This document shows positions 1 through 64,000 of a DNA stretch of 64,000 nucleotides, piece after piece. A program made the translations under genes and the position numbers. This stretch comes from Natranaeroarchaeum sulfidigenes (lineage in GTDB: Archaea > Halobacteriota > Halobacteria > Halobacteriales > Natronoarchaeaceae): positions 124,001-188,000 of the forward strand of contig NZ_CP064786.1 in the NCBI RefSeq assembly GCF_017094485.1, read 5' to 3'. Below the pieces are notes generated by a model. It saw nothing but the letters and a program-made list of their open reading frames with translations. It was not told where the DNA came from and searched no databases. Position 1 is the first letter of the stretch; each line of letters begins with the position of its first letter.

Positions 1-302
1 CCCTTAAACATCAGCATCAGCCACGTCCCGAGACCGGCGATCGTCCCGGCACCCGGGCCCATCCCTCGTTCGATGAAGATGTAGTCCCCACCCGCTTCGG
101 GCATTGCAGTCCCCAGCTCGGCGATACTGATTGCCGCGGGAAGGACGAGGAGTGCTGCGATGACGAACGCGAGAATAACCGAGGGACCCGCCTCTGCCAT
201 TGCTAGCCCCGGCAGAATAAAGATCCCACTGCCGATCATCGCGCCCATGCTGATTGCTACGACCGCTACCAGTCCCAGATCCCGCTCTAGTTCTTCTGCC
301 AT
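1..302 (-). CDS. Amino-acid permease, APC superfamily (N-terminal part)
   Basis: The reverse strand reads from an ATG at 302 and runs off the left edge, giving about 100 residues that begin MAEELERDLG. The fragment has the APC signature of a first helix with GAMIGSGIF, a second hydrophobic helix, then AELGTAMPEAGGDY and the start of a third helix. In this family the broken first helix with its GSG motif binds the amino acid backbone. The gene is divergent from an Lrp-type regulator, with a 186-base gap that contains a palindrome, so local control of amino-acid uptake by that regulator is likely. The C-terminal three quarters lie outside the window, so substrate cannot be judged. Confidence 0.85.
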   Translation of the reverse strand, partial: MAEELERDLGLVAVVAISMGAMIGSGIFILPGLAMAEAGPSVILAFVIAALLVLPAAISIAELGTAMPEAGGDYIFIERGMGPGAGTIAGLGTWLMLMFK

Positions 303-374
303 GGTGTATTTGTTCAGTCTCGACCGCTGTGGATCGCTGGTCGATGAAGTTCGTTATTCTGTCTTCCCCTGTCC

Positions 375-389
375 AGATATATAATATCT
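375..389. promoter_or_regulatory. Perfect palindrome between permease and Lrp-type regulator
   Basis: AGATAT-ata-ATATCT is a perfect inverted repeat with a 3-base centre. It lies between the divergent starts at 302 and 489. It is a plausible operator for the adjacent Lrp/AsnC-type protein, whose family binds short AT-rich palindromes. A TATA-like run (attatatt, about 453-460) lies about 30 bases before the regulator start. Operator function is inferred. Confidence 0.45.
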
Positions 390-488
390 CCGAATGGATT
401 GCTGGTCGCACAATTAATGGGGTATATTTTGCGCCTTGAGCAGACTAGTAGTATTATATTCATTGAAACTAAAGCACATACTGTTGCT

Positions 489-1271
489 ATGGTATCTGGC
501 TCGAAGCATGGACACGACTACCGGTTAGACGAGATTGATCGGTTGATCGTCCACGCGCTGATGACGGACGCGCGATCGATCTCCGCACCCGATATTGCGG
601 ACGACGTCAACGTCTCCGCCGGGACAATACGGAACCGAATTGCACGGCTTGAAGAACATGGGATCGTCACCGGGTATCATGCCGCGGTCGATTTCGAACG
701 TGCGGATGGCAGTCTCACGAACCTCTTTCTCTGTAATGTCCCGTTCCCGGATATCGAACGTGTGACCGCACAGTCGGGAGGGATCCCTGGTGTCATCGAT
801 ATCCGCGAGCTTATGGGTGGGCGAACGAACCTCCACGTCCTTGCAGTGGGCGATAACACGACCGAACTGCGTCGTATCGGCCGTCAGCTCTCGGAAATCG
901 GCGTCGAAATCGAGGACGAGATGCTCGTCAAAGACAGATCACGGTTCTCGTACGGCCCGTTCGGGCCGGAGGCAGACGAGTCGGTGTCGCTTGCGGACTC
1001 CATCTCGCTGGCGGGCGGCGCGGAGGTCATCGACATCCCGGTCGATGCGGATGCACCGGTCGTCGGTCTGACTGTCGAGCACGCCGTCGAGGAGGGGCTC
1101 CTGCCGCCGGAGGCACTGCTGGTTGCAATCGAACGGGACGACGAGACGATCACGCCACACGGCGACACAGTCATTCAGTCGAACGACATCGTTACCGTGT
1201 TTTCTCGCGATCCATCCGAGACCGTTCTCAATGGGTTCGAGGTTGCGGACCCCGTGGAGGTCGATGAATGA
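489..1271 (+). CDS. Lrp/AsnC-family regulator fused to TrkA-C (RCK_C) domain
   Basis: A 260-residue protein. Residues about 10-70 form an AsnC-type winged helix (DEIDRLIVHALMTDARSI, then a second helix with SAGTIRNRIARLEEHGIV). A middle region of about 80 residues looks like the RAM/AsnC ligand-sensing fold. The C-terminus (about 170-255) reads as a TrkA-C domain ending in GDTVIQSNDIVTVFSR, typical of small-ligand binding in ion and amino-acid transport control. I prefer the ATG at 489 to the upstream in-frame start at 399 because it begins just before the helix-turn-helix. The gene is divergent from an APC permease and overlaps the following UspA gene by four bases. It probably senses an amino acid or nucleotide and controls the permease. 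Confidence 0.85.
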   Translation: MVSGSKHGHDYRLDEIDRLIVHALMTDARSISAPDIADDVNVSAGTIRNRIARLEEHGIVTGYHAAVDFERADGSLTNLFLCNVPFPDIERVTAQSGGIPGVIDIRELMGGRTNLHVLAVGDNTTELRRIGRQLSEIGVEIEDEMLVKDRSRFSYGPFGPEADESVSLADSISLAGGAEVIDIPVDADAPVVGLTVEHAVEEGLLPPEALLVAIERDDETITPHGDTVIQSNDIVTVFSRDPSETVLNGFEVADPVEVDE

Positions 1272-1711
1272 TGCCTGGCTCCCTCACCGAACGCGTTGTC
1301 GTCCCGCTTGCGAACGAGGACGACGCCACGAACTCCCTCTCGGCGATCGAACAGTGGTTCGATCCGGCCGGGACAAAACTGACCTTCGTTCACGTCATCG
1401 AGAAAGGCGGTGGCGCACCTGATAAAGCACCGCTTGGTGCCCGCGAAGAACAGGCCGATCGGATCTTTGATATCGTCGAGGCGCACTTTGGCTCCGGCGA
1501 ATTCGCGGTCGAAACGACGCTTCGATACGGCACGAGCGTTACTGACGAAGTTGTCGCAGTTGCCGACGCAGTAGACGCAACAGTGATTGCGTTCACGCCG
1601 AGAGATCACACTATTCTCTCGAAACTCCTCTCCGGCAACCTGACCACCGGAATCGTCTCGAACGAGCGGTTCCCGGTCGTTGTTTTGCCCCCTCAGACGG
1701 ACGATGAGTAG
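1268..1711 (+). CDS. UspA-family universal stress protein
   Basis: A 147-residue single Usp domain. It opens with the usual beta strand (RVVVPLANEDD) and follows with KLTFVHVIEKGG. It ends with DATVIAFTPRD, then GNLTTGIVSNERFPVVVL, which corresponds to the nucleotide-binding loop and last strand. The strict G-2x-G-9x-G motif is only partly kept, so ATP binding is uncertain. The start overlaps the stop of the Lrp/TrkA-C gene (ATGA), which suggests translational coupling. In haloarchaea UspA proteins are often linked to amino-acid permeases, so a regulatory role on the divergent permease is a reasonable inference. Confidence 0.85.
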   Translation: MMPGSLTERVVVPLANEDDATNSLSAIEQWFDPAGTKLTFVHVIEKGGGAPDKAPLGAREEQADRIFDIVEAHFGSGEFAVETTLRYGTSVTDEVVAVADAVDATVIAFTPRDHTILSKLLSGNLTTGIVSNERFPVVVLPPQTDDE

Positions 1712-1808
1712 TCGTCTGGGCGGTTCATTCTGGCACTGGGACAATTCTGGCGCGTCTCATTTGCAAGTCTTAAAACCCCGACGAGTGAAGGGCTACTGAG
1801 ACTACTCG

Positions 1809-3632
1809 ATGAGTGAGATAGCCCTCGCCGCGAACTTTGCGACCATCGTCGTCGTCGCGACGATCATCGGCCTGCTCGCTCGACAGACCGGCCAGCCCAC
1901 GATCATCGCGTACATCCTCACGGGGATCATCCTCGGGCCAGTGATGATCGACCTGCTGGAACTGCTGGTCGGCATCGACGTTGTCAGAGCCATCGTCGGC
2001 CCCGACCTCCCCGATCTCTTCGAGGCGTATCTGGGCGTGACGGAGGATAGTCTCGTCGATCTGATGGCGGAACTCGGTCTTGGCTTCCTTCTCTTTTTGC
2101 TCGGGATGAAGATGCGCTTTGACGATATCCGTGATATCCTGCGGCCGATCACCAACATCGCGATCGGGCAGACCGTCCTGCAGACTGCTCTCGCCTTTCT
2201 GGTCGCGTGGGCGCTCGGCTTCGATCCGACCGAGGTCCTCGTGATCGCACTCGCTACCGTCTTCGGCGCGACGCCGATCATTGTCAAAATCCTCACCGAC
2301 AAGGACGAGATCACGAGCCTGCCCGGCAAGATCGACGTGGGCGTCCTGATCGTACAGGACATCTATCTCGTCGTCGTCCTCGCGCTGTTTTCGGCCGATT
2401 CCCTCGACAACGCGGGCGAGATCGCCACGACGCTCGGCGTCATCTTCGTGATGATGGGCTTTATCGGGATCTTCTCGTTGCTCTCTTCTCGCTATCTCCT
2501 TCCGAAGCTGTTCCGCGAAATCGCCGACAACAAGGATGTGTTCCTAATCGTCGCGATCGCGTGGGCGTTCCTCTTTATCGCGATTGCCGAGGGCTTCGAT
2601 CTCTCGGTCGAGGTCGGGGCCTTCCTCGCGGGGATCAGTCTCGCACAGCTACCCTACAGCAAGGAGCTACAGGACCGGATCACGCCAATCACCGACTTTT
2701 TCATCCTCGTCTTCTTCGCCAGCATCGGCCTCCAGATCGATGGGCTAGGCAGCCTGCTGGCGTTCTGGTGGCAGGCGATCGTCGCTTCCCTCGTCCTGAT
2801 GATCGGAAACTTCTGGATCATGTTCTATCTGATCGACCGAGAGGGCTTTAGCGTCGAAACCTCCTTCCTGGGGTCGATCAACATGGTGCAGGTCAGCGAG
2901 TTCTCGCTGGTCGTCGGTGCGCTCGCGTTCAATCAGCAGTACATCGGGTCGGACGTGCTCGGCTACCTGAGCCTGATGGCGCTGATGACGATGAGCGCCT
3001 CGACGTATATCATCAACTACAACCACGCGATCTACGCCCGACTGCAGCCGTGGTTTGCCCGGTTCGAGGATGAGAGCAAGCAGGATGCCGACCTCCATGA
3101 GTACCGCGATCACGCGATTGCGGTGGGCTACGATGAGGTCACCGAACGGGCGCTCTCGCGACTCGACGACCACTACGACGAGGTAGTGATTATCGATCGC
3201 AAGACGGAACACATCGAGGAGATCGAGTCCGAAGGGCGCTACGATTATATTTTCGGGGACTTCCGACACGGCGAAGTCCGGAAGGAAGCAAACCTCAAAC
3301 GGGCCTCGTTCGTACTCAGTTCGAGCGTGCAGGTCGATGTTAACACCGCTTTGCTCGATGAGGTCGACGACGACGCGACGGTGTTCGTCGAAGCAGAGCG
3401 AATCGAGGACGCCCGGACGCTCTACGACCGCGGCGCGACGTATGTCATCATGAGTACACACCTCACCGCCGAGAAACTCGAAGAGTATCTCGAAGCGTAT
3501 CTCGCCGACCGACAGGCGTTCGACAGTTCGATCAGCGAGGATATCGAACGACTCGAAACACTCAACGCCACAGCCGAAGAGCTTCCGTTCGGTGAGGGTC
3601 GCGCTGGTACGCGGGGTGGTGACGATGACTGA
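1809..3632 (+). CDS. CPA2-family cation:proton antiporter with degenerate TrkA-N domain
   Basis: A 607-residue membrane protein. Residues 1 to about 400 form 11-13 hydrophobic helices of the KefB/NhaA-like CPA2 fold, including GFLLFLLGMKM and the later VEVGAFLAGISLAQLPYS. From about residue 434 there is a Rossmann-like RCK (TrkA-N) domain. Its expected glycine motif is changed: the first strand reads HAIAVGYDEVTE instead of GxGxxG. The gene overlaps the next antiporter gene by eight bases, so the two are almost certainly co-transcribed and may form a complex. The likely role is K+ or Na+/H+ exchange; the ion cannot be read from sequence. A TATA-like cttaaaac lies about 40 bases before the ATG. 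Confidence 0.9.
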   Translation: MSEIALAANFATIVVVATIIGLLARQTGQPTIIAYILTGIILGPVMIDLLELLVGIDVVRAIVGPDLPDLFEAYLGVTEDSLVDLMAELGLGFLLFLLGMKMRFDDIRDILRPITNIAIGQTVLQTALAFLVAWALGFDPTEVLVIALATVFGATPIIVKILTDKDEITSLPGKIDVGVLIVQDIYLVVVLALFSADSLDNAGEIATTLGVIFVMMGFIGIFSLLSSRYLLPKLFREIADNKDVFLIVAIAWAFLFIAIAEGFDLSVEVGAFLAGISLAQLPYSKELQDRITPITDFFILVFFASIGLQIDGLGSLLAFWWQAIVASLVLMIGNFWIMFYLIDREGFSVETSFLGSINMVQVSEFSLVVGALAFNQQYIGSDVLGYLSLMALMTMSASTYIINYNHAIYARLQPWFARFEDESKQDADLHEYRDHAIAVGYDEVTERALSRLDDHYDEVVIIDRKTEHIEEIESEGRYDYIFGDFRHGEVRKEANLKRASFVLSSSVQVDVNTALLDEVDDDATVFVEAERIEDARTLYDRGATYVIMSTHLTAEKLEEYLEAYLADRQAFDSSISEDIERLETLNATAEELPFGEGRAGTRGGDDD

Positions 3633-5322
3633 TCTGGTCATCTCGCTGGCCGCCGTCTTCATTACAGCTGGGGTCCTGTTGATCGTGGCGAACCACTTCG
3701 GACTGCCACCGGCACCGTTTTACATCCTTGCAGGACTGATCGTTGGATTAGTTGTAGAGCCGGCCGACGTCGTCGAACTCGCACAGTGGGGGATCGCGTT
3801 TCTGGTCTTCGTCTTCGGGATTCAGGTAGACTTCAATGACCTCCAGTCGGTGCTCCGGGACGGCGAGGTGGCAGCAGCAACACAGCTGATCGTGGTCGCG
3901 CCGGTCGCGTTCGGCGTGGGACTTGCGTTCGGCGAGCTGTTCGGCTTCGCGGAGCCGGTCCGAAACGCCCTCTACTTTGCTGCGGCAGCAACCCTTAGCT
4001 CGACGATTGTCGGTGGCGGGCTGTTGAAAGCGCAGATCCGTGATAACCTTGCGCACGGGCGGCTTGCGTCGTCGATCCACTTCTTCGACGATCTGGTCGC
4101 GATCATGGCAGTGCTGATACTCTCTGCCGACCAGCTCACCGACGTACAGCTCGTAACCTCGAATATCGGCATTGGCGTCCTGTTGATTCTGGCTGCACTG
4201 GTGATCTATCGTCACGGCTTCCCACTGCTCGTCCGACTCGCCGACGGCGTCGACGAGCTCGTCTTGATGGGGAGTATCTCGATTATGATCGCCTTTGTCG
4301 CCATCGCAGAGATGGCAAACATCTCGATCGTCGTCGGTGCATTCGCCGCGGGAATCGCTATCAGAAACGACGGGACGCAGGCGCTTCCCGTCCAGAACGG
4401 GATCGACTCGATCAGGGACTTCTTCGTGGCGATCTTCTTTGTCACGGTTGGCGCACTGGTGTCGATTCCCTCTGTCGAAGTACTCGCACTGGCCGTCGTG
4501 CTGGTCGGACTGGTGATGATCGTCAACCCGATCGTGCTCATGCTGGCGTTCGCCTACGAGGGCTACGATGCCCGAACGTCGTTCCTCGCCAGTTCGAGCC
4601 TCGGACAGGTAAGCGAGTTCTCGTTGATTATCGCCATTCAGGCGTGGATTATGGGGACGATCGCCGACTCGATGTTCGATGCCGTGATCCTCGCTGCAGC
4701 CATCACGATGATCCTGTCTTCGATTAAACGTCAGTACGAGGAGAGCATCTACGAGACCGTTATCAAACGAATGTTCGGCGACAGGCAGACGAGAAAGATC
4801 GACGAGCGGAGTCAGGTCGCAGACGACATCGAGAACCATACGATCGTCGTTGGGTACGGTCGGCAGGGCCGTCGGGTTGTCGAGACACTCGAACGGTTGG
4901 ACCGGCCCTACGTGGTTGTCGAAAACGATCCCTCGCTGTGGAACGACCTCCGGTCGGAGTGTCGGAACTACGTCCTCGGCGACGCGCGAGCCGACTACAC
5001 CTGGCAGCGTGCACGGCTCGACACTGTAACTTCGGTCGTGTCGACGGTCGATCACGCACCCGTCTCACAGACGCTGCTCGCCCTCGACACGGATGCTGAT
5101 CTCATACTGCGGGCTGACAGTACGGCAGAAGCCGAACAGCTGCTTGAAGACGGAGCCCTCTACGTTGTCGTCCCCGACATGCTCGCAGCCGGACAGCTCG
5201 TGGAGATCATCGATCGCTTGCTCTCCGGCGAGGTGACGCCCGACGAGCTCAGCGAGGAGCATCTCGACCGACTCGCTACGCTCGAACGGTACGGCTTTGC
5301 CTCGCGTGCGGATCGGCTCTGA
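3625..5322 (+). CDS. CPA2-family cation:proton antiporter with intact TrkA-N domain
   Basis: A 565-residue protein starting MTDLVISLAAV. An upstream in-frame codon at 3592 exists, but the ATG at 3625 gives the compact overlap with the previous stop (ATGACTGA). The N-terminal 370 residues are a CPA2 transporter with typical segments such as LAQWGIAFLVFVFGIQVDF and IVVGAFAAGIAIRND. From about residue 405 there is an RCK domain with a well-kept dinucleotide motif (VVGYGRQGRRVVETL) and an acidic residue at the end of the second strand (VVVENDP), which usually favours NAD(H). Unlike its upstream neighbour, this paralogue can plausibly sense nucleotide. Confidence 0.9.
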   Translation: MTDLVISLAAVFITAGVLLIVANHFGLPPAPFYILAGLIVGLVVEPADVVELAQWGIAFLVFVFGIQVDFNDLQSVLRDGEVAAATQLIVVAPVAFGVGLAFGELFGFAEPVRNALYFAAAATLSSTIVGGGLLKAQIRDNLAHGRLASSIHFFDDLVAIMAVLILSADQLTDVQLVTSNIGIGVLLILAALVIYRHGFPLLVRLADGVDELVLMGSISIMIAFVAIAEMANISIVVGAFAAGIAIRNDGTQALPVQNGIDSIRDFFVAIFFVTVGALVSIPSVEVLALAVVLVGLVMIVNPIVLMLAFAYEGYDARTSFLASSSLGQVSEFSLIIAIQAWIMGTIADSMFDAVILAAAITMILSSIKRQYEESIYETVIKRMFGDRQTRKIDERSQVADDIENHTIVVGYGRQGRRVVETLERLDRPYVVVENDPSLWNDLRSECRNYVLGDARADYTWQRARLDTVTSVVSTVDHAPVSQTLLALDTDADLILRADSTAEAEQLLEDGALYVVVPDMLAAGQLVEIIDRLLSGEVTPDELSEEHLDRLATLERYGFASRADRL

Positions 5323-5345
5323 GTTGCCCCCCGCCCTGTAGCGTC

Positions 5346-5534
5346 CTAGACCGGCCCACCGAGATACTCGTGGACGACGAGGACGAGCGCGAGACCAGCG
5401 ATGAATAGCGGCCACGCAATGAGCAGGGACAGTTCGATTGCCGCGGCGATGCCGAGTGCGCCCGCGACGGCCATTCCGACGCCCACGGCGTATACCGAGA
5501 GGTTTCTGACGAGCGCAGCGTTCGATTCGATCAT
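5346..5534 (-). CDS. Small two-helix membrane protein, unknown function
   Basis: A 62-residue protein beginning MIESNAALVRN. It has two hydrophobic segments (about residues 12-32 and 36-56) separated by one glutamate and ends EYLGGPV. The G/C-rich third codon positions match neighbouring genes, which supports real coding. It lies on the reverse strand between the antiporter pair and the MscS gene and is followed after 48 bases by nothing obvious. I do not recognise a named family. Confidence 0.6.
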   Translation of the reverse strand: MIESNAALVRNLSVYAVGVGMAVAGALGIAAAIELSLLIAWPLFIAGLALVLVVHEYLGGPV

Positions 5535-5582
5535 ACTCTCCCTGTATGCTCGCCCTCAAAAACGGTACCGCTCTCGGGTCGA

Positions 5583-6665
5583 CTACTCGTCGTTCGAGGG
5601 GAGCTCGGCGTCCTCGAGCTGCTGGCTCTCCTTGTCGTCATCGTCTCCGTACGTCAGCGTTCGCTGTGGATACGGGATCTCGATCCCCTCCTCCGCGAGC
5701 CGTCGGTGAATTCGCTTGTTGACGGCGTGACGTGCCCGTGATTCCCGCGTCGAGTGTGGGATGTAGCCCCGCAGCTCGAACTGGAGCGCCGAGTCGCCGA
5801 ACTCGACGAACCGCACTTCGGTCGGGGGCGAGGACATGACATCCGACTCGGCGTCGAGCACCTCGTAGAAGATCTCTTCGACCCGTTCGGGATCGGCTCC
5901 GTATTCGACGCCGACCGGTACACGCATTCGCTTGTACCGCTGTGGGGAGGATTCGTTGATGACCTGCGTCGAGTTGAGAACCGCGTTGGGGACCGTCACC
6001 ATCACCCGATCCCGGGTGAGAATCGTCGTACTCCGGAGACTGATGTCGATGACAGTTCCCTTATCACCGGATTCGAGCACGACGAAATCACCTGGCTTGT
6101 ACGTGTCGTCGACGAACAGGGCGATCCCGCCGACGAAGTTGGCGATGGCGTCCCGTGCGGCAAAGCCGATGATGATGCCGAACAGCCCCGCCGAGGCAAG
6201 AAGCGGTGTAAGATCGACCTCCCACACAGCCAGCAACAGCCCCGCCGCGACGGCGACGATTGTCGCCGTCCAGAGGTTTTTCAACACCGGCGCGATGTCG
6301 TACACGGGATTCGTCCTGTCGAGGCGGACGAACCACTCCGCACCGAGCCGTCGGATCCCCCAGGCCCACAGGATCACCAGCACCGACAGTGTCGCCCCTT
6401 CGAGCAAGAAACCGAGCCGGGGTGGTTGGAGGAGCTGGACCACCGTGTACGCGCCCCCAAGGATCACCGAGAGATACAGCGGTACGTGCAATATCTCGAA
6501 GACGATCGAGAGCGTGTCATCTGGCGAGCGGCGGTTGAGCCACCACCGGGCAACGATCTCCACGGCCGTCGCCAGCGCCGCCGCCGAGAGGATCACGACC
6601 GCCACCTGTCGCCAGACAGAGAGGGCCTGAACGCTTTCGACGACGCCGACCACGAGCGCCTGCAT
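5583..6665 (-). CDS. mscS: Small-conductance mechanosensitive channel (MscS family)
   Basis: A 360-residue protein taking the ATG at 6665 (MQALVVGVVE); the longer reading from 6728 would extend into the promoter of the divergent helicase gene. There are about five transmembrane helices. The pore helix and beta domain follow: a glycine/alanine-rich stretch (ASAGLFGIIIGFAARDAIANF) leads into VGGIALFVDDTYKPGDFV, the hallmark of MscS. The C-terminus is a mixed cytoplasmic vestibule domain ending in an acidic tail. It releases solutes on hypo-osmotic shock, an obvious need for a halophile. It is divergent from hef with about 96 bases between starts. Confidence 0.9.
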   Translation of the reverse strand: MQALVVGVVESVQALSVWRQVAVVILSAAALATAVEIVARWWLNRRSPDDTLSIVFEILHVPLYLSVILGGAYTVVQLLQPPRLGFLLEGATLSVLVILWAWGIRRLGAEWFVRLDRTNPVYDIAPVLKNLWTATIVAVAAGLLLAVWEVDLTPLLASAGLFGIIIGFAARDAIANFVGGIALFVDDTYKPGDFVVLESGDKGTVIDISLRSTTILTRDRVMVTVPNAVLNSTQVINESSPQRYKRMRVPVGVEYGADPERVEEIFYEVLDAESDVMSSPPTEVRFVEFGDSALQFELRGYIPHSTRESRARHAVNKRIHRRLAEEGIEIPYPQRTLTYGDDDDKESQQLEDAELPSNDE

Positions 6666-6761
6666 ACTCTGTTCGACCCGGGCGAGGGTGTTAACTCTTG
6701 CTTGACTACTTTCACCGCGGTACGGCAACCCTTAACCTCGCCGATGCCGAACGGTCGGCAA

Positions 6762-9218
6762 ATGGCCTCCACGGATGCGGACACACAGTACGTGGACCAC
6801 CCGCTGCTCGCCCCCTCGTTCATCGAGCGGCGGCTCTACCAGCTCCAGCTCGCTGGAACCGCCGCGGAAGGACACACGCTCGTCTGTCTCCCGACCGGGC
6901 TCGGCAAGACGACCGTGAGCCTGCTCGTGACGGCCCGGCGACTCGACGAAGTTGGTGGAAAAGCGCTCTTTCTCGCGCCGACGAAGCCGCTGGTCCAGCA
7001 ACACGCCGAGTTCTACCGCGAGGCGCTCTCGATCCCCGACGAGGAAATCGTCGTCTTCACCGGCGATGTGAGCCCCGACGATCGCGCAGCACTCTGGGAG
7101 GAGTCGACGATCATCATCGCCACCCCACAGGTCATCGAGAACGACCTCGTCGGCGGGCGGATCAGCCTTCGCGAGGTCACCCACCTCACCTTCGACGAGT
7201 GCCACCGCGCGACCGGCGACTACGCGTACAACTACATCGCCGAACGCTACCACGCCGACGCGAGCGATCCGCTCGTGACCGGGATGAGCGCCTCCCCCGG
7301 CGGCGACGAAGAGGAGATCCTCGAGGTCTGTGAGAACCTCGGGATCGGCGACGTCGAGGTGATGACCGAGGAGGACGCCGACGTGGCCGAGTACACCCAC
7401 GACACCGATGTCGAGTGGGAACGCATCGAGTTGCCCGAAGAGATCACGGAGATCCGGGACGCGCTGAACGACGTAATCGAGGACCGACTGGAGAAACTGC
7501 GCGAACTCGGCGTGACGGGCAAGCGAAGTGCCGACCTCTCGGAAAACGACCTCCAGTCGATGCGGGCGGAGCTGCAGAAACTGATGAACAACGACCAGTC
7601 GGAAGGGTACAAGGGGATGTCGCTGCACGCGGAGATCCGAAAGCTCAAGACGGCCGTGACCTACGTCGAAACCCAGAGCGTCGAGGCGCTGGAACGGTAC
7701 TTCGACCGGCTTCGGAACGCTGCTCGCTCCTCGGGCGCGTCAAAGGCTGACCAGCGCCTCGTCTCGGACCCGCGGATCCGCCAGGCGATGAAAGACGTCA
7801 ACGCGTACGACGACATCCACCCCAAGTTCTCGCGGATGCACGTTCTGCTCGCCGAGACGCTGGGGATCGAGCAGGGCGAGCGCGTCATCGTCTTCACCGA
7901 GTCCCGAGATACCGCCGAAATCCTCACCGACTTTCTGAACGAGAACTTCGACGCCCGCCGCTTCGTCGGGCAGGGCGACCGCGAGGGCAGCGATGGGATG
8001 ACCCAGAACGAGCAACAGGAGACGCTCGACGCGTTCAGAAATGCCGAATTCGAGGTGCTTGTCTCCACGTCGGTCGCCGAGGAGGGACTCGACGTCCCCG
8101 AGGTCGATCTCGTGCTCTTTTACGAACCTGTCCCGACGGCGATCCGCTCGATCCAGCGCAAGGGACGGACGGGTCGACAGGATGAGGGCCGGGTCGTCGT
8201 CTTACTCGCCGAGGACACCCGCGACGAGGCGTACTTCTGGATCTCCCGACGGCGTGAACAGCAGATGGAAGACGAGCTGCGGGACCTGAAACGGGCGACC
8301 GACGAGATCGTCGAGGAGCTAGACGACAGCCAGCAACAGCTCGGCGATTTCGGCGGTTCGGCGGAGGCGGCGTCCGCAGATGGCGGTACTGCGGGGGAAA
8401 GTCCGAGCGATCCGGGGTCGGACGTCCAGCCAGGCCTGCAGGAGTTCACAGGCGATGTGGAGAGCGACGACGCGACCGAGGAAGACGCCGATGAGGAGGG
8501 TACCGAAACAACCGAAGAAGACGCCGCCGACGCCGTCGTCGCTACCCCCGACACGGACGAAGACAGGATCGAGATCGTCGCCGACCAGCGCGAGCTCGAC
8601 GCCAACATCGCCCGCGAGCTCTCGAAGCGTGAGGACGTCCAGACGCGACTGGAGACGCTCGCGGTCGGCGATTACATCCTCTCCGATCGGGTCGCAGTCG
8701 AGCGAAAGACCGTCGACGACTTCCTCGATACGCTCACCGGTGGAGATCGATCGATGTTCGAGCAAGTCGGCGACGCTGCCCGCCACTACTCCCGGCCCGT
8801 CGTGATCATCGAGGGGACCGACCTCTACGGGAAACGGGACGTCCACCCGAACGCGATCCGGGGCGCACTGTCGAGTCTCGCGGTCGACTTCGGCGCGAGT
8901 GTCCTGCGGACCGAGGACGAGGACGAAACCCGAGAGCTACTGGCAGTGATCGCCGGACGCGAGCAGGAAAACGAGGGTCGCGAGGTCTCGATTCACGGCG
9001 AGAAACAGTCGAAGACGCTGGCCGAACAGCAGGAGTACGTCGTGGCCTCCATCGCGGATATCGGTCCCGTGACGGCCCGCTCCCTCCTCTCGGAGTTCGG
9101 CACCGTTGAGGCGGTGATGACTGCCAGAGAGGAGGACCTGCTGGAAGCGGATGGGGTGGGACAGGTCACCGCCGAGCGGATCCGGGAAGTGATCGGGAGC
9201 GAGTACACGGGGATGTGA
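6762..9218 (+). CDS. hef: Hef: SF2 helicase fused to XPF/ERCC4-type nuclease
   Basis: An 818-residue protein. The N-terminal SF2 helicase has Walker A LPTGLGKT near residue 44, the DECH box (FDECHRATG) near 145 and motif VI QRKGRTGRQ near 465. An acidic linker of about 80 residues follows. The C-terminal ERCC4 nuclease carries VERKTVDDF near 645, the catalytic ERKxxxD core, and two helix-hairpin-helix elements end the protein (DIGPVTARSLL, DGVGQVTAERI). Hef processes stalled replication forks and is the archaeal FANCM/XPF relative. The frame is open back to 5754, but that stretch is antisense to MscS and is not counted; ATG 6744 is an alternative start. Confidence 0.95.
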   Translation: MASTDADTQYVDHPLLAPSFIERRLYQLQLAGTAAEGHTLVCLPTGLGKTTVSLLVTARRLDEVGGKALFLAPTKPLVQQHAEFYREALSIPDEEIVVFTGDVSPDDRAALWEESTIIIATPQVIENDLVGGRISLREVTHLTFDECHRATGDYAYNYIAERYHADASDPLVTGMSASPGGDEEEILEVCENLGIGDVEVMTEEDADVAEYTHDTDVEWERIELPEEITEIRDALNDVIEDRLEKLRELGVTGKRSADLSENDLQSMRAELQKLMNNDQSEGYKGMSLHAEIRKLKTAVTYVETQSVEALERYFDRLRNAARSSGASKADQRLVSDPRIRQAMKDVNAYDDIHPKFSRMHVLLAETLGIEQGERVIVFTESRDTAEILTDFLNENFDARRFVGQGDREGSDGMTQNEQQETLDAFRNAEFEVLVSTSVAEEGLDVPEVDLVLFYEPVPTAIRSIQRKGRTGRQDEGRVVVLLAEDTRDEAYFWISRRREQQMEDELRDLKRATDEIVEELDDSQQQLGDFGGSAEAASADGGTAGESPSDPGSDVQPGLQEFTGDVESDDATEEDADEEGTETTEEDAADAVVATPDTDEDRIEIVADQRELDANIARELSKREDVQTRLETLAVGDYILSDRVAVERKTVDDFLDTLTGGDRSMFEQVGDAARHYSRPVVIIEGTDLYGKRDVHPNAIRGALSSLAVDFGASVLRTEDEDETRELLAVIAGREQENEGREVSIHGEKQSKTLAEQQEYVVASIADIGPVTARSLLSEFGTVEAVMTAREEDLLEADGVGQVTAERIREVIGSEYTGM

Positions 9219-9284
9219 GCGGGGACCGATCCGTCCGCACGCCCGAACACCCTTCGGGACGGACGTTCTACAGTATCACAAACG

Positions 9285-10640
9285 ATGACGACAGCAGACT
9301 CATCCGGGTCGTCGCCACGTCCGTTTACCGACATCCCCGGCCCAGACGGTGATCCGCTGCTCGGTAACACTGCTGAGTTCGTGAACGACCAGCTCGGATT
9401 TTATACTCGCGTCGCACGAACGCACGGGCCGATCGCCCGGTACAGTATCGGCCGCTACGAGTTCCTCCAGTTGAGCGACCCCACTGATGTCCAGCGGGTA
9501 CTCATCGGGAACAACCAGGCCTACCGGAAAGGCGAACGCTTTCAGAGTACCCTCCGGCCAGCGCTGGGGAACGGCCTGCTCACCAGTGAGGGCTCGTTCT
9601 GGCGCTCGCAGCGCCACGCAATCGAGCCCGCGTTCCACCCCGATGCACTCCAGCGTTTCGGCGACGTGATGGTCGAGGCGACCGAACGGCTTTGCTCGGA
9701 ATGGACGACGGGTCACCAGCGCGACATCCACCAGGACATGATGTCGTTGACCGTCGAGATCGCCGCTGAGGCGCTGTTCGACATCGATATTCGTGATCAG
9801 GAAGAGGCGATTTCGGACGCCCTGGAGACGGTGATGGATCGGGCGACAAAGCGGATGCGTCGGCCGATCCATGTCCCCGACTGGGCACCGACGCCGATGA
9901 ACCGGCGGTTCGATCGGGCGATGGAGGATCTCCACGCCGTCGCCGAGCGGATAATCGACAGGCACGAAGGCGATGACAGTAGCGACGCTGTCGACATCGT
10001 CTCGCTCCTGCAGTCGAAGGACGATCCGCCCTCTCGCGAGCAGATCCGCGACGAAGTCGTGACGATCCTGCTTGCGGGCCACGAGACCACCGCCCTCGCG
10101 TTGACCTACACGCTGCAGTTGCTCTCGGAGAACCCGGAGAAGCGAGCGACTCTGCAAGCCGAACTCGACGACGTGCTCGGCGGTGACTCGCCGACCCTTC
10201 GGGACCTCCCCGACCTCACCTACACCGAGCAGGTCGTCAAAGAGGGGATGCGGATCTACCCACCGGTGTACGATCTGATCAGGGAGACCGCTGAGCCGGA
10301 CGTGGTCGGAGGATACCGGATCCCCGAAGGAACCTCAATCACCTTCCAGCAATGGGTGCTCCACCGCGATCCCCGGTTCTACGATGATCCACTGGCGTTC
10401 CGCCCGGAGCGCTGGACCGACGAGTTCGAGCAGGAGCTGCCGGCGTTCGCGTACTTCCCCTTCGGCGGCGGGCCGCGCCGGTGTATCGGCGACCGCTTTG
10501 CGATGATGGAGGCCCGCCTCGCGCTCGCGACGATCATGCAGGAGTGGTCTGTCGAGTCGACCGTCGACGAACTCTCCTTTGCGCCGTCGATCACGCTTCG
10601 GCCGGACGGTCCGGTAGCGATGATCCCTCGCAGACGGTAG
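9285..10640 (+). CDS. Cytochrome P450
   Basis: A 451-residue soluble P450 with no N-terminal membrane anchor. The I-helix oxygen-activation motif is LLAGHETTALAL, the K-helix ExxR is KEGMR, the PERF-like element is FRPERW, and the haem-binding loop is FPFGGGPRRCIG with the thiolate Cys at residue 400. These are all the defining residues, so it should be an active haem monooxygenase. No ferredoxin reductase or obvious substrate pathway is adjacent, so the substrate is unknown. The gene starts 66 bases after hef and is followed by msrA in the same direction. Haloarchaeal P450s of this size are known, but I cannot place it in a CYP subfamily. Confidence 0.93.
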   Translation: MTTADSSGSSPRPFTDIPGPDGDPLLGNTAEFVNDQLGFYTRVARTHGPIARYSIGRYEFLQLSDPTDVQRVLIGNNQAYRKGERFQSTLRPALGNGLLTSEGSFWRSQRHAIEPAFHPDALQRFGDVMVEATERLCSEWTTGHQRDIHQDMMSLTVEIAAEALFDIDIRDQEEAISDALETVMDRATKRMRRPIHVPDWAPTPMNRRFDRAMEDLHAVAERIIDRHEGDDSSDAVDIVSLLQSKDDPPSREQIRDEVVTILLAGHETTALALTYTLQLLSENPEKRATLQAELDDVLGGDSPTLRDLPDLTYTEQVVKEGMRIYPPVYDLIRETAEPDVVGGYRIPEGTSITFQQWVLHRDPRFYDDPLAFRPERWTDEFEQELPAFAYFPFGGGPRRCIGDRFAMMEARLALATIMQEWSVESTVDELSFAPSITLRPDGPVAMIPRRR

Positions 10641-10705
10641 CGTTGTCTGAGGGTAGATCGGCTTCGTCCACCGCACAATACTTTCCGCTGTAGCCCCTCT
10701 TTCCG

Positions 10706-11242
10706 ATGATGACTGACGATTCACTCGCCCACGCCACGATGGGCGGCGGCTGTTTCTGGTGTACTGAAGCGGCGTTCAAGCAACTCGACGGCGTCAATTC
10801 GGTGACCTCAGGCTATGCGGGCGGTCACACGGAAGACCCGAGCTATCGGGCGGTCTGTCGGGGGACAACCGGCCACGCCGAAGTTATCCAGATCGCGTAC
10901 GATCCCGACGAGATTAGCTACGTCGACCTGCTCGAAGTGTTCTTTACGATCCACGACCCCACGACGAAGGATCGACAGGGGCCGGACGTCGGCTCGCAGT
11001 ACCGCTCGATCGTGCTCTATCACGACGAGGAACAGCGCGACCTCGCCGAGGACTTCGTGTACGAACTCGACGCGTCGGGCGCGTACGACGATAGCATCGT
11101 CACCGAAATCGAGCCGCTGGAGACGTTTTACGAGGCCGAGGAGAAACACCAGGATTACTTCGAGAAGAACCCACGGGACGCCTACTGCCGGATGCACGCC
11201 GCTCCGAAAGTCGAGAAAGTGCGCGAGCGCTTCGCCGAGTAG
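10706..11242 (+). CDS. msrA: Peptide methionine-(S)-S-oxide reductase MsrA
   Basis: A 178-residue protein of usual MsrA length. The catalytic motif GGCFWCTE lies near residues 14-21, with Cys16 as the expected nucleophile, followed by the family features SGYAGGHTEDPSYRAVCRGTTGHAE and later GSQYRSIVLYHDEEQ and HQDYFEKNP. It repairs oxidised methionine in proteins using thioredoxin-type reductant. Two start codons (10706 and 10709) are adjacent. It follows the P450 gene by 65 bases. Its stop abuts the end of a convergent zinc-ribbon gene. Confidence 0.95.
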   Translation: MMTDDSLAHATMGGGCFWCTEAAFKQLDGVNSVTSGYAGGHTEDPSYRAVCRGTTGHAEVIQIAYDPDEISYVDLLEVFFTIHDPTTKDRQGPDVGSQYRSIVLYHDEEQRDLAEDFVYELDASGAYDDSIVTEIEPLETFYEAEEKHQDYFEKNPRDAYCRMHAAPKVEKVRERFAE

Positions 11243-11809
11243 CTACCGGCGCAGGGCGTCGAGCGCTTCGGCGGCCTCGCGGGCCGCGGCGAGTCGTTCT
11301 GTTGCCTGTCGCGGATCCGATTCTTGTGCTGCCTGTCGTGCTAGCTGGGTGATCGTATCGGTCAGCGCCGCCTGGGCGTCCGCAAGGCCGGTGGTCGGCG
11401 TCTCGACGTGCTGAGCGGTCGGCGTTGACGCAGTATCCGCCGTGTCGGTGCCCGGGGGGCTGGGATCGGTTGTCCCCTGGTGATCCTGCACCTGCTCGGG
11501 CTGGGGCGTCGCTCCGGGTCTCGGTGTTGTCGGTTGGTCATTAGTCCCCTCGTCGTTGGTTGCCGCCGATTCGGCCTGTGCCGTCTGCTGTGGGACATCC
11601 CCATCAGCCGTCTGTCCACAACTGGGACAGAACTCCCGGCCGTTCTGACGGAAGATCGGATCACCACAGGCGTCACAGTGTTTGTTGGTCATCGTCGCGC
11701 CTTGCAGGAGGAGTTCGCTCATGTGTTCGGTGGCCTCCCTGTCTGCCTGTTCCTCGCCGTACTTCTCGCGGAGCTTCTCGCGCTCTGCTTCCTTGTCGAA
11801 CTCGCTCAT
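11243..11809 (-). CDS. Sjogren's/scleroderma autoantigen 1 (p27)-domain zinc protein
   Basis: A 188-residue protein starting MSEFDKEAERE. Residues about 1-40 are a charged helix containing EHMSELLLQGATMTNKHC. A four-cysteine zinc ribbon follows (CDACGDPIFRQNGREFCPSCG). This combination is the archaeal p27 autoantigen domain. A low-complexity Thr/Pro/Gln/Ala linker of about 80 residues follows, and then an amphipathic helix rich in alanine and arginine. The molecular role of the archaeal family is unknown to me; a nucleic-acid or translation-related role is sometimes inferred from the ribbon. It is convergent with msrA and divergent from mdh. Confidence 0.8.
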   Translation of the reverse strand: MSEFDKEAEREKLREKYGEEQADREATEHMSELLLQGATMTNKHCDACGDPIFRQNGREFCPSCGQTADGDVPQQTAQAESAATNDEGTNDQPTTPRPGATPQPEQVQDHQGTTDPSPPGTDTADTASTPTAQHVETPTTGLADAQAALTDTITQLARQAAQESDPRQATERLAAAREAAEALDALRR

Positions 11810-11970
11810 GTCAGTATGCAGGACGTGCACGGACAAAAAACCAGCAAGTTCACTTCTTTATTCCCCAGCGACCAGCGCGTAGGCGACGGCCACCGGCACG
11901 GCGAATATGATGTGTCCGACTGGCAATCGCTGCGCAGAGCCGAGATATATTTAAATACTACCGTCAATTG

Positions 11971-12054
11971 ATGGGTAAAAACCGACGTACAGCGACGCTT
12001 TGGACCGTTCCGAAGGTTTATTCATCATGGATGGCCCAGTTGAAACTGGTATGA
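11971..12054 (+). CDS. Possible 27-residue upstream ORF overlapping the mdh start
   Basis: An ATG at 11971 opens 27 codons ([11 protein letters not shown]...) whose TGA stop overlaps the mdh ATG (ATGA at 12051-12054). A strong TATA-like run (atatatttaaatac, about 11945-11958) lies about 20 bases before this ATG, which is right for a leaderless start. The peptide is basic, unlike typical haloarchaeal proteins, so it may act through its translation rather than as a protein. This is a weak call based on position only. Confidence 0.3.
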
Positions 12055-12965
12055 GTAAAGTTAGCGTGGTCGGTGCAGCCGGAACGGTCGGTGCCGCAGC
12101 AGGATACAACATCGCCCTTCGCGACATCTGTGACGAACTGGTGTTCGTCGATATCCCCGATCAGGAGGATACGACGGTCGGACAGGCTGCCGACGTCAAC
12201 CACGGTACTGCGTACGACTCGAACACGACGGTACGGCAGGGAACGTACGCCGACACCGCCGGGTCGGACGTCGTCGTGATCACGGCCGGGATCCCGCGCC
12301 AGCCCGGCCAGACCCGGATCGATCTGGCGGGCGACAACGCACCGATTATGGAGGATATCGGCTCCTCGCTGGCGGAGCACAACGACGACTTCGTGACGAT
12401 CACGACCTCGAACCCCGTCGATCTGCTCAACCGCCATCTTTACGAGACGGGCGAGCGAGTTCGTGAGAAGGTAATCGGCTTCGGCGGACGCCTCGACTCC
12501 GCGCGCTTCCGGTACGTCCTCGCCGAGCGCTTCGACACGCCGGTCGAGAACGTCGAGGCGTCGATTCTCGGCGAGCACGGTGACGCGCAGGTCCCCGTGT
12601 TCTCGAAGGTCCGCGTCGACGGTCGTGATCCCGAGTTCAGCGACGACGAGAAAGGGGAGATCCTCGACGAACTGAAAGAGAGCGCGATGAACGTCATCGA
12701 AAAGAAAGGGGCGACCGAGTGGGGGCCCGCCACCGGTGTTGGGCACATGGTCGAAGCCGTCCTGCGGGACACCGGCGAAGTCCTTCCCGGCTCGATCCCG
12801 CTCGCTGGCGAGTACGGCCACGAGGACGTCGCACTTGGCGTCCCGATCCGACTCGGATCTAACGGCGTCGAGGAGGTCGTCGAGTGGGACCTCGATAGCT
12901 TCGAGCGCGAACAGCTGGGCGAGGCGGCCGACAAACTCGCCGAGCAGTACGGGAAGATCGAGTAG
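12051..12965 (+). CDS. mdh: Malate dehydrogenase (LDH-like type)
   Basis: A 304-residue protein starting [14 protein letters not shown], with the NAD-binding glycine motif [12 protein letters not shown] at residues 7-18. The acidic strand end (FVDIPD) favours NAD. The mobile loop [11 protein letters not shown] carries the substrate arginines; the Gln after the first Arg is the malate-type residue where lactate dehydrogenases are also Gln-dependent, so family context decides. The catalytic His is in [12 protein letters not shown]. The length and motifs match the well-known halophilic malate dehydrogenase of the TCA cycle. Extensions upstream of 12051 are in frame but overlap promoter elements (gtttatt near 12016). 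Confidence 0.92.
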
Positions 12966-12991
12966 CGTTGACGTATCCGAATCCGGCGTCG

Positions 12992-13117
12992 TTACTTCTC
13001 AACGCGTCCGTGTTCCGTCGGGTTCCGTCGCTCGTCGACCAGTACTGACTCGGCTACCTCCGCGTCAACGAACTCGGCCCACTCGAAGATGTGTGACCTA
13101 TCTGGAGCCATACTCAT
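12992..13117 (-). CDS. Small acidic hypothetical protein (41 residues)
   Basis: The reverse strand from an ATG at 13117 to a TAA at 12992 gives 41 residues (MSMAPDRSHIFEWAEF...). It is acidic, and third codon positions in the middle of the frame are G/C rich, like real genes here. An AT-rich element (ttattaaag) lies about 25 bases upstream. It fills the gap between mdh and the GNAT gene. I know no family for it, so this is a tentative small gene. Confidence 0.4.
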   Translation of the reverse strand: MSMAPDRSHIFEWAEFVDAEVAESVLVDERRNPTEHGRVEK

Positions 13118-13322
13118 GCGAGGGATGCTACAGCATCTTTAATAATTGTTTCTCTCACACCCATCGATTGAGAGCAACAGATCGGTGATGCGCTCCCTTC
13201 GAGATCGTGGACCGGCTCTTTTTCAATAGTTCGTAATTCGAAGTTTATCACTACACTTTTTGAAGTATAGTGCGCAGCCGTACTGCCGAGACTGTTAACA
13301 TACTCGACGGTGAACTGCTTCT

Positions 13323-13856
13323 GTGAGCGACGAACTGACCGTCCGCCGGTACCGCCCCGGTGAAACCGACCGGATCGAGACGGTGATGGAGGCTGCTCAT
13401 CGAGCTGCGGATGCGTGGATCCCGGGTGTTGACGATCATGACAGTGTCGTTGACGGGTACTTTTCCGATGGCGAGCTTCTCGTCGGGACGGTAGACGGTA
13501 AAATCGTCGGGACGATCGCGTACCGGACGCCGGGGGACCTGCTACGGGAGTTGCTGGACGACGTGGATACCACGACCGCACAGCTGGAGCGGTTCAACGT
13601 CCTGCCCGAGTACCAGCGGGAGGGACATGGCACCCGGCTGTACGAGGAACTCGAACGCCGTGCGCGGGCCGACGGCTACGAGGAGCTCGTGCTGCATACG
13701 ACTCACAGGCAGACTGCAGCCCAGCACTTCTACCGGGTGAACGGATTTCGAGAGGTTTGCCGAGTCGAGGTAACCCGGTTTGCCCGCCCCTTCGAGCTGC
13801 TATGTTATCGCACATCGATCGACGACTCGTCGCCGTTCGATCCGTACCCGGTGTGA
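13323..13856 (+). CDS. GNAT-family N-acetyltransferase
   Basis: A 177-residue protein with a GTG start (MSDELTVRRYRPGE). The GNAT core is visible: strand ETDRIETVMEA, central LVGTVDGKIVGTIAY, then the acetyl-CoA loop NVLPEYQREGHGTRLYEEL (Q/RxxGxG/A motif near residue 100), and finally TAAQHFYRVNGFREV. The substrate is unknown. The gene ends two bases before the stop of a convergent ferredoxin gene. The upstream 200 bases are AT-rich (tttatcactacac) and probably hold its promoter. Confidence 0.82.
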   Translation: MSDELTVRRYRPGETDRIETVMEAAHRAADAWIPGVDDHDSVVDGYFSDGELLVGTVDGKIVGTIAYRTPGDLLRELLDDVDTTTAQLERFNVLPEYQREGHGTRLYEELERRARADGYEELVLHTTHRQTAAQHFYRVNGFREVCRVEVTRFARPFELLCYRTSIDDSSPFDPYPV

Positions 13857-13857
13857 G

Positions 13858-14103
13858 CTACGGAATGATCTGTTCGCCGTCGTCGTCGTAGACCACGATC
13901 GCGTCGACCGGACAGGTTCGTGCAGCGAACTTCGCGTCCAGTTCGGCGTCGTCGGGGATTTCACGGCGGAACACGTCGTCTTCAACTTCCTCGCTGTCTT
14001 CCAGTACTGCCTTCCCGGCGTCCTCGTCCTTCTCGAAGGCGTCCCACTCGACGACACACTGGAACATCCCAATACAGACGTCACGATCGAACTCGATTTC
14101 CAT
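13858..14103 (-). CDS. Small [3Fe-4S]-type ferredoxin
   Basis: An 81-residue, highly acidic protein. Cluster ligands are Cys10, Cys16 (CIGMFQC) and Cys64 in the CPVDAI element. The middle Cys of a CxxCxxC motif is replaced by methionine at 13, which points to a single [3Fe-4S] cluster. It belongs to the short ferredoxins that serve P450s and other oxidoreductases. A P450 lies about 3.2 kb away, so an electron-donor role is possible but unproven. The gene is divergent from hel308 and convergent with the GNAT gene. Confidence 0.85.
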   Translation of the reverse strand: MEIEFDRDVCIGMFQCVVEWDAFEKDEDAGKAVLEDSEEVEDDVFRREIPDDAELDAKFAARTCPVDAIVVYDDDGEQIIP

Positions 14104-14206
14104 GGAATGGCGTTCGCGCGACGGGAATAAAGTCGTGACGGAGGTGGCAGGTGTCCTCTCCCGCGGGACGCAAGTTTAAACCCGAACAGGGGCCAACGCG
14201 TGAGTA

Positions 14207-16501
14207 ATGAAAACGGCGGACCTATCGGGTCTCCCTCCCGGCTTCATCGAGTATCTCGCTGCGGAGGGGATCGAGGAGCTGTACCCACCGCAGGCCGCGG
14301 CCGTCGAGGCCGGGATTCTGGACGGCGAAAACGTCGTCGCCAGCGTGCCGACCGCCAGCGGGAAAACGTTGATCGCCCAGCTCGGGATGCTGTCGGCCAT
14401 CGAGCGTGGCGGCTCGGGCGGCACGTCGACCGGGCGGGCGCTGTATATCGTCCCGCTTCGTGCACTCGCCAGCGAGAAGAAGGCCGAGTTCGAGGCCTTC
14501 GAGGACTTCGGCGTATCGGTCGGCGTCTCGACCGGCAACTACGAATCGGACGGCGAGTGGCTCGCGGATCAGGACATCATCGTTGCCACCAGCGAGAAGG
14601 TCGATTCGCTGGTCAGAAACGGCGCGCGCTGGATCGACGACGTCGACTGTGTCGTCGCCGACGAGGTCCATCTGATCGACGACTCGAATCGTGGGCCGAC
14701 TCTAGAGGTGACGATGGCGAAGCTCCGCCAGCTCAATCCCAACCTGCAGACGGTCGCGCTTTCGGCGACCGTTGGCAACGCCGAAGAGATGGCGACGTGG
14801 CTCGACGCCGAACTCGTCGACACGACGTGGCGACCGATCGATCTGAAAAAGGGCGTTCACTTCGGGAACGCCCTCCATCTCGACGATGGTACCCAGCGCG
14901 AACTCCCGGTCGAACGCGGACAGAAACAGACCGCGGCCATCGTCCGGGACACCCTCGACGACGGGGGCTCCTCGCTCGTCTTCGTCAACTCCCGGCGCAA
15001 CGCGGAGGCGGCGGCGCGACGGCTCGCGGACGTGATAGAACCGACGCTCTCGCCCGAGGCGCGCGAGGAACTGGCCACGGTCGCCGCCGAGATCAGGAGC
15101 GTCTCCGATACCGAGACCAGCGACGACCTCGCGGCCTGCGTCGAGCGTGGCGGGGCCTTTCACCACGCCGGGCTCGCGCCTGAACACCGCTCGCTGGTCG
15201 AGGACGCCTTCCGTGACCGGCTGTTGAAAGTCGTCTCGGCGACGCCAACGCTTGCGGCGGGCGTGAACACCCCCTCGCGACGGGTGATCGTCCGGGACTG
15301 GCGGCGCTACGACGGGACTGCGGGTGGAATGCAACCCCTCGATGTCCTCGAAGTCCACCAGATGATGGGCCGGGCGGGCCGTCCGGGTCGGGACCCCTAC
15401 GGCGAGGCCGTCCTGCTGGCGAGCAGTCACGACGAGCTCGACGAGCTGTTCGACCGGTACGTCTACGCCGATCCCGAACCCGTGCGGTCGAAGCTCGCCG
15501 CCGAACCCGCCCTGCGAACGCACGTTCTGGCGACGATCGCCAGTGGCTTCGCGCGCACCCGCGACGAGTTACTTGACTTCCTGGCCGAAACCTTGCACGC
15601 CAGTCAGGCCGACGATCCCGAGCGCCTCGAGCAGGTGGCCGACACGGTGATCGAGTATCTGGAGCGCAACGAGTTCGTGAGCCGTGATGGCGACGACCTC
15701 GACGCGACCAGTCTCGGACACACCGTCTCGCGACTCTACCTCGACCCGATGAGCGCTGCCGAGATCGTTGATGGGCTAGACGCCGCCGAGGGAAAGCCGA
15801 CCCCCCTCGGGCTCTACCATCTGGTCTCCCGGACGCCCGATATGTACGAACTCTACCTCAAGTCCGGCGACCGCGAGGAGTACACCGAACTCGCCTACGA
15901 ACGCGAGCCCGAGTTCCTCGGACCGATGCCAAGCGAGTTCGAGGACGTGCGCTTCGAGAGCTGGCTGTCGGCACTCAAAACAGCACGAATGCTCGAAGAC
16001 TGGGCCGAAGAGGTCGACGAGGATCGGATCACCGAACGGTACGGCGTCGGGCCGGGCGATGTCCGGGGGAAGGTCGACACTGCCGAGTGGCTGCTCAACG
16101 CGGCCGAACAGCTGGCCGCTGATCTCGAGCTAGATGTCACTCCGGCGATCCGCGAGGCGAAAAAGCGCGTCGAGTACGGCGTGAGCGACGAACTGCTCGA
16201 ACTCGCAGGGGTCCGCGGAGTCGGGCGCAAGCGCGCTCGCCGGCTCTACGACGCGGGGATCGAGACCCGATCACAGCTCCGCGAGGCCGACAAGTCGGTC
16301 GTCCTCGGCGCGCTCCGCGGTCGCGAGAAGACCGCCGAGACGATCCTCGAAAACGCCGGTCGACAGGACTACTCGATGGACGGGGTGAGTCCGGATGGGA
16401 GCGCTCGGCCGGGTGACAGTTCTGGCGAGGAATCAGAGGGCGACCGCTCGGACGGCGAGACAACCGACGACGCCGGACAGGCCAGTCTGGGTGAGTTCTG
16501 A
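14207..16501 (+). CDS. hel308: Hel308 (Hjm) ATP-dependent DNA helicase
   Basis: A 764-residue Ski2-like SF2 helicase. It has a Q-motif-like YPPQAAAVE, Walker A PTASGKT near residue 47, DEVH (VADEVHLID) near 152, SAT (ALSATVGN) and motif [12 protein letters not shown] near 385. The C-terminal part has the winged-helix and ratchet domains and a helix-hairpin-helix ([17 protein letters not shown]) near 670, followed by an acidic tail. It unwinds branched DNA at stalled forks. A TATA-like gtttaaac lies about 30 bases before the ATG. The next gene, cgi121, starts at the base after this stop. Confidence 0.95.
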
Positions 16502-17014
16502 ATGGAGTTACTCGAAGCCACAATTGTCGTCGACGATGTCGACGCGTTCGTCGAAACACTCGCGGAGATCGGTGAGGAGTACGACTGTACGATCCAGGCC
16601 TTTGACGCCAGATACATCGCCGGACGCGAGCACGTAGAACGCGCCCGCACCCTCGCCGACAGAGCCATCGAGCGCGGCGAGAACGTCGCACGGGATCGGT
16701 CCGTCGAGATATTGCTCTACGCTGCGGGGCGTCGACAGATCAACGACGCACTTGAGATGGGACTCGAAGCGGGTGACAACGAAGCGGTCGTGCTCATCGA
16801 CGGACAACGCGAGTCGGCGGACGAAGCCGGCACGGTGACGGCTCTCCGAGAGCGTCTCGAACTGACAGCCGGCCAGACGCTCGCTACCGAGCACGCCGAC
16901 GAGACACTGCTCCGGGAGTTCTTCGATATCGGTGCCGCGGAGCTGGCCGCGACGGACGCGTCGCTCGCGGAGCTCGTGCGTGAGCGGGTTGCGCTGCTGG
17001 ACGTCGAAAAGTGA
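16502..17014 (+). CDS. cgi121: KEOPS complex subunit Cgi121
   Basis: A 170-residue protein starting MELLEATIVVDD. It has the Cgi121 features: IQAFDARYIAGREHVERA, then RSVEILLYAAGRRQINDALEMGL, and a C-terminal region with ELAATDASLAELVRERVALLDVEK. In KEOPS, Cgi121 binds Bud32 and the tRNA 3' end and helps the t6A37 tRNA modification by Kae1. It directly abuts hel308 (stop then ATG with no gap), so the two are co-transcribed, although their functions are not obviously linked. Confidence 0.9.
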   Translation: MELLEATIVVDDVDAFVETLAEIGEEYDCTIQAFDARYIAGREHVERARTLADRAIERGENVARDRSVEILLYAAGRRQINDALEMGLEAGDNEAVVLIDGQRESADEAGTVTALRERLELTAGQTLATEHADETLLREFFDIGAAELAATDASLAELVRERVALLDVEK

Positions 17015-17020
17015 CATCTA

Positions 17021-17067
17021 CCGTGAAAAGCACGTGCATTCACGGGAAGATTTAGGAAACTTCCCGT
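17021..17067. promoter_or_regulatory. Two overlapping inverted repeats upstream of vapB-like gene
   Basis: CCGTGAA (17021-17027) pairs with TTCACGG (17039-17045), and ACGGGAA (17042-17048) pairs with TTCCCGT (17061-17067). Both have perfect 7-base arms and share ACGG, so only one can form as a hairpin at a time. The site lies between the cgi121 stop and the antitoxin start at 17081, where autoregulatory operators of VapBC modules usually lie. It could also help end the upstream transcript. Confidence 0.5.
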
Positions 17068-17080
17068 AGTAGTTGTTCCC

Positions 17081-17344
17081 ATGTCGAAGTCCACCGATGA
17101 ACGAGGGCGGATTTACCTTCCAAAAGACGTTCGAGACCGCTTCGGCGAACAGTACCGGATCGTCGAACTCCCCAGCCACGTCGCGCTGTTCCCCGTAGAT
17201 GAGGATCCGATTGAGGGGCTTCGGGAAGCCGTCGGAGACGCGTTCGAGGACGAGGATGCCACGGAACTGAAAGCGAAGGCGCGAGAGCGCATTAGCGGGG
17301 ACGTCTTCGATGAGGCGGCAGAGCACTCACGGGATGGGGACTGA
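17081..17344 (+). CDS. vapB: AbrB/MazE-type antitoxin (VapB-like)
   Basis: An 87-residue protein. The N-terminal 45 residues are a swapped-hairpin AbrB DNA-binding domain with the sequence DERGRIYLPKDVRDRFG and a following beta strand (RIVELPSHVALFPV). The C-terminal half is charged and probably disordered until it wraps the toxin. It precedes a PIN-domain gene by three bases, the standard VapBC arrangement. The overlapping inverted repeats just upstream are the likely autoregulatory site. Confidence 0.85.
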   Translation: MSKSTDERGRIYLPKDVRDRFGEQYRIVELPSHVALFPVDEDPIEGLREAVGDAFEDEDATELKAKARERISGDVFDEAAEHSRDGD

Positions 17345-17347
17345 GCC

Positions 17348-17746
17348 GTGTACGTCGAGACCGATTTCCTGACGGCACAGGTCAAAGATGATGACTGGCT
17401 TCAAGAGGAAGCACTGCAGGCCCTCGAAGACCACGACGACATCCACACTTCGATACTGACGTACGCCGAGGTTCTCGTGCTGTTCTACGACCGCGACGAT
17501 GCCGAATACGAAATCGACGTCCCGCGTGCGATCACGAACCTGCTGGAACTCGTTCCGATCGGTTCAAAACGCCACGAGATGGCCGTCCTCGCTGCGGCGG
17601 CGTTCCTCGAAGAGCACGAACTCACGCCGTTCGACGCGCTTCATGCAGGGATGGCCGCCACGGGAGACGGACCGGTCCTCTCCAGCGAGCAGGACTACGA
17701 CACAGTCGGCCTCGATCGACGACCGCTGGAAACGTATCCAGAGTGA
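17348..17746 (+). CDS. vapC: PIN-domain ribonuclease toxin (VapC-like)
   Basis: A 132-residue protein with a GTG start (MYVETDFLTAQVKDDDW). PIN acidic residues are visible: D6 in the first strand, the glutamate in TSILTYAEVLVLFYDRD, and the aspartate in LTPFDALHAG. The family's fourth acid would fall in the late SSEQDYDTVGL segment. These would bind Mg2+ or Mn2+ and cleave RNA, often tRNA in VapC toxins. It follows the AbrB-type antitoxin in one operon. All key acids appear present, so it should be active. Confidence 0.85.
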   Translation: MYVETDFLTAQVKDDDWLQEEALQALEDHDDIHTSILTYAEVLVLFYDRDDAEYEIDVPRAITNLLELVPIGSKRHEMAVLAAAAFLEEHELTPFDALHAGMAATGDGPVLSSEQDYDTVGLDRRPLETYPE

Positions 17747-17761
17747 AACAGTGACTGACGG

Positions 17762-18508
17762 TTACTTTCCTCTGGCTTCGTCGAGCCAGTCCGGCTCGTC
17801 GACGGTGACGTCGTCGTACGTAAACTCGAAACTCGCCTCGACGTCCGCGCCGTCGGGCACGGTGTAGGAGACGCCAAAGGAGTGGATCGCACCCTCCTCG
17901 TCGACGACGATTCGCGTCTCGACGTCCTCGACGTCGCCGAAGGTGGTGTCCTCGTCGAGGACGCCGGAACCACTGTAGGTGAGCCGCCGTGGGTCGTCGT
18001 CGGAGACGTCATCGAGTGCGAGATCGGCGGCGGCGAGGGCCGGGCCAAACGTCCCGAGCGAGACGGCTTCGGGCGTTTCGATCTCTTCTGCCTCGTACTG
18101 AACGTTCTCGCCGTCGTCGATCCGCGTGTAGACGGTGCCGTCGCCGCTTCGGTAGGTCTCTGCGATGCTCTCGGTGAGTTCGATCCGGGAGAATTCCGTC
18201 CCAGTGCCATCAGCCTGAGTCATCAGGGAGAGCTGCTGGATTCGGTCTTCCCCGTCGTCTTCGGCTGGTATCGTCAGCTCGATCGTGGTCTGGCCCTCGA
18301 CGGATCTGTCGGCAATTGCGGTCTCGTGGCCTGAAAGCGCCTCGTCGGCATCTGTGACGCCGTTCTCGTCGAAGCCAGCGGGATACGTTGGATCGATCTC
18401 TTCATCCCCGTTCTCTTCTTCGCCGTTCCCGTCGTCGCCCGACTGGCCGCTACAGCCTGCCAGCGCGGCGAGCCCGCCCCCCGCGAGTAGAAGACGCCGT
18501 CGATGCAT
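17762..18508 (-). CDS. Predicted secreted lipoprotein, haloarchaeal
   Basis: A 248-residue protein taking the ATG at 18508 (MHRRRLLLAGG). It has a signal sequence with lipobox LAALAGC at about residues 12-18, then an acidic linker rich in Glu/Gly/Asp, and a C-terminal region of alternating strands with elements such as DGTVYTRIDDGENVQYE and VDEEGAIHSFGVSYTVPDG. That layout recalls LolA/LppX-like folds common in haloarchaeal lipoproteins. The twin arginines near the N-terminus suggest Tat export. The role is unknown. It lies downstream of xpd on the same strand with a 69-base gap and is convergent with vapC. Confidence 0.75.
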   Translation of the reverse strand: MHRRRLLLAGGGLAALAGCSGQSGDDGNGEEENGDEEIDPTYPAGFDENGVTDADEALSGHETAIADRSVEGQTTIELTIPAEDDGEDRIQQLSLMTQADGTGTEFSRIELTESIAETYRSGDGTVYTRIDDGENVQYEAEEIETPEAVSLGTFGPALAAADLALDDVSDDDPRRLTYSGSGVLDEDTTFGDVEDVETRIVVDEEGAIHSFGVSYTVPDGADVEASFEFTYDDVTVDEPDWLDEARGK

Positions 18509-18577
18509 ACACCAATCGGGGTACTGACCCGACAAAACCGTTCTGGCCGTCAGAGCAGTATGGCGCACTGCAGACCG

Positions 18578-20764
18578 TCAGGGCGTCGGCGGCGCACCAT
18601 CGTAGGCGTCGTGATCTGTGTAGAAATTGAGCATGGCGAACTTGAGTTTCTCGGGATCGACGTCGAGCATCTCCTCGCGTTCCTCGGCGGGGAACGCATC
18701 CCTGACGCTGTACTTGCCGAGGTCGCGCTCTTTCTCGGCGGTGTAGCGGGCATCGAGCAGGATTCGAACTCCGACGTCTTCGGGCGACCGGAGCACGCGC
18801 CCGAGCGCCTGTCTGGTCTTCCGGATCGTCGGAATTTCGACGGCGTAGCGCCACCCGGCGTCGTCAACGCCCGTGCGACCGCCGAACGCGACGTCGTAGG
18901 CTTCCTGGACCGCCTCCGAACGGTCGTCCAGATGCGGGTACGGGACGCCGACAACGGCGACGGTGCTGGCGTCGTCACCGTCGAAGCTCACTCCCTCCGA
19001 GAGGGTCCCCCATAGCGAGGTTAGCAGGACGCCGCCGTCGTCGTCGACGAAGGACTGGCGGAGCTCCTCGGCGCTCGTTCCGGCCTGATCGAGGTAGAGG
19101 TTCTCCGGCTGAATACTCGACTGCAAGTGTCCGTGATACCGCTCGGCTTCGCCGTAGCTCGGAAAAAAGGCGAGGGTGTTCCCGGGCGTGAACTCGGCGG
19201 CGTCGGCCAGCGCGTCGGCGACGGCTTCCTGTACCTCGGGATCCTCGCGGTCGCTGGCGAACAGCGGCGGCGTCCCGACGGCGTAGGTGCGGCGGTTCTC
19301 CGGCGGGAACTGCAGTCCGTAGGCCAGCGTGACGGGACTCTCCAGTCCCAGCACGTCCTCGAACACGTCGAAGGGGCGCAGGGTTGCGCTCATCAGAACA
19401 GTAGCGTGGACTTCCTCGAACAGCTCGCCGGTCACCTCTCTCGGGATGCAGGTGTACAGCTCCGCGCGGCCGTAGACCTCACCTGTCCCCTCGTTTCGGC
19501 GGACGGAGACGACTGGGTACTTGCCGAGTTCGGTGCCGTCGGCCATCCACGACTCCAGGAACCGTGCGGCGGCCAGCGTCTGACACTCCTGGCGCGTGCT
19601 CGACTCGCCGCTCTTGTATGCCTCTTCGTACTCCTCGTCGAGTTCCCGACCGAGCTTTCGGGCCGACTTGACGTCTTCGTCGATCCCCCGTCCGGTGTAG
19701 CTCTGCAGGAAAGCGCGAGTGAGGTCGTCCCGCCCCTCCTCGTTGGCGATGGCGATATCATTCCAGTTCTCGTCGACCCCTTCGCGCCCGCCGAAGCCAA
19801 AGGCGTCCTCGTACGTCTCCACGAGCGCGTCCCGAAAGGTCCGGATGACGTTGTCGGCCTGCTCGGCGCGCAGGTCGTCGCTGTCTTTCAGTTCGTCCAG
19901 CGCGGCGTCGAGCGTGTTCTCGGTCAGGGTCTTCGTCGCGTGCTCGCGGGCCGACCCCTCGACGTTGTGGGCCTCGTCGAAGACGGTGATGACGTCGTCG
20001 GGCTCGCGACCGAGCCACCGGAAGAACTGTTCGCGGATGGCCGGGTCGAGCAGGTGGTGGTAGTTACAGACCACGAGATCGACGCCCTCGATCCCCTCCT
20101 TGAGGAGTTCGTAGCCACAGAAGCCCTGCTCGCCGGCGTGCTCGTAGATCTCGTCGGGCGTCCGGACGTCCTCGTAGAGCCAGCCGAAAAACTCGTCCGT
20201 ATCGGCGGTGAGGTTCTCGTAGTAGTACTCGCAGGTGTTCTGTTCTTCGAGGCTCTCGACCTGTTCTTCGAGCGAGTCGAGTTCGTCCATCACCGCGCTC
20301 CGGGCTTCCGTGGCGCGCTCGTCGCCCTCCTGGCTGGCCTCCAGGAGCTCCTGTTGACGGCGCTCTAGTTGATTCCTGTCGCGCTCGGCATCGACCAGAT
20401 CGTAGGTGTTGTCCCGGAGCACCTGACACTCCTCGTAGTCGACCTCGATATGACACATCGAGGATTTTCCCCGGAAGACGACCGCACGGATCGGCTCCTG
20501 CTTCGTGATCTGGCGGGCCTCGTGGACGAACTGGCGCATCTGCTGGTGGACGCTGGTCGTGATGACGACCGTCTTGTCCGCCTCGCGGGCGTACTCCAGC
20601 GCGGGCACGAGCGCCGAGAGCGTCTTCCCCGTCCCGCAGGCCCCCTCGAAGAGGACATCCTGTCCGCGGGAAAGTCCATTGTAGATGCGGTCCATCGCCT
20701 CCCGCTGGTTCTCGTAGGCCTCCTCGTAGGGAAAAAAGCGCATGTACCCGTTGGTCTCTGGCAC
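18578..20764 (-). CDS. XPD/Rad3-family DNA helicase with Fe-S cluster
   Basis: A 728-residue SF2 helicase. Walker A is GACGTGKT at residues 41-48 and the DEAH box is at 263-266. Fe-S ligands are likely Cys104, Cys113, Cys178 and Cys216. Between the second and third there is a charged, probably coiled-coil insert of about 55 residues. The C-terminal half has SLWGTLSEGVSFDGDD and a final motif RQALGRVLRSPEDVG. XPD-type enzymes unwind 5'-3' in repair. It is divergent from the tspO gene with an 80-base gap. A 413-residue frame on the other strand is an antisense shadow. Confidence 0.9.
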   Translation of the reverse strand: MPETNGYMRFFPYEEAYENQREAMDRIYNGLSRGQDVLFEGACGTGKTLSALVPALEYAREADKTVVITTSVHQQMRQFVHEARQITKQEPIRAVVFRGKSSMCHIEVDYEECQVLRDNTYDLVDAERDRNQLERRQQELLEASQEGDERATEARSAVMDELDSLEEQVESLEEQNTCEYYYENLTADTDEFFGWLYEDVRTPDEIYEHAGEQGFCGYELLKEGIEGVDLVVCNYHHLLDPAIREQFFRWLGREPDDVITVFDEAHNVEGSAREHATKTLTENTLDAALDELKDSDDLRAEQADNVIRTFRDALVETYEDAFGFGGREGVDENWNDIAIANEEGRDDLTRAFLQSYTGRGIDEDVKSARKLGRELDEEYEEAYKSGESSTRQECQTLAAARFLESWMADGTELGKYPVVSVRRNEGTGEVYGRAELYTCIPREVTGELFEEVHATVLMSATLRPFDVFEDVLGLESPVTLAYGLQFPPENRRTYAVGTPPLFASDREDPEVQEAVADALADAAEFTPGNTLAFFPSYGEAERYHGHLQSSIQPENLYLDQAGTSAEELRQSFVDDDGGVLLTSLWGTLSEGVSFDGDDASTVAVVGVPYPHLDDRSEAVQEAYDVAFGGRTGVDDAGWRYAVEIPTIRKTRQALGRVLRSPEDVGVRILLDARYTAEKERDLGKYSVRDAFPAEEREEMLDVDPEKLKFAMLNFYTDHDAYDGAPPTP

Positions 20765-20844
20765 GTCTGTGAGGTGGCGCGTATTCTACTAAAAGGGTTC
20801 GCCCGACCCAAACGGCTACCAGCCTCCGCCTCCTTTATTCACCC

Positions 20845-21357
20845 ATGAGCCACTCGACCTCCGCGGGCATTAGGGGACGATTCGACGACCTCGACGGGCG
20901 CGATCTACTCGCACTGGCCGGGTTCATCGTCGGCGTCAACGTCGTCGGCGCGCTGCCGGCCGTCTTCGCGGGCTCAGACACCTCCTGGATCGAACGACCG
21001 TGGTTCTACCCACCGGAAATCGCCTTTCCGATCGTCTGGACGCTCCTGTTTACGCTGATGGGCCTCGCCCTCTTTCTCCTCTGGCGTCGCGGGATCGGGC
21101 GACGTAACGTCAAGCTCGCATTCGGCGTCTTCGCCGCCCAGATGGCGATCAACGTGACGTGGACGCCGGTCTTTTTTGGCCTGCAAGAGCCGGGCTGGGG
21201 ACTTGCGATCGTCCTCGCGCTCTGGGTAGCAATCGTCGCGACGATCTACGCCTTTGACCGGGTGGATCGGCGCGCTGCCGCCCTGCTGGTGCCGTATCTG
21301 GCGTGGGTGAGTTTTGCGGCGGTGTTGAACTTCGAGATCTGGCAGCCAAGCGGTTGA
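20845..21357 (+). CDS. tspO: TspO/MBR-family membrane protein
   Basis: A 170-residue protein with five hydrophobic helices. The TspO signature is present: WFYPPEIAFPIVWTLLFTLMG, AINVTWTPVFFGLQEPG and a last helix PYLAWVSFAAVLNFEIW. The family binds tetrapyrroles and cholesterol-like ligands and is linked to stress and pigment regulation. A 24-residue hydrophilic N-terminus precedes the first helix. It is divergent from xpd and is followed by a membrane-bound regulator gene after 67 bases, possibly in one transcript. Confidence 0.9.
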   Translation: MSHSTSAGIRGRFDDLDGRDLLALAGFIVGVNVVGALPAVFAGSDTSWIERPWFYPPEIAFPIVWTLLFTLMGLALFLLWRRGIGRRNVKLAFGVFAAQMAINVTWTPVFFGLQEPGWGLAIVLALWVAIVATIYAFDRVDRRAAALLVPYLAWVSFAAVLNFEIWQPSG

Positions 21358-21424
21358 CATCCCCCGCTTTGACTCGCAAAACAGAACGCTTTGATACGTT
21401 CGCGTGCAAGATTACCACAAGACC

Positions 21425-22039
21425 GTGAACGCAAGACAGGCAGATTACGTGGCGCTGGTAGTTGTTGGGGCCGTGCTCCTCATCGGGCTCGCGCTCACCT
21501 GGCAGTCCTACCAGCAGTGGCTCGCGCTGGGAGAGATGGGCGGGCATATGGGTGACGGGGCGGCGGCGATGCACGGCACGCACCCGCTATGGTACCTGCT
21601 CGGCACCGTCGTCGCCGTTGCCCTCGTGGGCGGTGGCTACCTCGCGGTCCGCGATCAGTTCGTCGCGGACGATGCTACTGGGACCACGAGTGCGGTGATG
21701 GCCGACGACCCAGTGGCGGCTGATGCTGGCGTCGATTCGGCTGCGGACACGGCAGGCGACGGTGGAACCGGTGATACTGTCGAGTCGAGTGATGCCGACG
21801 AGTCAGACCGTCCATCACGCCCCCTCCTCGACGTCCTGCCCGAAGACGAACGCCGCATTCTCCAGCCAGTGATCGACTCACCGGGACTGACCCAGATTGA
21901 ACTTCGCGATCGTGCCGACTTCTCGAAGAGCAAGGTGAGCCAGACGGTGAGTGACCTGGAGCAACGCGGACTGCTCTACCGCGAACCGCAGGGGCGGACG
22001 TATCGCGTGTACCCGTCGGACGATCTCGACGAGCCATAG
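21425..22039 (+). CDS. Membrane-anchored winged-helix regulator with Met/His-rich outer loop
   Basis: A 204-residue protein with a GTG start at 21425 (MNARQADYVALVVVG); a GTG at 21404 is an alternative. Helix one covers about residues 8-28. A loop with MGGHMGDGAAAMHGTHP follows and then helix two (about 58-78). A low-complexity Asp/Ala/Thr linker leads to a MarR-like winged helix near 140-200 (LTQIELRDRADFSKSKVSQTVSDLEQRGLLYRE). The short loop outside the membrane has four methionines and three histidines, like copper-binding segments. This is a one-component sensor layout. The neighbouring secreted His-rich protein has a similar Met/His stretch. Confidence 0.8.
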   Translation: MNARQADYVALVVVGAVLLIGLALTWQSYQQWLALGEMGGHMGDGAAAMHGTHPLWYLLGTVVAVALVGGGYLAVRDQFVADDATGTTSAVMADDPVAADAGVDSAADTAGDGGTGDTVESSDADESDRPSRPLLDVLPEDERRILQPVIDSPGLTQIELRDRADFSKSKVSQTVSDLEQRGLLYREPQGRTYRVYPSDDLDEP

Positions 22040-22104
22040 CGCGACACTCCCGAAATCTGGCCGGACGAACGATCTCCTCGAAAAGAACGTCTCAAAACCG
22101 CGTA

Positions 22105-22124
22105 AAAACGTTCTAAAACGTTCT
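22105..22124. promoter_or_regulatory. Tandem decamer upstream of the His-rich protein gene
   Basis: AAAACGTTCT occurs twice with no gap (22105-22114 and 22115-22124). The reverse of its core, AGAACGT, lies at 22084-22090. The site is about 70 bases before the His-rich gene and 70 bases after the membrane regulator. It is a candidate operator for that regulator. Confidence 0.4.
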
Positions 22125-22190
22125 CGTGGGTAAGTTCACAGCCATGGACATAACCATCCATGCCTCATTTGTACAACTGGACGCACTACC

Positions 22191-22559
22191 ATGAGACAGA
22201 CACTGACCACAATCGCCGTCGCACTCGCGGTCATCGTTGCACTGTTCGGAGCTGTCGGCTTCGTCAGTGCTGACACGACTGACCAGGAACAGAATCCACA
22301 GACGAACGGGCCCGTCGGACCGATGGCCGATCACGCGCCCGGGCAGTTCGGCGAGATGATGCAGGGTATGGCAGGTGAGCACGTCCCGGGCATGCACAGC
22401 GATGATCACGAACACGGTGAACATCACGCCGAGCACGAACCCGGTGAACATCACGCCGAGCACGAACCCGGTGAACATCACGCCGAGCACGAACCCGGTG
22501 AACATCACGCCGAGCACGAGTCCAGCGAGCGCCATGCCGGGAACGGCGGCCACTGCTAA
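22191..22559 (+). CDS. Secreted His-rich repeat protein, possible metal binder
   Basis: A 122-residue protein with a signal peptide (MRQTLTTIAVALAVIVALFG then VSADTT). After a Met/Gly/His stretch (MMQGMAGEHVPGMHSDDHEHG) there are four copies of the nonapeptide GEHHAEHEP; the last is altered. It ends HAGNGGHC, with one terminal Cys. More than a fifth of the mature chain is histidine, which suggests binding of Cu, Ni, Zn or Co outside the membrane. The DNA repeats are identical, which points to recent tandem expansion. It follows a membrane regulator with a Met/His loop. No transporter is adjacent. Confidence 0.75.
   Translation: MRQTLTTIAVALAVIVALFGAVGFVSADTTDQEQNPQTNGPVGPMADHAPGQFGEMMQGMAGEHVPGMHSDDHEHGEHHAEHEPGEHHAEHEPGEHHAEHEPGEHHAEHESSERHAGNGGHC
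22416..22523 (+). repeat. Four tandem 27-bp repeats inside the His-rich gene
   Basis: The unit starts GGTGAACATCACGCCGAGCA and is 27 bases long, a multiple of three. Copies lie at 22416-22442, 22443-22469, 22470-22496 and 22497-22523. The first three are identical and only the end of the fourth differs. There are no spacers, so it is not CRISPR. Copy number could change by slippage without breaking the frame. Confidence 0.9.
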
Positions 22560-22582
22560 GTGACTGACGTCTTTTCTGCGGA

Positions 22583-23575
22583 CTACTCCCCGGGTTCCAG
22601 CGCGAGCGAGGCCAGCATTGCCTCTAGCTGTACCTGCTCGTTTGCGCCCTGCGTGATCCGGTAGTCGGCTTCGCCGACGCGGTCCATCAGCCGGACGGCG
22701 GCTTCCTCTTCGATCTCCAGGTCCCAGACAGAGCGGTGCAGTTGGTCGATGATGTCGCCGCCGGCGATCCCCTTGTCGATCAGTAGATCGCGGAGCTGAC
22801 TGCGGGCGGCGACGAAGTCGCCGTCGATGGCCGTCTGGACCATCTCCTGAACCTCCTCGGGCCGGGCGGTGGCGGTGATCTTGAAAACTGTCTCTTCGTC
22901 AACGGTCTCACCCATCACTGCGGCGGCCTGGAGGGCGTTGATCGCCTTGCGCATGTCGCCATCGGCGGCGTATATCAGTGCGTCGACGCCGTCCTGCGTG
23001 AGCGTGATGCCCTCCTCATCGGCGATCTTCCGGATCTGTGTCTCGACGGCGTCGTCGCCAAGCGGCGCGTAGCGAAAGACGGCACATCGGGACTGGATCG
23101 GGTCGATGATCTTGCTGGAGTAGTTACACGAGAGGATAAAGCGGGTGTTGTTCGAGAACTGCTCCATCGTCCGGCGGAGCGCGGACTGGGCGTCGCTGGT
23201 CAGCGCGTCGGCCTCGTCCAGAAAGATGATGCTCGGTTTCGACCCCGCTCGGCCGCTCCAGTCGGTGCTGGCGAAGTTCTTGATCTTCTCGCGGACGACG
23301 TCGATCCCGCGCTCGTCGGAGGCGTTCAACTCGAGGAAGTTTTCCTCCCAGTTGTCGCCGTACAGCTCCTTGACGATGGCGACGGCGCTGGCGGTCTTGC
23401 CAACCCCAGCCGGCCCGGCAAACAGCAGGTGCGGCAGGTCGTCACGCTCGATGTAGCTTTGCAGCCGGTCGGTGATGTTGTCGTGGCCGACCACGTCGTC
23501 GAGCGTGTGTGGCCGGTACTTCTCCGTCCAGACGTCCTCGCGGCCCCCCACGGACTCGGCTTCGGCATCGCTCAT
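22583..23575 (-). CDS. rfcA: Replication factor C small subunit
   Basis: A 330-residue clamp-loader AAA+ ATPase. Walker A GPAGVGKT lies at residues 54-61, Walker B LDEADAL near 120, sensor 1 Asn in ILSCNYSSK near 151, and the arginine-finger SRC near 162. The start [22 protein letters not shown] carries the typical RFC box. All catalytic residues are intact. With the large subunit and other small subunits it loads the PCNA clamp. A second, degenerate RFC small subunit is encoded about 10 kb away. It is followed on the same strand by nothing and preceded by a membrane protein gene after 55 bases. Confidence 0.95.
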
Positions 23576-23630
23576 ACTCCGTGTCTGGTTCTTCGATGCT
23601 ATAAAACGTCCGAGAGCGGGCAGCGCCGAC

Positions 23631-24152
23631 CTACTGTTCCTCGTCGCCGTTTTCGCCCGCTGTCACTCGATCAGCCAGTAGCTCGGCCATCGGATCGAGC
23701 GAGTCGTACACCTGCCACGCGATAACCGCCAGCGGCGGGAGTGCAAGCAGGAAGAAGGCCAGATCGTAGAGCCACGCCAGTCCGTCGAGCAGAGGAACGA
23801 TCGCGGGCGCGAGACCGCGGTGGGCGATCACGATTGCCACGAACACGACCAGCAACTGTGCGATCGTTGCCACGTCGTCGACGACGAGTCGCGGGCCGTC
23901 GAGCGCCGAGGTGACGAGCCGCTTGACTGCTGGCGCAAGCGAGATCAGCAGCCCGACGAGTACGATCGTGACGACCGCGCTCACGAGCGCCATGAAGGTG
24001 ACCGGCGAGCCTGGGACGAGCCGGTCGATACCTGGTAGCAGGGAGACGAGCCCCAGCAGCAGTACGAGTGCCACCGTAGCGAGCAGTAGCTTCCCAATCC
24101 GGTGGATCGTCCGGTCGTCCAGTGCGTTGTGGTCGGTGTAGTTACCTGTCAT
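23631..24152 (-). CDS. Multi-helix membrane protein, unknown function
   Basis: A 173-residue protein taking the ATG at 24152 ([13 protein letters not shown]). It has four hydrophobic helices (about residues 20-40, 48-72, 90-112 and 118-145) with short loops, and a charged C-terminus ending NGDEEQ. Leu/Val/Ala dominate, with few polar residues in the helices, so it does not look like a carrier. It lies upstream of rfcA on the same strand and may share its transcript. I do not recognise a named family. Confidence 0.7.
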
Positions 24153-24359
24153 CGTTGCAGTCGAATCCGGGTGCCGAGCGGACAAATACCGTCCCTGTCG
24201 TTGATTCGCTTCGCTTCGTTTTATTACGTTCATAACGACACGTCAAGAGCCCGGCATCCCGGCGTTCGACGGTTGCTCACGGATTTGAACGATCCTACCG
24301 GGTGCCAGCAAGGGCACCGTGGCGACACCCTCAAGCCATCGACGGCGCAACGATGAGCT

Positions 24360-24557
24360 ATGCAGGTCACCGTCGAGGTAAAGGGCGAGCAGACGGTCGA
24401 ACTCGACGTCGAGGACGCGACCTACGCGGAGCTACTGGAGCGGGTCGACGTCAGCCCGCACGAGGCGTCCGTGCTGGTCGACGGCCGCCCAGTTCCGGAG
24501 GACCAGCCAGTCGAGGCCGAGCACGTCACCGTGTTGCGGCTGATCAAAGGGGGGTAG
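24360..24557 (+). CDS. samp2: Ubiquitin-like small archaeal modifier protein, SAMP2 type
   Basis: A 65-residue beta-grasp protein starting MQVTVEVKGEQTVE and ending RLIKGG. The C-terminal diglycine is the site activated by the E1-like UbaA. The segment SPHEASVLVDGRPVPEDQ closely resembles the known Haloferax SAMP2. SAMP2 both tags proteins and provides sulfur for tRNA wobble-uridine thiolation. It stands alone before trpB with a 69-base gap. A 6-bp hairpin (GGTGCC/GGCACC, 24301-24318) lies upstream. Confidence 0.9.
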   Translation: MQVTVEVKGEQTVELDVEDATYAELLERVDVSPHEASVLVDGRPVPEDQPVEAEHVTVLRLIKGG

Positions 24558-24626
24558 CCGTTTCAGCGCCGTCTTTCGTGTCGTCGCTACCGCACGATTT
24601 AGGGCAATCCACGCCAAGTGAGGGGT

Positions 24627-25787
24627 ATGTCATCCGATGGCAAGTTCGGTGAGTTCGGTGGCCGACACGTTCCGGAACCGCTCGAAGCGCCCCTGCAGGG
24701 GCTGGCAGACGCCTTCGATCGGTTCGTCGACGATGAGGAGTTCCAGTCCGAGCTCGCCTACTATCTGAAACACTTCGCAGGGCGTCCCACGCCGGTCTTC
24801 TACGCCGAGACCCTGAGCGAGCGCTACGACGCGGAGATCTACTTCAAACACGAGGACCTGCTCCACGGCGGCGCCCACAAGCTCAACAACACGCTCGGAC
24901 AGGCGCTGCTCGCAAAGCGTGCGGGCAAAGAGCGGTTGATCGCCGAGACCGGCGCGGGCCAGCACGGCACCGCGACGGCGATGGTTGGTGCACTGCTGGA
25001 TATCGACACCACGGTCTACATGGGCCGTAAGGACATCCAGCGCCAGGAGATGAACGCCTTCCGGATGCGCCTGATGGGCGCGGAGGTCGAGGAGGTCACC
25101 CGCGGCAACGAGGGACTCGCCGAGGCGGTCGACGCGGCGCTCGAAGACCTGGTCGAGAATTACGAGAACACCCACTATCTCGTCGGCAGCGCGGTCGGCC
25201 CCGACCCCTTCCCACGGATGGTCCGGGAGTTCCAGTCCGTCATCGGCGAGGAGGCCCGCGAGCAGATCCAGCAACTGCACGGCGACCTGCCTGACGCCTG
25301 CGTCGCCTGCGTCGGCGGCGGCTCGAACGCCATCGGTCTCTGGCACGCGTTCAAAGACGACGACGTGGCCTTTTACGGCGCAGAGCCGGGCGGACTTGAC
25401 GACACACACCACTCCGCGCCACTCTCGAAGACGAGAAAGGACGACCCGGAGATCTTCCAGGGCATGAAGACGAAAGTGATCGACGAGGATACGGAAAACC
25501 ATTCGGTCTCCGCCGGGCTGGACTACCCCGCGGTCGGTCCCGAGCACGCCGCTCTACAGGCGCTCGGACGAGCCGAGTACCACGCCGTCTCCGACGAGGA
25601 GGCACTCGCCGCGTTCCGGGAACTCAGCGAGTCAGAGGGGATCATTCCCGCGCTGGAGCCGAGCCACGCCATCGCGCTCGCGATCAAACTCGCCGAGGAG
25701 GACCGCCACGACACGATTCTGGTCAACCTCTGTGGCCGCGGTGACAAGGACATGCAGACCGCCGCCGAGAAGTTCGATCTGAGCTAA
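24627..25787 (+). CDS. trpB: Tryptophan synthase beta chain
   Basis: A 386-residue PLP enzyme starting MSSDGKFGEFGGRHVPEPLE, the usual TrpB N-terminus. The PLP lysine is K85 in HKLNNTLGQA; the glycine-rich phosphate loop is GGGSNAIGLW near 230; the SGLDYPAVGPEHA segment is also standard. It joins indole and serine. It is TrpB1-type in length and sequence. No trpA or other trp gene is in the window, although haloarchaeal trpB usually lies in a trpCBA cluster. The stop overlaps the convergent GNAT gene by four bases. The T-run just after it (gccgttttt) may end transcription. Confidence 0.92.
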   Translation: MSSDGKFGEFGGRHVPEPLEAPLQGLADAFDRFVDDEEFQSELAYYLKHFAGRPTPVFYAETLSERYDAEIYFKHEDLLHGGAHKLNNTLGQALLAKRAGKERLIAETGAGQHGTATAMVGALLDIDTTVYMGRKDIQRQEMNAFRMRLMGAEVEEVTRGNEGLAEAVDAALEDLVENYENTHYLVGSAVGPDPFPRMVREFQSVIGEEAREQIQQLHGDLPDACVACVGGGSNAIGLWHAFKDDDVAFYGAEPGGLDDTHHSAPLSKTRKDDPEIFQGMKTKVIDEDTENHSVSAGLDYPAVGPEHAALQALGRAEYHAVSDEEALAAFRELSESEGIIPALEPSHAIALAIKLAEEDRHDTILVNLCGRGDKDMQTAAEKFDLS

Positions 25788-26323
25788 TCGAGCCGTTTTT
25801 CGAAGTGGACGAGTTCGTACTCGCCCAGCGTCGACTCGTCGACCTGCTCGTATCCCGCACTCGGATAGAACGCGATTGCCTTGCGCTGGCGGCGTGCCGT
25901 CGTCGCCAGGATCGGATCGAAGTCCGCCGCCGTGATCCGCGATTCGAGCGCTGCGAGGAGATCGCGACCGTAGCCCTGTCCCTGCACAGCGGGATGGACG
26001 CGCATTCGGTGGAGTTCCGCAGCGCCGGGAACCGTCCGTTCGTCCTCGTACCCCGCCTCGCCTGGCAGGTAGCCGCCGATCGCGACGACGGAGCCGTCGT
26101 GGGTCGTGATGGCCGCCGAGTCCTCGACCTCAAGTGGCTCCGGGAGGACGCCGACGAGGAACTCGCCACCTCGGTCCAGATACGACGCCGCGACGTCCGC
26201 GAGGTCGCCACTGCCGGGGATGTCGTCGGGGTCCGTTTCGGTCTCGGCCAGTGCTAGCTCGTCGACACGCTGGACCGCTTTCGCGTCCCGTTGATCGAAC
26301 GGTCGGCACCGGAGACCGCTCAT
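25784..26323 (-). CDS. GNAT-family N-acetyltransferase
   Basis: A 179-residue protein starting MSGLRCRPFDQRDAKAVQ. The acetyl-CoA site reads MRVHPAVQGQGYGRDLLAALE near residue 115, followed by the usual AIAFYPSAGYEQV. Before this is the GNAT beta core (TTHDGSVVAIGGYLP). The start overlaps the RIO1 stop by four bases (ATGA), so the two are translationally coupled. An unknown substrate linked to ribosome biogenesis or translation is possible because the operon also carries RIO1 and aIF1A. Confidence 0.85.
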   Translation of the reverse strand: MSGLRCRPFDQRDAKAVQRVDELALAETETDPDDIPGSGDLADVAASYLDRGGEFLVGVLPEPLEVEDSAAITTHDGSVVAIGGYLPGEAGYEDERTVPGAAELHRMRVHPAVQGQGYGRDLLAALESRITAADFDPILATTARRQRKAIAFYPSAGYEQVDESTLGEYELVHFEKRLD

Positions 26324-27198
26324 GGCTCGGCGTGCTCCTGGACCCACGCCAGCAGTTCGTCGCCGCTCACGTCCATCCCCTGTCGGCGGAAGAAGGATGC
26401 GACGTTCTCGCAGTCGCGTTCGAGGAACTCCTCGGCGTTCGGGTGGTGGACCGTCACCGCCTGCCCGACGTCGATGACGACCAGCTCGCCGTCGTAAAAG
26501 AGCACGTTGTACTCGCTGAGGTCGCCGTGGACCAACCCGGCCGCGTACAGCCGTCGGATGTACTCCCGGACGACCTCGAAGGCCGTCTCGGGGTTCTCGA
26601 TGGAGACCTCGGTGAGTCGTTTGGCCCGGCCGTCCTCGGTCCCGATATACTCCATGATCAGGACGTTTCGCTCGACCGCGAGCGGTTGAGGAACGCGAAC
26701 GCCCGCCTTGCGGGCGCGTTCGAGGTTCGAGAGCTCCTTGCGCGTCCAGGCCATCACGATCTTCTTTTTATCGCCGAGCTCCTCGAAGCGCGGATCGCCG
26801 ACCAGATACTCGCGCATGTCCTGGAAGTTGGTCGCGCGGGTGCGATACACCTTCATCGCGACCTCCTCTTCGCCCTCCCGGAGCAGGTCGAGCGATCGCT
26901 CACCGGCAAGTGCATTGTAGACGTTTGCCTCCTTGCCGGTCGAGAGCGGCCCGCCGATCGCGTCGACGTAGCCGTCCTGGACTAGCTTGTACAGCGCCGC
27001 GAAGGTGGCGTCGTCGAAGGCCCCGTCGTCGACCTTGAACCGGTCGGAGTCCTTGATCCGCTTGCGGAACTGGCTGAACTCCCGATCCCGCTTGCGGGCG
27101 ATCCGGTCGGCTTCCGTGTCGCTGACGTCGATCTGCTCGAACTCGTCGCCGGGCGCGTCGGACTCGTCGGGTTCGAGCAGGCCGTACTCGCCTGTCAT
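26320..27198 (-). CDS. rio1: RIO1-type serine/threonine protein kinase
   Basis: A 292-residue kinase. A charged N-terminus (1-60) precedes the RIO fold: nucleotide loop STGKEANVYNA near 87, lysine in EVAMKVYRT, catalytic loop LVHGDLSEYN near 222 with Asp and Asn, and metal-binding DVGQAV near 243. The region RATNFQDMREYLVGDPRF is the flexible loop typical of RIO1. In archaea RIO1 takes part in late small-subunit ribosome maturation. The gene sits between aIF1A upstream and a GNAT gene downstream, all on the reverse strand, consistent with a translation-related operon. Confidence 0.93.
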   Translation of the reverse strand: MTGEYGLLEPDESDAPGDEFEQIDVSDTEADRIARKRDREFSQFRKRIKDSDRFKVDDGAFDDATFAALYKLVQDGYVDAIGGPLSTGKEANVYNALAGERSLDLLREGEEEVAMKVYRTRATNFQDMREYLVGDPRFEELGDKKKIVMAWTRKELSNLERARKAGVRVPQPLAVERNVLIMEYIGTEDGRAKRLTEVSIENPETAFEVVREYIRRLYAAGLVHGDLSEYNVLFYDGELVVIDVGQAVTVHHPNAEEFLERDCENVASFFRRQGMDVSGDELLAWVQEHAEP

Positions 27199-27250
27199 CT
27201 ACTCCCGGGTACGGAATCCAGCGGTAAAAGGATGCGTTCTGCAGGCTCGA

Positions 27251-27535
27251 TCAGTGGATGTGGCCTTCGTCCCGGAGCTGGTCGGCTTCCTGTTTCTCGT
27301 AGCGCCACGTAATGTCGGCCTTCTCGTCCTGCCAGTCCCACGGCTCGACGAGCACGATGTCGTCCTCGCGGATCCAGATGCGTTTTTGCATCTTGCCGGG
27401 GATCCGGGCGGTCCGTTCCTCGCCGTCCGCACAGCGTACCTTTACGCGATTCGCGCCGAGCATATCCGTGACTTCGGCAAAGACCTCGTCGTCGTCGGGC
27501 ATCCGGAGGTCGTTTCGTCCGTTGTCGTCGCTCAT
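27251..27535 (-). CDS. eif1A: Translation initiation factor aIF1A
   Basis: A 94-residue protein taking the ATG at 27535 ([18 protein letters not shown]). It has the OB-fold of eIF1[46 protein letters not shown], then the helical tail. The length is typical for archaeal aIF1A. It binds the ribosomal A site and helps start-site selection. A promoter-like tttaaac at about 27560-27566 is about 27 bases before the ATG. RIO1 follows after 52 bases. Confidence 0.95.
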
Positions 27536-27630
27536 ACGCGGATATTGGACAGGTGTGGTTTTAAACCCGATGGAGTCGGTTCCGCGTCGAAACCACCGGA
27601 TTATTGTACGCGCCCCGACCAGCGAGAGGT

Positions 27631-27819
27631 ATGATACAGAAACTCGGCGCAGCCGGAATCGTCGGTCTGCTGGCACTGCTCGGCGGAATCGTCCTGATCG
27701 CCTCTGAGAGTCTCGTTATCGCTGGCGGGCTGGCGCTCGTCCTCGCGGGGCTCGGGCTGATGGTGCGCTCGCTGATCCAGAGCGTGCTCGGCTCGATGGG
27801 GATGGGCGGGATGTTCTAA
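27631..27819 (+). CDS. Small two-helix membrane protein
   Basis: A 62-residue protein starting [14 protein letters not shown]. It has two hydrophobic helices with GG and GLG motifs and a C-terminal tail rich in Gly and Met (SMGMGGMF). A longer reading from 27604 adds a basic segment and is less likely. It is divergent from aIF1A. Short proteins of this shape are widespread in haloarchaea, but I cannot name a function. Confidence 0.65.
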
Positions 27820-27900
27820 AGACTGGTCTCGTACGCTTTTGCTCACCGCGAGATCCAGGATTTTGGCAGGGACGATCCGTTCTCAGCTCTGTCGATAGCC

Positions 27901-28180
27901 TGAAAGCCCCCGCACCGCCCGTTTGTCTTGATTATCACGACCTCGTCATCAATCTCTCCTTGAAAGCCCCCGTACCGCTCGGCGGCTCTGCGCCCGTGCG
28001 CTCCTCGCGTCGCTGCGGTGCTAGCAGGCCGCGGAGCCGCCGACCGGCACGGCCCCTTTCGATCCACCCAGACAGCCTCCTCCTCCCCAGCCGACTGCGA
28101 TCCTCGCTTCGCTGCGGTTCTCGCCCTCGCGCATTGCTGGCTCGGCATAGACGCCTCGCCAGCGCGCGCCACCGCAGGGA
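27901..28180. repeat. Haloarchaeal-type dispersed GC-rich repeat block, non-coding
   Basis: The 367-base gap 27820-28186 has no convincing gene. A 21-base motif starting TGAAAGCCCCCG occurs at 27901-27921 and, with two mismatches, at 27961-27981, exactly 60 bases apart. After the second copy come two related segments, ctcctcgcgtcgctgcggt (about 27999) and atcctcgcttcgctgcggt (about 28098), and CGGCCCCTTTC at about 28040. I recall similar non-coding blocks in other haloarchaeal genomes, but I cannot verify copy number here. Confidence 0.55.
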
Positions 28181-28186
28181 ACCGTT

Positions 28187-30181
28187 CTACAGTTCCGTCG
28201 CCCGGCTATCCCGTTCGTCGTCCGCGCGGTGCTCGCTGATGAGCTGGTCGACCATCTCGGTCGTCTGCTCCTTGCGCCGCTCTTCGGCGCGATCCTCCCA
28301 GTCGTCGATCACGTCCTCGACATCCGATTCGCGGGCGACCGCGAGCTCGTCGACCTCCTGCATTCGGACGTCCGCGACCGGCCCCACCGGAATGTCGTGC
28401 TCGAAGAGGATCTCGTCAGCGACCTCCGAGAGGTTGCCGCCGTTTTTCAGGACGGCGCGCGGCTGGACCTCGACCAGGCGCTCGGCGGTGCTGCGGCCCG
28501 CGCCGCTGGCATCCCGGAGGTAGATCACGTCGTCCTCGGCGAGCCCGTACTGCTCGTGGGCGTCTTCGAGGGCGTTCGTGGTGAACTTCTCGACGGGTTT
28601 GATCGGGATCAGGTCCTTCTTCTTGGCCGAGACGTCGGCGAAGTTCGAGTGGTCGAGCTTCCAGAGCTCCTTGAGCCGCTCCAACTTGCCTTCGAGGGTC
28701 TCGTTTCGCTCCTCGGCCGCGGCGAGTTCGCGTTCGAGCCGCTCGTTCGCGCGCTGGAGCCGGGTAACCTCGCGGCGTTCCCGGGCCTTCTCGCGTTCCT
28801 CGCGGCGGGCGTCGGTCAGCTCCGCTTCCAGTTCCTCGATCCGGTCGTCCTTCTCGTCGATAGTGCCTTCAAGACTCTCCACGTGGTCTTCGAGCCGTTC
28901 GACCTGCCGTTCCAGATCGCGGATGCGCTTTTCGTCGGCGGTGAGTTCGCGCGGCGTGTGCTCGGTGGACTCCTCCTCGTCCTCGTCGTCCTCGCGGCGG
29001 CTGTCGATCGCCGCTTCGACCGACACGTCGTTGCGCACGACGTCGGCGGTGACCTCCCCGCGGTCGAACTCGCCGGGCACCTTGCGGGCGATCCGCCGGA
29101 ACTGGTCCTCGTGGTCGTCGAAGGCGAAGAGGGCGGCGGCCATCGCGTCGCGTTCGTGGTCGTTGTCGTAGCCGTGCTCGCGGGTGCGGTGCTGTTTCGT
29201 GTCGATCGGGAGATCGGACTCTGGCGTCCATGCGGCGGCGTCGAAGCTCCTGCGGATCTTCTCGACGGTCTCGGGCATCGGCGTGACGTCCGCGGCGACG
29301 ACGATCGGCCGCCCGCGCTCGATGAGCCACTCGATCACGGCGGCGGTGTCGGCGGTCCGGGTGCTCAACACGTCAAGCAGGTCGCCGTCGAGCGAGACCA
29401 CGGCGACTGCGGTCGTCGTGCCGGGGTCGATCCCCACGACGACGTGGTCCCGGCGCTTGACGAGCGGCTCGAACTCGATGCCGTCCCGGCGCTCGCGCTC
29501 GATCTCGACGCGGGTGTCACCCGAGCGGTTCCGCGAGACCGGGATCTCCTCGGGGCGGGCGCTGACGGCGAAGATAGCGTTGCTGTAGCCGCCGTACTTC
29601 TCGGTGATGTCCTTTTCGTACTCGAGGTTCGCCTCGTCGAGCGCGCTCTCTACCTCGCGGGCCCGGCGCTTGACCGAGCCGTGGATGCGGCGGGTGAACC
29701 GATCCTCGCTCCAGCCGCCGCTGCCGGTCGAGCGCCCCCGCGAGACCTTCACTTCGGTCGTGTCGGTGAACGCCGACACCTCGTAGCCGACGTTCCCGGC
29801 GGCGAGTCGCGCCGCGGCCTCGGCTTCTTGCATCGGCTCTTTGCCGTAGGGGACGCCGTGGCGCTTGGCGACCCGCGAGAGCGGTTCGGGCTGCTCGTCG
29901 CCGGTGACCTGCACCAGCCGGGTTCCGTCGGGCAGATCGCCGAGAAACCCGACGAGGGCGTCCTTGTTCTCGGCGAGTTCGTACATGTTGTCGGTCGCGA
30001 GCATCGCCGGCTCGCGGTCGTCGATCAGCCGCCGGAGCTTGCGGTAGCTGACGACGTCGCGCTCTATCGACTCGCCGTCGTAGATACACAGCGCGTAGGA
30101 GGGTGCGGATCCGCGCACGTCACCGCTCTGGATGTCGATGCCGAAAACCACGGCATCGAGCGCACTCGTTCGATGGCTCAC
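28187..30181 (-). CDS. DUF460 / RNase H-like protein with coiled coil
   Basis: A 664-residue protein with a GTG start (MSHRTSALDAVVFGIDIQSG). The N-terminus and a middle segment (VVGIDPGTTTAVAVVSLDG near 250) look like RNase H-fold strands with acidic residues, as in the DUF460/COG2433 family. Residues about 400-530 form a long Glu/Arg/Leu coiled coil. The last 120 residues contain EDVIYLRDASGAGRSTAERLVEVQPRAV. The family is archaea-specific with a suspected nucleic-acid role; the function is unknown. It is divergent from a TetR regulator with a 170-base gap. A 654-residue forward frame over the same region is an antisense shadow. Confidence 0.85.
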   Translation of the reverse strand: MSHRTSALDAVVFGIDIQSGDVRGSAPSYALCIYDGESIERDVVSYRKLRRLIDDREPAMLATDNMYELAENKDALVGFLGDLPDGTRLVQVTGDEQPEPLSRVAKRHGVPYGKEPMQEAEAAARLAAGNVGYEVSAFTDTTEVKVSRGRSTGSGGWSEDRFTRRIHGSVKRRAREVESALDEANLEYEKDITEKYGGYSNAIFAVSARPEEIPVSRNRSGDTRVEIERERRDGIEFEPLVKRRDHVVVGIDPGTTTAVAVVSLDGDLLDVLSTRTADTAAVIEWLIERGRPIVVAADVTPMPETVEKIRRSFDAAAWTPESDLPIDTKQHRTREHGYDNDHERDAMAAALFAFDDHEDQFRRIARKVPGEFDRGEVTADVVRNDVSVEAAIDSRREDDEDEEESTEHTPRELTADEKRIRDLERQVERLEDHVESLEGTIDEKDDRIEELEAELTDARREEREKARERREVTRLQRANERLERELAAAEERNETLEGKLERLKELWKLDHSNFADVSAKKKDLIPIKPVEKFTTNALEDAHEQYGLAEDDVIYLRDASGAGRSTAERLVEVQPRAVLKNGGNLSEVADEILFEHDIPVGPVADVRMQEVDELAVARESDVEDVIDDWEDRAEERRKEQTTEMVDQLISEHRADDERDSRATEL

Positions 30182-30320
30182 GTCCCGTGGTAGGCGGTGG
30201 CGGAAGGTGAATGTTGTCCTCGTCGGCCGGATCGACTGTGAGCGGACCGGCCGGATGTTCTCTGCGGTCGCCGGTCCTGGAACGTATAGAGTCTCAGTAT
30301 CCCCCGCAACCCACCATCAG

Positions 30321-30349
30321 ATTTATTACTGTTTGAGTACTCAATCAAA
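30321..30349 (+). promoter_or_regulatory. Promoter with nested palindromes before the tetR-type gene
   Basis: A TATA-like atttatta (30321-30328) lies about 25 bases before the ATG at 30352, so the transcript is probably leaderless. Between them is the perfect palindrome TTGAGTACTCAA (30333-30344), and TTTGA (30332-30336) also pairs with TCAAA (30345-30349). A repressor here would block transcription start. Autoregulation by the TetR protein is the simplest reading. Confidence 0.6.
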
Positions 30350-30351
30350 CT

Positions 30352-30951
30352 ATGGGTGACAAAACCACCGAGGAGGAGATCCTCGAAGCGGCGGGCATCG
30401 TACTCGGAGCGGAGGGATACAACGGGTTCACGACGGAGAAAGTCGCCGAGAGGGCGGACGTAAGCCAGTCACTGGTACACTACTACTTCGAGACGAAAGA
30501 GGACCTCGTGCGGGCACTGTTCGAGTGGGGTGGCAAGAACGTCGAGGAGGCAGTCGAGGATCGCGTCGACAGTGACGACCCGCGTGAGCGTCTGGTGGAG
30601 TGGACCGACTACATGATCATGGGTGGCGGCGAGTTCGAGGAGGTGGTCGAGGTAAACCGGGTCCTGCTTGAACTGCGTTCGCTGGCGGTTCGCAACGATT
30701 GGGCGCGCGATATCGTTCGCGGCGAGCGCGAGGGGCTAGAAGCGTTCGTCGCCGATGCCGTGGCGGATGGCATCGAGCGTGGCCAGTTCCGTGACGTGGA
30801 CGTCGAGTCGTTCGCCGCCGCCTATGCGAGCGGCATCGAGGCATCGCAGGATCTGACCGCGGTGTTCGCGGATCCGGAGGCGGTCACGGCTGTCCACGAT
30901 GGCCTCATCAACCTCGTTGACGAGTACCTGCTCGTAAACGACAGCGCGTAG
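30352..30951 (+). CDS. TetR-family transcriptional regulator
   Basis: A 199-residue protein. The N-terminal 55 residues are a TetR helix-turn-helix (EEILEAAGIVLGAEGYNGFTTEKVAERADVSQSLVHYYFETKEDLV). The C-terminal domain of about 140 residues is the variable ligand-binding and dimer part. No transporter or enzyme follows in the same direction; the next sequence is a low-GC island. The divergent DUF460 gene is the other possible target. The palindrome at its promoter suggests negative autoregulation. Confidence 0.88.
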   Translation: MGDKTTEEEILEAAGIVLGAEGYNGFTTEKVAERADVSQSLVHYYFETKEDLVRALFEWGGKNVEEAVEDRVDSDDPRERLVEWTDYMIMGGGEFEEVVEVNRVLLELRSLAVRNDWARDIVRGEREGLEAFVADAVADGIERGQFRDVDVESFAAAYASGIEASQDLTAVFADPEAVTAVHDGLINLVDEYLLVNDSA

Positions 30952-31082
30952 CTGACTGTGAACAGAACGGCTGGCAGGCGAAAGACTGCCCCTGCCACCA
31001 CGAAGTGCAACTCTATTTCCTAGCTATCGGGAAACGGCACTTTGACTATTACGATATATCCATTGTGATCAAAAGAATTATA

Positions 31083-31238
31083 TCATTTTAGTACTAAGAA
31101 GAACCCTAGTGAAGCTGACGACAACCCTATTAGTATATAATATATTCCCAAATCTACTGATATAGCTAAAAACCCCACAAAAATGTGGACGAGGCCGAAT
31201 AAAATCGCCAAATATCCGATTATGACTTTGGATTTCAC
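31083..31238 (-). CDS. Small 51-residue two-helix membrane protein in low-GC island
   Basis: The reverse strand from a GTG at 31238 to a TGA at 31083 gives 51 residues (MKSKVIIGYLAILFGLVHIF...). It has two strongly hydrophobic helices joined at AISVDLGIYY, lysines at both ends and no interruption. An in-frame TAA lies just upstream of the GTG, so the start is fixed. It lies 48 bases after the Tat-exported gene on the same strand and shares its low GC. The size and shape fit a small immunity or chaperone-like membrane protein, but that is a guess. There is no other gene in 30952-31286. Confidence 0.55.
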   Translation of the reverse strand: MKSKVIIGYLAILFGLVHIFVGFLAISVDLGIYYILIGLSSASLGFFLVLK

Positions 31239-31286
31239 ACGTAATTTCGCATATTAGTATCTATCTGTCATTTACACAATCTGGAA

Positions 31287-31712
31287 CTACAAATCACTGT
31301 CTGATTCGATTGTTGTGCTATCCCCAGTACCGTTAACCTCTATTTTTGCATAAGGATTTGCATTACCTGTTGGCACTCCAAACCATGAATCTCCTTCATA
31401 TAGATCTTGCCTGAATACTTCTACAGATTCAATATCATTGTTCTGACTGGAACTGGTATTTTTCGAAACATTTCTTTGATAACTGAAGCGTGAGACGGAC
31501 TCGACAGAATATGAGTTGTGATTTACACTGTCAACTGTTGCATCTTCTACCAAACCTGTGCAACTTGTGCAGTCTTCAGTACAATACGAATATTCCCAGT
31601 CTACCTCACATCTCCAAGTAAAAACATGCCCCGTCAACCCATATCCATCAATTTCAACATTATGTGATTCATTTCCGGAAGTTTCCGTAAGATCACCTTC
31701 ACAACTCATCAT
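31287..31712 (-). CDS. C-terminal half of frameshifted Tat-exported protein
   Basis: This frame reads MMSCEGDLTETSGNESH from 31712 (a TTG at 31730 is also in frame) and ends ...TTIESDSDL. It has no signal of its own but is rich in Ser, Asn, Thr and aromatic residues like an exported domain. It holds six cysteines, five of them in the stretch WRCEVDWEYSYCTEDCTSC. The pattern GYGLTGHVFTWRCEVDWEY and the late NPYAKIEVNGTGDS recall a group of haloarchaeal Tat-exported proteins of unknown function. It is most likely the second half of the gene that begins at 32208, moved out of frame by one extra G at 31717-31721. Confidence 0.6.
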   Translation of the reverse strand: MMSCEGDLTETSGNESHNVEIDGYGLTGHVFTWRCEVDWEYSYCTEDCTSCTGLVEDATVDSVNHNSYSVESVSRFSYQRNVSKNTSSSQNNDIESVEVFRQDLYEGDSWFGVPTGNANPYAKIEVNGTGDSTTIESDSDL

Positions 31713-32208
31713 ACCACCCCCACTTGTCAATCACTGATTCATTGATTACTTTCCTTTCAGATGAATGAACGTCTGCCTCTTTTATTTCATCTACTGTATC
31801 AGATCTTGACAACTGTTCCTCAGATTCATTACTGTATGATTTAACAACAGTAAAAACCGGTTTTTGAGCATCTACGATAGCTTGCTTTTGTTTTTTGCTT
31901 AATTTATTTTCAATAGCTTTCTTTTCTCTTTTTGAAGAGCTACTGTATTTCTCAGCTACGTATACGACGTGATGAGGGTTGTGGGGATTGAATTGTTTGA
32001 TATTTTTTGGCTTTTTAGGCTTGGGTGGTACGCTTTCAGGTTTAACACTCTCTGATATCTTCTTTCCAGCATGATCACCTTTCCCAGTTTGTTTATTTCG
32101 CTGATCTGGCCCAGCAGAGGCAGATCCTACAACTAAACTGCTGCCCGAGGCAATTCCAGCACTTTTGAGCACCTTACGACGGCTAAATCTACTATTTCTC
32201 TCCGTCAT
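31699..32208 (-). CDS. N-terminal half of frameshifted Tat-exported protein
   Basis: Taking the ATG at 32208 (MTERNSRFSRRKVLKSAG), the first 169 residues include a Tat signal SRRKVL and a hydrophobic stretch ending SASAGPD. A basic Lys/Pro region (SVPPKPKKPKNIKQFNPH) follows, then SKKQKQAIVDAQKP. The frame stops at 31699 just after DKWGWYDEL. Removing one base from the G5 run joins it to the next frame as DKWGGMMSCEGDL, giving one 306-residue protein. The gene is much poorer in GC than its neighbours, which suggests acquisition. An AT-rich promoter (ttataataattatt) lies upstream near 32240. Confidence 0.65.
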   Translation of the reverse strand: MTERNSRFSRRKVLKSAGIASGSSLVVGSASAGPDQRNKQTGKGDHAGKKISESVKPESVPPKPKKPKNIKQFNPHNPHHVVYVAEKYSSSSKREKKAIENKLSKKQKQAIVDAQKPVFTVVKSYSNESEEQLSRSDTVDEIKEADVHSSERKVINESVIDKWGWYDEL

Positions 32209-32286
32209 CCATCTACCATTACCATGCACATACCCTTAATAATTATTATAATTTACTAAAAATAAATCCCATCAAGAATTTTTAAC

Positions 32287-32340
32287 TAGAAAATTCTTTG
32301 TTTCATCTATTTATTGGAAATTCGGGCGCGGAATTTTCTA
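32287..32340. repeat. 10-bp inverted repeat at the edge of the low-GC island
   Basis: TAGAAAATTC (32287-32296) and GAATTTTCTA (32331-32340) are a perfect inverted pair 34 bases apart. They lie between the Tat-exported gene and rnz, where the sequence returns to high GC about 80 bases later. It may be a terminator-like hairpin, an operator or the trace of a small mobile element; nothing decides between them. Confidence 0.35.
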
Positions 32341-32421
32341 AATATCTGGAATAGCCTCTGTGTCCGCTATCTGGAAAAGTAGGTTATACTGCTCACATCT
32401 AACTCAAAAGAGGGACATATT

Positions 32422-33348
32422 CTAGCTGTGTGGGTACGGAATCTCGACCGTCTCGCCGTCCTCCGGAACGAGCACCTCGCCCTCGAATGCCTCGCGGGCC
32501 TCCTGCAGGTGGTCGCTCACGTCGCCGGTGTACCGCGAGGAGATGTGGACCAGCGCGAGCCGTCTGGCGTTCGCGCGGCGGGCGACGGAGGCAGCCTCGC
32601 TCGCCGTCGAGTGGCCGGTTTTTTCGGCACGCTCCCGACCGTCCGCGGCGAACGTGGCGTCGTGGACGAGCAGGTCGGCATCCTGGGCGGTCTCGACGGT
32701 CTCGTCGGTCGGCCGGGTATCGCCGGTGTAGACGAATTTCCGGCCCGGTCGGGGCTCGCCGACGACCTGTTCGGGCTCGACGACCGTCCCGTCGTCGAGT
32801 TCGACCGGCTTGCCGTCGTGGAGCTGTGAGAACTTCGGCCCGACTGGGACGCCGAGTTCCTCGGCGCGCTCGCGGTCGAACCGGCCCTTCCGGTCGTCCT
32901 CGATCAGGGCGTAGCCGACCGCTGTCGTGCGGTGGTCGACCGGGAAGGTGCGAACCTCGTACTCCTCAGTTCGTAGCGCCACGTCGTCGTACCCCACTTC
33001 GTTGAGCCGGAGTGGGAAATCAGGACGACCGCCCGCGGCTTCGATGAAGGCTTTGAGCTGGCCTTTCTTGCCCGGCGGGACGTGAATCGTCATCGGGGCC
33101 TCGCGGTCGTTGAACTCCATCGTGTCCAGCAGGCCGGGGAGCCCGTAGATGTGGTCGCCGTGGGTGTGGGTGACGAAGAGATGCGAGACGTCGAAGCCGG
33201 TGCCAAAGCGCATCATCTGGCGCTGGGTGCCCTCGGCGCAGTCGAAAAGCAGGTGATCGCCCTCGCGGGCGACCGAGATCGCGCTGGGGTTGCGTCTGGT
33301 CGTCGGCACGGCCCCGCTGGTCCCCAGAAACGTCACGCGAAGCGTCAT
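32422..33348 (-). CDS. rnz: Ribonuclease Z
   Basis: A 308-residue metallo-beta-lactamase protein taking the ATG at 33348 (MTLRVTFLGTSGAVPTTRRN). The zinc motif HTHGDH lies near residues 60-65, with further ligands in FVYTGDTRPT, LVHDATF and the final LVHISSRY. TSGAVPTTRRNPSA is a typical RNase Z start. The enzyme cuts the 3' trailer from pre-tRNA. It is divergent from the RFC-like gene with 85 bases between starts. The region 32209-32421 upstream of the Tat gene and downstream of rnz is AT-rich and holds only the inverted repeat. Confidence 0.95.
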   Translation of the reverse strand: MTLRVTFLGTSGAVPTTRRNPSAISVAREGDHLLFDCAEGTQRQMMRFGTGFDVSHLFVTHTHGDHIYGLPGLLDTMEFNDREAPMTIHVPPGKKGQLKAFIEAAGGRPDFPLRLNEVGYDDVALRTEEYEVRTFPVDHRTTAVGYALIEDDRKGRFDRERAEELGVPVGPKFSQLHDGKPVELDDGTVVEPEQVVGEPRPGRKFVYTGDTRPTDETVETAQDADLLVHDATFAADGRERAEKTGHSTASEAASVARRANARRLALVHISSRYTGDVSDHLQEAREAFEGEVLVPEDGETVEIPYPHS

Positions 33349-33433
33349 TACATCCACCTGGTCGCCGGTCGGGTAAACCGGCTTCGGATCCCGACCGACC
33401 GATTCTTACCCCCGCAAGCGCTACGGGTGCGTG

Positions 33434-34450
33434 ATGGATTCGCCGCTGTGGACCGACGTGCACGCCCCGGAGCTGGACGAGCTACCGCAGGACGACGTCC
33501 GCGAGTATCTCCAGCGCGGCGTCGACGAGCCGCTGAATCTGGTCTTGCACGGCCCGCCGGGCAGCGGCAAGACCGCCGCGGTTCGCGCGCTCGCCGCTGA
33601 AGCGCACGAGAACCCCGACAACGATCTCATCGAGATCAACGTCGCCGACTTCTTCGACCGGACGAAAACCGAGATCAAAAACGACGACCGGTTTGCGTCG
33701 TTTCTGGAGGGGCGAAGTTCGATGGCGAAACGCGACATGATCAATCACGTCCTCAAGGAGTCGGCGAGCTATGCGCCGGTCTCCGGGACGTACAAGACGA
33801 TCGTGCTGGACAACGCCGAGGCGATCCGCGAGGACTTCCAGCAGGCGCTCCGGCGCGTGATGGAGAAACACCACAAAACCACGCAGTTCGTCATCACGAC
33901 GCGCCAGCCGACCAAGCTCATCCCGCCGATCCGCTCGCGGTGTTTCCCCGTCCCCGTCCGCGCGCCGACCCACGACGAGATCGCTGAAATACTGGAGCGG
34001 ATCGCGACCGCCGAGGACGCCGAGTTCGACGAGAACGGCCTCAAGTTCATCGCGGGCTACGCTGGCGGCGACCTCCGGAAGGCGATCCTGGGCGCACAGA
34101 CCACCTACGGGAAAGAAGGGGAGATCACTCGCACCGCAGCGTACGAGGTGCTCGGCGACCTGGGCACCGACGATCAGGTAAAGGAGATGCTAGACGCCGC
34201 CGAAGCGGGCGAGTTCACCGACGCACGCTCGACGCTCGACGACCTGCTCGTCGATGAGGGACTGTCGGGCGAGGAGGTGCTCGAAGACATCCTGCGGATC
34301 GCCCAGTCACGGTACGACGGCGACAAACAGACGAAGCTCTACCGGATCGCGGGCGAGATCGACATGGATCTCACCGAGGGGACGAACGACCGGCTCCACC
34401 TCTCGCATCTGCTCTCGCAACTGCCGGAGCTGACGTGGGCCGAAGCCTGA
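33434..34450 (+). CDS. rfcC: Replication factor C small subunit-like protein, degenerate Walker B
   Basis: A 338-residue AAA+ clamp-loader protein. Walker A GPPGSGKT is intact near residues 40-47. The Walker B DEAD of active RFC is replaced by LDNAEA near 125, and the sensor-1 Asn region (SCNYSS in RfcA) reads TTRQPT. The arginine-finger motif SRC is kept. It probably has a structural role in the RFC complex and cannot hydrolyse ATP itself, while still offering its arginine to a neighbour. GTG 33431 is an alternative start. It is the second RFC small subunit in the window. Confidence 0.88.
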   Translation: MDSPLWTDVHAPELDELPQDDVREYLQRGVDEPLNLVLHGPPGSGKTAAVRALAAEAHENPDNDLIEINVADFFDRTKTEIKNDDRFASFLEGRSSMAKRDMINHVLKESASYAPVSGTYKTIVLDNAEAIREDFQQALRRVMEKHHKTTQFVITTRQPTKLIPPIRSRCFPVPVRAPTHDEIAEILERIATAEDAEFDENGLKFIAGYAGGDLRKAILGAQTTYGKEGEITRTAAYEVLGDLGTDDQVKEMLDAAEAGEFTDARSTLDDLLVDEGLSGEEVLEDILRIAQSRYDGDKQTKLYRIAGEIDMDLTEGTNDRLHLSHLLSQLPELTWAEA

Positions 34451-34453
34451 CAT

Positions 34454-34720
34454 TCACGCCGCCTCGCGATCGATCCGGTACAGTGACACCCCGAGGAGCA
34501 ACAGCGCGAGCGCCACCAGACTGAGTGATTCCCCAACCGGCGCGGGAAGCCACGCTGCTGGGCTCCCCAGAGCGGCGACGATACCTGTTGCGTAGCCGAC
34601 CGCCAGGACAAGGGCACCCACGCGTTGTCTCCGTGAACTGTTCCGTCGGAGTTCGTACAGCGCCGCGACCACGACGGCAACGACGCTTACAGCGCCAGCG
34701 AGTGCGAGGAGATCTACCAT
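34454..34720 (-). CDS. Small membrane protein, unknown function
   Basis: An 88-residue protein taking the ATG at 34720 (MVDLLALAGAVSVV); a longer start at 34783 adds a polar segment. It has three hydrophobic helices (about 3-24, 34-54 and 60-80) separated by the basic stretch RRNSSRRQR, and ends YRIDREAA. It is convergent with the rfcC-like gene three bases away. No family is recognised. Confidence 0.6.
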   Translation of the reverse strand: MVDLLALAGAVSVVAVVVAALYELRRNSSRRQRVGALVLAVGYATGIVAALGSPAAWLPAPVGESLSLVALALLLLGVSLYRIDREAA

Positions 34721-34808
34721 CGGATATCCGAAGCGATGTCGGTACCACACTTCAACGTTCGTATCGGGATATGTCGGACGCATCGGCGGTTTAAACGATG
34801 AACAGACA

Positions 34809-34870
34809 TAACTACAGCTTCTATAGTATTATACTACAAATACTGTAGCGTATAACTATAGTTTCTATAG
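34809..34870. repeat. Near-direct repeats and small palindrome, AT-rich intergenic patch
   Basis: taactacagcttctatag (34809-34826) and taactatagtttctatag (34853-34870) match at 16 of 18 positions, 44 bases apart. Between them is TAGTA-TTA-TACTA (34824-34836). The patch lies after the Trm-G10 gene and before the small membrane protein gene, both on the reverse strand. It could be an operator for the latter. Confidence 0.4.
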
Positions 34871-34877
34871 CGTGCCA

Positions 34878-35975
34878 CTACGCGGTGTCCAGCACCAGCA
34901 CGTGCCGCGTCAGCGACCGATGGACCCGGCGCTCGAAGCGCGCCTCGACGGTCCAGCCGGCGCCCCTCGCTTCCTGCTCCCACGAGCGATCGGCGACGAC
35001 GACCGCCCGATCGGCGATCCGGCGTGCCTCCGCGAGCGCGCCCGCGACGAGATCCGCCAGATCGAGGTTGGCGATCTTCGACTGGCGGCCGTAGGGCGCG
35101 TCGAAGACGACCGCGTCGGCGGCGTCGTCGGCGAGGGGCAGGGCAGTGGCGTCCCCACGCATCGTCCCCAGAACGCGCTCGTCGGGGACCAGTGCGGCGA
35201 GGTTCTCCGCCGTGCCGCGGGCCATCTTCGCCTGCGCGTCGACGCCCAGCACCGACGCGCCGACGAGCCCGCCCTCGATGAGGACGCCGCCGGTACCACA
35301 CATCGGATCGACGAGCGTCGTGCCCGGCCGCGCGCCGGCGATGTTCACCAGCGCGCGCGCCAGCAGCGGGTCCATACTCCCGGGCTGGAAGAACGGGCGA
35401 TCGGTCGGCGCGCGCGAACCGTACTCGCGGACGCTCTCGACCGCGAGCCAGCCCAGCGCGCAGACGCTCCCGGGGTCGTCTTCGATCGGAACGGGACCGG
35501 CCGTCCCGGACGTGACGGCCTCACGTGGGTCGATATCGCCCTCACGCTCCCACGCCGTTTCGTCGGTAAAGACGGCGCGCAGCACGTGATCGGGGTCGTC
35601 GAGATCGACCGAGAAGCCCCGGTCGACGAGCACGTCCCCGAGCGCGCGTTCGACGCGCTGGGTGTCGATTCCTGTGCTCGATCGGACATCGACTGCGCGC
35701 ACCGCGACCGACCCCTCACGGTCCAGCGGTGCGGCCGAAAGCAGGGCTGTTGCACTGTCGACATCCGCGTCGCTCGTCCCGATAAGTTCGCTCGCGTGGC
35801 GGGTGTAGGCGAGTGTCGAGACCCTCGCACGGTCGACTGCGCGCGCCGTAATGACGCCCGGGGCGATCAGCTCGGCTCCGCTTGCGGCGCTCGCCGCCTC
35901 GTAGGCCGCGAACCGGTCGTCCTCGCCGCCGAGTTCCAGCAGGTACACACTCCACTGTGGGCCGTGGGCGCTCAA
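34878..35975 (-). CDS. tRNA (guanine(10)-N2)-dimethyltransferase, Trm-G10 type
   Basis: A 365-residue protein. The N-terminal 150 residues show a divergent THUMP-like region (MSAHGPQWSVYLLELGGEDDR...). The C-terminal Rossmann methyltransferase has DPMCGTGGVLIEG near 223 and the N-methylase motif DAPYGR near 290, where the usual sequence is DPPY. SAM should bind the first motif. In archaea the family makes m2G/m2-2G at tRNA position 10. TBP lies upstream, divergent, with a 111-base gap. Confidence 0.87.
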   Translation of the reverse strand: MSAHGPQWSVYLLELGGEDDRFAAYEAASAASGAELIAPGVITARAVDRARVSTLAYTRHASELIGTSDADVDSATALLSAAPLDREGSVAVRAVDVRSSTGIDTQRVERALGDVLVDRGFSVDLDDPDHVLRAVFTDETAWEREGDIDPREAVTSGTAGPVPIEDDPGSVCALGWLAVESVREYGSRAPTDRPFFQPGSMDPLLARALVNIAGARPGTTLVDPMCGTGGVLIEGGLVGASVLGVDAQAKMARGTAENLAALVPDERVLGTMRGDATALPLADDAADAVVFDAPYGRQSKIANLDLADLVAGALAEARRIADRAVVVADRSWEQEARGAGWTVEARFERRVHRSLTRHVLVLDTA

Positions 35976-36049
35976 GAATCGGCCGGTTTCGCTCGTCGTT
36001 TCGAATATTTGACCTGCAAACTACCCAACTCATCGATCCGTGGCATGAA

Positions 36050-36078
36050 CCTTTATAAGCCTTAAATACAACCTTTAA
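36050..36078 (+). promoter_or_regulatory. Promoter of the TBP gene
   Basis: Three TATA-like elements follow each other: tttataag (36051-36058), cttaaataca (36060-36069) and ctttaaaac (36071-36079). The ATG is at 36087, so the middle element sits about 25 bases before a leaderless start. Several overlapping boxes could let TBP influence its own gene. Confidence 0.6.
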
Positions 36079-36086
36079 AACGAGCT

Positions 36087-36647
36087 ATGAGCGACCCCAA
36101 GGAAACTATCAATATCGAAAACGTCGTGGCGTCGACGGGCATCGGACAGGAGCTCGACCTCCAGAGCGTCGCAATGGACCTCGAAGGCGCGGATTACGAT
36201 CCCGAGCAGTTCCCCGGTCTCGTCTACCGAACCCAGGAACCCAAGTCGGCTGCCCTGATCTTCCGATCGGGCAAGATCGTCTGTACCGGCGCGAAATCGA
36301 CCGACGACGTCCACGAGAGTCTGCGTATCGTCTTCGACAAGCTTCGTGACCTCGAGATCAACGTCAACGAGGACCCCGAGATCGTCGTCCAGAACATCGT
36401 CACCTCGGCGGATCTGGGCCACAACCTCAACCTGAACGCCATCGCGATCGGGCTGGGCCTGGAGAACATCGAGTACGAGCCCGAGCAGTTCCCCGGCCTC
36501 GTCTACCGACTCGATGATCCGGAAGTCGTTGCACTGCTCTTTGGGAGTGGGAAACTCGTCATCACCGGCGGCAAACAGCCCGTTGACGCCGAGCATGCGG
36601 TCGACAAGATCGTCTCCCGACTCGAAGATCTCGGACTGCTGGAGTAA
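36087..36647 (+). CDS. tbp: TATA-box-binding protein
   Basis: A 186-residue protein with two imperfect repeats of about 90 residues: INIENVVASTGIGQELDL ... QFPGLVYRTQEPKSAALIFRSGKIVCTGAKS, and VVQNIVTSADLGHNLNLN ... QFPGLVYRLDDPEVVALLFGSGKLVITGGK. Each repeat gives half of the DNA-binding saddle. The protein is acidic, as in halophiles, and ends RLEDLGLLE. It recruits TFB and RNA polymerase at promoters. Haloarchaea often have several TBPs; this window has one. Confidence 0.97.
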   Translation: MSDPKETINIENVVASTGIGQELDLQSVAMDLEGADYDPEQFPGLVYRTQEPKSAALIFRSGKIVCTGAKSTDDVHESLRIVFDKLRDLEINVNEDPEIVVQNIVTSADLGHNLNLNAIAIGLGLENIEYEPEQFPGLVYRLDDPEVVALLFGSGKLVITGGKQPVDAEHAVDKIVSRLEDLGLLE

Positions 36648-36711
36648 CTCTCGAAACTCCGGTTCTATCGTATATCAGCATTTACAAGTCTCATCGGCGG
36701 AACCCTGATAC

Positions 36712-37083
36712 ATGAGCTCCCCAGTTCCTGCGCTGTCTGCCGTCCCCGAGACGATCCCGGCCGTGCTTGGCACCGTACTCATCGCCACCGTCTTTTACGG
36801 TCTCACGGCACACATCGCGGCCCGGTACGTTCTCGGCGACGTCCGGATCGAGCACGGCCTGATGGTTGGAGCGGTCCCGGCCGTGATCATCGTGGTCGGC
36901 GTCCAACTACTCGGGGCTGGTGCAGGGCTCGTCCTCGTCGTGCTCGCCGCGATCGTCGCCGACTTTCTGGCGATCGAACGGCTCTATGACACGGAGTGTC
37001 GGTTCGCCGCCATGATTACCGTCGTCCACTTCGCGATCAGCGTCCTGCTCGGGAGCGTGCTCGGCTCCATGTTCGTCGCATAG
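36712..37083 (+). CDS. Four-helix membrane protein, haloarchaeal, unknown function
   Basis: A 123-residue protein starting MSSPVPALSAVPETIP. It has four hydrophobic helices (about 15-38, 48-70, 72-88 and 98-120) with short loops such as DVRIEHG and ERLYDTECR. Similar short proteins occur widely in haloarchaea, but I know no function. It follows tbp by 64 bases in the same direction. The gap after it (37084-37306) contains a TATA-like ttataaac. Confidence 0.65.
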   Translation: MSSPVPALSAVPETIPAVLGTVLIATVFYGLTAHIAARYVLGDVRIEHGLMVGAVPAVIIVVGVQLLGAGAGLVLVVLAAIVADFLAIERLYDTECRFAAMITVVHFAISVLLGSVLGSMFVA

Positions 37084-37306
37084 CCGGACGAACGGTCTCT
37101 ACTATTTCGCGGCTTCAGAAACGATTATAAACGCTATAGTGGCGTCTCCAAGATGAGTTTTCGTCCGTACTGCTAACCGGATAGCACAACAATGGGACAG
37201 TGAGAGCAATGACATACAGAACCGAGATTGTTCGACGGACACGTTCGTGGGCTACCTCGCCCACCGAGACAGCAGGGGACACGTCCCACACCGTCGGGGT
37301 GGTCGG

Positions 37307-37624
37307 ATGAGCGACGCCATCCTGCGCGGCGTCCTGCTGGCCGTCGCCCTGATCGTTTTCCTCCCGCTGGTATGGATGACCACTGGCCTGTTCGGAGCCG
37401 GTACTCACATGGGCGGTGGTCTCATCGGTGGAGGGCTGTTCGGTCTCGTCCCGCTCCTGTTGCTGGTCCTGTTCGGGTACGGTCTGTACGTGGCGCTGGT
37501 CGACGACGATTCCGAGCAGGAGACCGACGCGGCGCTCGACGAACTCCGTAGGGCGTACGCTCGTGGCGATCTCTCCGACGAGGAGTTCGAGCGCCGACGC
37601 GAACGTCTCCGCCGGAACCGATAG
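37307..37624 (+). CDS. SHOCT-domain small membrane protein
   Basis: A 105-residue protein taking the ATG at 37307 (MSDAILRGVLLAVAL). Two hydrophobic helices with a Gly-rich connector (GAGTHMGGGLIGGG) come first. The C-terminal 30 residues, LDELRRAYARGDLSDEEFERRRERL, are a SHOCT motif, a short helical pair common at the ends of small membrane proteins and thought to mediate oligomerisation. It is convergent with hisG, three bases away. Confidence 0.8.
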   Translation: MSDAILRGVLLAVALIVFLPLVWMTTGLFGAGTHMGGGLIGGGLFGLVPLLLLVLFGYGLYVALVDDDSEQETDAALDELRRAYARGDLSDEEFERRRERLRRNR

Positions 37625-37627
37625 GGG

Positions 37628-38488
37628 CTACTCGACGAGTCGCTCGATTTCGGTCACGAGGATGTCGCTCGCCCCCTCCGATTTCACCTCGTTGATCGTC
37701 TCGAACACGTCGCGCTCGTCGACGACCGCGTGGACTGCAACCTTTCCATCCTTCCCGTTCCCGCTTGCGATATCCATAACCGTTGGGCCGCCCATCCCGG
37801 GGATCACGCTCCGAACCGCATCGAGGCGGTCCTCCGGGACGTTCATCATCAGGTACCGTTTGCCGTCCGCACTCAGCACCGATTCCAGCGCGGTCTCGAT
37901 CTGCCCGACCTTGTCGTCGTCGGCCACGTCCTCGCGGGCGAACAGCCGGACGGAACTCGACAGGACCTCGTCGATGATTCCTAGCCTGTTGACCTTGAGC
38001 GTCGTGCCCGTGCTCGTGATATCGATGATCGCGTCTGCCATCTCGACATGGGGCGTGAGTTCGGTCGCGCCGGTCACCTCGACGATGTGGGGCTCGACGC
38101 CCTGCTCGTCGAAGTAGTTCCGGGCGATCGTCGGGAACTCGGTGGCGACTTTCTTCCCATCGAGCTGTTCGACACGCTCGATATCGCCGTCCTCCGGCGA
38201 GGCGAGCACGAGACGACACTGGCCGAAGCCGAGATCCAGCAGTTCGGCGACGTTGTCCGGATCGGATTCGGCGATCTGGTCGTGGCCGGTGATTCCCACG
38301 TCGGCCGCGCCGTCGCTCACGTACTTGGGAATATCCGCGGCACGGGCGAAGAGCAGGGTGACGTCCGGATCGATCGTGTCGGCGTACAGCTTTCGGTCCG
38401 CGCCGTCGACGACGTGCAGGCCTGCCCGCTCTAGCAGGTCGAGTGCTGGCTCGTGAAGACGACCCTTGTTGGGGACAGCGATTCGCAT
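37628..38488 (-). CDS. hisG: ATP phosphoribosyltransferase, long form
   Basis: A 286-residue protein taking the ATG at 38488 ([19 protein letters not shown]), the usual HisG start. The periplasmic-binding-like catalytic core includes [17 protein letters not shown] and the PRPP loop [17 protein letters not shown]. The last 75 residues ([25 protein letters not shown]...) are the ACT-like regulatory domain of the long form, where histidine inhibits. It makes the first step of histidine synthesis. No other his biosynthesis gene is near; hisS is 7 kb away. Confidence 0.94.
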
Positions 38489-38586
38489 TGACCGGGAGTT
38501 GACCGTCCTGCGTGAACTGTGTTTCGGCCTTGGAGCGAGAGTATCGCCGATATGTTGAAGGCCGTAGCAGTTCACAGTCGAGACAG

Positions 38587-38706
38587 ATGACGGAACCGCT
38601 GTCTGGGTTCGGAGCGTGGAGGGACACGGAGATTGACGTGGCTGTTAGTACCGTGAAAAACGAGCTAGACGAAGACTTCGAACATTCGGCCTCCGGTCTG
38701 TTCTGA
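38587..38706 (+). CDS. Possible 39-residue small protein
   Basis: An ATG at 38587 opens 39 codons ([18 protein letters not shown]...). It is acidic. The frame could extend back to 38512. An inverted pair, gtgaactg (38512-38519) and cagttcac (38568-38575), lies before it and may serve the divergent hisG. Third codon positions are less G/C biased than in proven genes, so this is doubtful. Confidence 0.25.
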
Positions 38707-38757
38707 TCGTTACTTTGCACCGGTCCCGTTAACTATCTGCCTTCCGAACTCCGCGCT

Positions 38758-40059
38758 ATGACGACACTCCGGATCGCGGGCGGGAAGGTGCTCCGCCCCG
38801 ACATGAGCGTGATCGAGGCTGACGTGCTGGTCGACCAGGAGGCAGGCGAGATTCTGGAGATCGGCCCGGACGTCGATGGCGAGGACGAGTATCTCGACGC
38901 CGACGGGTCGCTGGTGATCCCCGGCCTCGTGAACGGCCACTGTCACGTCGCGATGACGCTCCTGCGGGGCTACGCCGACGACAAGCCACTCGATCGCTGG
39001 CTGCAGGAGGACATCTGGCCGACCGAGGCTGAATTGACGCCCGACGATGTCTACGCGGGGACGAAACTCGGCGTACTGGAGATGATCAAGTCCGGGACGA
39101 CCGCCTTCGGCGACATGTACTTCATGGTCCCCAACATCGTCGAGGCAGTAGAGGAAAGCGGCCTGCGCGCCCGCGTCGGCCACGCCGCGGTCACCGTCGC
39201 GAAAGACGACGAGGCGGCCGAAGAAGACGTCCAGACGAGCGTCGAGATCGCCGGCCAGTACGACGACAGCGAGGACGAGCTCGTCAGTTCGGCCGTGATG
39301 CCGCACAGCCTGACGACCGTCGCCACCGAGTACTTCAGCGACTTCGCGGAGGGCGCACGCGGCCTCGACGTCCCGCTGCATTACCACGCCAACGAGACGA
39401 CCGGTGAGGTCGACCCGATCGTCGACGAGGAGGGAATGCGCCCGCTCGAACTCGCTGACGAACACGGCTTGCTGGGCTCGGGCGACTATCTCGCACACTG
39501 TGTCCATATCGATGAGACGGAGATCGATCTGCTCGCCGACTCCGGCGCGGCGGCAATTCACTGTCCGGCCTCGAACATGAAACTCGCCAGCGGGATGGCT
39601 CCCGTACAGGAGATGCTCGACGCGGGCGTCACGGTCGGTCTGGGCACCGACGGCGCGGCCTCGAACAACGATCTCGACATGTTCGACGAGATCCGCGACG
39701 CCGCAATGATCGGAAAGCTCGCGGCCGACGACGCCAGCGCGGTCGACGCCGAAACCGCGTTTTCGCTCGCGACGACCGGCAGCGCGGAGGCGCTCGGCTT
39801 CGACAGTGGGCGCATCGAGGAGGGTGCGAACGCCGACCTCGCGGTGATCGACCTGGACGCCCCACGGTTGACGCCACCGCACGACCTCGTCAGCCATCTC
39901 GCCTACGCCGTGTCGGGGTCGGACGTTCGCCACACAGTCGTCGATGGCGAAATCCTGATGCGCGACCGCGAGGTCCTCACGCTCGACGAAGAGGCCGTGA
40001 TCGCGAACGCCACCGATCACGCGGCGTCGCTGGTTGCGCGAGCGGAGGCGGACGATTGA
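38758..40059 (+). CDS. S-adenosylhomocysteine/5'-methylthioadenosine deaminase
   Basis: A 433-residue amidohydrolase. Metal ligands: HCH at residues 61-63 (NGHCHVAM), HYHANE near 204, and GTDGAAS near 300; MPHSL is also a family element. MTA/SAH deaminases share TLLRGYADDKPLDRWLQ and the late segment GANADLAVIDLDAP. The enzyme deaminates SAH (or MTA and 5'-deoxyadenosine) to inosine compounds. S-adenosylhomocysteinase lies about 2.8 kb downstream, so both routes for SAH are in one neighbourhood. The exact substrate cannot be fixed by sequence. Confidence 0.85.
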   Translation: MTTLRIAGGKVLRPDMSVIEADVLVDQEAGEILEIGPDVDGEDEYLDADGSLVIPGLVNGHCHVAMTLLRGYADDKPLDRWLQEDIWPTEAELTPDDVYAGTKLGVLEMIKSGTTAFGDMYFMVPNIVEAVEESGLRARVGHAAVTVAKDDEAAEEDVQTSVEIAGQYDDSEDELVSSAVMPHSLTTVATEYFSDFAEGARGLDVPLHYHANETTGEVDPIVDEEGMRPLELADEHGLLGSGDYLAHCVHIDETEIDLLADSGAAAIHCPASNMKLASGMAPVQEMLDAGVTVGLGTDGAASNNDLDMFDEIRDAAMIGKLAADDASAVDAETAFSLATTGSAEALGFDSGRIEEGANADLAVIDLDAPRLTPPHDLVSHLAYAVSGSDVRHTVVDGEILMRDREVLTLDEEAVIANATDHAASLVARAEADD

Positions 40060-40199
40060 CTATATCTGAACTAAACGCTTACAATCTGTTTTAAACGCTG
40101 TAACTATTTCTGAAGCTCTTGTCTGGTATCCGGAAGGGGTCGTAAATCGACTGAACAGGGTGGCTACTTTATCATACTGACCTGTCTCTATCCGGGTAG

Positions 40200-41195
40200 A
40201 TGACACGCAACCGTGCACAACTGTTCGCCATCGTCGGCGCGGTCCTGATGATCGCGTCGCTCCTGGCACCGGCCGCCGCGGGAGCGGCCGTGGCAGAGGA
40301 AGAACCGGGCGATCTGACCATCGACGTCGAAGACAACGTCGTCACGCTCACTGACGACGACGGCCCCGTCGATAACGCGACGGTGATCGTCGAGCAGGTC
40401 GACGAGGACGCTGATGAGTCCGATGATGAGGAGTCGGACGACGAGGAATCGGATGACGAGGACGCTGACGAGTCCGATGATGAGGAGTCGGACGATGAAG
40501 AATCGGACGACGAGGAATCGGATGACGAGGACGCTAATGAGTCCGATGATGAGGAGTCGGACGATGAAGAATCGGACGACGAGGAATCGGACGACGAGGA
40601 TGCTGACGAGTCCGAAGAAGATGACTCCGAGGAATCCGATGAAGAAGAAGCGTACACCTACGAGGGCACGGGCGAGTACACGACCGACGAGGACGGACAG
40701 GTCGAGCTTCCCGCACCCGATGAGGAAGTCGAAGTCGTCGTGACGGCCGAAGACGGTGACCGCACCGCCGAAGCCACCGCGACGCTGACGCCGGACGATG
40801 CGGCAGCGAATTTCGGTCAGGAAGTCTCCACGTTCGTCGCTGACCTACAGGACGAGGACACGAGCGGACCGATGGGTCTCCACGTTGCCGAGTTTGTCAC
40901 GGAGAACAACCCGGCCGCTGACAACATCCCGGATCACGCTGGTCCGCCTGAGCACGCAGGCCCGGACGGTGACGAGGAAGATCGCGACCAGGGTCCACCG
41001 TCCCACGCAGGCCCGGACAGTGACGACGAGGACAGCGACCAGGGCCCACCAGCGGATGCGGGACCTGGCGGTGACGATGCAGATGACGAAGAGACTGAAG
41101 ACGACGATGAGGAAGCCGATGATGAGGACGACGGTGACGAGGAAGACGATGATGAGGACGACGGTGACGATGACGGCGACGACGCGGATGCCTGA
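40200..41195 (+). CDS. Secreted, extremely acidic repeat protein
   Basis: A 331-residue protein. The signal peptide is MTRNRAQLFAIVGAVLMIAS then LLAPAAAGAAVAEE. A beta-like domain with VEDNVVTLTDDDGPVDNATV is interrupted at about residues 70-140 by tandem ESDDE/DEDADESDDE units. The domain then resumes as YTYEGTGEYTTDEDGQVELPAPDEEV, an Ig-like pattern. A third part has HAGPPEHAGPDGDEEDRDQGPP-type repeats, and the tail is almost pure Asp/Glu/Gly. This is an extracellular acidic protein, possibly binding Ca2+ or other cations. A T-rich terminator follows. Confidence 0.75.
   Translation: MTRNRAQLFAIVGAVLMIASLLAPAAAGAAVAEEEPGDLTIDVEDNVVTLTDDDGPVDNATVIVEQVDEDADESDDEESDDEESDDEDADESDDEESDDEESDDEESDDEDANESDDEESDDEESDDEESDDEDADESEEDDSEESDEEEAYTYEGTGEYTTDEDGQVELPAPDEEVEVVVTAEDGDRTAEATATLTPDDAAANFGQEVSTFVADLQDEDTSGPMGLHVAEFVTENNPAADNIPDHAGPPEHAGPDGDEEDRDQGPPSHAGPDSDDEDSDQGPPADAGPGGDDADDEETEDDDEEADDEDDGDEEDDDEDDGDDDGDDADA
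40407..40618 (+). repeat. Tandem DNA repeats encoding acidic ESDDE units
   Basis: Blocks made of gagtccgatgatgaggag, tcggacgatgaagaatcg and gacgacgaggaatcggatg repeat about three times with few changes. The unit lengths are multiples of three, so copy number can vary in frame. The near-identity of DNA points to recent slippage or recombination. Confidence 0.75.
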
Positions 41196-41204
41196 TCGGA
41201 TCCG

Positions 41205-41224
41205 GTAACCGCTTTTTTGTTTCT
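41205..41224 (+). terminator. T-rich transcription terminator
   Basis: cgcttttttgtttcttt follows the acidic-protein stop by about 15 bases. Archaeal RNA polymerase ends at T-runs without a required hairpin. It ends exactly before the stop of the convergent MATE gene. Confidence 0.6.
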
Positions 41225-42628
41225 TTACTCGTCCCCAGTAGCGTCGAGACTGCCGCGTTCGCGCATCATCCGTGTGCCGCGCTCGATCCAGCCGCGGTGG
41301 ACGTAGACGCTGCCGAGAACGATGTTGCGCCAGACGTAGTCGGCGACGATGGCGACGTAGGCGGCGACCACGCCGTAGCCGAGGTGGAGGCCGCCGACGT
41401 AGGTCATACCGAGCAGGAAGACGAAGGTCCCCGTGACTTTGGCGACGAAGGGCGAGCGCGTCTCGCTGCCGCCCCGGAGTGCCCCGGCGAGGATGGCGTA
41501 GGGGGCGATCAGCACGGTGGCGACGGCGTATGCGCGTGCGAAGTCGGTCGCATAGCCGATCGTCACCGGATCGCGGGTGAACAGACTGACGAACGCCTCG
41601 GCCTGGAAGAAGAGGACGACACCGAGCCCGCCGACCGTAATCGCACCCAGCGCGGCGGTTGCCAGCCCGTCGTAGTACGCGGTATCCGGCTCGCCGCGGC
41701 CGAGCGCCTGCCCGACGATGACATTGGCGGCGACGCCGTAACCCCGCGAGAGCGGCGCGGCGATCTGCTGGTAGAGGCGCATTCCGATGTGATAGGCGGC
41801 GTTGACTTCGGTGCCGAAGGCAAGCAGGATGGCGTTGAAGGGGAACTGTGCGACGACCTCCGAGAGCCCCTCGGCGATGCGGGGGGCGCTGATGAGGACC
41901 AGCTGTTTGCCGATGATCGGATCGGACGGCCGGACGAGCGTGATCGGGCTTCGGTCGGTCGAGAGCACCAGGAGGAAGGCTCCGGCGGTGAGCGTGTCCG
42001 CGATGGCGGTGGCGGCCGCGATACCGACGACGCCGTACTCGGGGAGTCCGGCGATGCCAAAGGCCAGACCGACTGTTAGCCCAATGTTGAGGGTGTTACC
42101 GCCGAGGTTGACGTACATCGGCGTGCGCGTGTCGCCGGTACCCTGAATGGATCGGGCGGCGATCAGAGTGACGTGACGCGCGGGCGAGGACAGCAGGATG
42201 ACTGCGAGGTAGCTCGCACCGATCAGGACGACGTCCTGCTCGGCTCCCAGTACACTGATCGCAGCCTGATCGAAGAGGAGACCAAAGACGGCGAAGGGAA
42301 CTCCGGCGAGTACGCCCAGCGCCAGCGCGGTGGTCACCGCCTCATCGCGGTTGGCGGTCGCGCCGCTGCCCGTGTCCTGACTCGACAGGGCGATCGCGCC
42401 GTCACCGACACCCAGTCCGAACCAGAGCGGCAGTCTGGCGTAGATGTCCGCGAGGCCAACCGCGGCGACGGCTGCGGGCGAAAAGAACCCGGCGACGATC
42501 ACGTCGGTCGTCCGCATCAGGGTGCGCAGGACCTGCTCGGTCATCACCGGCCACGACAGCCCGAGGACCGAGAGCCAGACCGCTCGTAGGCGTGCCCACC
42601 CGGTGGATTCCTCGGACGACTCGCTCAC
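41225..42628 (-). CDS. MATE-family multidrug/sodium exporter
   Basis: A 467-residue membrane protein with twelve hydrophobic helices in two similar halves. Family features include WPVMTEQVLRTLMRTTDVIVAGFFS near the N-terminus, SIQGTGDTRTPMYVNLGGN, and GALRGGSETRSPFVAKV in the second half. It exports cationic compounds using H+ or Na+ gradients. It is divergent from ahcY with a 213-base gap that contains the TGTTACA motif. A second MATE gene lies on the other side of ahcY, on the same strand; the two are distantly similar. Confidence 0.92.
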   Translation of the reverse strand: MSESSEESTGWARLRAVWLSVLGLSWPVMTEQVLRTLMRTTDVIVAGFFSPAAVAAVGLADIYARLPLWFGLGVGDGAIALSSQDTGSGATANRDEAVTTALALGVLAGVPFAVFGLLFDQAAISVLGAEQDVVLIGASYLAVILLSSPARHVTLIAARSIQGTGDTRTPMYVNLGGNTLNIGLTVGLAFGIAGLPEYGVVGIAAATAIADTLTAGAFLLVLSTDRSPITLVRPSDPIIGKQLVLISAPRIAEGLSEVVAQFPFNAILLAFGTEVNAAYHIGMRLYQQIAAPLSRGYGVAANVIVGQALGRGEPDTAYYDGLATAALGAITVGGLGVVLFFQAEAFVSLFTRDPVTIGYATDFARAYAVATVLIAPYAILAGALRGGSETRSPFVAKVTGTFVFLLGMTYVGGLHLGYGVVAAYVAIVADYVWRNIVLGSVYVHRGWIERGTRMMRERGSLDATGDE

Positions 42629-42727
42629 GGTGTCGGGTTAGCCGAGCGTGTAGTTGAACGTTGAGGAAGGGGAAGGTGTCGGTCGGAGCGCCTGTGGCGA
42701 CCAGGACCGGCGCTACGGAGTCATCGG

Positions 42728-42750
42728 CGATGTTACATTGATGTTACACC
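42728..42750. promoter_or_regulatory. TGTTACA motif upstream of ahcY, shared with pyrC
   Basis: CGATGTTACATTG (42728-42740) is followed directly by ATGTTACACC (42741-42750). The same two blocks, with one change, occur upstream of pyrC. The end of the site is about 91 bases before the ahcY ATG. A common regulator is inferred. Confidence 0.5.
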
Positions 42751-42822
42751 ACCACGGAAGACGGCGCGGCAGTCCCACATCGTATCGGGCCGGCGATGCA
42801 GGTCCGGTAGGGTAAAGGAGGC

Positions 42823-42841
42823 GCTCCACTACTGTTGGAGC
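42823..42841 (+). promoter_or_regulatory. Hairpin ending at the ahcY start codon
   Basis: GCTCCA (42823-42828) pairs with TGGAGC (42836-42841), loop of seven bases, immediately before the ATG. If present in the mRNA leader it would affect initiation; if transcription begins inside it, it may be a DNA site instead. Confidence 0.35.
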
Positions 42842-44125
42842 ATGAGCGACTACCAGCCGATCTCCGCACAGCTCGACGATGTCTCGTCGGCTCGCGAGGA
42901 CGGCCACCGAAAGATGGACTGGGCGCGCCAGCACATGCCGATTCTCAACGCACTTCGGGACGACTTCGTCGCCGACCAGCCCCTCGCGGGCGAGGTCGTC
43001 GGGATGGCGATGCACGTCGAAGCCAAAACCGCGTGTCTCGTCGAACTGCTCGCCGAAGGCGGCGCGGACGTGGCGATCACGGGCTGTAATCCCCTCTCGA
43101 CCCACGACGACGTGAGCGCGGCGCTCGACGAGCACGAACGGATCGAAAGCTACGCGAAACGCGGCGTCGACGACGAGGAGTACTACGCCGCCATCGACGC
43201 GGTCATCGATCACGAGCCGACGATCACGGTCGACGACGGCGCGGACCTGATCTTCCGCATCCACCAGGAGTACCCCGAGCTAATCGACTCGATCGTCGGT
43301 GGCTGTGAGGAGACGACGACGGGCGTCCACCGCCTGCGCGCGATGGACGAGGACGGGGAGCTCGACTACCCCGTGTTCGCGGTCAACGACACGCCGATGA
43401 AGCGACTGTTCGACAACGTCCACGGCACCGGCGAGTCCTCGCTGGCGAACATCGCCATGACGACGAACCTCTCGTGGGCGGGCAAGACCGTCGTTGTCGG
43501 CGGCTACGGCGACTGTGGCCGCGGTGTCGCCAAGAAGGCGGAAGGACAGAACGCCGACGTGATCGTCACCGAAGTCGAGCCACGCCGCGCGCTCGAAGCC
43601 CACATGGAGGGCTACGAGGTCATGCCGATGGCCGAAGCGGCCAAAGAGGGCGACGTGTTCATCACGACGACGGGCAACCGCGACGTCATCACCGAGGAGC
43701 ACTTCGAGGTCATGCAGGATGGCGTTTTGCTCGCCAACGCGGGCCACTTCGACGTCGAGGTCAACCTCGACCAGCTTTCGGATCTCGCGGTCGACACCTA
43801 CGAGGCCCGCGACGGCGTCCGGACCTACGAACTCGACGACGGCCGCCGCCTGAACGTCCTTGCGGAGGGGCGGCTGGTCAACCTCGCCTCGCCGATCGCG
43901 CTGGGCCATCCCGTCGAAGTGATGGACCAGAGCTTCGGCATTCAGGCCGTCGCTGCCCGCGAAGTCGCCCAGAACAGCGGGGAGTACGATGCGGGAGTTC
44001 ACAACGTTCCCGACGAGCTGGACCGCGAGATCGCCGAGATCAAGCTCGACGCCGAGGGGGTCGCGTTCGATTCGCTGTCCGCCGAGCAGTCGGAGTACAT
44101 GAACAGCTGGGACCACGGAACGTAG
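42842..44125 (+). CDS. ahcY: Adenosylhomocysteinase (SAH hydrolase)
   Basis: A 427-residue enzyme. NAD-binding GYGDCGRGVAKKA lies near residue 221, and NPLSTHDDVSAAL is a family segment. ETTTGVHRLRAM and the C-terminal NSGEYDAGVHNVPDELDREIAEIKL match archaeal AhcY. It splits SAH into adenosine and homocysteine and so relieves inhibition of methyltransferases. It is flanked by two MATE genes. An SAH deaminase gene lies upstream at 38758-40059. The shared motif and the hairpin before the ATG suggest specific control. Confidence 0.95.
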   Translation: MSDYQPISAQLDDVSSAREDGHRKMDWARQHMPILNALRDDFVADQPLAGEVVGMAMHVEAKTACLVELLAEGGADVAITGCNPLSTHDDVSAALDEHERIESYAKRGVDDEEYYAAIDAVIDHEPTITVDDGADLIFRIHQEYPELIDSIVGGCEETTTGVHRLRAMDEDGELDYPVFAVNDTPMKRLFDNVHGTGESSLANIAMTTNLSWAGKTVVVGGYGDCGRGVAKKAEGQNADVIVTEVEPRRALEAHMEGYEVMPMAEAAKEGDVFITTTGNRDVITEEHFEVMQDGVLLANAGHFDVEVNLDQLSDLAVDTYEARDGVRTYELDDGRRLNVLAEGRLVNLASPIALGHPVEVMDQSFGIQAVAAREVAQNSGEYDAGVHNVPDELDREIAEIKLDAEGVAFDSLSAEQSEYMNSWDHGT

Positions 44126-44206
44126 ACGCCCGGTACCTGTTGGATTCTGGGATCACTTCGTGCGTAGATTCCGTATGGACCGACGACGCTTCTGGAGGCC
44201 GGCTCG

Positions 44207-45700
44207 TCACTCCGCGGCGTTGACGGTTCCCTCCGCTCCACCGTCCCGCGACGTGTCCTCGTCTTCCTCGATCACGCTCTGATCCCAGTCGCCGACGAGG
44301 AACCAGGCGGCGACGACGATGGCCGCGGCGACGTGTGAGAACGCGATCCCCCACCAGACGCCGGTCGCCCCCATCGCGAGGATGGTAATGAAGACGAGCG
44401 TCGGCGGGATCCGCAGGCCCCACTGGGCGAGCACGGAGAAAATGAACGCCGTTCGCGTGCTGCCAGCACCGCGGAACCCGGCGTTGAGTACCTGAAACAG
44501 CCCCATGAACACGTAGGTCGGGCCGATGATCTTGAAGTAGTCCGTCCCCTTCTCGACGACGATTTCGGCCCCCTCGCCTTCGATGAAGATCGAGACGATC
44601 GTCTCGGCGAAGACGAACGCGAGCACGCTGAACACGGCGAGGACGGCGAAGATGATTCCCGAACTGAGGAGGACGGCTTTTCGTGCCCGGCCCTGCTTGC
44701 CTGCGCCGAGGTTCTGGCCGACTGCGGTCTCGGTTCCCTGCGCGAGTCCGACCGCGGGGAGGTAGACCAGTGTGTTGATCCGGTTACCGATCCCGTAGGC
44801 AGCGACAGCGTCCGCGCTCACGAGCCCGACGAGTGCTGTCATCCCGGTGTAGGCAAGCGAGTCGGCCCCGCGTTCGAGGCCGGATGGTCCCCCGACGTCG
44901 AGGATCTTTCGTACGACGGCCATCTCGGGTTTGAGGTCCGCAAAGGAGAGATCAATGCCGACGCGCCCGGTAAACAGCAGCCAGAAGCCGATGGCTGCGC
45001 CGACGCCACGCGAGAAGACAGTGGCGATCGCCGCTCCCTGCACACCATAGCCGGTAAAGCCCGTCGCGGCGAGCAGGTCGGCCTGAAGGTCGAGCAGCCC
45101 GGCCCACTCGAACAGCGGGTTGTTCTCGAAGCCGAGGATGAGAAACGGGTCAAGCACGATGTTGATCGAGACGCTGAGTACCATCAGATACAGGGGGGTC
45201 CGCGTGTCTCCCCATCCCCGGAGGATCGCCTGGAAGATGAAAAAGCCGAACATGAAAACGACACCGAGGAAGATCGTCCGGGTGTACTCGACCGCCATCC
45301 GGTGAGTCGCGGTGCCCGGATCGGTACCAATGTACGGCAGGAGGACGGGCGCGAGTACGTAGCCGATCGCGGCGAGGAGTACGGAGGTAATCGAGACGAA
45401 GGTAATCGTCTGTCCCGCAACGCGGGCGACCTTCTCCTCGTTGCCCGCACCTTTGTGCTGGGCGACCAGCACGGTTCCGGCGACGGTCAGTCCGCTTCCG
45501 AGGCTGATCATCAGGAAGGCAAAGGGGAGTGCAAAGCCCAGCGCGGCGACGGCGTCTGCCCCCAGCCGTCCAACGAAGTACGTGTCGATCAGATTGTAGG
45601 ACACCTGCAGGAGCTGTGAGGCAACGATCGGTCCCGAGAGTACGAGCAACGGGACGAGCAGCCGCCCCTCCGTGAGATCGACGGACCGGTCGTCACTCAC
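44207..45700 (-). CDS. MATE-family exporter
   Basis: A 497-residue membrane protein with about twelve helices. Typical segments are LVLSGPIVASQLLQVSYNLIDTYFVGRLG in the first helix region, ILRGWGDTRTPLYLMVLS at the end of helix four, and FRGAGSTRTAFIFSVLA. The acidic C-terminus ends GTVNAAE. It is convergent with ahcY. It lies downstream of hisS on the same strand, with a 129-base gap. The substrate is unknown; drug, flavonoid-like or compatible solute export are possibilities in this family. Confidence 0.92.
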   Translation of the reverse strand: MSDDRSVDLTEGRLLVPLLVLSGPIVASQLLQVSYNLIDTYFVGRLGADAVAALGFALPFAFLMISLGSGLTVAGTVLVAQHKGAGNEEKVARVAGQTITFVSITSVLLAAIGYVLAPVLLPYIGTDPGTATHRMAVEYTRTIFLGVVFMFGFFIFQAILRGWGDTRTPLYLMVLSVSINIVLDPFLILGFENNPLFEWAGLLDLQADLLAATGFTGYGVQGAAIATVFSRGVGAAIGFWLLFTGRVGIDLSFADLKPEMAVVRKILDVGGPSGLERGADSLAYTGMTALVGLVSADAVAAYGIGNRINTLVYLPAVGLAQGTETAVGQNLGAGKQGRARKAVLLSSGIIFAVLAVFSVLAFVFAETIVSIFIEGEGAEIVVEKGTDYFKIIGPTYVFMGLFQVLNAGFRGAGSTRTAFIFSVLAQWGLRIPPTLVFITILAMGATGVWWGIAFSHVAAAIVVAAWFLVGDWDQSVIEEDEDTSRDGGAEGTVNAAE

Positions 45701-45829
45701 CGCAGCACGGCCTCCGCAAATAGCTGAAGATATCGGTGTTCACAGTTTAGATATCCAAGGCTCTCCCGCACACGAATAAACGTTTCACGATTCCGGAAGG
45801 ACGTCCCCGTCAGGTCGACGTAGATCGCG

Positions 45830-47134
45830 TCACTCGAACTGCTCGATCGTCGGTCGGTCGTGCTCGCCGGGGAACTCACCGACCGGAGCCTGTACCTGAT
45901 CGCCGCTTGCCATGTCCTTGAGCGTCACCTCGTCGTTTTCCAGGTCGCGCTCGCCGACGATGACGACCGTCTCGGCGTTGATCGAGTCGGCGTAGTTCAT
46001 CTGTGCGCCGAAGCTCCGATCGGAGACGTCGGTTTCGACGACGTGACCGCCCTCGCGCAGGTCGCGGGCGATGCGTGCGGCGACCGGTCGCGTGTCGCCG
46101 ACCTGCAAGACGTAGTAGTCCGTCGAGAGTTCCTCGTCGGGCCAGACACCGGCGCGCTGGAGCAGCAGTGAGAGCGTCGCATCGCCGGGCGCGAAGCCGA
46201 CCGCGGGCGTGGGCTGCCCGCCGAAGCTCTCGATGAGGTCATCGTAGCGACCGCCGCCGAAGACGGCCCGTGAGACCTCACCAGTGGAGTCGAAACACTC
46301 GAAGACGACGCCGGTGTAGTAATCGAGCCCGCGAGCGGTCTCCAGCGAGAGATCACAGAACTCCCGGACGCCGAAGTCCTCGGCGGCGGCGAGCACGTTC
46401 TGGAGGTTCGTCACTGCCTCGTGGATGCGGTCAGTTCCCGCAAACTCGACCAACTCGTCCAGTTCGTCCTCGTCGACGGCGAGTAACTCGTCGAACGTGC
46501 GAGCCTGCTCGTAGTCCAGTCCGGCGTCGACGAGCAGGTCGTGGTACTCAGCTGTCTCGATCTTCGCGCTCTTATCGACTGCGCGGATCGCCTGCTGGGT
46601 GGCAATATCGCCCCCGAAGGCGTCGAGGAGACCTCCGAGGATGTCCCGGTGGGAGACGCGGAACTCGAAGTCCTCGGCGTCGAGGCCGAGGTTCGTCAGC
46701 ATGTCGGCTGCGACGGCCAGTATCTCGGCGTCAGCGCTCGGATCGCTGGAGCCGAAGATGTCGACGTTGGTCTGGTAGAACTCCCGGAATCGGCCCTGCT
46801 GGGGTTCCTCGTAGCGCCAGAACGGTCGGGTCGAGAACCACTTGATCGGTTTCGAAAGCTCCTGCTGTTTGGCGACGACCATCCGCGCGACCGTCGGCGT
46901 TAGCTCGGGGGTGAGCGCGACGTGACGTCCCCCTTTATCCTCGAAACTATAGAGTTCGTCGACGATCTCTTCGCCGCTCTTGTCGATGTACAGCTGTGCG
47001 TCTTCCATCGCGGGCGTCCCGATCTCGCGGAAGCCGTAGCCCCGAACAGTGGACTCGACCTCGTCGAAAACCTGTCGACGGGCCTGCATCTCTGCGGGGT
47101 AGAAATCGCGAAAGCCCTTGATGCGTTCGTACAT
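45830..47134 (-). CDS. hisS: Histidyl-tRNA synthetase
   Basis: A 434-residue class II synthetase taking the ATG at 47134 (MYERIKGFRDFYPAEMQARR). Motif 1 follows the start. Motif 2 is WFSTRPFWRYEEPQQGRFREFYQTNVDIFG. The histidine signatures are RGLDYYTGVVFE and FGGGRYDDLIESFGG. The C-terminal anticodon-binding domain runs from about residue 330. An in-frame GTG at 47221 is not used because ATG 47134 fits family starts. The 166 bases upstream hold an inverted repeat at 47246-47264. Confidence 0.95.
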   Translation of the reverse strand: MYERIKGFRDFYPAEMQARRQVFDEVESTVRGYGFREIGTPAMEDAQLYIDKSGEEIVDELYSFEDKGGRHVALTPELTPTVARMVVAKQQELSKPIKWFSTRPFWRYEEPQQGRFREFYQTNVDIFGSSDPSADAEILAVAADMLTNLGLDAEDFEFRVSHRDILGGLLDAFGGDIATQQAIRAVDKSAKIETAEYHDLLVDAGLDYEQARTFDELLAVDEDELDELVEFAGTDRIHEAVTNLQNVLAAAEDFGVREFCDLSLETARGLDYYTGVVFECFDSTGEVSRAVFGGGRYDDLIESFGGQPTPAVGFAPGDATLSLLLQRAGVWPDEELSTDYYVLQVGDTRPVAARIARDLREGGHVVETDVSDRSFGAQMNYADSINAETVVIVGERDLENDEVTLKDMASGDQVQAPVGEFPGEHDRPTIEQFE

Positions 47135-47245
47135 GGGAGTTGGTTCGCCGAGGGGACGCTTGAAACCTGTCTTTCCGCCCCTCACCGTGGTGACCGGTGC
47201 CATCCGAGATGAGGATACCACTCGCTCCGGTACTGACTACACTAT

Positions 47246-47264
47246 TCGAAGTGATATACTTCGA
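47246..47264. promoter_or_regulatory. Perfect inverted repeat upstream of hisS
   Basis: TCGAAGT (47246-47252) and ACTTCGA (47258-47264) flank gatat. It lies between the end of the EamA transporter gene and hisS, about 110 bases before the hisS start. It may be an operator or a terminator structure. Confidence 0.35.
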
Positions 47265-47300
47265 TATCTGTAGCCTGGCTTCAGGATCGCGGTACTGTGC

Positions 47301-48176
47301 TCAGATCGCGATCATCGTCACGCCGACGACCGCGAGTACTGCGGCGACGATCCGGATGCGGAAGTGTTGCTCGCCGAGCAGGACGCCGCCGAGGATTACG
47401 GCGACGATTGCCTGCGTATTGACGACCGGCGAGGCGATGCTCGCGGGAATCAACGAGAAGGCCAGCGTCGTCGTGTGTTCGCCGACCGCGACGATCGCGC
47501 CCGCACCGGCGAGTTTCGGCAGCGCGCCGCGCAGATCCTCCGGGGGATGTCGCAACGCAGAGGGGAGGAACACAACGAGGACGCCCGCCAGCAGGAGCGG
47601 CACCCAGATCGCGGTCGGCACTGCAAGCTCCTGGAGGACGACCCGCCTGCCCACATCGGTCACCGCAAAGAGCATCGCCGAGAGCAATGCAAGCTGTGCT
47701 GGCCGGGAGTGGGCGGCCCGCCGAATCGGATCCAGCAGGCTCCCGGCCCGGTAGTTCGCCACGTAGACCGCGAGCGTCGCGACGACGACGCCGGCGACCT
47801 GGAGCGGCGTGAGGAACTGCCCGAGGACGACGACCTCGATCGGGAGCACGAAGACGGGGACGATCTTGTTGATCGGCGCGACGTAGGAGACCTCACCGGC
47901 CTGAATCGCGTACAGGAAGAAGATGAACCCGCCCGCAGTCGTCAGGATCGTCAGCGTGATCACGGCGACGTGTTCGAGTCCGGCCCCCGCAAGTGACGCG
48001 CCGTCCCCGTTCCGGACCGCCCGAATCGTGACCGGCGCGTAAAAGACGATCGCGAAGGCGTTGACGACCACCGCGAGCGTCGTCGCCGGGAACTCGTTGA
48101 AATACCGCTTGAGAACGAACAGGTACGCCCCCCAGACGAACGCCGCGACGATCGAGTAGCTCAGCCCCAGCTCCAT
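47301..48176 (-). CDS. EamA/DMT-superfamily transporter
   Basis: A 291-residue protein with ten hydrophobic helices in two EamA repeats. The start MELGLSYSIVAAFVWGAYLFV and the middle YAIQAGEVSYVAPINKIVPVFVLPIEVVVLGQ are typical, as is VVNTQAIVAVILGGVLLGEQH in the second repeat. It exports or imports a small metabolite, unknown which. It is upstream of hisS on the same strand, 166 bases away, and divergent from the TRAM gene. Confidence 0.88.
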   Translation of the reverse strand: MELGLSYSIVAAFVWGAYLFVLKRYFNEFPATTLAVVVNAFAIVFYAPVTIRAVRNGDGASLAGAGLEHVAVITLTILTTAGGFIFFLYAIQAGEVSYVAPINKIVPVFVLPIEVVVLGQFLTPLQVAGVVVATLAVYVANYRAGSLLDPIRRAAHSRPAQLALLSAMLFAVTDVGRRVVLQELAVPTAIWVPLLLAGVLVVFLPSALRHPPEDLRGALPKLAGAGAIVAVGEHTTTLAFSLIPASIASPVVNTQAIVAVILGGVLLGEQHFRIRIVAAVLAVVGVTMIAI

Positions 48177-48336
48177 CTAACTACCACCTCACACGGGGAG
48201 AACACGCAATCGAGTTCACGATCAAAAACATGCGTCGGAGTTTGCTGTGGTATCTAAAACATCCGTCGAAACCGCGTTCGATCCACTCAGGGGTCGCATC
48301 GCAAGCGTTTACTTGGCCGGTACAGTAGCTCTGGCC

Positions 48337-48795
48337 ATGGCGAACTGTCCACTGGCGGACGACTGCCCGAGCTTTTCAGAGCGGATCGAGGGGATGGGAT
48401 GTAGCCACTACGGGGACCGTGGCGGCAAGGAGTGGTGTACCCACTACGCCCAGCCGATCTCCGAGTTGAAGACCCAGCCCGTCAAACCGAAAGAGGAGGT
48501 CGTCGTCGACGTGACTGACATCCACGAGAGCGGTGCTGGCGTCGGCCGCACCGAGGATGGCTTCATCGTTCTCGTCGATGGCATTCTCCCCGATGCGCGG
48601 GCCCGCGTCAAGATCACAAACGTCCATTCGAACCACGCCCAGGCCGAAGAGGTCGAACGGCTCCCGATGGACGAGGCGGAGGCCGCCGACGAGGCCGACG
48701 AGGCCGACGAGGCCGATGCCTCTGATCGGGACAGGACCGACCCAACGGATCGCCGCCCACAGCTCGGAAGTCGCGAGGACTTCTGGGGCTCGTAA
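48337..48795 (+). CDS. TRAM-domain protein with N-terminal Cys cluster
   Basis: A 152-residue protein taking the ATG at 48337 (MANCPLADDCPSFSERI). Four cysteines in the first 35 residues (CPLADDC, GCSHYG, WCTHY) may bind zinc. A TRAM domain follows (VVVDVTDIHESGAGVGRTEDGFIVLVDGILPDARARVKITNVHSNHAQAEEV), an RNA-binding OB-like module. The tail is acidic with ADEADEADEAD repeats. Haloarchaeal TRAM proteins are thought to act as RNA chaperones or in translation. It is divergent from the EamA gene. Confidence 0.85.
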   Translation: MANCPLADDCPSFSERIEGMGCSHYGDRGGKEWCTHYAQPISELKTQPVKPKEEVVVDVTDIHESGAGVGRTEDGFIVLVDGILPDARARVKITNVHSNHAQAEEVERLPMDEAEAADEADEADEADASDRDRTDPTDRRPQLGSREDFWGS

Positions 48796-48903
48796 GCGTC
48801 GCCCGTTTCGTATCGCCAGTTCTGGACAGCTGCCGGTCCGTCGGAGGTCCTACCGACCCGACCTGACGCGGAGTTTTTTGCGTTCGACCTGCTATGATCT
48901 CGT

Positions 48904-49476
48904 ATGCACCTCGACAGTGACTCGACCGCACTGGTCGTCGTCGACATGCAGAACGGCTTCGCCCATCCCGACGGTGCGCTCTACGCGCCGGGAAGCGAGG
49001 ACGTGATCGAGCCCATCGTCAATCTGGTCGAGCGCGCCCGTGAGGCTGGCGTTCAGATCGTCTACACGCGAGATGTCCATCCGCCCGAACAGTTCGAGGG
49101 GAACCACTACTACGACGAGTTCGAGCAGTGGGGCGAGCACGTCCTCGAAGGCTCGTGGGAGGCAGAACTCGTCGAGGAGCTCACGATCCAGCCCGACGAT
49201 CACGTCGTCGAGAAACACACCTACGACGCCTTCCACGAAACCGAACTCGACGGCTGGCTGAGCGCGCGCGGGATCGACGATCTGGTGTTCTGTGGCACGC
49301 TTGCGAACGTCTGCGTGCTCCACACCGCAGGAAGCGCGGGGCTGCGTGACTACCGGCCGATCCTTATCGAGGACGCCATCGGCGCGATCGAGGACGACCA
49401 CCGGGAGTACGCTCTGGAGCACGCCGAGTGGCTCTTTGGCGAGGTTACAACGCGCGAAACCGTCGAGTTCGACTGA
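48904..49476 (+). CDS. Isochorismatase-family hydrolase, nicotinamidase-like
   Basis: A 190-residue cysteine hydrolase. The triad is visible: Asp14 in VVVDMQNGF, Lys104 in VVEKHTYDAF, and Cys137 in GTLANVCVLHTA. These fit nicotinamidase and related amidases. Metal-binding HPPEQFEGNHYY is also like nicotinamidases. It would return nicotinamide to nicotinic acid for NAD salvage, but ureidoglycolate-type or other amidases are possible. A VOC gene follows after 48 bases in the same direction. Confidence 0.85.
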   Translation: MHLDSDSTALVVVDMQNGFAHPDGALYAPGSEDVIEPIVNLVERAREAGVQIVYTRDVHPPEQFEGNHYYDEFEQWGEHVLEGSWEAELVEELTIQPDDHVVEKHTYDAFHETELDGWLSARGIDDLVFCGTLANVCVLHTAGSAGLRDYRPILIEDAIGAIEDDHREYALEHAEWLFGEVTTRETVEFD

Positions 49477-49524
49477 TAGACCCGGATAGAACGCCTTTTT
49501 CCGGTCGAGTGCGCAGGAGCGTAT

Positions 49525-49899
49525 ATGGATATACACCACACTGCGGTCGCAGTTTCGGATCTCGACGCGACGAAAGCCTTCTACGAGGATGGTCTCGGCC
49601 TCAGCTACGAACACGACTTCCATCTCGACGGCACTCATCATTACTATCTCACCGGCGACGAGCTGGACACGACGCTCCAGTTTGTCCACGATGGTAGCGA
49701 GACGGCGGTCGACCCGTCCGGCATCGTCCACCTCGCGATCCGGGTCGAGGACGTTGAGGCGACGCTGGACGCGCTCGTCAAGGCGACGGACTGTTCCGTG
49801 TTGAAGGGACCGCTAACGATCGAGGGTGCGGGAGCGCGGGCGGTCTTCGTGGAGGACCCCGACGGCTACGAGGTCGAGCTCTTTTCGCCGCTCGACTAG
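49525..49899 (+). CDS. VOC-superfamily (glyoxalase/dioxygenase) protein
   Basis: A 124-residue protein starting MDIHHTAVAVSDLDATKAFYEDGLGL. It has two beta-alpha-beta-beta-beta modules with metal-ligand candidates His5, a Gln in TTLQFVHDG, His in GIVHLAIRVEDVE, and Glu in DGYEVELFSP. Glyoxalase I, epimerase and dioxygenase members share this pattern, so the reaction is open. It overlaps the end of a convergent gene by four bases. Confidence 0.85.
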   Translation: MDIHHTAVAVSDLDATKAFYEDGLGLSYEHDFHLDGTHHYYLTGDELDTTLQFVHDGSETAVDPSGIVHLAIRVEDVEATLDALVKATDCSVLKGPLTIEGAGARAVFVEDPDGYEVELFSPLD

Positions 49900-50741
49900 G
49901 TCGACTGCTCGATTCCGACCTGTACACTCTCCCCGACCGCGACCGTCGCGTCCGGACAGATCAGTTTCGCGCCGAAACGCTCCCGGTCGGCAAACAGCGC
50001 GATGCCGGTGATCGGCTCGCCGTTCGCCAGCACGGTCACGTCGTCCCACGTGACGTCCCGACCGGTTGCGACGCCGACCTGGCCACCGGCTAGCTCGACG
50101 GGGTCGCGGTCCGTTTCACCGCTTGTTCCCGCGTTGAGCAGCCCGCCACAGTCGTAGTGGGGGAGTCCGCCGTCGAGCACCGCCTGCCCGTCGAGTGTTC
50201 CCATCCCGACGTAGTACTCGCCCGGCGCGGGATGTGCTGGCTCGTCGAGGACGGCGTACGTCTCGCCGCGCTCGACGACGGTCCCACGCCCGTCCCACGC
50301 GAGCGCTTCGACGTCGACCGCGGGCTCGATCGGCAGGGAGCCCGACGCTCTGACCGGGTCGGCGTCACGCGGTCGAATTCCGACGTGCAGATGGTTGTCG
50401 ACCCACGGCGCGAAGAAGCCAGCTCGAACCGGGCGGCCGAGCGACTCGCCGACCGCCACGATATCGCCCGGTTCGACGTCCGGATCGACGTGCATAATTC
50501 GGACCAGATGGTCGCCGGTATCGACGACGATCAGGTGATCGGTCTCCTCGGCGTAGGGCTTCGGGGGTGCCTGTACTGTCCGGGTCAGCGCGACCGTTCC
50601 GGCCACGGGACTCGGCGCGGTCGTGGCGTCGGCGTCGGGATACAGGTCGATCGCCGATCCGGTGTCGTGGGCGGTGTACGGCGAGTTGTACAGCGAGAAC
50701 CGCCGATACTGCGAGAGGACGTGTTCGGGGAGGGTGACCAT
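49896..50741 (-). CDS. M23-peptidase-fold (LytM-like) protein
   Basis: A 281-residue protein taking the ATG at 50741 (MVTLPEHVLSQYRRFSLYN). Residues about 25-140 follow the M23/LytM pattern: AHDTGSAIDLYPD with the first His and Asp, VVDTGDHLVRIMHVDPDVEPGDIVAVGESLG, and HLHVGIR with HxH. The C-terminal 140 residues are a separate region (LDGQAVLDGGLPHYDCGG...). No signal peptide is visible, so it is probably cytoplasmic. Archaea lack murein, so the substrate is unclear. It is divergent from an LplA-like gene. Confidence 0.65.
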   Translation of the reverse strand: MVTLPEHVLSQYRRFSLYNSPYTAHDTGSAIDLYPDADATTAPSPVAGTVALTRTVQAPPKPYAEETDHLIVVDTGDHLVRIMHVDPDVEPGDIVAVGESLGRPVRAGFFAPWVDNHLHVGIRPRDADPVRASGSLPIEPAVDVEALAWDGRGTVVERGETYAVLDEPAHPAPGEYYVGMGTLDGQAVLDGGLPHYDCGGLLNAGTSGETDRDPVELAGGQVGVATGRDVTWDDVTVLANGEPITGIALFADRERFGAKLICPDATVAVGESVQVGIEQST

Positions 50742-50779
50742 CGAACGGGCTTTAGTATGTGGGGACTTAACACGTGTCG

Positions 50780-51478
50780 ATGCGTCTCGTTCGCGGCCGT
50801 GCGGCGACGCCCACGGCCGATCGTTCGGCGACAGCAACGATCCTCGGCCGAACGGCAGAGTCTCGTGAGCCCGCGCTCCGCGTCTGGACGCCCCACCGAC
50901 AGGTCGCGTTCGGGCGCCGTGATGCGAACGAGGAGGGCTACGACGCTGCACGCGAGGCTGCACGGGTACGGGGGTTCACGCCGACGGAGCGAAGCGTCGG
51001 CGGGCGGGCCGTGGCCTACACCGGGACGACGCTCGCGTTCGAACACGCGCGTCCCATCGATGATCTCCGGCAGGGACTGAGCGAGCGGTACGACGACGCG
51101 ACGACAACCGTCCAGCAGGCGCTAGCGGGGCTCGGCGTCGATGCCACCGCGGGTGAGCCGCCCAACGCGTTCTGTCCCGGATCGCACTCCCTACAGGCGG
51201 ATGGCAAAATCGTCGGCATCGCTCAGCGGGTCCGGAGCGGTGCGGCGCTGGTCTCGGGTATCGTCGTTGTCGATAACCGCGCGGCGATCCGTGAGGTGCT
51301 CGATCCCGTCTACGACGCGCTCGGCGTCCCGTTCGATCCGCACTCTGTCGGCAGCGTTGCGGGCGCTGGCGGGCCTGCCGAGCCGGGAGCCGTCGCTCGC
51401 GCACTCGAAGATGCCTTTGTCGGCGACGAAACGCGGTCCGTCCTCTCTGTCGGCGAGTTCGTCGACGCCGAGGATTAG
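50780..51478 (+). CDS. Lipoate-protein ligase A-like protein
   Basis: A 232-residue protein taking the ATG at 50780 (MRLVRGRAATPTADRSA); a GTG at 50774 is next to it. The biotin/lipoate ligase fold is shown by FGRRDANEEGYDAAREAARVRGFTPTERSVGGRAVAY and by GSHSLQADGKIVGIAQRVRSGAALVSGIVVVD with the catalytic-type lysine. It should attach lipoate or octanoate to E2 or GcvH proteins, although haloarchaea have several such paralogues and some may differ in substrate. It overlaps the convergent DedA gene by four bases. Confidence 0.8.
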   Translation: MRLVRGRAATPTADRSATATILGRTAESREPALRVWTPHRQVAFGRRDANEEGYDAAREAARVRGFTPTERSVGGRAVAYTGTTLAFEHARPIDDLRQGLSERYDDATTTVQQALAGLGVDATAGEPPNAFCPGSHSLQADGKIVGIAQRVRSGAALVSGIVVVDNRAAIREVLDPVYDALGVPFDPHSVGSVAGAGGPAEPGAVARALEDAFVGDETRSVLSVGEFVDAED

Positions 51479-51993
51479 AACAGTCCGGCGAGAGCAGCGA
51501 GGCTCTCGATACCGATAGCGACGCCGACAAGCGCGCCCCCGTAGACCGCCGAACCGGCCATCGACCACGCCGAAAAGCGGTATGCCGACGTGTCGGACAG
51601 CGCCATCGGGACGATCAACGAGCCACGCGCCAGCGGGACCACGTTCGTCACCGCGACGGCTGGCGATCCCCAGCGGTCGAGCCACCCCTCCGCTCGATTC
51701 ACCTGTCCAGCGTCGATCGGGATCAGGTCGATCTCCGCGAGATCGATCTCCCGTCGCCTGACGAGCACGAACAGGATCGACTGGCCGACGGTCGCCCCGA
51801 GGACCGCAGCGGCGAGAACCGGGACGATGTCCAGCAGACTCGTTCCCATGGCGACGACGACTGCAACGAACAGCGTCCGCGTCGGGATCACCTTCCCGAC
51901 GAGCGCACCCTCCAGTACGAAGACCAGAAAGAGCACCACGACGCCGTACCGGGCGACGAGATCGATCGTCAGCCCTGCGGCCGCGTCTATCAT
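51475..51993 (-). CDS. DedA-family membrane protein
   Basis: A 172-residue protein with about five hydrophobic segments. The DedA features are VFVLEGALVGKVIPTRTLFVAVVVAMG, a middle cytoplasmic part with RRREIDLAEIDLIPID, and WLDRWGSPAVAVTNVVPLARGSLIVPMALS, which holds the conserved arginine. DedA proteins act in lipid scrambling or membrane homeostasis. It is short compared with bacterial members (about 200). It is divergent from pyrC; the 185-base gap has the shared palindrome. Confidence 0.8.
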   Translation of the reverse strand: MIDAAAGLTIDLVARYGVVVLFLVFVLEGALVGKVIPTRTLFVAVVVAMGTSLLDIVPVLAAAVLGATVGQSILFVLVRRREIDLAEIDLIPIDAGQVNRAEGWLDRWGSPAVAVTNVVPLARGSLIVPMALSDTSAYRFSAWSMAGSAVYGGALVGVAIGIESLAALAGLF

Positions 51994-52052
51994 TTCAACT
52001 CTATAACGGGTCTGTGGCTATAAAGCTCTTGTAGTCGGTGCGGACGGCTAGC

Positions 52053-52089
52053 CGATGTAACATTGTATACAACATCACAATGTTACACC
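52053..52089. promoter_or_regulatory. Large palindrome upstream of pyrC, shared blocks with ahcY
   Basis: TGTAACATTGT (52056-52066) and ACAATGTTACA (52077-52087) are a perfect 11-base inverted pair with a 10-base centre. The blocks CGATGTAACATTG and ATGTTACACC also occur, next to each other, upstream of ahcY. The site ends 89 bases before the pyrC ATG and lies about 60 bases from the dedA start. It looks like a regulator-binding site. Confidence 0.6.
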
Positions 52090-52178
52090 GAAGATGGCGT
52101 TCCGATCGATTGCTTCGTCGCGGTCACTGCCTCACCGACATTCGGGACGTTTAGGGGCCTCGCCGCTCCAGTACGACC

Positions 52179-53474
52179 ATGCTCATCACGAACGCCGTCT
52201 TGCCGGACGACCGCGAGGTCGACGTCCGGATCGAGGACGGACGTATCGCGGCCGTCGAACCGTCGCTCGACGGAACGGCCGACATTGACGCCGACGGAAA
52301 GCGCCTCTTTCCTGGCGCGATCGACGTACACGTTCACTTCCGCCAGCCCGGCTTCTCGCACAAGGAAACGTGGGAAACCGGCTCGAAAAGCGCTGCGGCG
52401 GGCGGTGTAACGACCGTCGTCGACCAGCCCAACACCGACCCGGCGACCACGGACGGCGAGGGATTCGACCGGAAGGCCGAGCTTGCGGCGGCCTCCTACG
52501 TCGACTACGGGATCAACGGCGGGGTCACCGCCGACTGGTCCCCGGAGGAACTGTTCGAGCGACCACTGTTCGCGCTCGGTGAAGTCTTCCTTGCAGACTC
52601 GACCGGGGAGATGGGGATCGACGCCGACCTGTTCGCCGACGCCGTCGAGCGCGCGGGCGAACACGACACGACCGTCACCGTCCACGCCGAGGACGCGACG
52701 CTGTTCGACGAGTCGGTGAAGGATATGCCAGCAGTCGGCGCGGGGACCGACGCGAACGCCGACCTCTGGAGCGCCTTCCGGACACCTGAGGCCGAGGAAG
52801 CCGCGGTCGAGCGCGCTATCGAGGTTGCGGGCGATACCGGCACGGACGTCCACATCGCTCACACTAGCACGCCGGAGGGGATCGAGGCCGCGGTCGACGG
52901 CGGTGCGACCTGCGAGGTGACGACCCACCACCTCTTTCTCTCGCGGGACGACCTCGACGACCTCGGTACTCACGGCCGGATGAACCCGCCGCTGCGCGAC
53001 GAGGAGCGCCGGCGGGACGTCTACGAGGCCGTCGCCGACGGCACCGTCGACATGATCGCGACCGATCACGCACCGCACACGCTCGACGAGAAAGACGCCG
53101 GGATCTGGGACGCACCCAGCGGCGTGCCGGGCGTCGAGACGATGCTTCCGCTCCTGCTCGAAGAGGCCCGACAGGACCGCTTTTCCTACGAGCGCGTCCG
53201 GGATCTGATCGCAACCACCCCCGCGGAGACGTTCGGTCTCGCCCGCAAAGGCCGGATCAAGGAAGGCTACGACGCCGATCTGGTCCTCTTTGACCCTACC
53301 GAGGCGACCGAGATCGACGCCGAGGCGCTGCACACGAAGTGCCAATGGACGCCCTTTGCAGGGCTGCCCGGCGTCTTCCCCGAACTCACGATGGTCCGTG
53401 GAGAAGTCGTCTATCAGGACGGTGAGTTCGGCGACGCGGTTGGCCGGAACGTCCGCGAACACGGCGGGCAATAA
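52179..53474 (+). CDS. pyrC: Dihydroorotase
   Basis: A 431-residue amidohydrolase. Metal site: HVHFRQPG near residue 50, which is typical of dihydroorotase, followed by HKETWETGSKSAAAGGVTTVVDQPNT; later VHIAHTS and the catalytic IATDHAPHT near 290. A TTHHLFLS segment with a carboxylate-like ligand is also present. It catalyses ring closure of carbamoyl aspartate in pyrimidine synthesis. Allantoinase is a relative, but the HFRQPG form and genomic commonness favour dihydroorotase. A TATA-like acgtttag is about 28 bases before the ATG. Confidence 0.92.
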   Translation: MLITNAVLPDDREVDVRIEDGRIAAVEPSLDGTADIDADGKRLFPGAIDVHVHFRQPGFSHKETWETGSKSAAAGGVTTVVDQPNTDPATTDGEGFDRKAELAAASYVDYGINGGVTADWSPEELFERPLFALGEVFLADSTGEMGIDADLFADAVERAGEHDTTVTVHAEDATLFDESVKDMPAVGAGTDANADLWSAFRTPEAEEAAVERAIEVAGDTGTDVHIAHTSTPEGIEAAVDGGATCEVTTHHLFLSRDDLDDLGTHGRMNPPLRDEERRRDVYEAVADGTVDMIATDHAPHTLDEKDAGIWDAPSGVPGVETMLPLLLEEARQDRFSYERVRDLIATTPAETFGLARKGRIKEGYDADLVLFDPTEATEIDAEALHTKCQWTPFAGLPGVFPELTMVRGEVVYQDGEFGDAVGRNVREHGGQ

Positions 53475-53580
53475 TTCCCCTTCCGGCTTCCAGTCGGTCG
53501 TCACGTTGCCGCGATAACGATCCGGTCGCCGCCGCGGTAACGACCCTATAACTAACCACGCAATCGCGGAGATTCTGTCG

Positions 53581-54375
53581 ATGGTCGTCCATCTGCCCCG
53601 GACCCTCTGGTGTAGCGCGAAACACTACGCTCTCCTGCAGCGGGACCGGCCGGTCGGTCGCGTCGGCAGAGGGCTGTTCGAGTCGGTACTTGACGGCTAC
53701 GAGGAGGACGTCGTCTTCATCCATGTCGGTCTCAGTGATGTCGCCGACGCGTTCGGCGATGACTCCTACGAGTTCCTGCTGGAGCGTCTGCACGAGGTGT
53801 TCGACTCGGTTCTCACGCCGGGCTTTACCCAGTCGTTTCGATCCACCGGCTACTTCCACGAAACCGAGTCCGAACCGGAACTCGGCGCGTTCGCCGACCT
53901 GTTCTTCGAGGATGCCGACTACCGCACCGACGACCCGCTTCACTCGATTCTCGTCTCCGGCGAGTACCGCTTCGACGACTGTGATCACCACGACACGTTC
54001 GCTCCGGGCGGCTGTTACGGCAAACTCGACGCCGACAACGTGCGGATCCTCGACATCGGGACGCCCTGGCTCGTCACGACGCAGCTCCACTACGTGGAGC
54101 GCGTTCTTGATGTACCCTACACCGAAACGGTCCCGGTCGAGGGCACGATCCACCGGGCGAACGGTGAGCACGAACCGGTCACCCAGTACAACTACGAGAA
54201 GAACAAGTACGTCTACTACTGGAACCGCCTGAAGATCGGGCGCGATCTGATGACCGACGGCGTGCTCGATCACTACCGACTCAACGGGCTGAACGTCATC
54301 AGTGTCGGTGCACACGACATGCTGGAGTCGCTCCGACCGCGGATCGTCGATGACCCGTACTACCTCGTCAAGTAA
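53581..54375 (+). CDS. Aminoglycoside 3-N-acetyltransferase-like protein
   Basis: A 264-residue protein. Family segments are seen in order: LTPGFTQSFRSTGYF, SEPELGAFADLFF, the His-containing DPLHSILVSG, and LDIGTPWLVTTQLHYVERVLDVPYTE. These match the AAC(3)/antibiotic NAT fold. Whether it modifies any aminoglycoside is unknown; in archaea a cellular sugar or amine is more likely. A TATA-like cctataact is about 27 bases before the ATG. It follows pyrC in the same direction and is convergent with DUF5806. Confidence 0.75.
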   Translation: MVVHLPRTLWCSAKHYALLQRDRPVGRVGRGLFESVLDGYEEDVVFIHVGLSDVADAFGDDSYEFLLERLHEVFDSVLTPGFTQSFRSTGYFHETESEPELGAFADLFFEDADYRTDDPLHSILVSGEYRFDDCDHHDTFAPGGCYGKLDADNVRILDIGTPWLVTTQLHYVERVLDVPYTETVPVEGTIHRANGEHEPVTQYNYEKNKYVYYWNRLKIGRDLMTDGVLDHYRLNGLNVISVGAHDMLESLRPRIVDDPYYLVK

Positions 54376-54413
54376 CGCTTTCACGTCCCAAGAGCCTCGC
54401 GCGCCGTGAGTCG

Positions 54414-55121
54414 CTACTCGTGGGCGTCGAGGTCACCGCCACAGTGGGGACACTCCGTGGCGTCGTGGCGGAGTTGTTCGCTCGACGAGCGGACCTCGCG
54501 CATCACCGCAGAGATACGGTCTTCGGCGTCGAGTTCGTCCTCGACGTCCAGATCGACGCCCTCGACCTCCAGCAGGAACTTCGCAACTTCGGTAACCTCG
54601 TACATCACGTCATCGAGCTCTTCGGCGGTGAAGAAATCACACATCGCTCCATAGAGGAAGGTCGCCCCCGCAGTTCGGACCTTCTCCTCGAACGATGCGC
54701 GGGCCTGATTGACTGCCTGCGGGCTGTAGGTGTCAGTCATGAAGGGGACGAGCTCGGGCAGGTTTTCGCCGATCTTGGTCATCTCGACGCCCGTTTCGGT
54801 CCGGAAGTCCGCACAGAGCCGGGCGATCGCCCACTCGCGGGCAGTGATATACGTCCGATCCCGGAGAAACTCGTTGACCCGGTCGTACTGTGCGCCGTCC
54901 ATCTTGGTGAACTTCTCGTACTTCTGGACATCCTCGGGGGGCTGCGAATCGGTGTCCGGGACGCCGGGCTGTGGTGAACTCGACGATTCGTCGTCCATTT
55001 CGGGGGTGTCGTCCGTCTCGGGGGTATCGTCCGGTTCGGGATTGCTGTCCGTCTCGTCGTGCTCTACCGGTCGGTCAGCCTGCTCCCCTTCGATGCCTGT
55101 CCCCGGCGACTCCTCGGTCAT
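54414..55121 (-). CDS. DUF5806-type haloarchaeal protein
   Basis: A 235-residue protein taking the ATG at 55121 (MTEESPGTGIEGEQ). The first 80 residues are an acidic, proline-rich disordered part with TPETDDTPEMDDESS. The conserved domain (KMDGAQYDRVNEFLRDRTYITAREWAIARLCADFRTETGVEMTKIGENLPELVPFM...) is mostly helical and very similar to a family I know as DUF5806. It ends with a lone CPHCGGD pair. The function is unknown. The 160 bases upstream hold no other gene. Confidence 0.8.
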   Translation of the reverse strand: MTEESPGTGIEGEQADRPVEHDETDSNPEPDDTPETDDTPEMDDESSSSPQPGVPDTDSQPPEDVQKYEKFTKMDGAQYDRVNEFLRDRTYITAREWAIARLCADFRTETGVEMTKIGENLPELVPFMTDTYSPQAVNQARASFEEKVRTAGATFLYGAMCDFFTAEELDDVMYEVTEVAKFLLEVEGVDLDVEDELDAEDRISAVMREVRSSSEQLRHDATECPHCGGDLDAHE

Positions 55122-55281
55122 ACCTCTCATTGCCGAGGCGGTGGCAAAAGAATTGTCGTCGTGCTGGGGTTGGCACTCATGTAGTGATCGTCGAAAAACG
55201 AGAGTAGACGTTCGGTTGTCGTGTTGGTTGTGCCGGTCCTTACCGATTCCCGTCCCGACGGAGCCGAATGTGGTCCTCAGT

Positions 55282-55848
55282 TTAGCCGAGGATGTACTTT
55301 GCGGCGGGGTACTTCTCGATGAGTGGTTCGCCGCCGATGTCGAGTTGTTCGATGTGTTTGTCGAGGCCGAGGATTCGGCCTGCGCCGAAGGCGGCCACTG
55401 CGAGGAAGACGACCATGTAAATGAGCGTGGAGTCGAAGATGGCGAGCCACTCGGTGGGCCAGCCGCCGAGGTAGAACAGCGCCATCTGCATGGCACCGCC
55501 GAGGGCGGCCAGGCGGACGAACGCGCCGGTGATGAGCGCGAGGCCGATCAGGACCTGGGTGAGTGGGACGATCACGTTGACGAATTCCATGAACAGGGCG
55601 CTTTCGGCCATGAGTGCGAAGAGGCCGCTGGCGGGGCTGACGGCGTCGACGTTGGCGAGGTAGCCGCCGGCGTCGAAGGCCTCGCCGCCGGGAACGAAGG
55701 CGTACTTGCCGAGGCCGGCAAAGAGGATCATGCCGCCGATCATGGCCCGGAGCAAGACGACGAACCACGCGCTGAGGGCGTGTGGCTGGCCTTCGAGGTT
55801 GATTCCCGCGTACTGGCTTTCGAGTCGGTTTTGAGCTTTGGTTGACAT
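55282..55848 (-). CDS. DoxX-family membrane protein
   Basis: A 188-residue protein taking the ATG at 55848 (MSTKAQNRLESQYAG). It has four hydrophobic helices with the DoxX pattern: VVLLRAMIGGMILFAGLGKYAF, FVNVIVPLTQVLIGLALITGAFVRLAALGGAMQMALFYLGG and YMVVFLAVAAFGAGRILGLDK. DoxX proteins are linked to quinone-dependent oxidation of thiosulfate in some archaea and to redox stress elsewhere. The exact role here is open. It stands alone on the reverse strand. Confidence 0.85.
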   Translation of the reverse strand: MSTKAQNRLESQYAGINLEGQPHALSAWFVVLLRAMIGGMILFAGLGKYAFVPGGEAFDAGGYLANVDAVSPASGLFALMAESALFMEFVNVIVPLTQVLIGLALITGAFVRLAALGGAMQMALFYLGGWPTEWLAIFDSTLIYMVVFLAVAAFGAGRILGLDKHIEQLDIGGEPLIEKYPAAKYILG

Positions 55849-56024
55849 CGTGATCTGCCTCGTACAGCTACATCTCGGGGCTATCGACACTTGAAGACCC
55901 GACGCGGTTCTCAGTTGCTGGGAACAACACTATCGTTCACAATAATTGGTCATTCGTACAGGGCCAGGTCACGGTCAGCGCTCGAAGGAAACGCATTTGA
56001 CTGCCCGCCCCACGCTATCAGTTG

Positions 56025-58382
56025 ATGGCACTTGCCGAGGTTCTCGCCGACTTCGATCTCTCAGATTTTGCCGACGCGTTCGCGTTCGAGTCGTTCAACC
56101 GGATGCAACGCGAGGCCCTGCCCGGACTACTCGGGAGCAACGAGAACGTCGTTGCCAGCGCGCCAACTGCAAGCGGCAAGACGGCACTTGCCGAACTGGC
56201 GATCTGCAGGGCGCTGGCCGACGGTGGCACTGCCCTGTTTGTCGCCCCGCTTCGCGCGCTAACAAACGAAAAAGAGGCTGACTGGGAGCGCTTCGAGGAG
56301 CTCGGCTACTCGGTCTACGTCGTCACGGGCGAACGGGATCTGAACCCCCGCCGCGCCCGCCGCGCCGACATCCTCGTGATGACGCCCGAAAAGACCGACT
56401 CGGCGACCCGCAAACACGACAGCCGCCGGTACGATTTCATCACCGACATCGATGTCTGCGTCATCGACGAGGTACACCTGCTCGATTCCGACCGCCGCGG
56501 AAGCGTCCTCGAAGTGACGATCTCGCGACTTCGGCGGCTCTGTGACCCCCGCGTCGTCGCGCTCTCGGCGACGATGCCGAACATCGACGACGTTGCAGCG
56601 TGGCTCGACGCGCCCGCCGAAACCACCTTCGAGTTCGGCGACGAGTATCGGCCGGTCGACCTGCACGCGGACGTGCGCACGTACACACACGGGGAGAACT
56701 CCTTTGCCGACAAGTACCGGCGGCTCTACCGTGCGCTGGATCTGGCTGAACCCCACATTGACGACGGGGGGCAGGCGCTCGTGTTCGTCTCCTCGCGCCA
56801 GGACACCGTCCAGGCCGCCAAGAAAGCTCGCGACGAGATCGCCGAACGTGACCTCGATATGGGCGCACGCGGCGAGTACGATTACCACACCGATACCCAG
56901 CAACTGGAAAACGACACGCTGCGAAAGTCCGCGCTCGACGGTGTCGGCTTTCATCACGCGGGCCTTTCGAAAAACGACAAGGATCTCGTAGAGGAGTGGT
57001 TCCGGCAGGGACAGATCCAGTTGTTGTTCTCGACGTCGACGCTCGCGTGGGGTGTCAACCTGCCCGCACGCTGTGTGGTGATCCGCGACACGAAGTACCA
57101 CGATCCACTGGAGGGAGAAGTCGATATGAGCCCGCTCGATGTCCTCCAGATGCTCGGGCGGGCGGGCCGACCCGGCTACGACGACGTGGGCTACGGCTGG
57201 ATCGTCTGTGACCGCGCCGATGCTGACAGGTACCGAGAACTTCTGCGAGACGGGAAAGAGATCGAATCCCAGCTGGCGGAGGATCTCGATGCCCACCTCA
57301 ACGCCGAGATCGCGATGGGGACGATCCGGGATCTCGACGACGTGATGGACTGGCTCGAAACTACCTTCTACTACCAGCGCGCACAGAGTGCCCCCTCGAA
57401 ATACGGCTTCGAGAACCTCCGCGAGCGCGTCCGCGAGACGCTCTCGGAACTGGTCGAGGCTGGTTTCGTCGAGACCGACGAACTGGGGGTCGATCCGACG
57501 CCGCTGGGGCGGCTCGCGTCGAAGTACTACCTTCGGCTCGATACGGCCGAGCGATTTCACGACCTCGCAACGGCAGACCAACAGGACGTCGATGCGGTGC
57601 TCGAAGCCGTTGCGACCGCCGAGGAGTTCGACAGCGTCAACGCCCGCCAGTCCGAGCGTGACGCCATCTCAGCCGTGCTCTCGGGCAAAACCTACACCGA
57701 TGAGGTGGACGCTGGCCAGCGGAAGGTGCTCGCAATCCTGCACTCCTCGATGACCGGCTCGACACCCGCCGATCTGACGAGCGACGCGTGGGTGATCCGG
57801 CAGAACTCCGTCCGGCTGGTGTCCGCACTCGGGGCCTTCTGCAGGCGCTTTGCTGACCCCCAGACCGCCAACCTCGTCCGGCGCGTCGAGGCGCGCCTCG
57901 ACCACGGGGTCAGCGAGGGGGCTGTGGGTCTAACTGCAGTCGACGGGATCGGGTCGGGCCGGGCCAGCAAACTCGCTGCCGAGGGGGTCACGACGCCGGG
58001 CGAGGTCATCGCCGCTGGCGTCGATGGTCTCATCGCCGCCGGGCTCTCCGAGGGCGTCGCCGAGCGGGTCGTCGAGTCCGCGGGTGAACTCCCCGCCATC
58101 GAGATCGAGTGGGGCTCGTTCCCCGACTCGATCCCACAGGGGCAAAACGAGATGTGCGAAGTAACTGTCAGAACTGTGGCGGGCAACGCCGCGGTCGGCG
58201 TGCGCGTCACGGTCAACGGTATCGAGATGACGACTGACGAGACGTACCTGAGCGACGAACTCGCCGTTCCGGTCGGCGTCTTCGGCGGCGACGAGTCGCC
58301 ACTGGAGTATGCAGTCGAGGTCACGTTTCCCGAACTCCCGCTGTTGCCAGTGCGGGACTCGCGAAGCGTCGACGTGACGTGA
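56025..58382 (+). CDS. Ski2-like DEAD/DEAH helicase with Sec63-type region
   Basis: A 785-residue SF2 helicase taking the ATG at 56025 after a TTG at 56022. Walker A PTASGKT is near residue 47, DEVH in VIDEVHLLD near 150, SAT in ALSATMPN, and LQMLGRAGRPGYDDVG is motif VI. A winged-helix part and a Sec63-like helical bundle with a helix-hairpin-helix (VDGIGSGRASKLAAEGV) follow. A C-terminal beta-rich domain of about 100 residues starts near 685. It is similar to Hel308 but has a different C-terminus, like archaeal Brr2-related ASH-Ski2 helicases. An RNA or DNA role is not settled. Confidence 0.9.
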   Translation: MALAEVLADFDLSDFADAFAFESFNRMQREALPGLLGSNENVVASAPTASGKTALAELAICRALADGGTALFVAPLRALTNEKEADWERFEELGYSVYVVTGERDLNPRRARRADILVMTPEKTDSATRKHDSRRYDFITDIDVCVIDEVHLLDSDRRGSVLEVTISRLRRLCDPRVVALSATMPNIDDVAAWLDAPAETTFEFGDEYRPVDLHADVRTYTHGENSFADKYRRLYRALDLAEPHIDDGGQALVFVSSRQDTVQAAKKARDEIAERDLDMGARGEYDYHTDTQQLENDTLRKSALDGVGFHHAGLSKNDKDLVEEWFRQGQIQLLFSTSTLAWGVNLPARCVVIRDTKYHDPLEGEVDMSPLDVLQMLGRAGRPGYDDVGYGWIVCDRADADRYRELLRDGKEIESQLAEDLDAHLNAEIAMGTIRDLDDVMDWLETTFYYQRAQSAPSKYGFENLRERVRETLSELVEAGFVETDELGVDPTPLGRLASKYYLRLDTAERFHDLATADQQDVDAVLEAVATAEEFDSVNARQSERDAISAVLSGKTYTDEVDAGQRKVLAILHSSMTGSTPADLTSDAWVIRQNSVRLVSALGAFCRRFADPQTANLVRRVEARLDHGVSEGAVGLTAVDGIGSGRASKLAAEGVTTPGEVIAAGVDGLIAAGLSEGVAERVVESAGELPAIEIEWGSFPDSIPQGQNEMCEVTVRTVAGNAAVGVRVTVNGIEMTTDETYLSDELAVPVGVFGGDESPLEYAVEVTFPELPLLPVRDSRSVDVT

Positions 58383-58430
58383 CGATTCTCGCTCGCCGTC
58401 GACGCCCGATACTTCCCGGCCGACGCCGGG

Positions 58431-59096
58431 TCAGCGCTCGCCGTCGACGACTGCCAGCACCGTCTCACGAAGTTCGTCCGGACCTTCTGCGACGACGTCC
58501 GCGCCGGAGAAATCCATGCCGGGGTTGATTTCGGTCCGATACGCGATGCTCGTCATCCCCGCACGATTCGCCGCCTCAATCCCGTTCTCGGAGTCCTCGA
58601 CGGCGACGCAGTCGGCCGGATCGACGCCGAGCTCGGCCGCGCCAGTCTCGTAGACCAGCGGCTCGGGCTTGCTGCGGCCGTCGATGGCGTTCCCGCTGAC
58701 GACCGCGTCGAAGTACTCCCGGATGCCGAATCGATCGAGGACGATGTCGATCCAGTCGTGGGGCGAGGATGAGACGACAGCGAGTGCTACGTCACGCTTG
58801 TCGAGCTCCTCGGCAAGTCCCTCGAAGCCCTCCAGCAGGTCGACGCGCTCGCCGTAGAGCTCCTCGGCGGCGTCCTCGTAGTGGGCTTCGAGCGTCTCGC
58901 GGTCCACCCGCAACTGATCGCCGTAGTGGGCTTCGAGGTAGTCGTAGATCTCGCGGTAGTTCATGCCCGTAATCTCCTCGTCGGCGACGACGCCCTCGCC
59001 GACTGCTTCGGGCAGTACCCGCTCCTCTTCGAGTTCGACCCAGTACTCCTCGGAGTCGACCAGCACGCCATCCATATCCCACAGTACTGCCTGCAT
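58431..59096 (-). CDS. HAD-superfamily hydrolase
   Basis: A 221-residue protein taking the ATG at 59096 (MQAVLWDMDGVLVDSEEYW). Motif I DMDGVLVDSE holds Asp8 and Asp10, motif II is VVSSSPHDW, motif III Lys in GRSKPEPLVY, and motif IV is VAVEDSENGIEAANRAGM. The cap is a four-helix bundle as in beta-phosphoglucomutase and phosphoglycolate phosphatase. The likely substrate is a small sugar phosphate; it cannot be fixed. It is divergent from the DUF91-zinc gene. Confidence 0.88.
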   Translation of the reverse strand: MQAVLWDMDGVLVDSEEYWVELEEERVLPEAVGEGVVADEEITGMNYREIYDYLEAHYGDQLRVDRETLEAHYEDAAEELYGERVDLLEGFEGLAEELDKRDVALAVVSSSPHDWIDIVLDRFGIREYFDAVVSGNAIDGRSKPEPLVYETGAAELGVDPADCVAVEDSENGIEAANRAGMTSIAYRTEINPGMDFSGADVVAEGPDELRETVLAVVDGER

Positions 59097-59192
59097 ACCC
59101 GACTGGTACAGCGGCCTGCCGGATATACCCGCCGCCACGGTACTGGGGGCTGGTCCACAGGTTGAAGTACGAACCCGCGGCCAGAGCGGTGC

Positions 59193-59966
59193 ATGTCCGA
59201 GACGGCCGACCCAGTCCTACCCGAGACCGACCACTCGATCCGCGTCTTCGCGGGCGAGTGTACTTCCATCTACGACAGCGACGGGCGCGAGGAGCATCGC
59301 GGCCACGTTACCGTGGTCGTCAAGCCCGACAACACCGTACTGGTCCACGACGCCGATGGCTACCAGCCCGTGGCGTGGCTCACCCGCGCCGACTCGGTGA
59401 CCTGTGCCCGCGACCGTGGGTTCTCGGTGACCGCACGGTCGGGCGAGGAGACGCTCCGGGTCGTCGGCCACAGTGAGGACGGCTACGCCAGCTATCCGGC
59501 GACCGAAGCGGGCGTGCCGGTCGGTTCCTGTCCCGACTGCGGACGCTCGCTCGTCCGCGCAAGCGGCGCAGTGTCCTGTCTTGGCTGTGGCAACCGGTAC
59601 GGTCTTCCGGCTGGTGCGTCGATCCGATCGGAACACTGTGAGTGTGGTCTTCCCCGGCTTCGGGCCGAACGCGGTCTCCCATTCGATATCTGTATGGATC
59701 GGGAGTGTGAGTCGCTCGACGCCGCGGTTCGCGAGGAGTTCGACCGCGCGTGGGACTGTCCCGAGTGTGGCGACGACCTCCGGATCCTCCGCCGGGGGGG
59801 GCTGATCGCCGGGTGTGACTCCTATCCCGACTGCGAGACGGGCTTTTCGATCCCCGCGGGGACGGTCGTGGGCACCTGTGGTTGTGGTCTCCCACTGTTC
59901 GAGACGCCGACCGGTCGGCGCTGTCTCGATGCGACGTGTGAGGCCAGCGAACTTCCCGGGACATGA
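59193..59966 (+). CDS. DUF91 (NucS-N-like) protein with topoisomerase-type zinc ribbons
   Basis: A 257-residue protein. The first 90 residues (IRVFAGECTSIYDSDGREEHRGHVTVVVKPDNTVLVHDADGYQPVAWLTRADS) resemble the N-terminal DNA-binding domain of NucS/EndoMS. Then come several Cys4 ribbons: CPDCGRSLVRASGAVSCLGCG, a CECG/C pair, CPECGDDLRILRRGGLIAGC and the final CGCGLPLF. The zinc elements are like those at the end of topoisomerase I. There is no NucS nuclease domain, so it probably binds DNA without cutting. It precedes endA by 82 bases. Confidence 0.8.
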   Translation: MSETADPVLPETDHSIRVFAGECTSIYDSDGREEHRGHVTVVVKPDNTVLVHDADGYQPVAWLTRADSVTCARDRGFSVTARSGEETLRVVGHSEDGYASYPATEAGVPVGSCPDCGRSLVRASGAVSCLGCGNRYGLPAGASIRSEHCECGLPRLRAERGLPFDICMDRECESLDAAVREEFDRAWDCPECGDDLRILRRGGLIAGCDSYPDCETGFSIPAGTVVGTCGCGLPLFETPTGRRCLDATCEASELPGT

Positions 59967-60048
59967 CCGGGGGGCTGTCCCACCTCCGGTCGCCCGGTCC
60001 AATTCCGGACCGTAGCACCTTTGCCCGCCCGCGGGCGAGAGTCTCCCA

Positions 60049-61098
60049 ATGGAAGGCACACTCCGCGACGGCGTCGTCCACCTCTCGGGCAACGCACGCC
60101 AGCAGTTCTACGACGCGCGCGGCTACGGCTATCCGACCGGCGGGAACGACATCGCCGTCGCGCCGGTTGAGGCCGCCCACCTCCTCTTTCGCGGGGATCT
60201 GGATGCGGTCGTCGACGGCGACCGTCGCCTCGGGTTCCGCGAGTTTCTCACCGAGCCGGGCAGGGACGGCTTTGGCCTCCGGTTTCTCGTCTACGCCGAC
60301 CTGCGCGCACGGGGATTCTATCTCTCGCCTGCCCGCGATCGCTGGACGCCGAGTTCGGCCGAGCTTGACGGCGTGGATTTCGTCGTATACCCCCGTGGGA
60401 AGGGTCCCGAAGACGGGCGCGTGGAGTACCGAATCCGGGTCGTCGGCGAGCGCCAGCGCGTCGCGGCGTCCTCGCTGGGGGAGTGCACCCTCGCGATCGT
60501 CGACGAGGAAAGCGAGATCACCTACTTCGAGACGGGTCGGCCGGAGATCGAGGGATCGACCACGGTCGACCTGCCCGAAACCATTCCTGCCGTCCTCTTT
60601 GCGGACCGGGCGATCTGCTGGGAACCTCCCGGGAATCTCTACGAGAGCGGCTTCTACGGCCAACCGCTTGCCGAGCGTAACGCCGAGGGTATCCACGGAC
60701 TCCAGCTCTCGCTCGTCGAGGCCGCCCAGCTCGCCGCCGCGGGCGCGATCGACGTCGAGGGGGGCTACGAGGCCGTCGTCGAACACGGCCGCGCCGTCGA
60801 GGGCGAGCGGTTCGACCGGCGACTCTACACCTACTCCACTCTCCGCGAGCGGGGTGTCGTCCCCAAAACCGGCTTCAAGTTCGGCGCGGACTTCCGGACC
60901 TACGCGGATGTCGAATCGGTCGAGGAACTGAGCCACTCCGAGCGGCTCGTCCGGGTGCTCCCGCCCGACCACGAGTTCGCTCCCCGCGATCTGTCGCTCG
61001 ACATTCGGCTGGCACACGGCGTCCGCAAGGAGATGGTGTTCTCGCTGACCGACGGCGAGAGCGTCGACTGGCTCGGCGTCGAACGGATCACTCCCTGA
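60049..61098 (+). CDS. endA: tRNA-splicing endonuclease
   Basis: A 349-residue protein made of two repeats, each with an N-terminal and a catalytic-like domain; this is the bimodular form found in haloarchaea. The active residues are in the second repeat: Tyr in RLYTYSTLRERGVVPKTGFKFGADF, His in RLAHGVRKE and Lys in the same stretch. The first repeat (FRGDLDAVVDGDRRLGFREFL...) has lost these. Two such chains form the enzyme, which removes introns with bulge-helix-bulge ends, including the intron of haloarchaeal tRNA-Trp. trpS follows after 77 bases. Confidence 0.93.
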   Translation: MEGTLRDGVVHLSGNARQQFYDARGYGYPTGGNDIAVAPVEAAHLLFRGDLDAVVDGDRRLGFREFLTEPGRDGFGLRFLVYADLRARGFYLSPARDRWTPSSAELDGVDFVVYPRGKGPEDGRVEYRIRVVGERQRVAASSLGECTLAIVDEESEITYFETGRPEIEGSTTVDLPETIPAVLFADRAICWEPPGNLYESGFYGQPLAERNAEGIHGLQLSLVEAAQLAAAGAIDVEGGYEAVVEHGRAVEGERFDRRLYTYSTLRERGVVPKTGFKFGADFRTYADVESVEELSHSERLVRVLPPDHEFAPRDLSLDIRLAHGVRKEMVFSLTDGESVDWLGVERITP

Positions 61099-61175
61099 AC
61101 GCCTTCGGGACGCTACGGTCTCCCGAAACGAACGGTTTATGCGCTCGCCTGCACCACTCTCCAGTAGTCGCACGG

Positions 61176-62822
61176 ATGACCCGCAACACAGACTCCCGTG
61201 ACGCCAGCGCATCGCCGTCCGAACGAGACGCCTCGGACGGGGAGAACTGGCGTTCGTCGGCCCACCTCCGGACCGACGGTGCGGGAGCCGACAGCGCCGC
61301 CGGGGCCGACGAGGTCGCCCTCGACCCGTGGGGGTCCTCGTCGGTCGCGGACTACCGCAAACTGTTCGAGGAGTTCGGTATCGCCGAGTTCGAGGAACTC
61401 CTGGACTCGGTGCCGAATCCCCACTACCTGATGCGTCGCGGCGTGATCTTCGGTCACCGTGATTACGAACCGGTCGCCGCAGCGATGCGCGAGAACGAAC
61501 CGTTTGCCGTCCTGTCGGGCTTTATGCCGACTGGCGATCCCCACATCGGCCACAAACTCGTCTTCGACGAGATCATCTGGCATCAACAGCAGGGCGGGGA
61601 CGCCTACGGATTGATCGCCGATCTGGAAGCCCACAGCGCCCGCGGGCTCACCTGGGACGAGATTGACCAGCACGCCGAGAGCTACATCCTCTCCCTGCTC
61701 GCGCTCGGCTTCGATCCCGAAGAGGGCACGCTGTATCGGCAGTCGGCAAACCGCGAGGTACAGGATCTGGCCTTCGAGCTTGGGATCGAAGCGAACTACT
61801 CGGAGCTGGGATCGATCTACGGTTTCGACGGCGAGACCGATGTTTCGCACATGCAAAGCGTCGTCACGCAGATGGCCGACATCCTCTACCCGCAGGTCGC
61901 TGACGAGCCAAAGCCGACGGTGATCCCAGTCGGTCCCGACCAGGATCCGCATATGCGTCTCGCGCGCGACCTCGCGGCTCGAACCCGGTTCTTCGGCGTC
62001 ACCGAGGCGTACGCGAGCTTCGAGGCAACCGAGGATGAACGCGAGCTGATCGCGGAGGCATACGCAGCGCTTGACGGCGAGGCGGCCCGCACGGATGCCG
62101 ACCGCGATACCGTTCGGTGCGAGGACATCGCCGACTGGCTCCGCGAGCACGAACCAGCGCCCGAGGACGAGCGCCAGTCAGCCATGGAGAAACTCGACGC
62201 CGCGGGCAAGGAGCCGGTTCGCCCCCGCGTCAGGCTCCTCGATCGGAACGCCACCGAGGAGGCCTTCGAGGCGCTGATCGACGCAGTCGAGGGTGAAAAA
62301 CGCGTCTACGAGAATCACGTCGACACGTTCGAGCTCACCCGTGCGGACGCCGACGAGCTCGCCCGGCAGGTCGAACTCGACCACGGCGGTTACGGCTTCC
62401 TGCCCCCGTCGTCGATCTACCACCGCTTTATGACCGGTCTCACCGGCGGCAAGATGTCATCCTCGATCCCAGCGAGCCACATCTCGCTGCTGGACGATCC
62501 CGAGGAGGGGTACGACAAGGTCAAATCCGCGACCACGGGCGGCCGCGAAACAGCCGAAAAACAGCGCGAACTCGGCGGGAAAGCCGACGAGTGCCCGGTC
62601 TACGAGCTGTACGCCTACTTGCTCGCGGACGATGACGACGAGTTCGCAACGGAGGTCTACGAGGAATGTGTCGGGGGCGAACGGCTCTGTGGCGGGTGCA
62701 AGGAACAGGCCGCCGAGCTGATGGCCGAGTTCCTCGAAGAGCATCAGGAGAAACGCGACGAGTGGGCCGAGAAACTTGACGAGCTGGATATCGAACTCGA
62801 CAGCGATCGAGCGCGTCGGTAA
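61176..62822 (+). CDS. trpS: Tryptophanyl-tRNA synthetase
   Basis: A 548-residue class I synthetase. A hydrophilic acidic N-terminus (about 1-65) is typical of haloarchaea. The HIGH-like motif PHIGHK is near residue 122 and KMSSS near 425 (GGKMSSSIPASHI). DPDQDPHMRLARDLA and SGFMPTGDPH are tryptophanyl features. An insertion with many Glu and Asp occurs at about 290-360. Its place after endA is conserved in many haloarchaea, which fits the need to splice tRNA-Trp before it is charged. Confidence 0.94.
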   Translation: MTRNTDSRDASASPSERDASDGENWRSSAHLRTDGAGADSAAGADEVALDPWGSSSVADYRKLFEEFGIAEFEELLDSVPNPHYLMRRGVIFGHRDYEPVAAAMRENEPFAVLSGFMPTGDPHIGHKLVFDEIIWHQQQGGDAYGLIADLEAHSARGLTWDEIDQHAESYILSLLALGFDPEEGTLYRQSANREVQDLAFELGIEANYSELGSIYGFDGETDVSHMQSVVTQMADILYPQVADEPKPTVIPVGPDQDPHMRLARDLAARTRFFGVTEAYASFEATEDERELIAEAYAALDGEAARTDADRDTVRCEDIADWLREHEPAPEDERQSAMEKLDAAGKEPVRPRVRLLDRNATEEAFEALIDAVEGEKRVYENHVDTFELTRADADELARQVELDHGGYGFLPPSSIYHRFMTGLTGGKMSSSIPASHISLLDDPEEGYDKVKSATTGGRETAEKQRELGGKADECPVYELYAYLLADDDDEFATEVYEECVGGERLCGGCKEQAAELMAEFLEEHQEKRDEWAEKLDELDIELDSDRARR

Positions 62823-62894
62823 CCCCACCAGTCGACGAATCCTTTTCGCTAGCCCGCCGTGAAATTTTTCACCCCGCTTGCAGTACCCGTAGCT

Positions 62895-63869
62895 ATGTCT
62901 ACGCGTCTCGATCCTCTCAGACAGCCCGAGTACATCGGTGAGAACCGGTGTACACCCTGTACCGTGGTCAACGTCTGTATTGCGGCCCTGCTGGCGGTGG
63001 CGGTCGGCGTGGCGTTCCCACTGGCTGGCGTCGTCGTCTTCGTCTTCTCGCTGGCGGCGATCTACCTCCGCGGGTATCTCGTTCCCGGAACGCCTACGCT
63101 GACGAAACGGTATCTTCCTGACCGGGTGCTTGCGCTGTTCGACAAGGAGCCCGCGTCGACCGACGAGTTCGTCCCGGCAGCCGACGCTGCGACCGGTCAC
63201 GGAGAGGCCGATAGCGAGAGCCCGTCAGTCGAGGCCGGGCACGGGGCGACGCCGGGTACTCCCGATGCGACGGCGACCGGAGCGGATCCCGAGACGGCGT
63301 CGTCGACTGACCCCGCCGATGACGCCGACGCGCCCGAGCCCGATATCGTCCCCGAGCAACTCCTCGGCGACCTCGACGTCGTCGAGCCCTGTGAGTCGGT
63401 CGACGACCTCTGTCTCACCGAGGCCTTCGAGCGGTCGTGGCTCGACGCCACCGAGCGCCACCGCGACGACGTGCTCGATCCTGACCTCCTCGCGCCGCTT
63501 TTTGACGCCGACGCCGAGCGGATCGAGGTTACCGACAACGAGGAGTCCGTCGTCGTCGAGGCAACCGGTGTCGGCCGCCAGCGCTGGCTCTCGACTGGCG
63601 CGTTGCTCGCCGACGCGACGGCGAACGAGCGGCTATTGGCCGAACACGACCGCTGGGCCGCGCTTGCGCCACACCAGCGACTCCCCATTTTGAAGGCGCT
63701 CAGATCCTTCCTGCCGACCTGCCCGCTCTGTGAGGGGTCGATCGAGATGGGCGAGGAGACGGTCGAGTCGTGCTGTCGGTCCTGGGAGGTCGTAGCAGTT
63801 GCCTGTAACGATTGCGAGCAGCGGTATCTGGAAGTCGACGCGAAAACGATCGAGGGGGCAGTGGAGTAG
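62895..63869 (+). CDS. Haloarchaeal membrane and zinc-motif protein, unknown function
   Basis: A 324-residue protein taking the ATG at 62895 (MSTRLDPLRQPEYIG). An N-terminal ENRCTPCTVVN pair precedes two hydrophobic helices (about 30-65). A disordered Asp/Ala/Pro/Thr linker of about 90 residues follows. The C-terminal 170 residues have LPTCPLCEGSIEMGEETVESCC and ACNDC, a cysteine-rich zinc-like site. It looks like a membrane-anchored cytoplasmic domain. No function is known to me. It follows trpS by 72 bases. Confidence 0.75.
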   Translation: MSTRLDPLRQPEYIGENRCTPCTVVNVCIAALLAVAVGVAFPLAGVVVFVFSLAAIYLRGYLVPGTPTLTKRYLPDRVLALFDKEPASTDEFVPAADAATGHGEADSESPSVEAGHGATPGTPDATATGADPETASSTDPADDADAPEPDIVPEQLLGDLDVVEPCESVDDLCLTEAFERSWLDATERHRDDVLDPDLLAPLFDADAERIEVTDNEESVVVEATGVGRQRWLSTGALLADATANERLLAEHDRWAALAPHQRLPILKALRSFLPTCPLCEGSIEMGEETVESCCRSWEVVAVACNDCEQRYLEVDAKTIEGAVE

Positions 63870-63922
63870 CAATCTCGGACTGTGCCGCGGGTCGCTCAAC
63901 CAGGGAACGTGACTCAGGACGA

Positions 63923-64000
63923 TTACGCTCCGTCGTCGAGCCAGTCGGCGTCGTCCGGCTCGGCACGGTGATCGCCGACTGTTGCCCGGTTGACTTCGCC
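63923..64000 (-). CDS. C-terminus of an unidentified protein (partial)
   Basis: The reverse strand enters from the right edge and reads 25 codons (GEVNRATVGDHRAEPDDADW...) to a TAA at 63923. The acidic DDADWLDDGA end is typical of haloarchaeal proteins. Too little is inside the window to name it. Confidence 0.5.
   Translation of the reverse strand, partial: GEVNRATVGDHRAEPDDADWLDDGA

Follow-up and report, generated by a model that had tools for sequence, protein, structure and literature searches.

The window, the whole 64,000-nucleotide stretch of DNA analyzed here, contains a gene for a transmembrane winged-helix regulator (positions 21425 to 22039, forward strand, GTG start, 204 residues) followed by a gene for an exported Met/His-rich protein (22191 to 22559, forward strand, 122 residues), with an array of short repeats in the DNA between them. 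The preliminary description had proposed a metal-response module in which a membrane-anchored winged-helix protein senses a metal outside the cell, a His-rich secreted protein holds that metal, and a tandem decamer between the two genes serves as the operator; both open reading frames are present at the places it gave. The locus is flanked by TspO and RfcS, with no copper gene alongside. The TspO/MBR gene (20845 to 21357) lies just upstream of the regulator and was excluded as a component of the module because it is not a recurrent neighbor in relatives.

The regulator comprises a short N-terminus, a first transmembrane helix (TM1, residues ∼8 to 26), a Met/His loop (residues 38 to 54), a second transmembrane helix (TM2, residues ∼57 to 75), an acidic linker, and a C-terminal winged helix of the MarR/DUF7343 type. 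The two hydrophobic helices have mean Kyte-Doolittle values of 2.4 and 1.9 (19 residues each), and the AlphaFold2 model places helices at residues 3 to 39 and 54 to 84 around a loop at residues 40 to 53 with fair confidence; the winged helix is poorly resolved in the same model, with low pLDDT. At the sequence level, the winged helix (residues 140 to 194) scores above the cut-offs of both MarR_2 (PF12802, 36.5 bits against 27) and DUF7343 (PF24034, 33.5 bits against 27.6), and the ArsR/SmtB metalloregulator model NF033788 reaches only 19.4 bits, far under its cut-off of 55. The regulator sequence contains no cysteine and does not meet the Cys-ligand criterion of CopY, CsoR and most ArsR sensors. 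A sequence search of the PDB returned nothing significant (2eth is a weak match, E 0.0063), and a Foldseek search with the model, in which the winged helix has low pLDDT, gave no match at E ≤ 0.001, the MarR-like structure 2eth appearing at E 1.8.

The loop itself, MGGHMGDGAAAMHGTH (residues 38 to 53, codons at 21536 to 21583, forward strand), contains three Met and three His in 16 residues; the previously claimed count of three His holds, and that of four Met is too high by one. This richness exceeds chance: in relatives, Met makes up 13.8% and His 4.4% of the loop, versus 0.1% and 0.3% of the protein beyond residue 100 (68 distinct proteins, including L126, which lacks such a loop, and L091, in which it is poorly defined). 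All 37 sequences of one alignment (A3) share Met42, His50, Gly51 and Pro54. A few members of the wider homologue set (e.g. L059 and L079) have loop Met without loop His, so the ligand set varies. Because TM1, loop and TM2 precede the DNA-binding C-terminus, the loop would lie outside the cell if the winged helix lies inside; this direction of the topology is inferred.

The exported protein consists of a signal peptide, the Met/His stretch GEMMQGMAGEHVPGMH, EHHAEHEPG repeats and a C-terminal GGHC, and contains 19 His (16%) and 6 Met. Its His array is encoded by a 27-bp DNA repeat present in 4.2 copies (22407 to 22519). No Pfam or NCBIfam family was found for those exported proteins that were tested, the window's included. 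As a lone query, the window protein matched only 8 genomes because the mature part diverges, and the remaining partner genes were revealed through synteny and the promoter. Neighbor clustering over 86 loci places an exported protein near the regulator in 47, mainly at positions +1 or +2, with smaller clusters of like proteins besides; in most loci, the partner adjoins the regulator or sits 1 to 4 kb away. These partners have in common a signal peptide and either a Met/His region (e.g. WMxxHMTEHMGPGSVEWMESHMGVTVDEM) or a His array, and the C-terminus is usually GHC or GGCH. Of the 67 distinct ORFs that follow strong promoter matches, a set that includes a few SHOCT or non-target ORFs, 57 have a Cys among their last three residues.

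Between the two genes, the decamer AAAACGTTCT occurs twice in exact tandem (22105 to 22124); this is the sole match at ≤3 mismatches in the 64 kb, and none of 100 shuffles yielded a match. The decamer, previously described as a candidate operator, corresponds to boxes C1 (22105 to 22114) and C2 (22115 to 22124) of a conserved 94-bp promoter composed of four ACG boxes, a GTTCACACCCA element and an ATAAC element, all on the forward strand. Ahead of it lie box A (GAACGATCT, 22067 to 22075), whose AACG is invariant in 34 promoters, and box B (GAACGTCTC, 22085 to 22093), which has diverged in the window from the AAACGnTTAGA of relatives. Behind it lie element D (GTTCACAGCCA, 22134 to 22144), conserved as GTTCACACCCA in relatives, and a conserved ATAACC (22150 to 22155), a TATA-like element ∼40 bp before the ATG whose role as a TATA box is inferred. 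In a gap-free alignment of the regions upstream of the exported gene, the relatives' consensus is GAACGgTCt for box A, AAACGnTtAgA for box B, AnACGtTCTc for C1 and GaACGtTCTC for C2, followed by GTTCACACCCA and GATAAC. The ACG cores fall at alignment columns 6, 25, 45 and 55, a spacing of 19, 20 and 10 bp (18, 21 and 10 bp in the window). The distance from this block to the ATG is constant in nearly all loci, even where the gene lies 1 to 4 kb from the regulator.

Archaeal activators usually bind upstream of the TATA element. Boxes A to C occupy such a position, ∼25 to 80 bp upstream of the TATA-like element, which suggests activation. It remains possible, if rather unlikely, that the regulator is instead a repressor, the unliganded protein on the array blocking transcription until metal releases it, as in soluble sensors of the ArsR/CsoR/CopY type. 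MarR-type winged helices are often repressors, and the end of the array, ∼25 bp ahead of the TATA-like element, would permit steric interference; however, boxes A to C lie upstream of the TATA-like element, not over it or the start site, and an autorepression signature is missing, the array being absent from the region upstream of the window's regulator. Autoregulation in general was also rejected: the regions upstream of distinct regulators contain no array above the shuffled level, isolated cases excepted, and at L084 the array upstream of the regulator is that of a divergent target.

Beyond the regulator locus, the putative activating array has a second copy in the window (37088 to 37178, forward strand). 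The promoter model that detects it covers 94 positions, uses sequence only, and was trained solely on promoters of Met/His genes. Its best match genome-wide is the array described above (22064 to 22155, 62.8 bits, E 6e-17), and the copy at 37088 to 37178 is second (16.7 bits, E 0.014 genome-wide, E 3e-4 in the window), with a PWM score of 14.1 versus -29.6 for the next best site in the window. The third match (G000:C1:1318554) falls within a coding sequence and was treated as noise. The second copy is located directly upstream of a gene for a SHOCT-domain membrane protein (37307 to 37624, forward strand; PF09851, 32.5 bits, cut-off 27), so that the boxes of the decamer front another gene in the same genome. 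The window belongs to a 3.04-Mb haloarchaeal chromosome. Because the genome has only three SHOCT genes, the chance of landing ≤300 bp upstream of any of them is ∼1.5e-4 (900 of 6.08 million strand positions). SHOCT is also the commonest neighbor of the regulator in relatives (44 to 48 loci), and the array precedes SHOCT genes in seven of them (L059, L070, L072, L079, L080, L112 and L124), as well as one DUF302 gene (L250). The SHOCT membrane protein is proposed as a putative second target in the window's genome.

Several further features surround these arrays. The second array is separated from the SHOCT gene by a 33-codon ORF (37209 to 37310, MTYRTEIVRRTRSW...) whose stop codon overlaps the ATG of that gene and which possibly encodes a leader peptide; a short ORF likewise precedes the SHOCT genes of L059 and L070. 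Two genes before the SHOCT target comes a TATA-binding protein gene (PF00352, 36087 to 36647), after which a DUF7473 membrane protein is encoded. In L047 and L124 (both minus strand), the array precedes a lipoprotein-like ORF that is halocyanin-like by eye and had no Pfam match for the stretch tested.

Of the order's 293 genomes, 80 contain homologues of the regulator (E ≤ 1e-13, full-length and partial both counted), and in four of these 80 there are only fragments. Most homologues share 50 to 64% identity over the full length, and they are distributed over many families and several plasmid-titled records; carriers of the module include Haloferax, Haloarcula and Halorubrum species. Searching the same 293 genomes with the promoter model gave strong matches in 79, and both elements are present in 76 (odds ratio 1330, Fisher p 3e-61). 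These statistics are descriptive only, since relatedness and linkage inflate them, and the co-occurrence is not fully independent because regulator and target adjoin in many genomes. In the four regulator-only genomes (G112, G164, G232 and G243), the regulators are truncated or fragmentary, and in the three promoter-only genomes (G027, G162 and G246), the target has been lost: G246 has a fusion of the target's signal peptide with the SHOCT tail, and in G027 and G162 the promoter leads into SHOCT remnants. As far as sequence can tell, the parts of the module decay jointly, all seven exceptions going with decay of one partner, and the pairing of regulator and target is conserved. An unconserved pairing would have refuted the preliminary description, yet the regulator, the exported Met/His protein and the decamer promoter co-occur across the order. 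At loci L246, L247 and L249, the array is kept without the regulator, ahead of SHOCT remnants or of the fusion of signal peptide and SHOCT tail.

That a different regulator binds the array, the membrane protein being merely a linked gene, is allowed by the absence of binding data and by targets that can lie 1 to 4 kb away or elsewhere in the genome, but is made very improbable by the presence of regulator and array together in 76 genomes with decayed exceptions, and by a winged helix that is almost invariant across the order, recognition-helix region included.

Genomic neighborhood analysis points indirectly to a class of metal. P1B-ATPase genes are encoded at 22 of 70 regulator loci, versus none of 20 control regions, each 20 kb long and taken from the same genome set. 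Their motifs are mostly CPC (often with GMxCxxC) or CPH, which are typical of copper/silver transporters, and SPC in three. Further neighbors include HMA proteins (15 loci), Csp-like four-helix proteins (7) and multicopper oxidases (5). The commonest upstream neighbor is an ArsP_1/COG0701 permease (28 loci), and DUF302 occurs in 22 loci; these two are not metal-specific, nor is the permease copper-specific. Outside the window, the same genome contains a decayed second winged helix of the regulator (G000:C1:1077235-1077435, L096) with two TAG codons. A CPC-type P1B-ATPase bearing a GMSCTTC domain is encoded ∼2 kb away, which suggests that another copy of the module once stood at this copper locus and has been lost. 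Moreover, Met, His and Cys substitute for each other between clades in the exported protein, as expected for ligands of Cu(I)/Ag(I) rather than Zn or Ni. Together, the copper-type neighbors, the decayed copy near an ATPase and the ligand exchange favor Cu(I)/Ag(I), as an inference: copper or silver is most likely the metal, judging from neighbors and ligands in the absence of metal-binding data. Both a SHOCT membrane protein and a COG0701 permease are reported as induced in a silver RNA-seq study of Haloferax alexandrinus; this is only a lead, because the loci have not been matched to the module.

The Met content of loop and target could also be read as a sign that the loop senses an oxidant (hypochlorite or peroxide) through methionine oxidation, the secreted protein acting as a scavenger, and Met-rich scavenger peptides are known in bacteria. 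This is doubtful at best: the target is His-rich rather than Met-rich in several clades, the window's included, the recurrent neighbors are P1B-ATPase, HMA, Csp-like and multicopper oxidase genes, and no methionine sulfoxide reductase stood out in the recurrent neighbor clusters (without a dedicated search).

We consider it probable that a one-component membrane regulator senses a soft metal, likeliest Cu(I)/Ag(I), binds the array and most likely activates the gene for the secreted Met/His protein. Outside the cytoplasmic membrane, the Met/His loop between the transmembrane helices would sense Cu(I) and/or Ag(I), and metal bound there would alter helix packing or dimerization and thereby the placing of the winged helices on the phased boxes. 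The cytoplasmic winged helix would bind the roughly 10-bp-phased RACGNTCT boxes upstream of the target core promoter, most likely as an activator. The main target would be the secreted Met/His-rich protein, which may bind or buffer metal outside; further targets would be the SHOCT protein in the window's genome and DUF302 and halocyanin-like genes in some relatives. The architecture, the pairing, the promoter array, its second site, the joint decay of partners and the copper-type neighbors can be read from the sequences themselves. The direction of the topology, DNA binding by the regulator, activation over repression, the metal and the buffering role are inferred, as is each mechanistic step from loop topology through helix packing to box placement. 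A membrane-tethered regulator of this kind would need to act on targets that lie kilobases away from the gene encoding it. The preliminary reading has survived every computational test made and is supported to that extent, with the metal still to be shown.

In the wider phylum, the winged helix is common to proteins retrieved at E 1e-13 to 1e-20. Many of these relatives (L287 to L298) have two hydrophobic helices and loops such as HHMMMHSPYY, HHYMMMGPYY or GHMGMMGMMG, and an exported Met-rich ORF lies downstream in L292 and L290; L294, L295 and L297 have a different, larger, extracellular-looking N-terminal domain instead. The case is evenly poised for an old archaeal one-component copper/silver sensor with an outside Met/His loop that acts directly on DNA, found in haloarchaea and in other archaeal lineages of the phylum, where the loops are of the HHMMM type and an exported Met-rich gene sometimes lies downstream. 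If true, one archaeal protein would do what bacteria do with CusS/CusR.

The module is real, conserved and of the transmembrane one-component kind, its regulatory role being inferred, and is apparently undescribed to date: no paper on DUF7343 or on the module was found in the open-access literature, a search that left most subscription papers and all bioRxiv preprints uncovered. Archaeal metal sensing outside the membrane is poorly known, and the module supplies a putative sensor, a putative operator whose boxes are defined, and a set of defined target genes, testable in culturable haloarchaea. It also hints at what a secreted protein with no Pfam or NCBIfam match might do and offers a lead for SHOCT membrane proteins.

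Compared with known systems, the regulator shares its winged helix with MarR and DUF7343 proteins, exceeding both curated cut-offs, but unlike them it has two N-terminal transmembrane helices and a Met/His loop, and its putative operator is a direct repeat, not a single palindrome. With ArsR/SmtB it has only the weak winged-helix similarity noted above; unlike that family, it lacks cysteine, and its putative metal ligands lie outside the DNA-binding domain. The CopR regulator of Pyrococcus and the Lrp regulator adjacent to copA in Haloferax are soluble. Both control archaeal copper/silver genes (PMC7830388 and PMC10694973, respectively), as is inferred here, whereas the present regulator is membrane-embedded, cysteine-free and built on a MarR-type winged helix. 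The class of transmembrane transcription regulators (TTRs; Demey et al. 2023, PMC10269533) is defined by a transmembrane region and a DNA-binding domain in a single protein, and the regulator resembles it in that a transmembrane region and a predicted DNA-binding domain are both present in its sequence. The main text of that survey contains neither ‘metal’ nor ‘MarR’; in the present case a short Met/His loop is the putative sensor, and comparative genomics supplies the operator and regulon. The module as proposed would resemble CusS/CusR of E. coli (PMC10100754) in sensing copper outside the cytoplasm and controlling metal-handling proteins of the envelope, but would differ in uniting sensor and DNA-binding domain in one polypeptide, without kinase or phosphotransfer.
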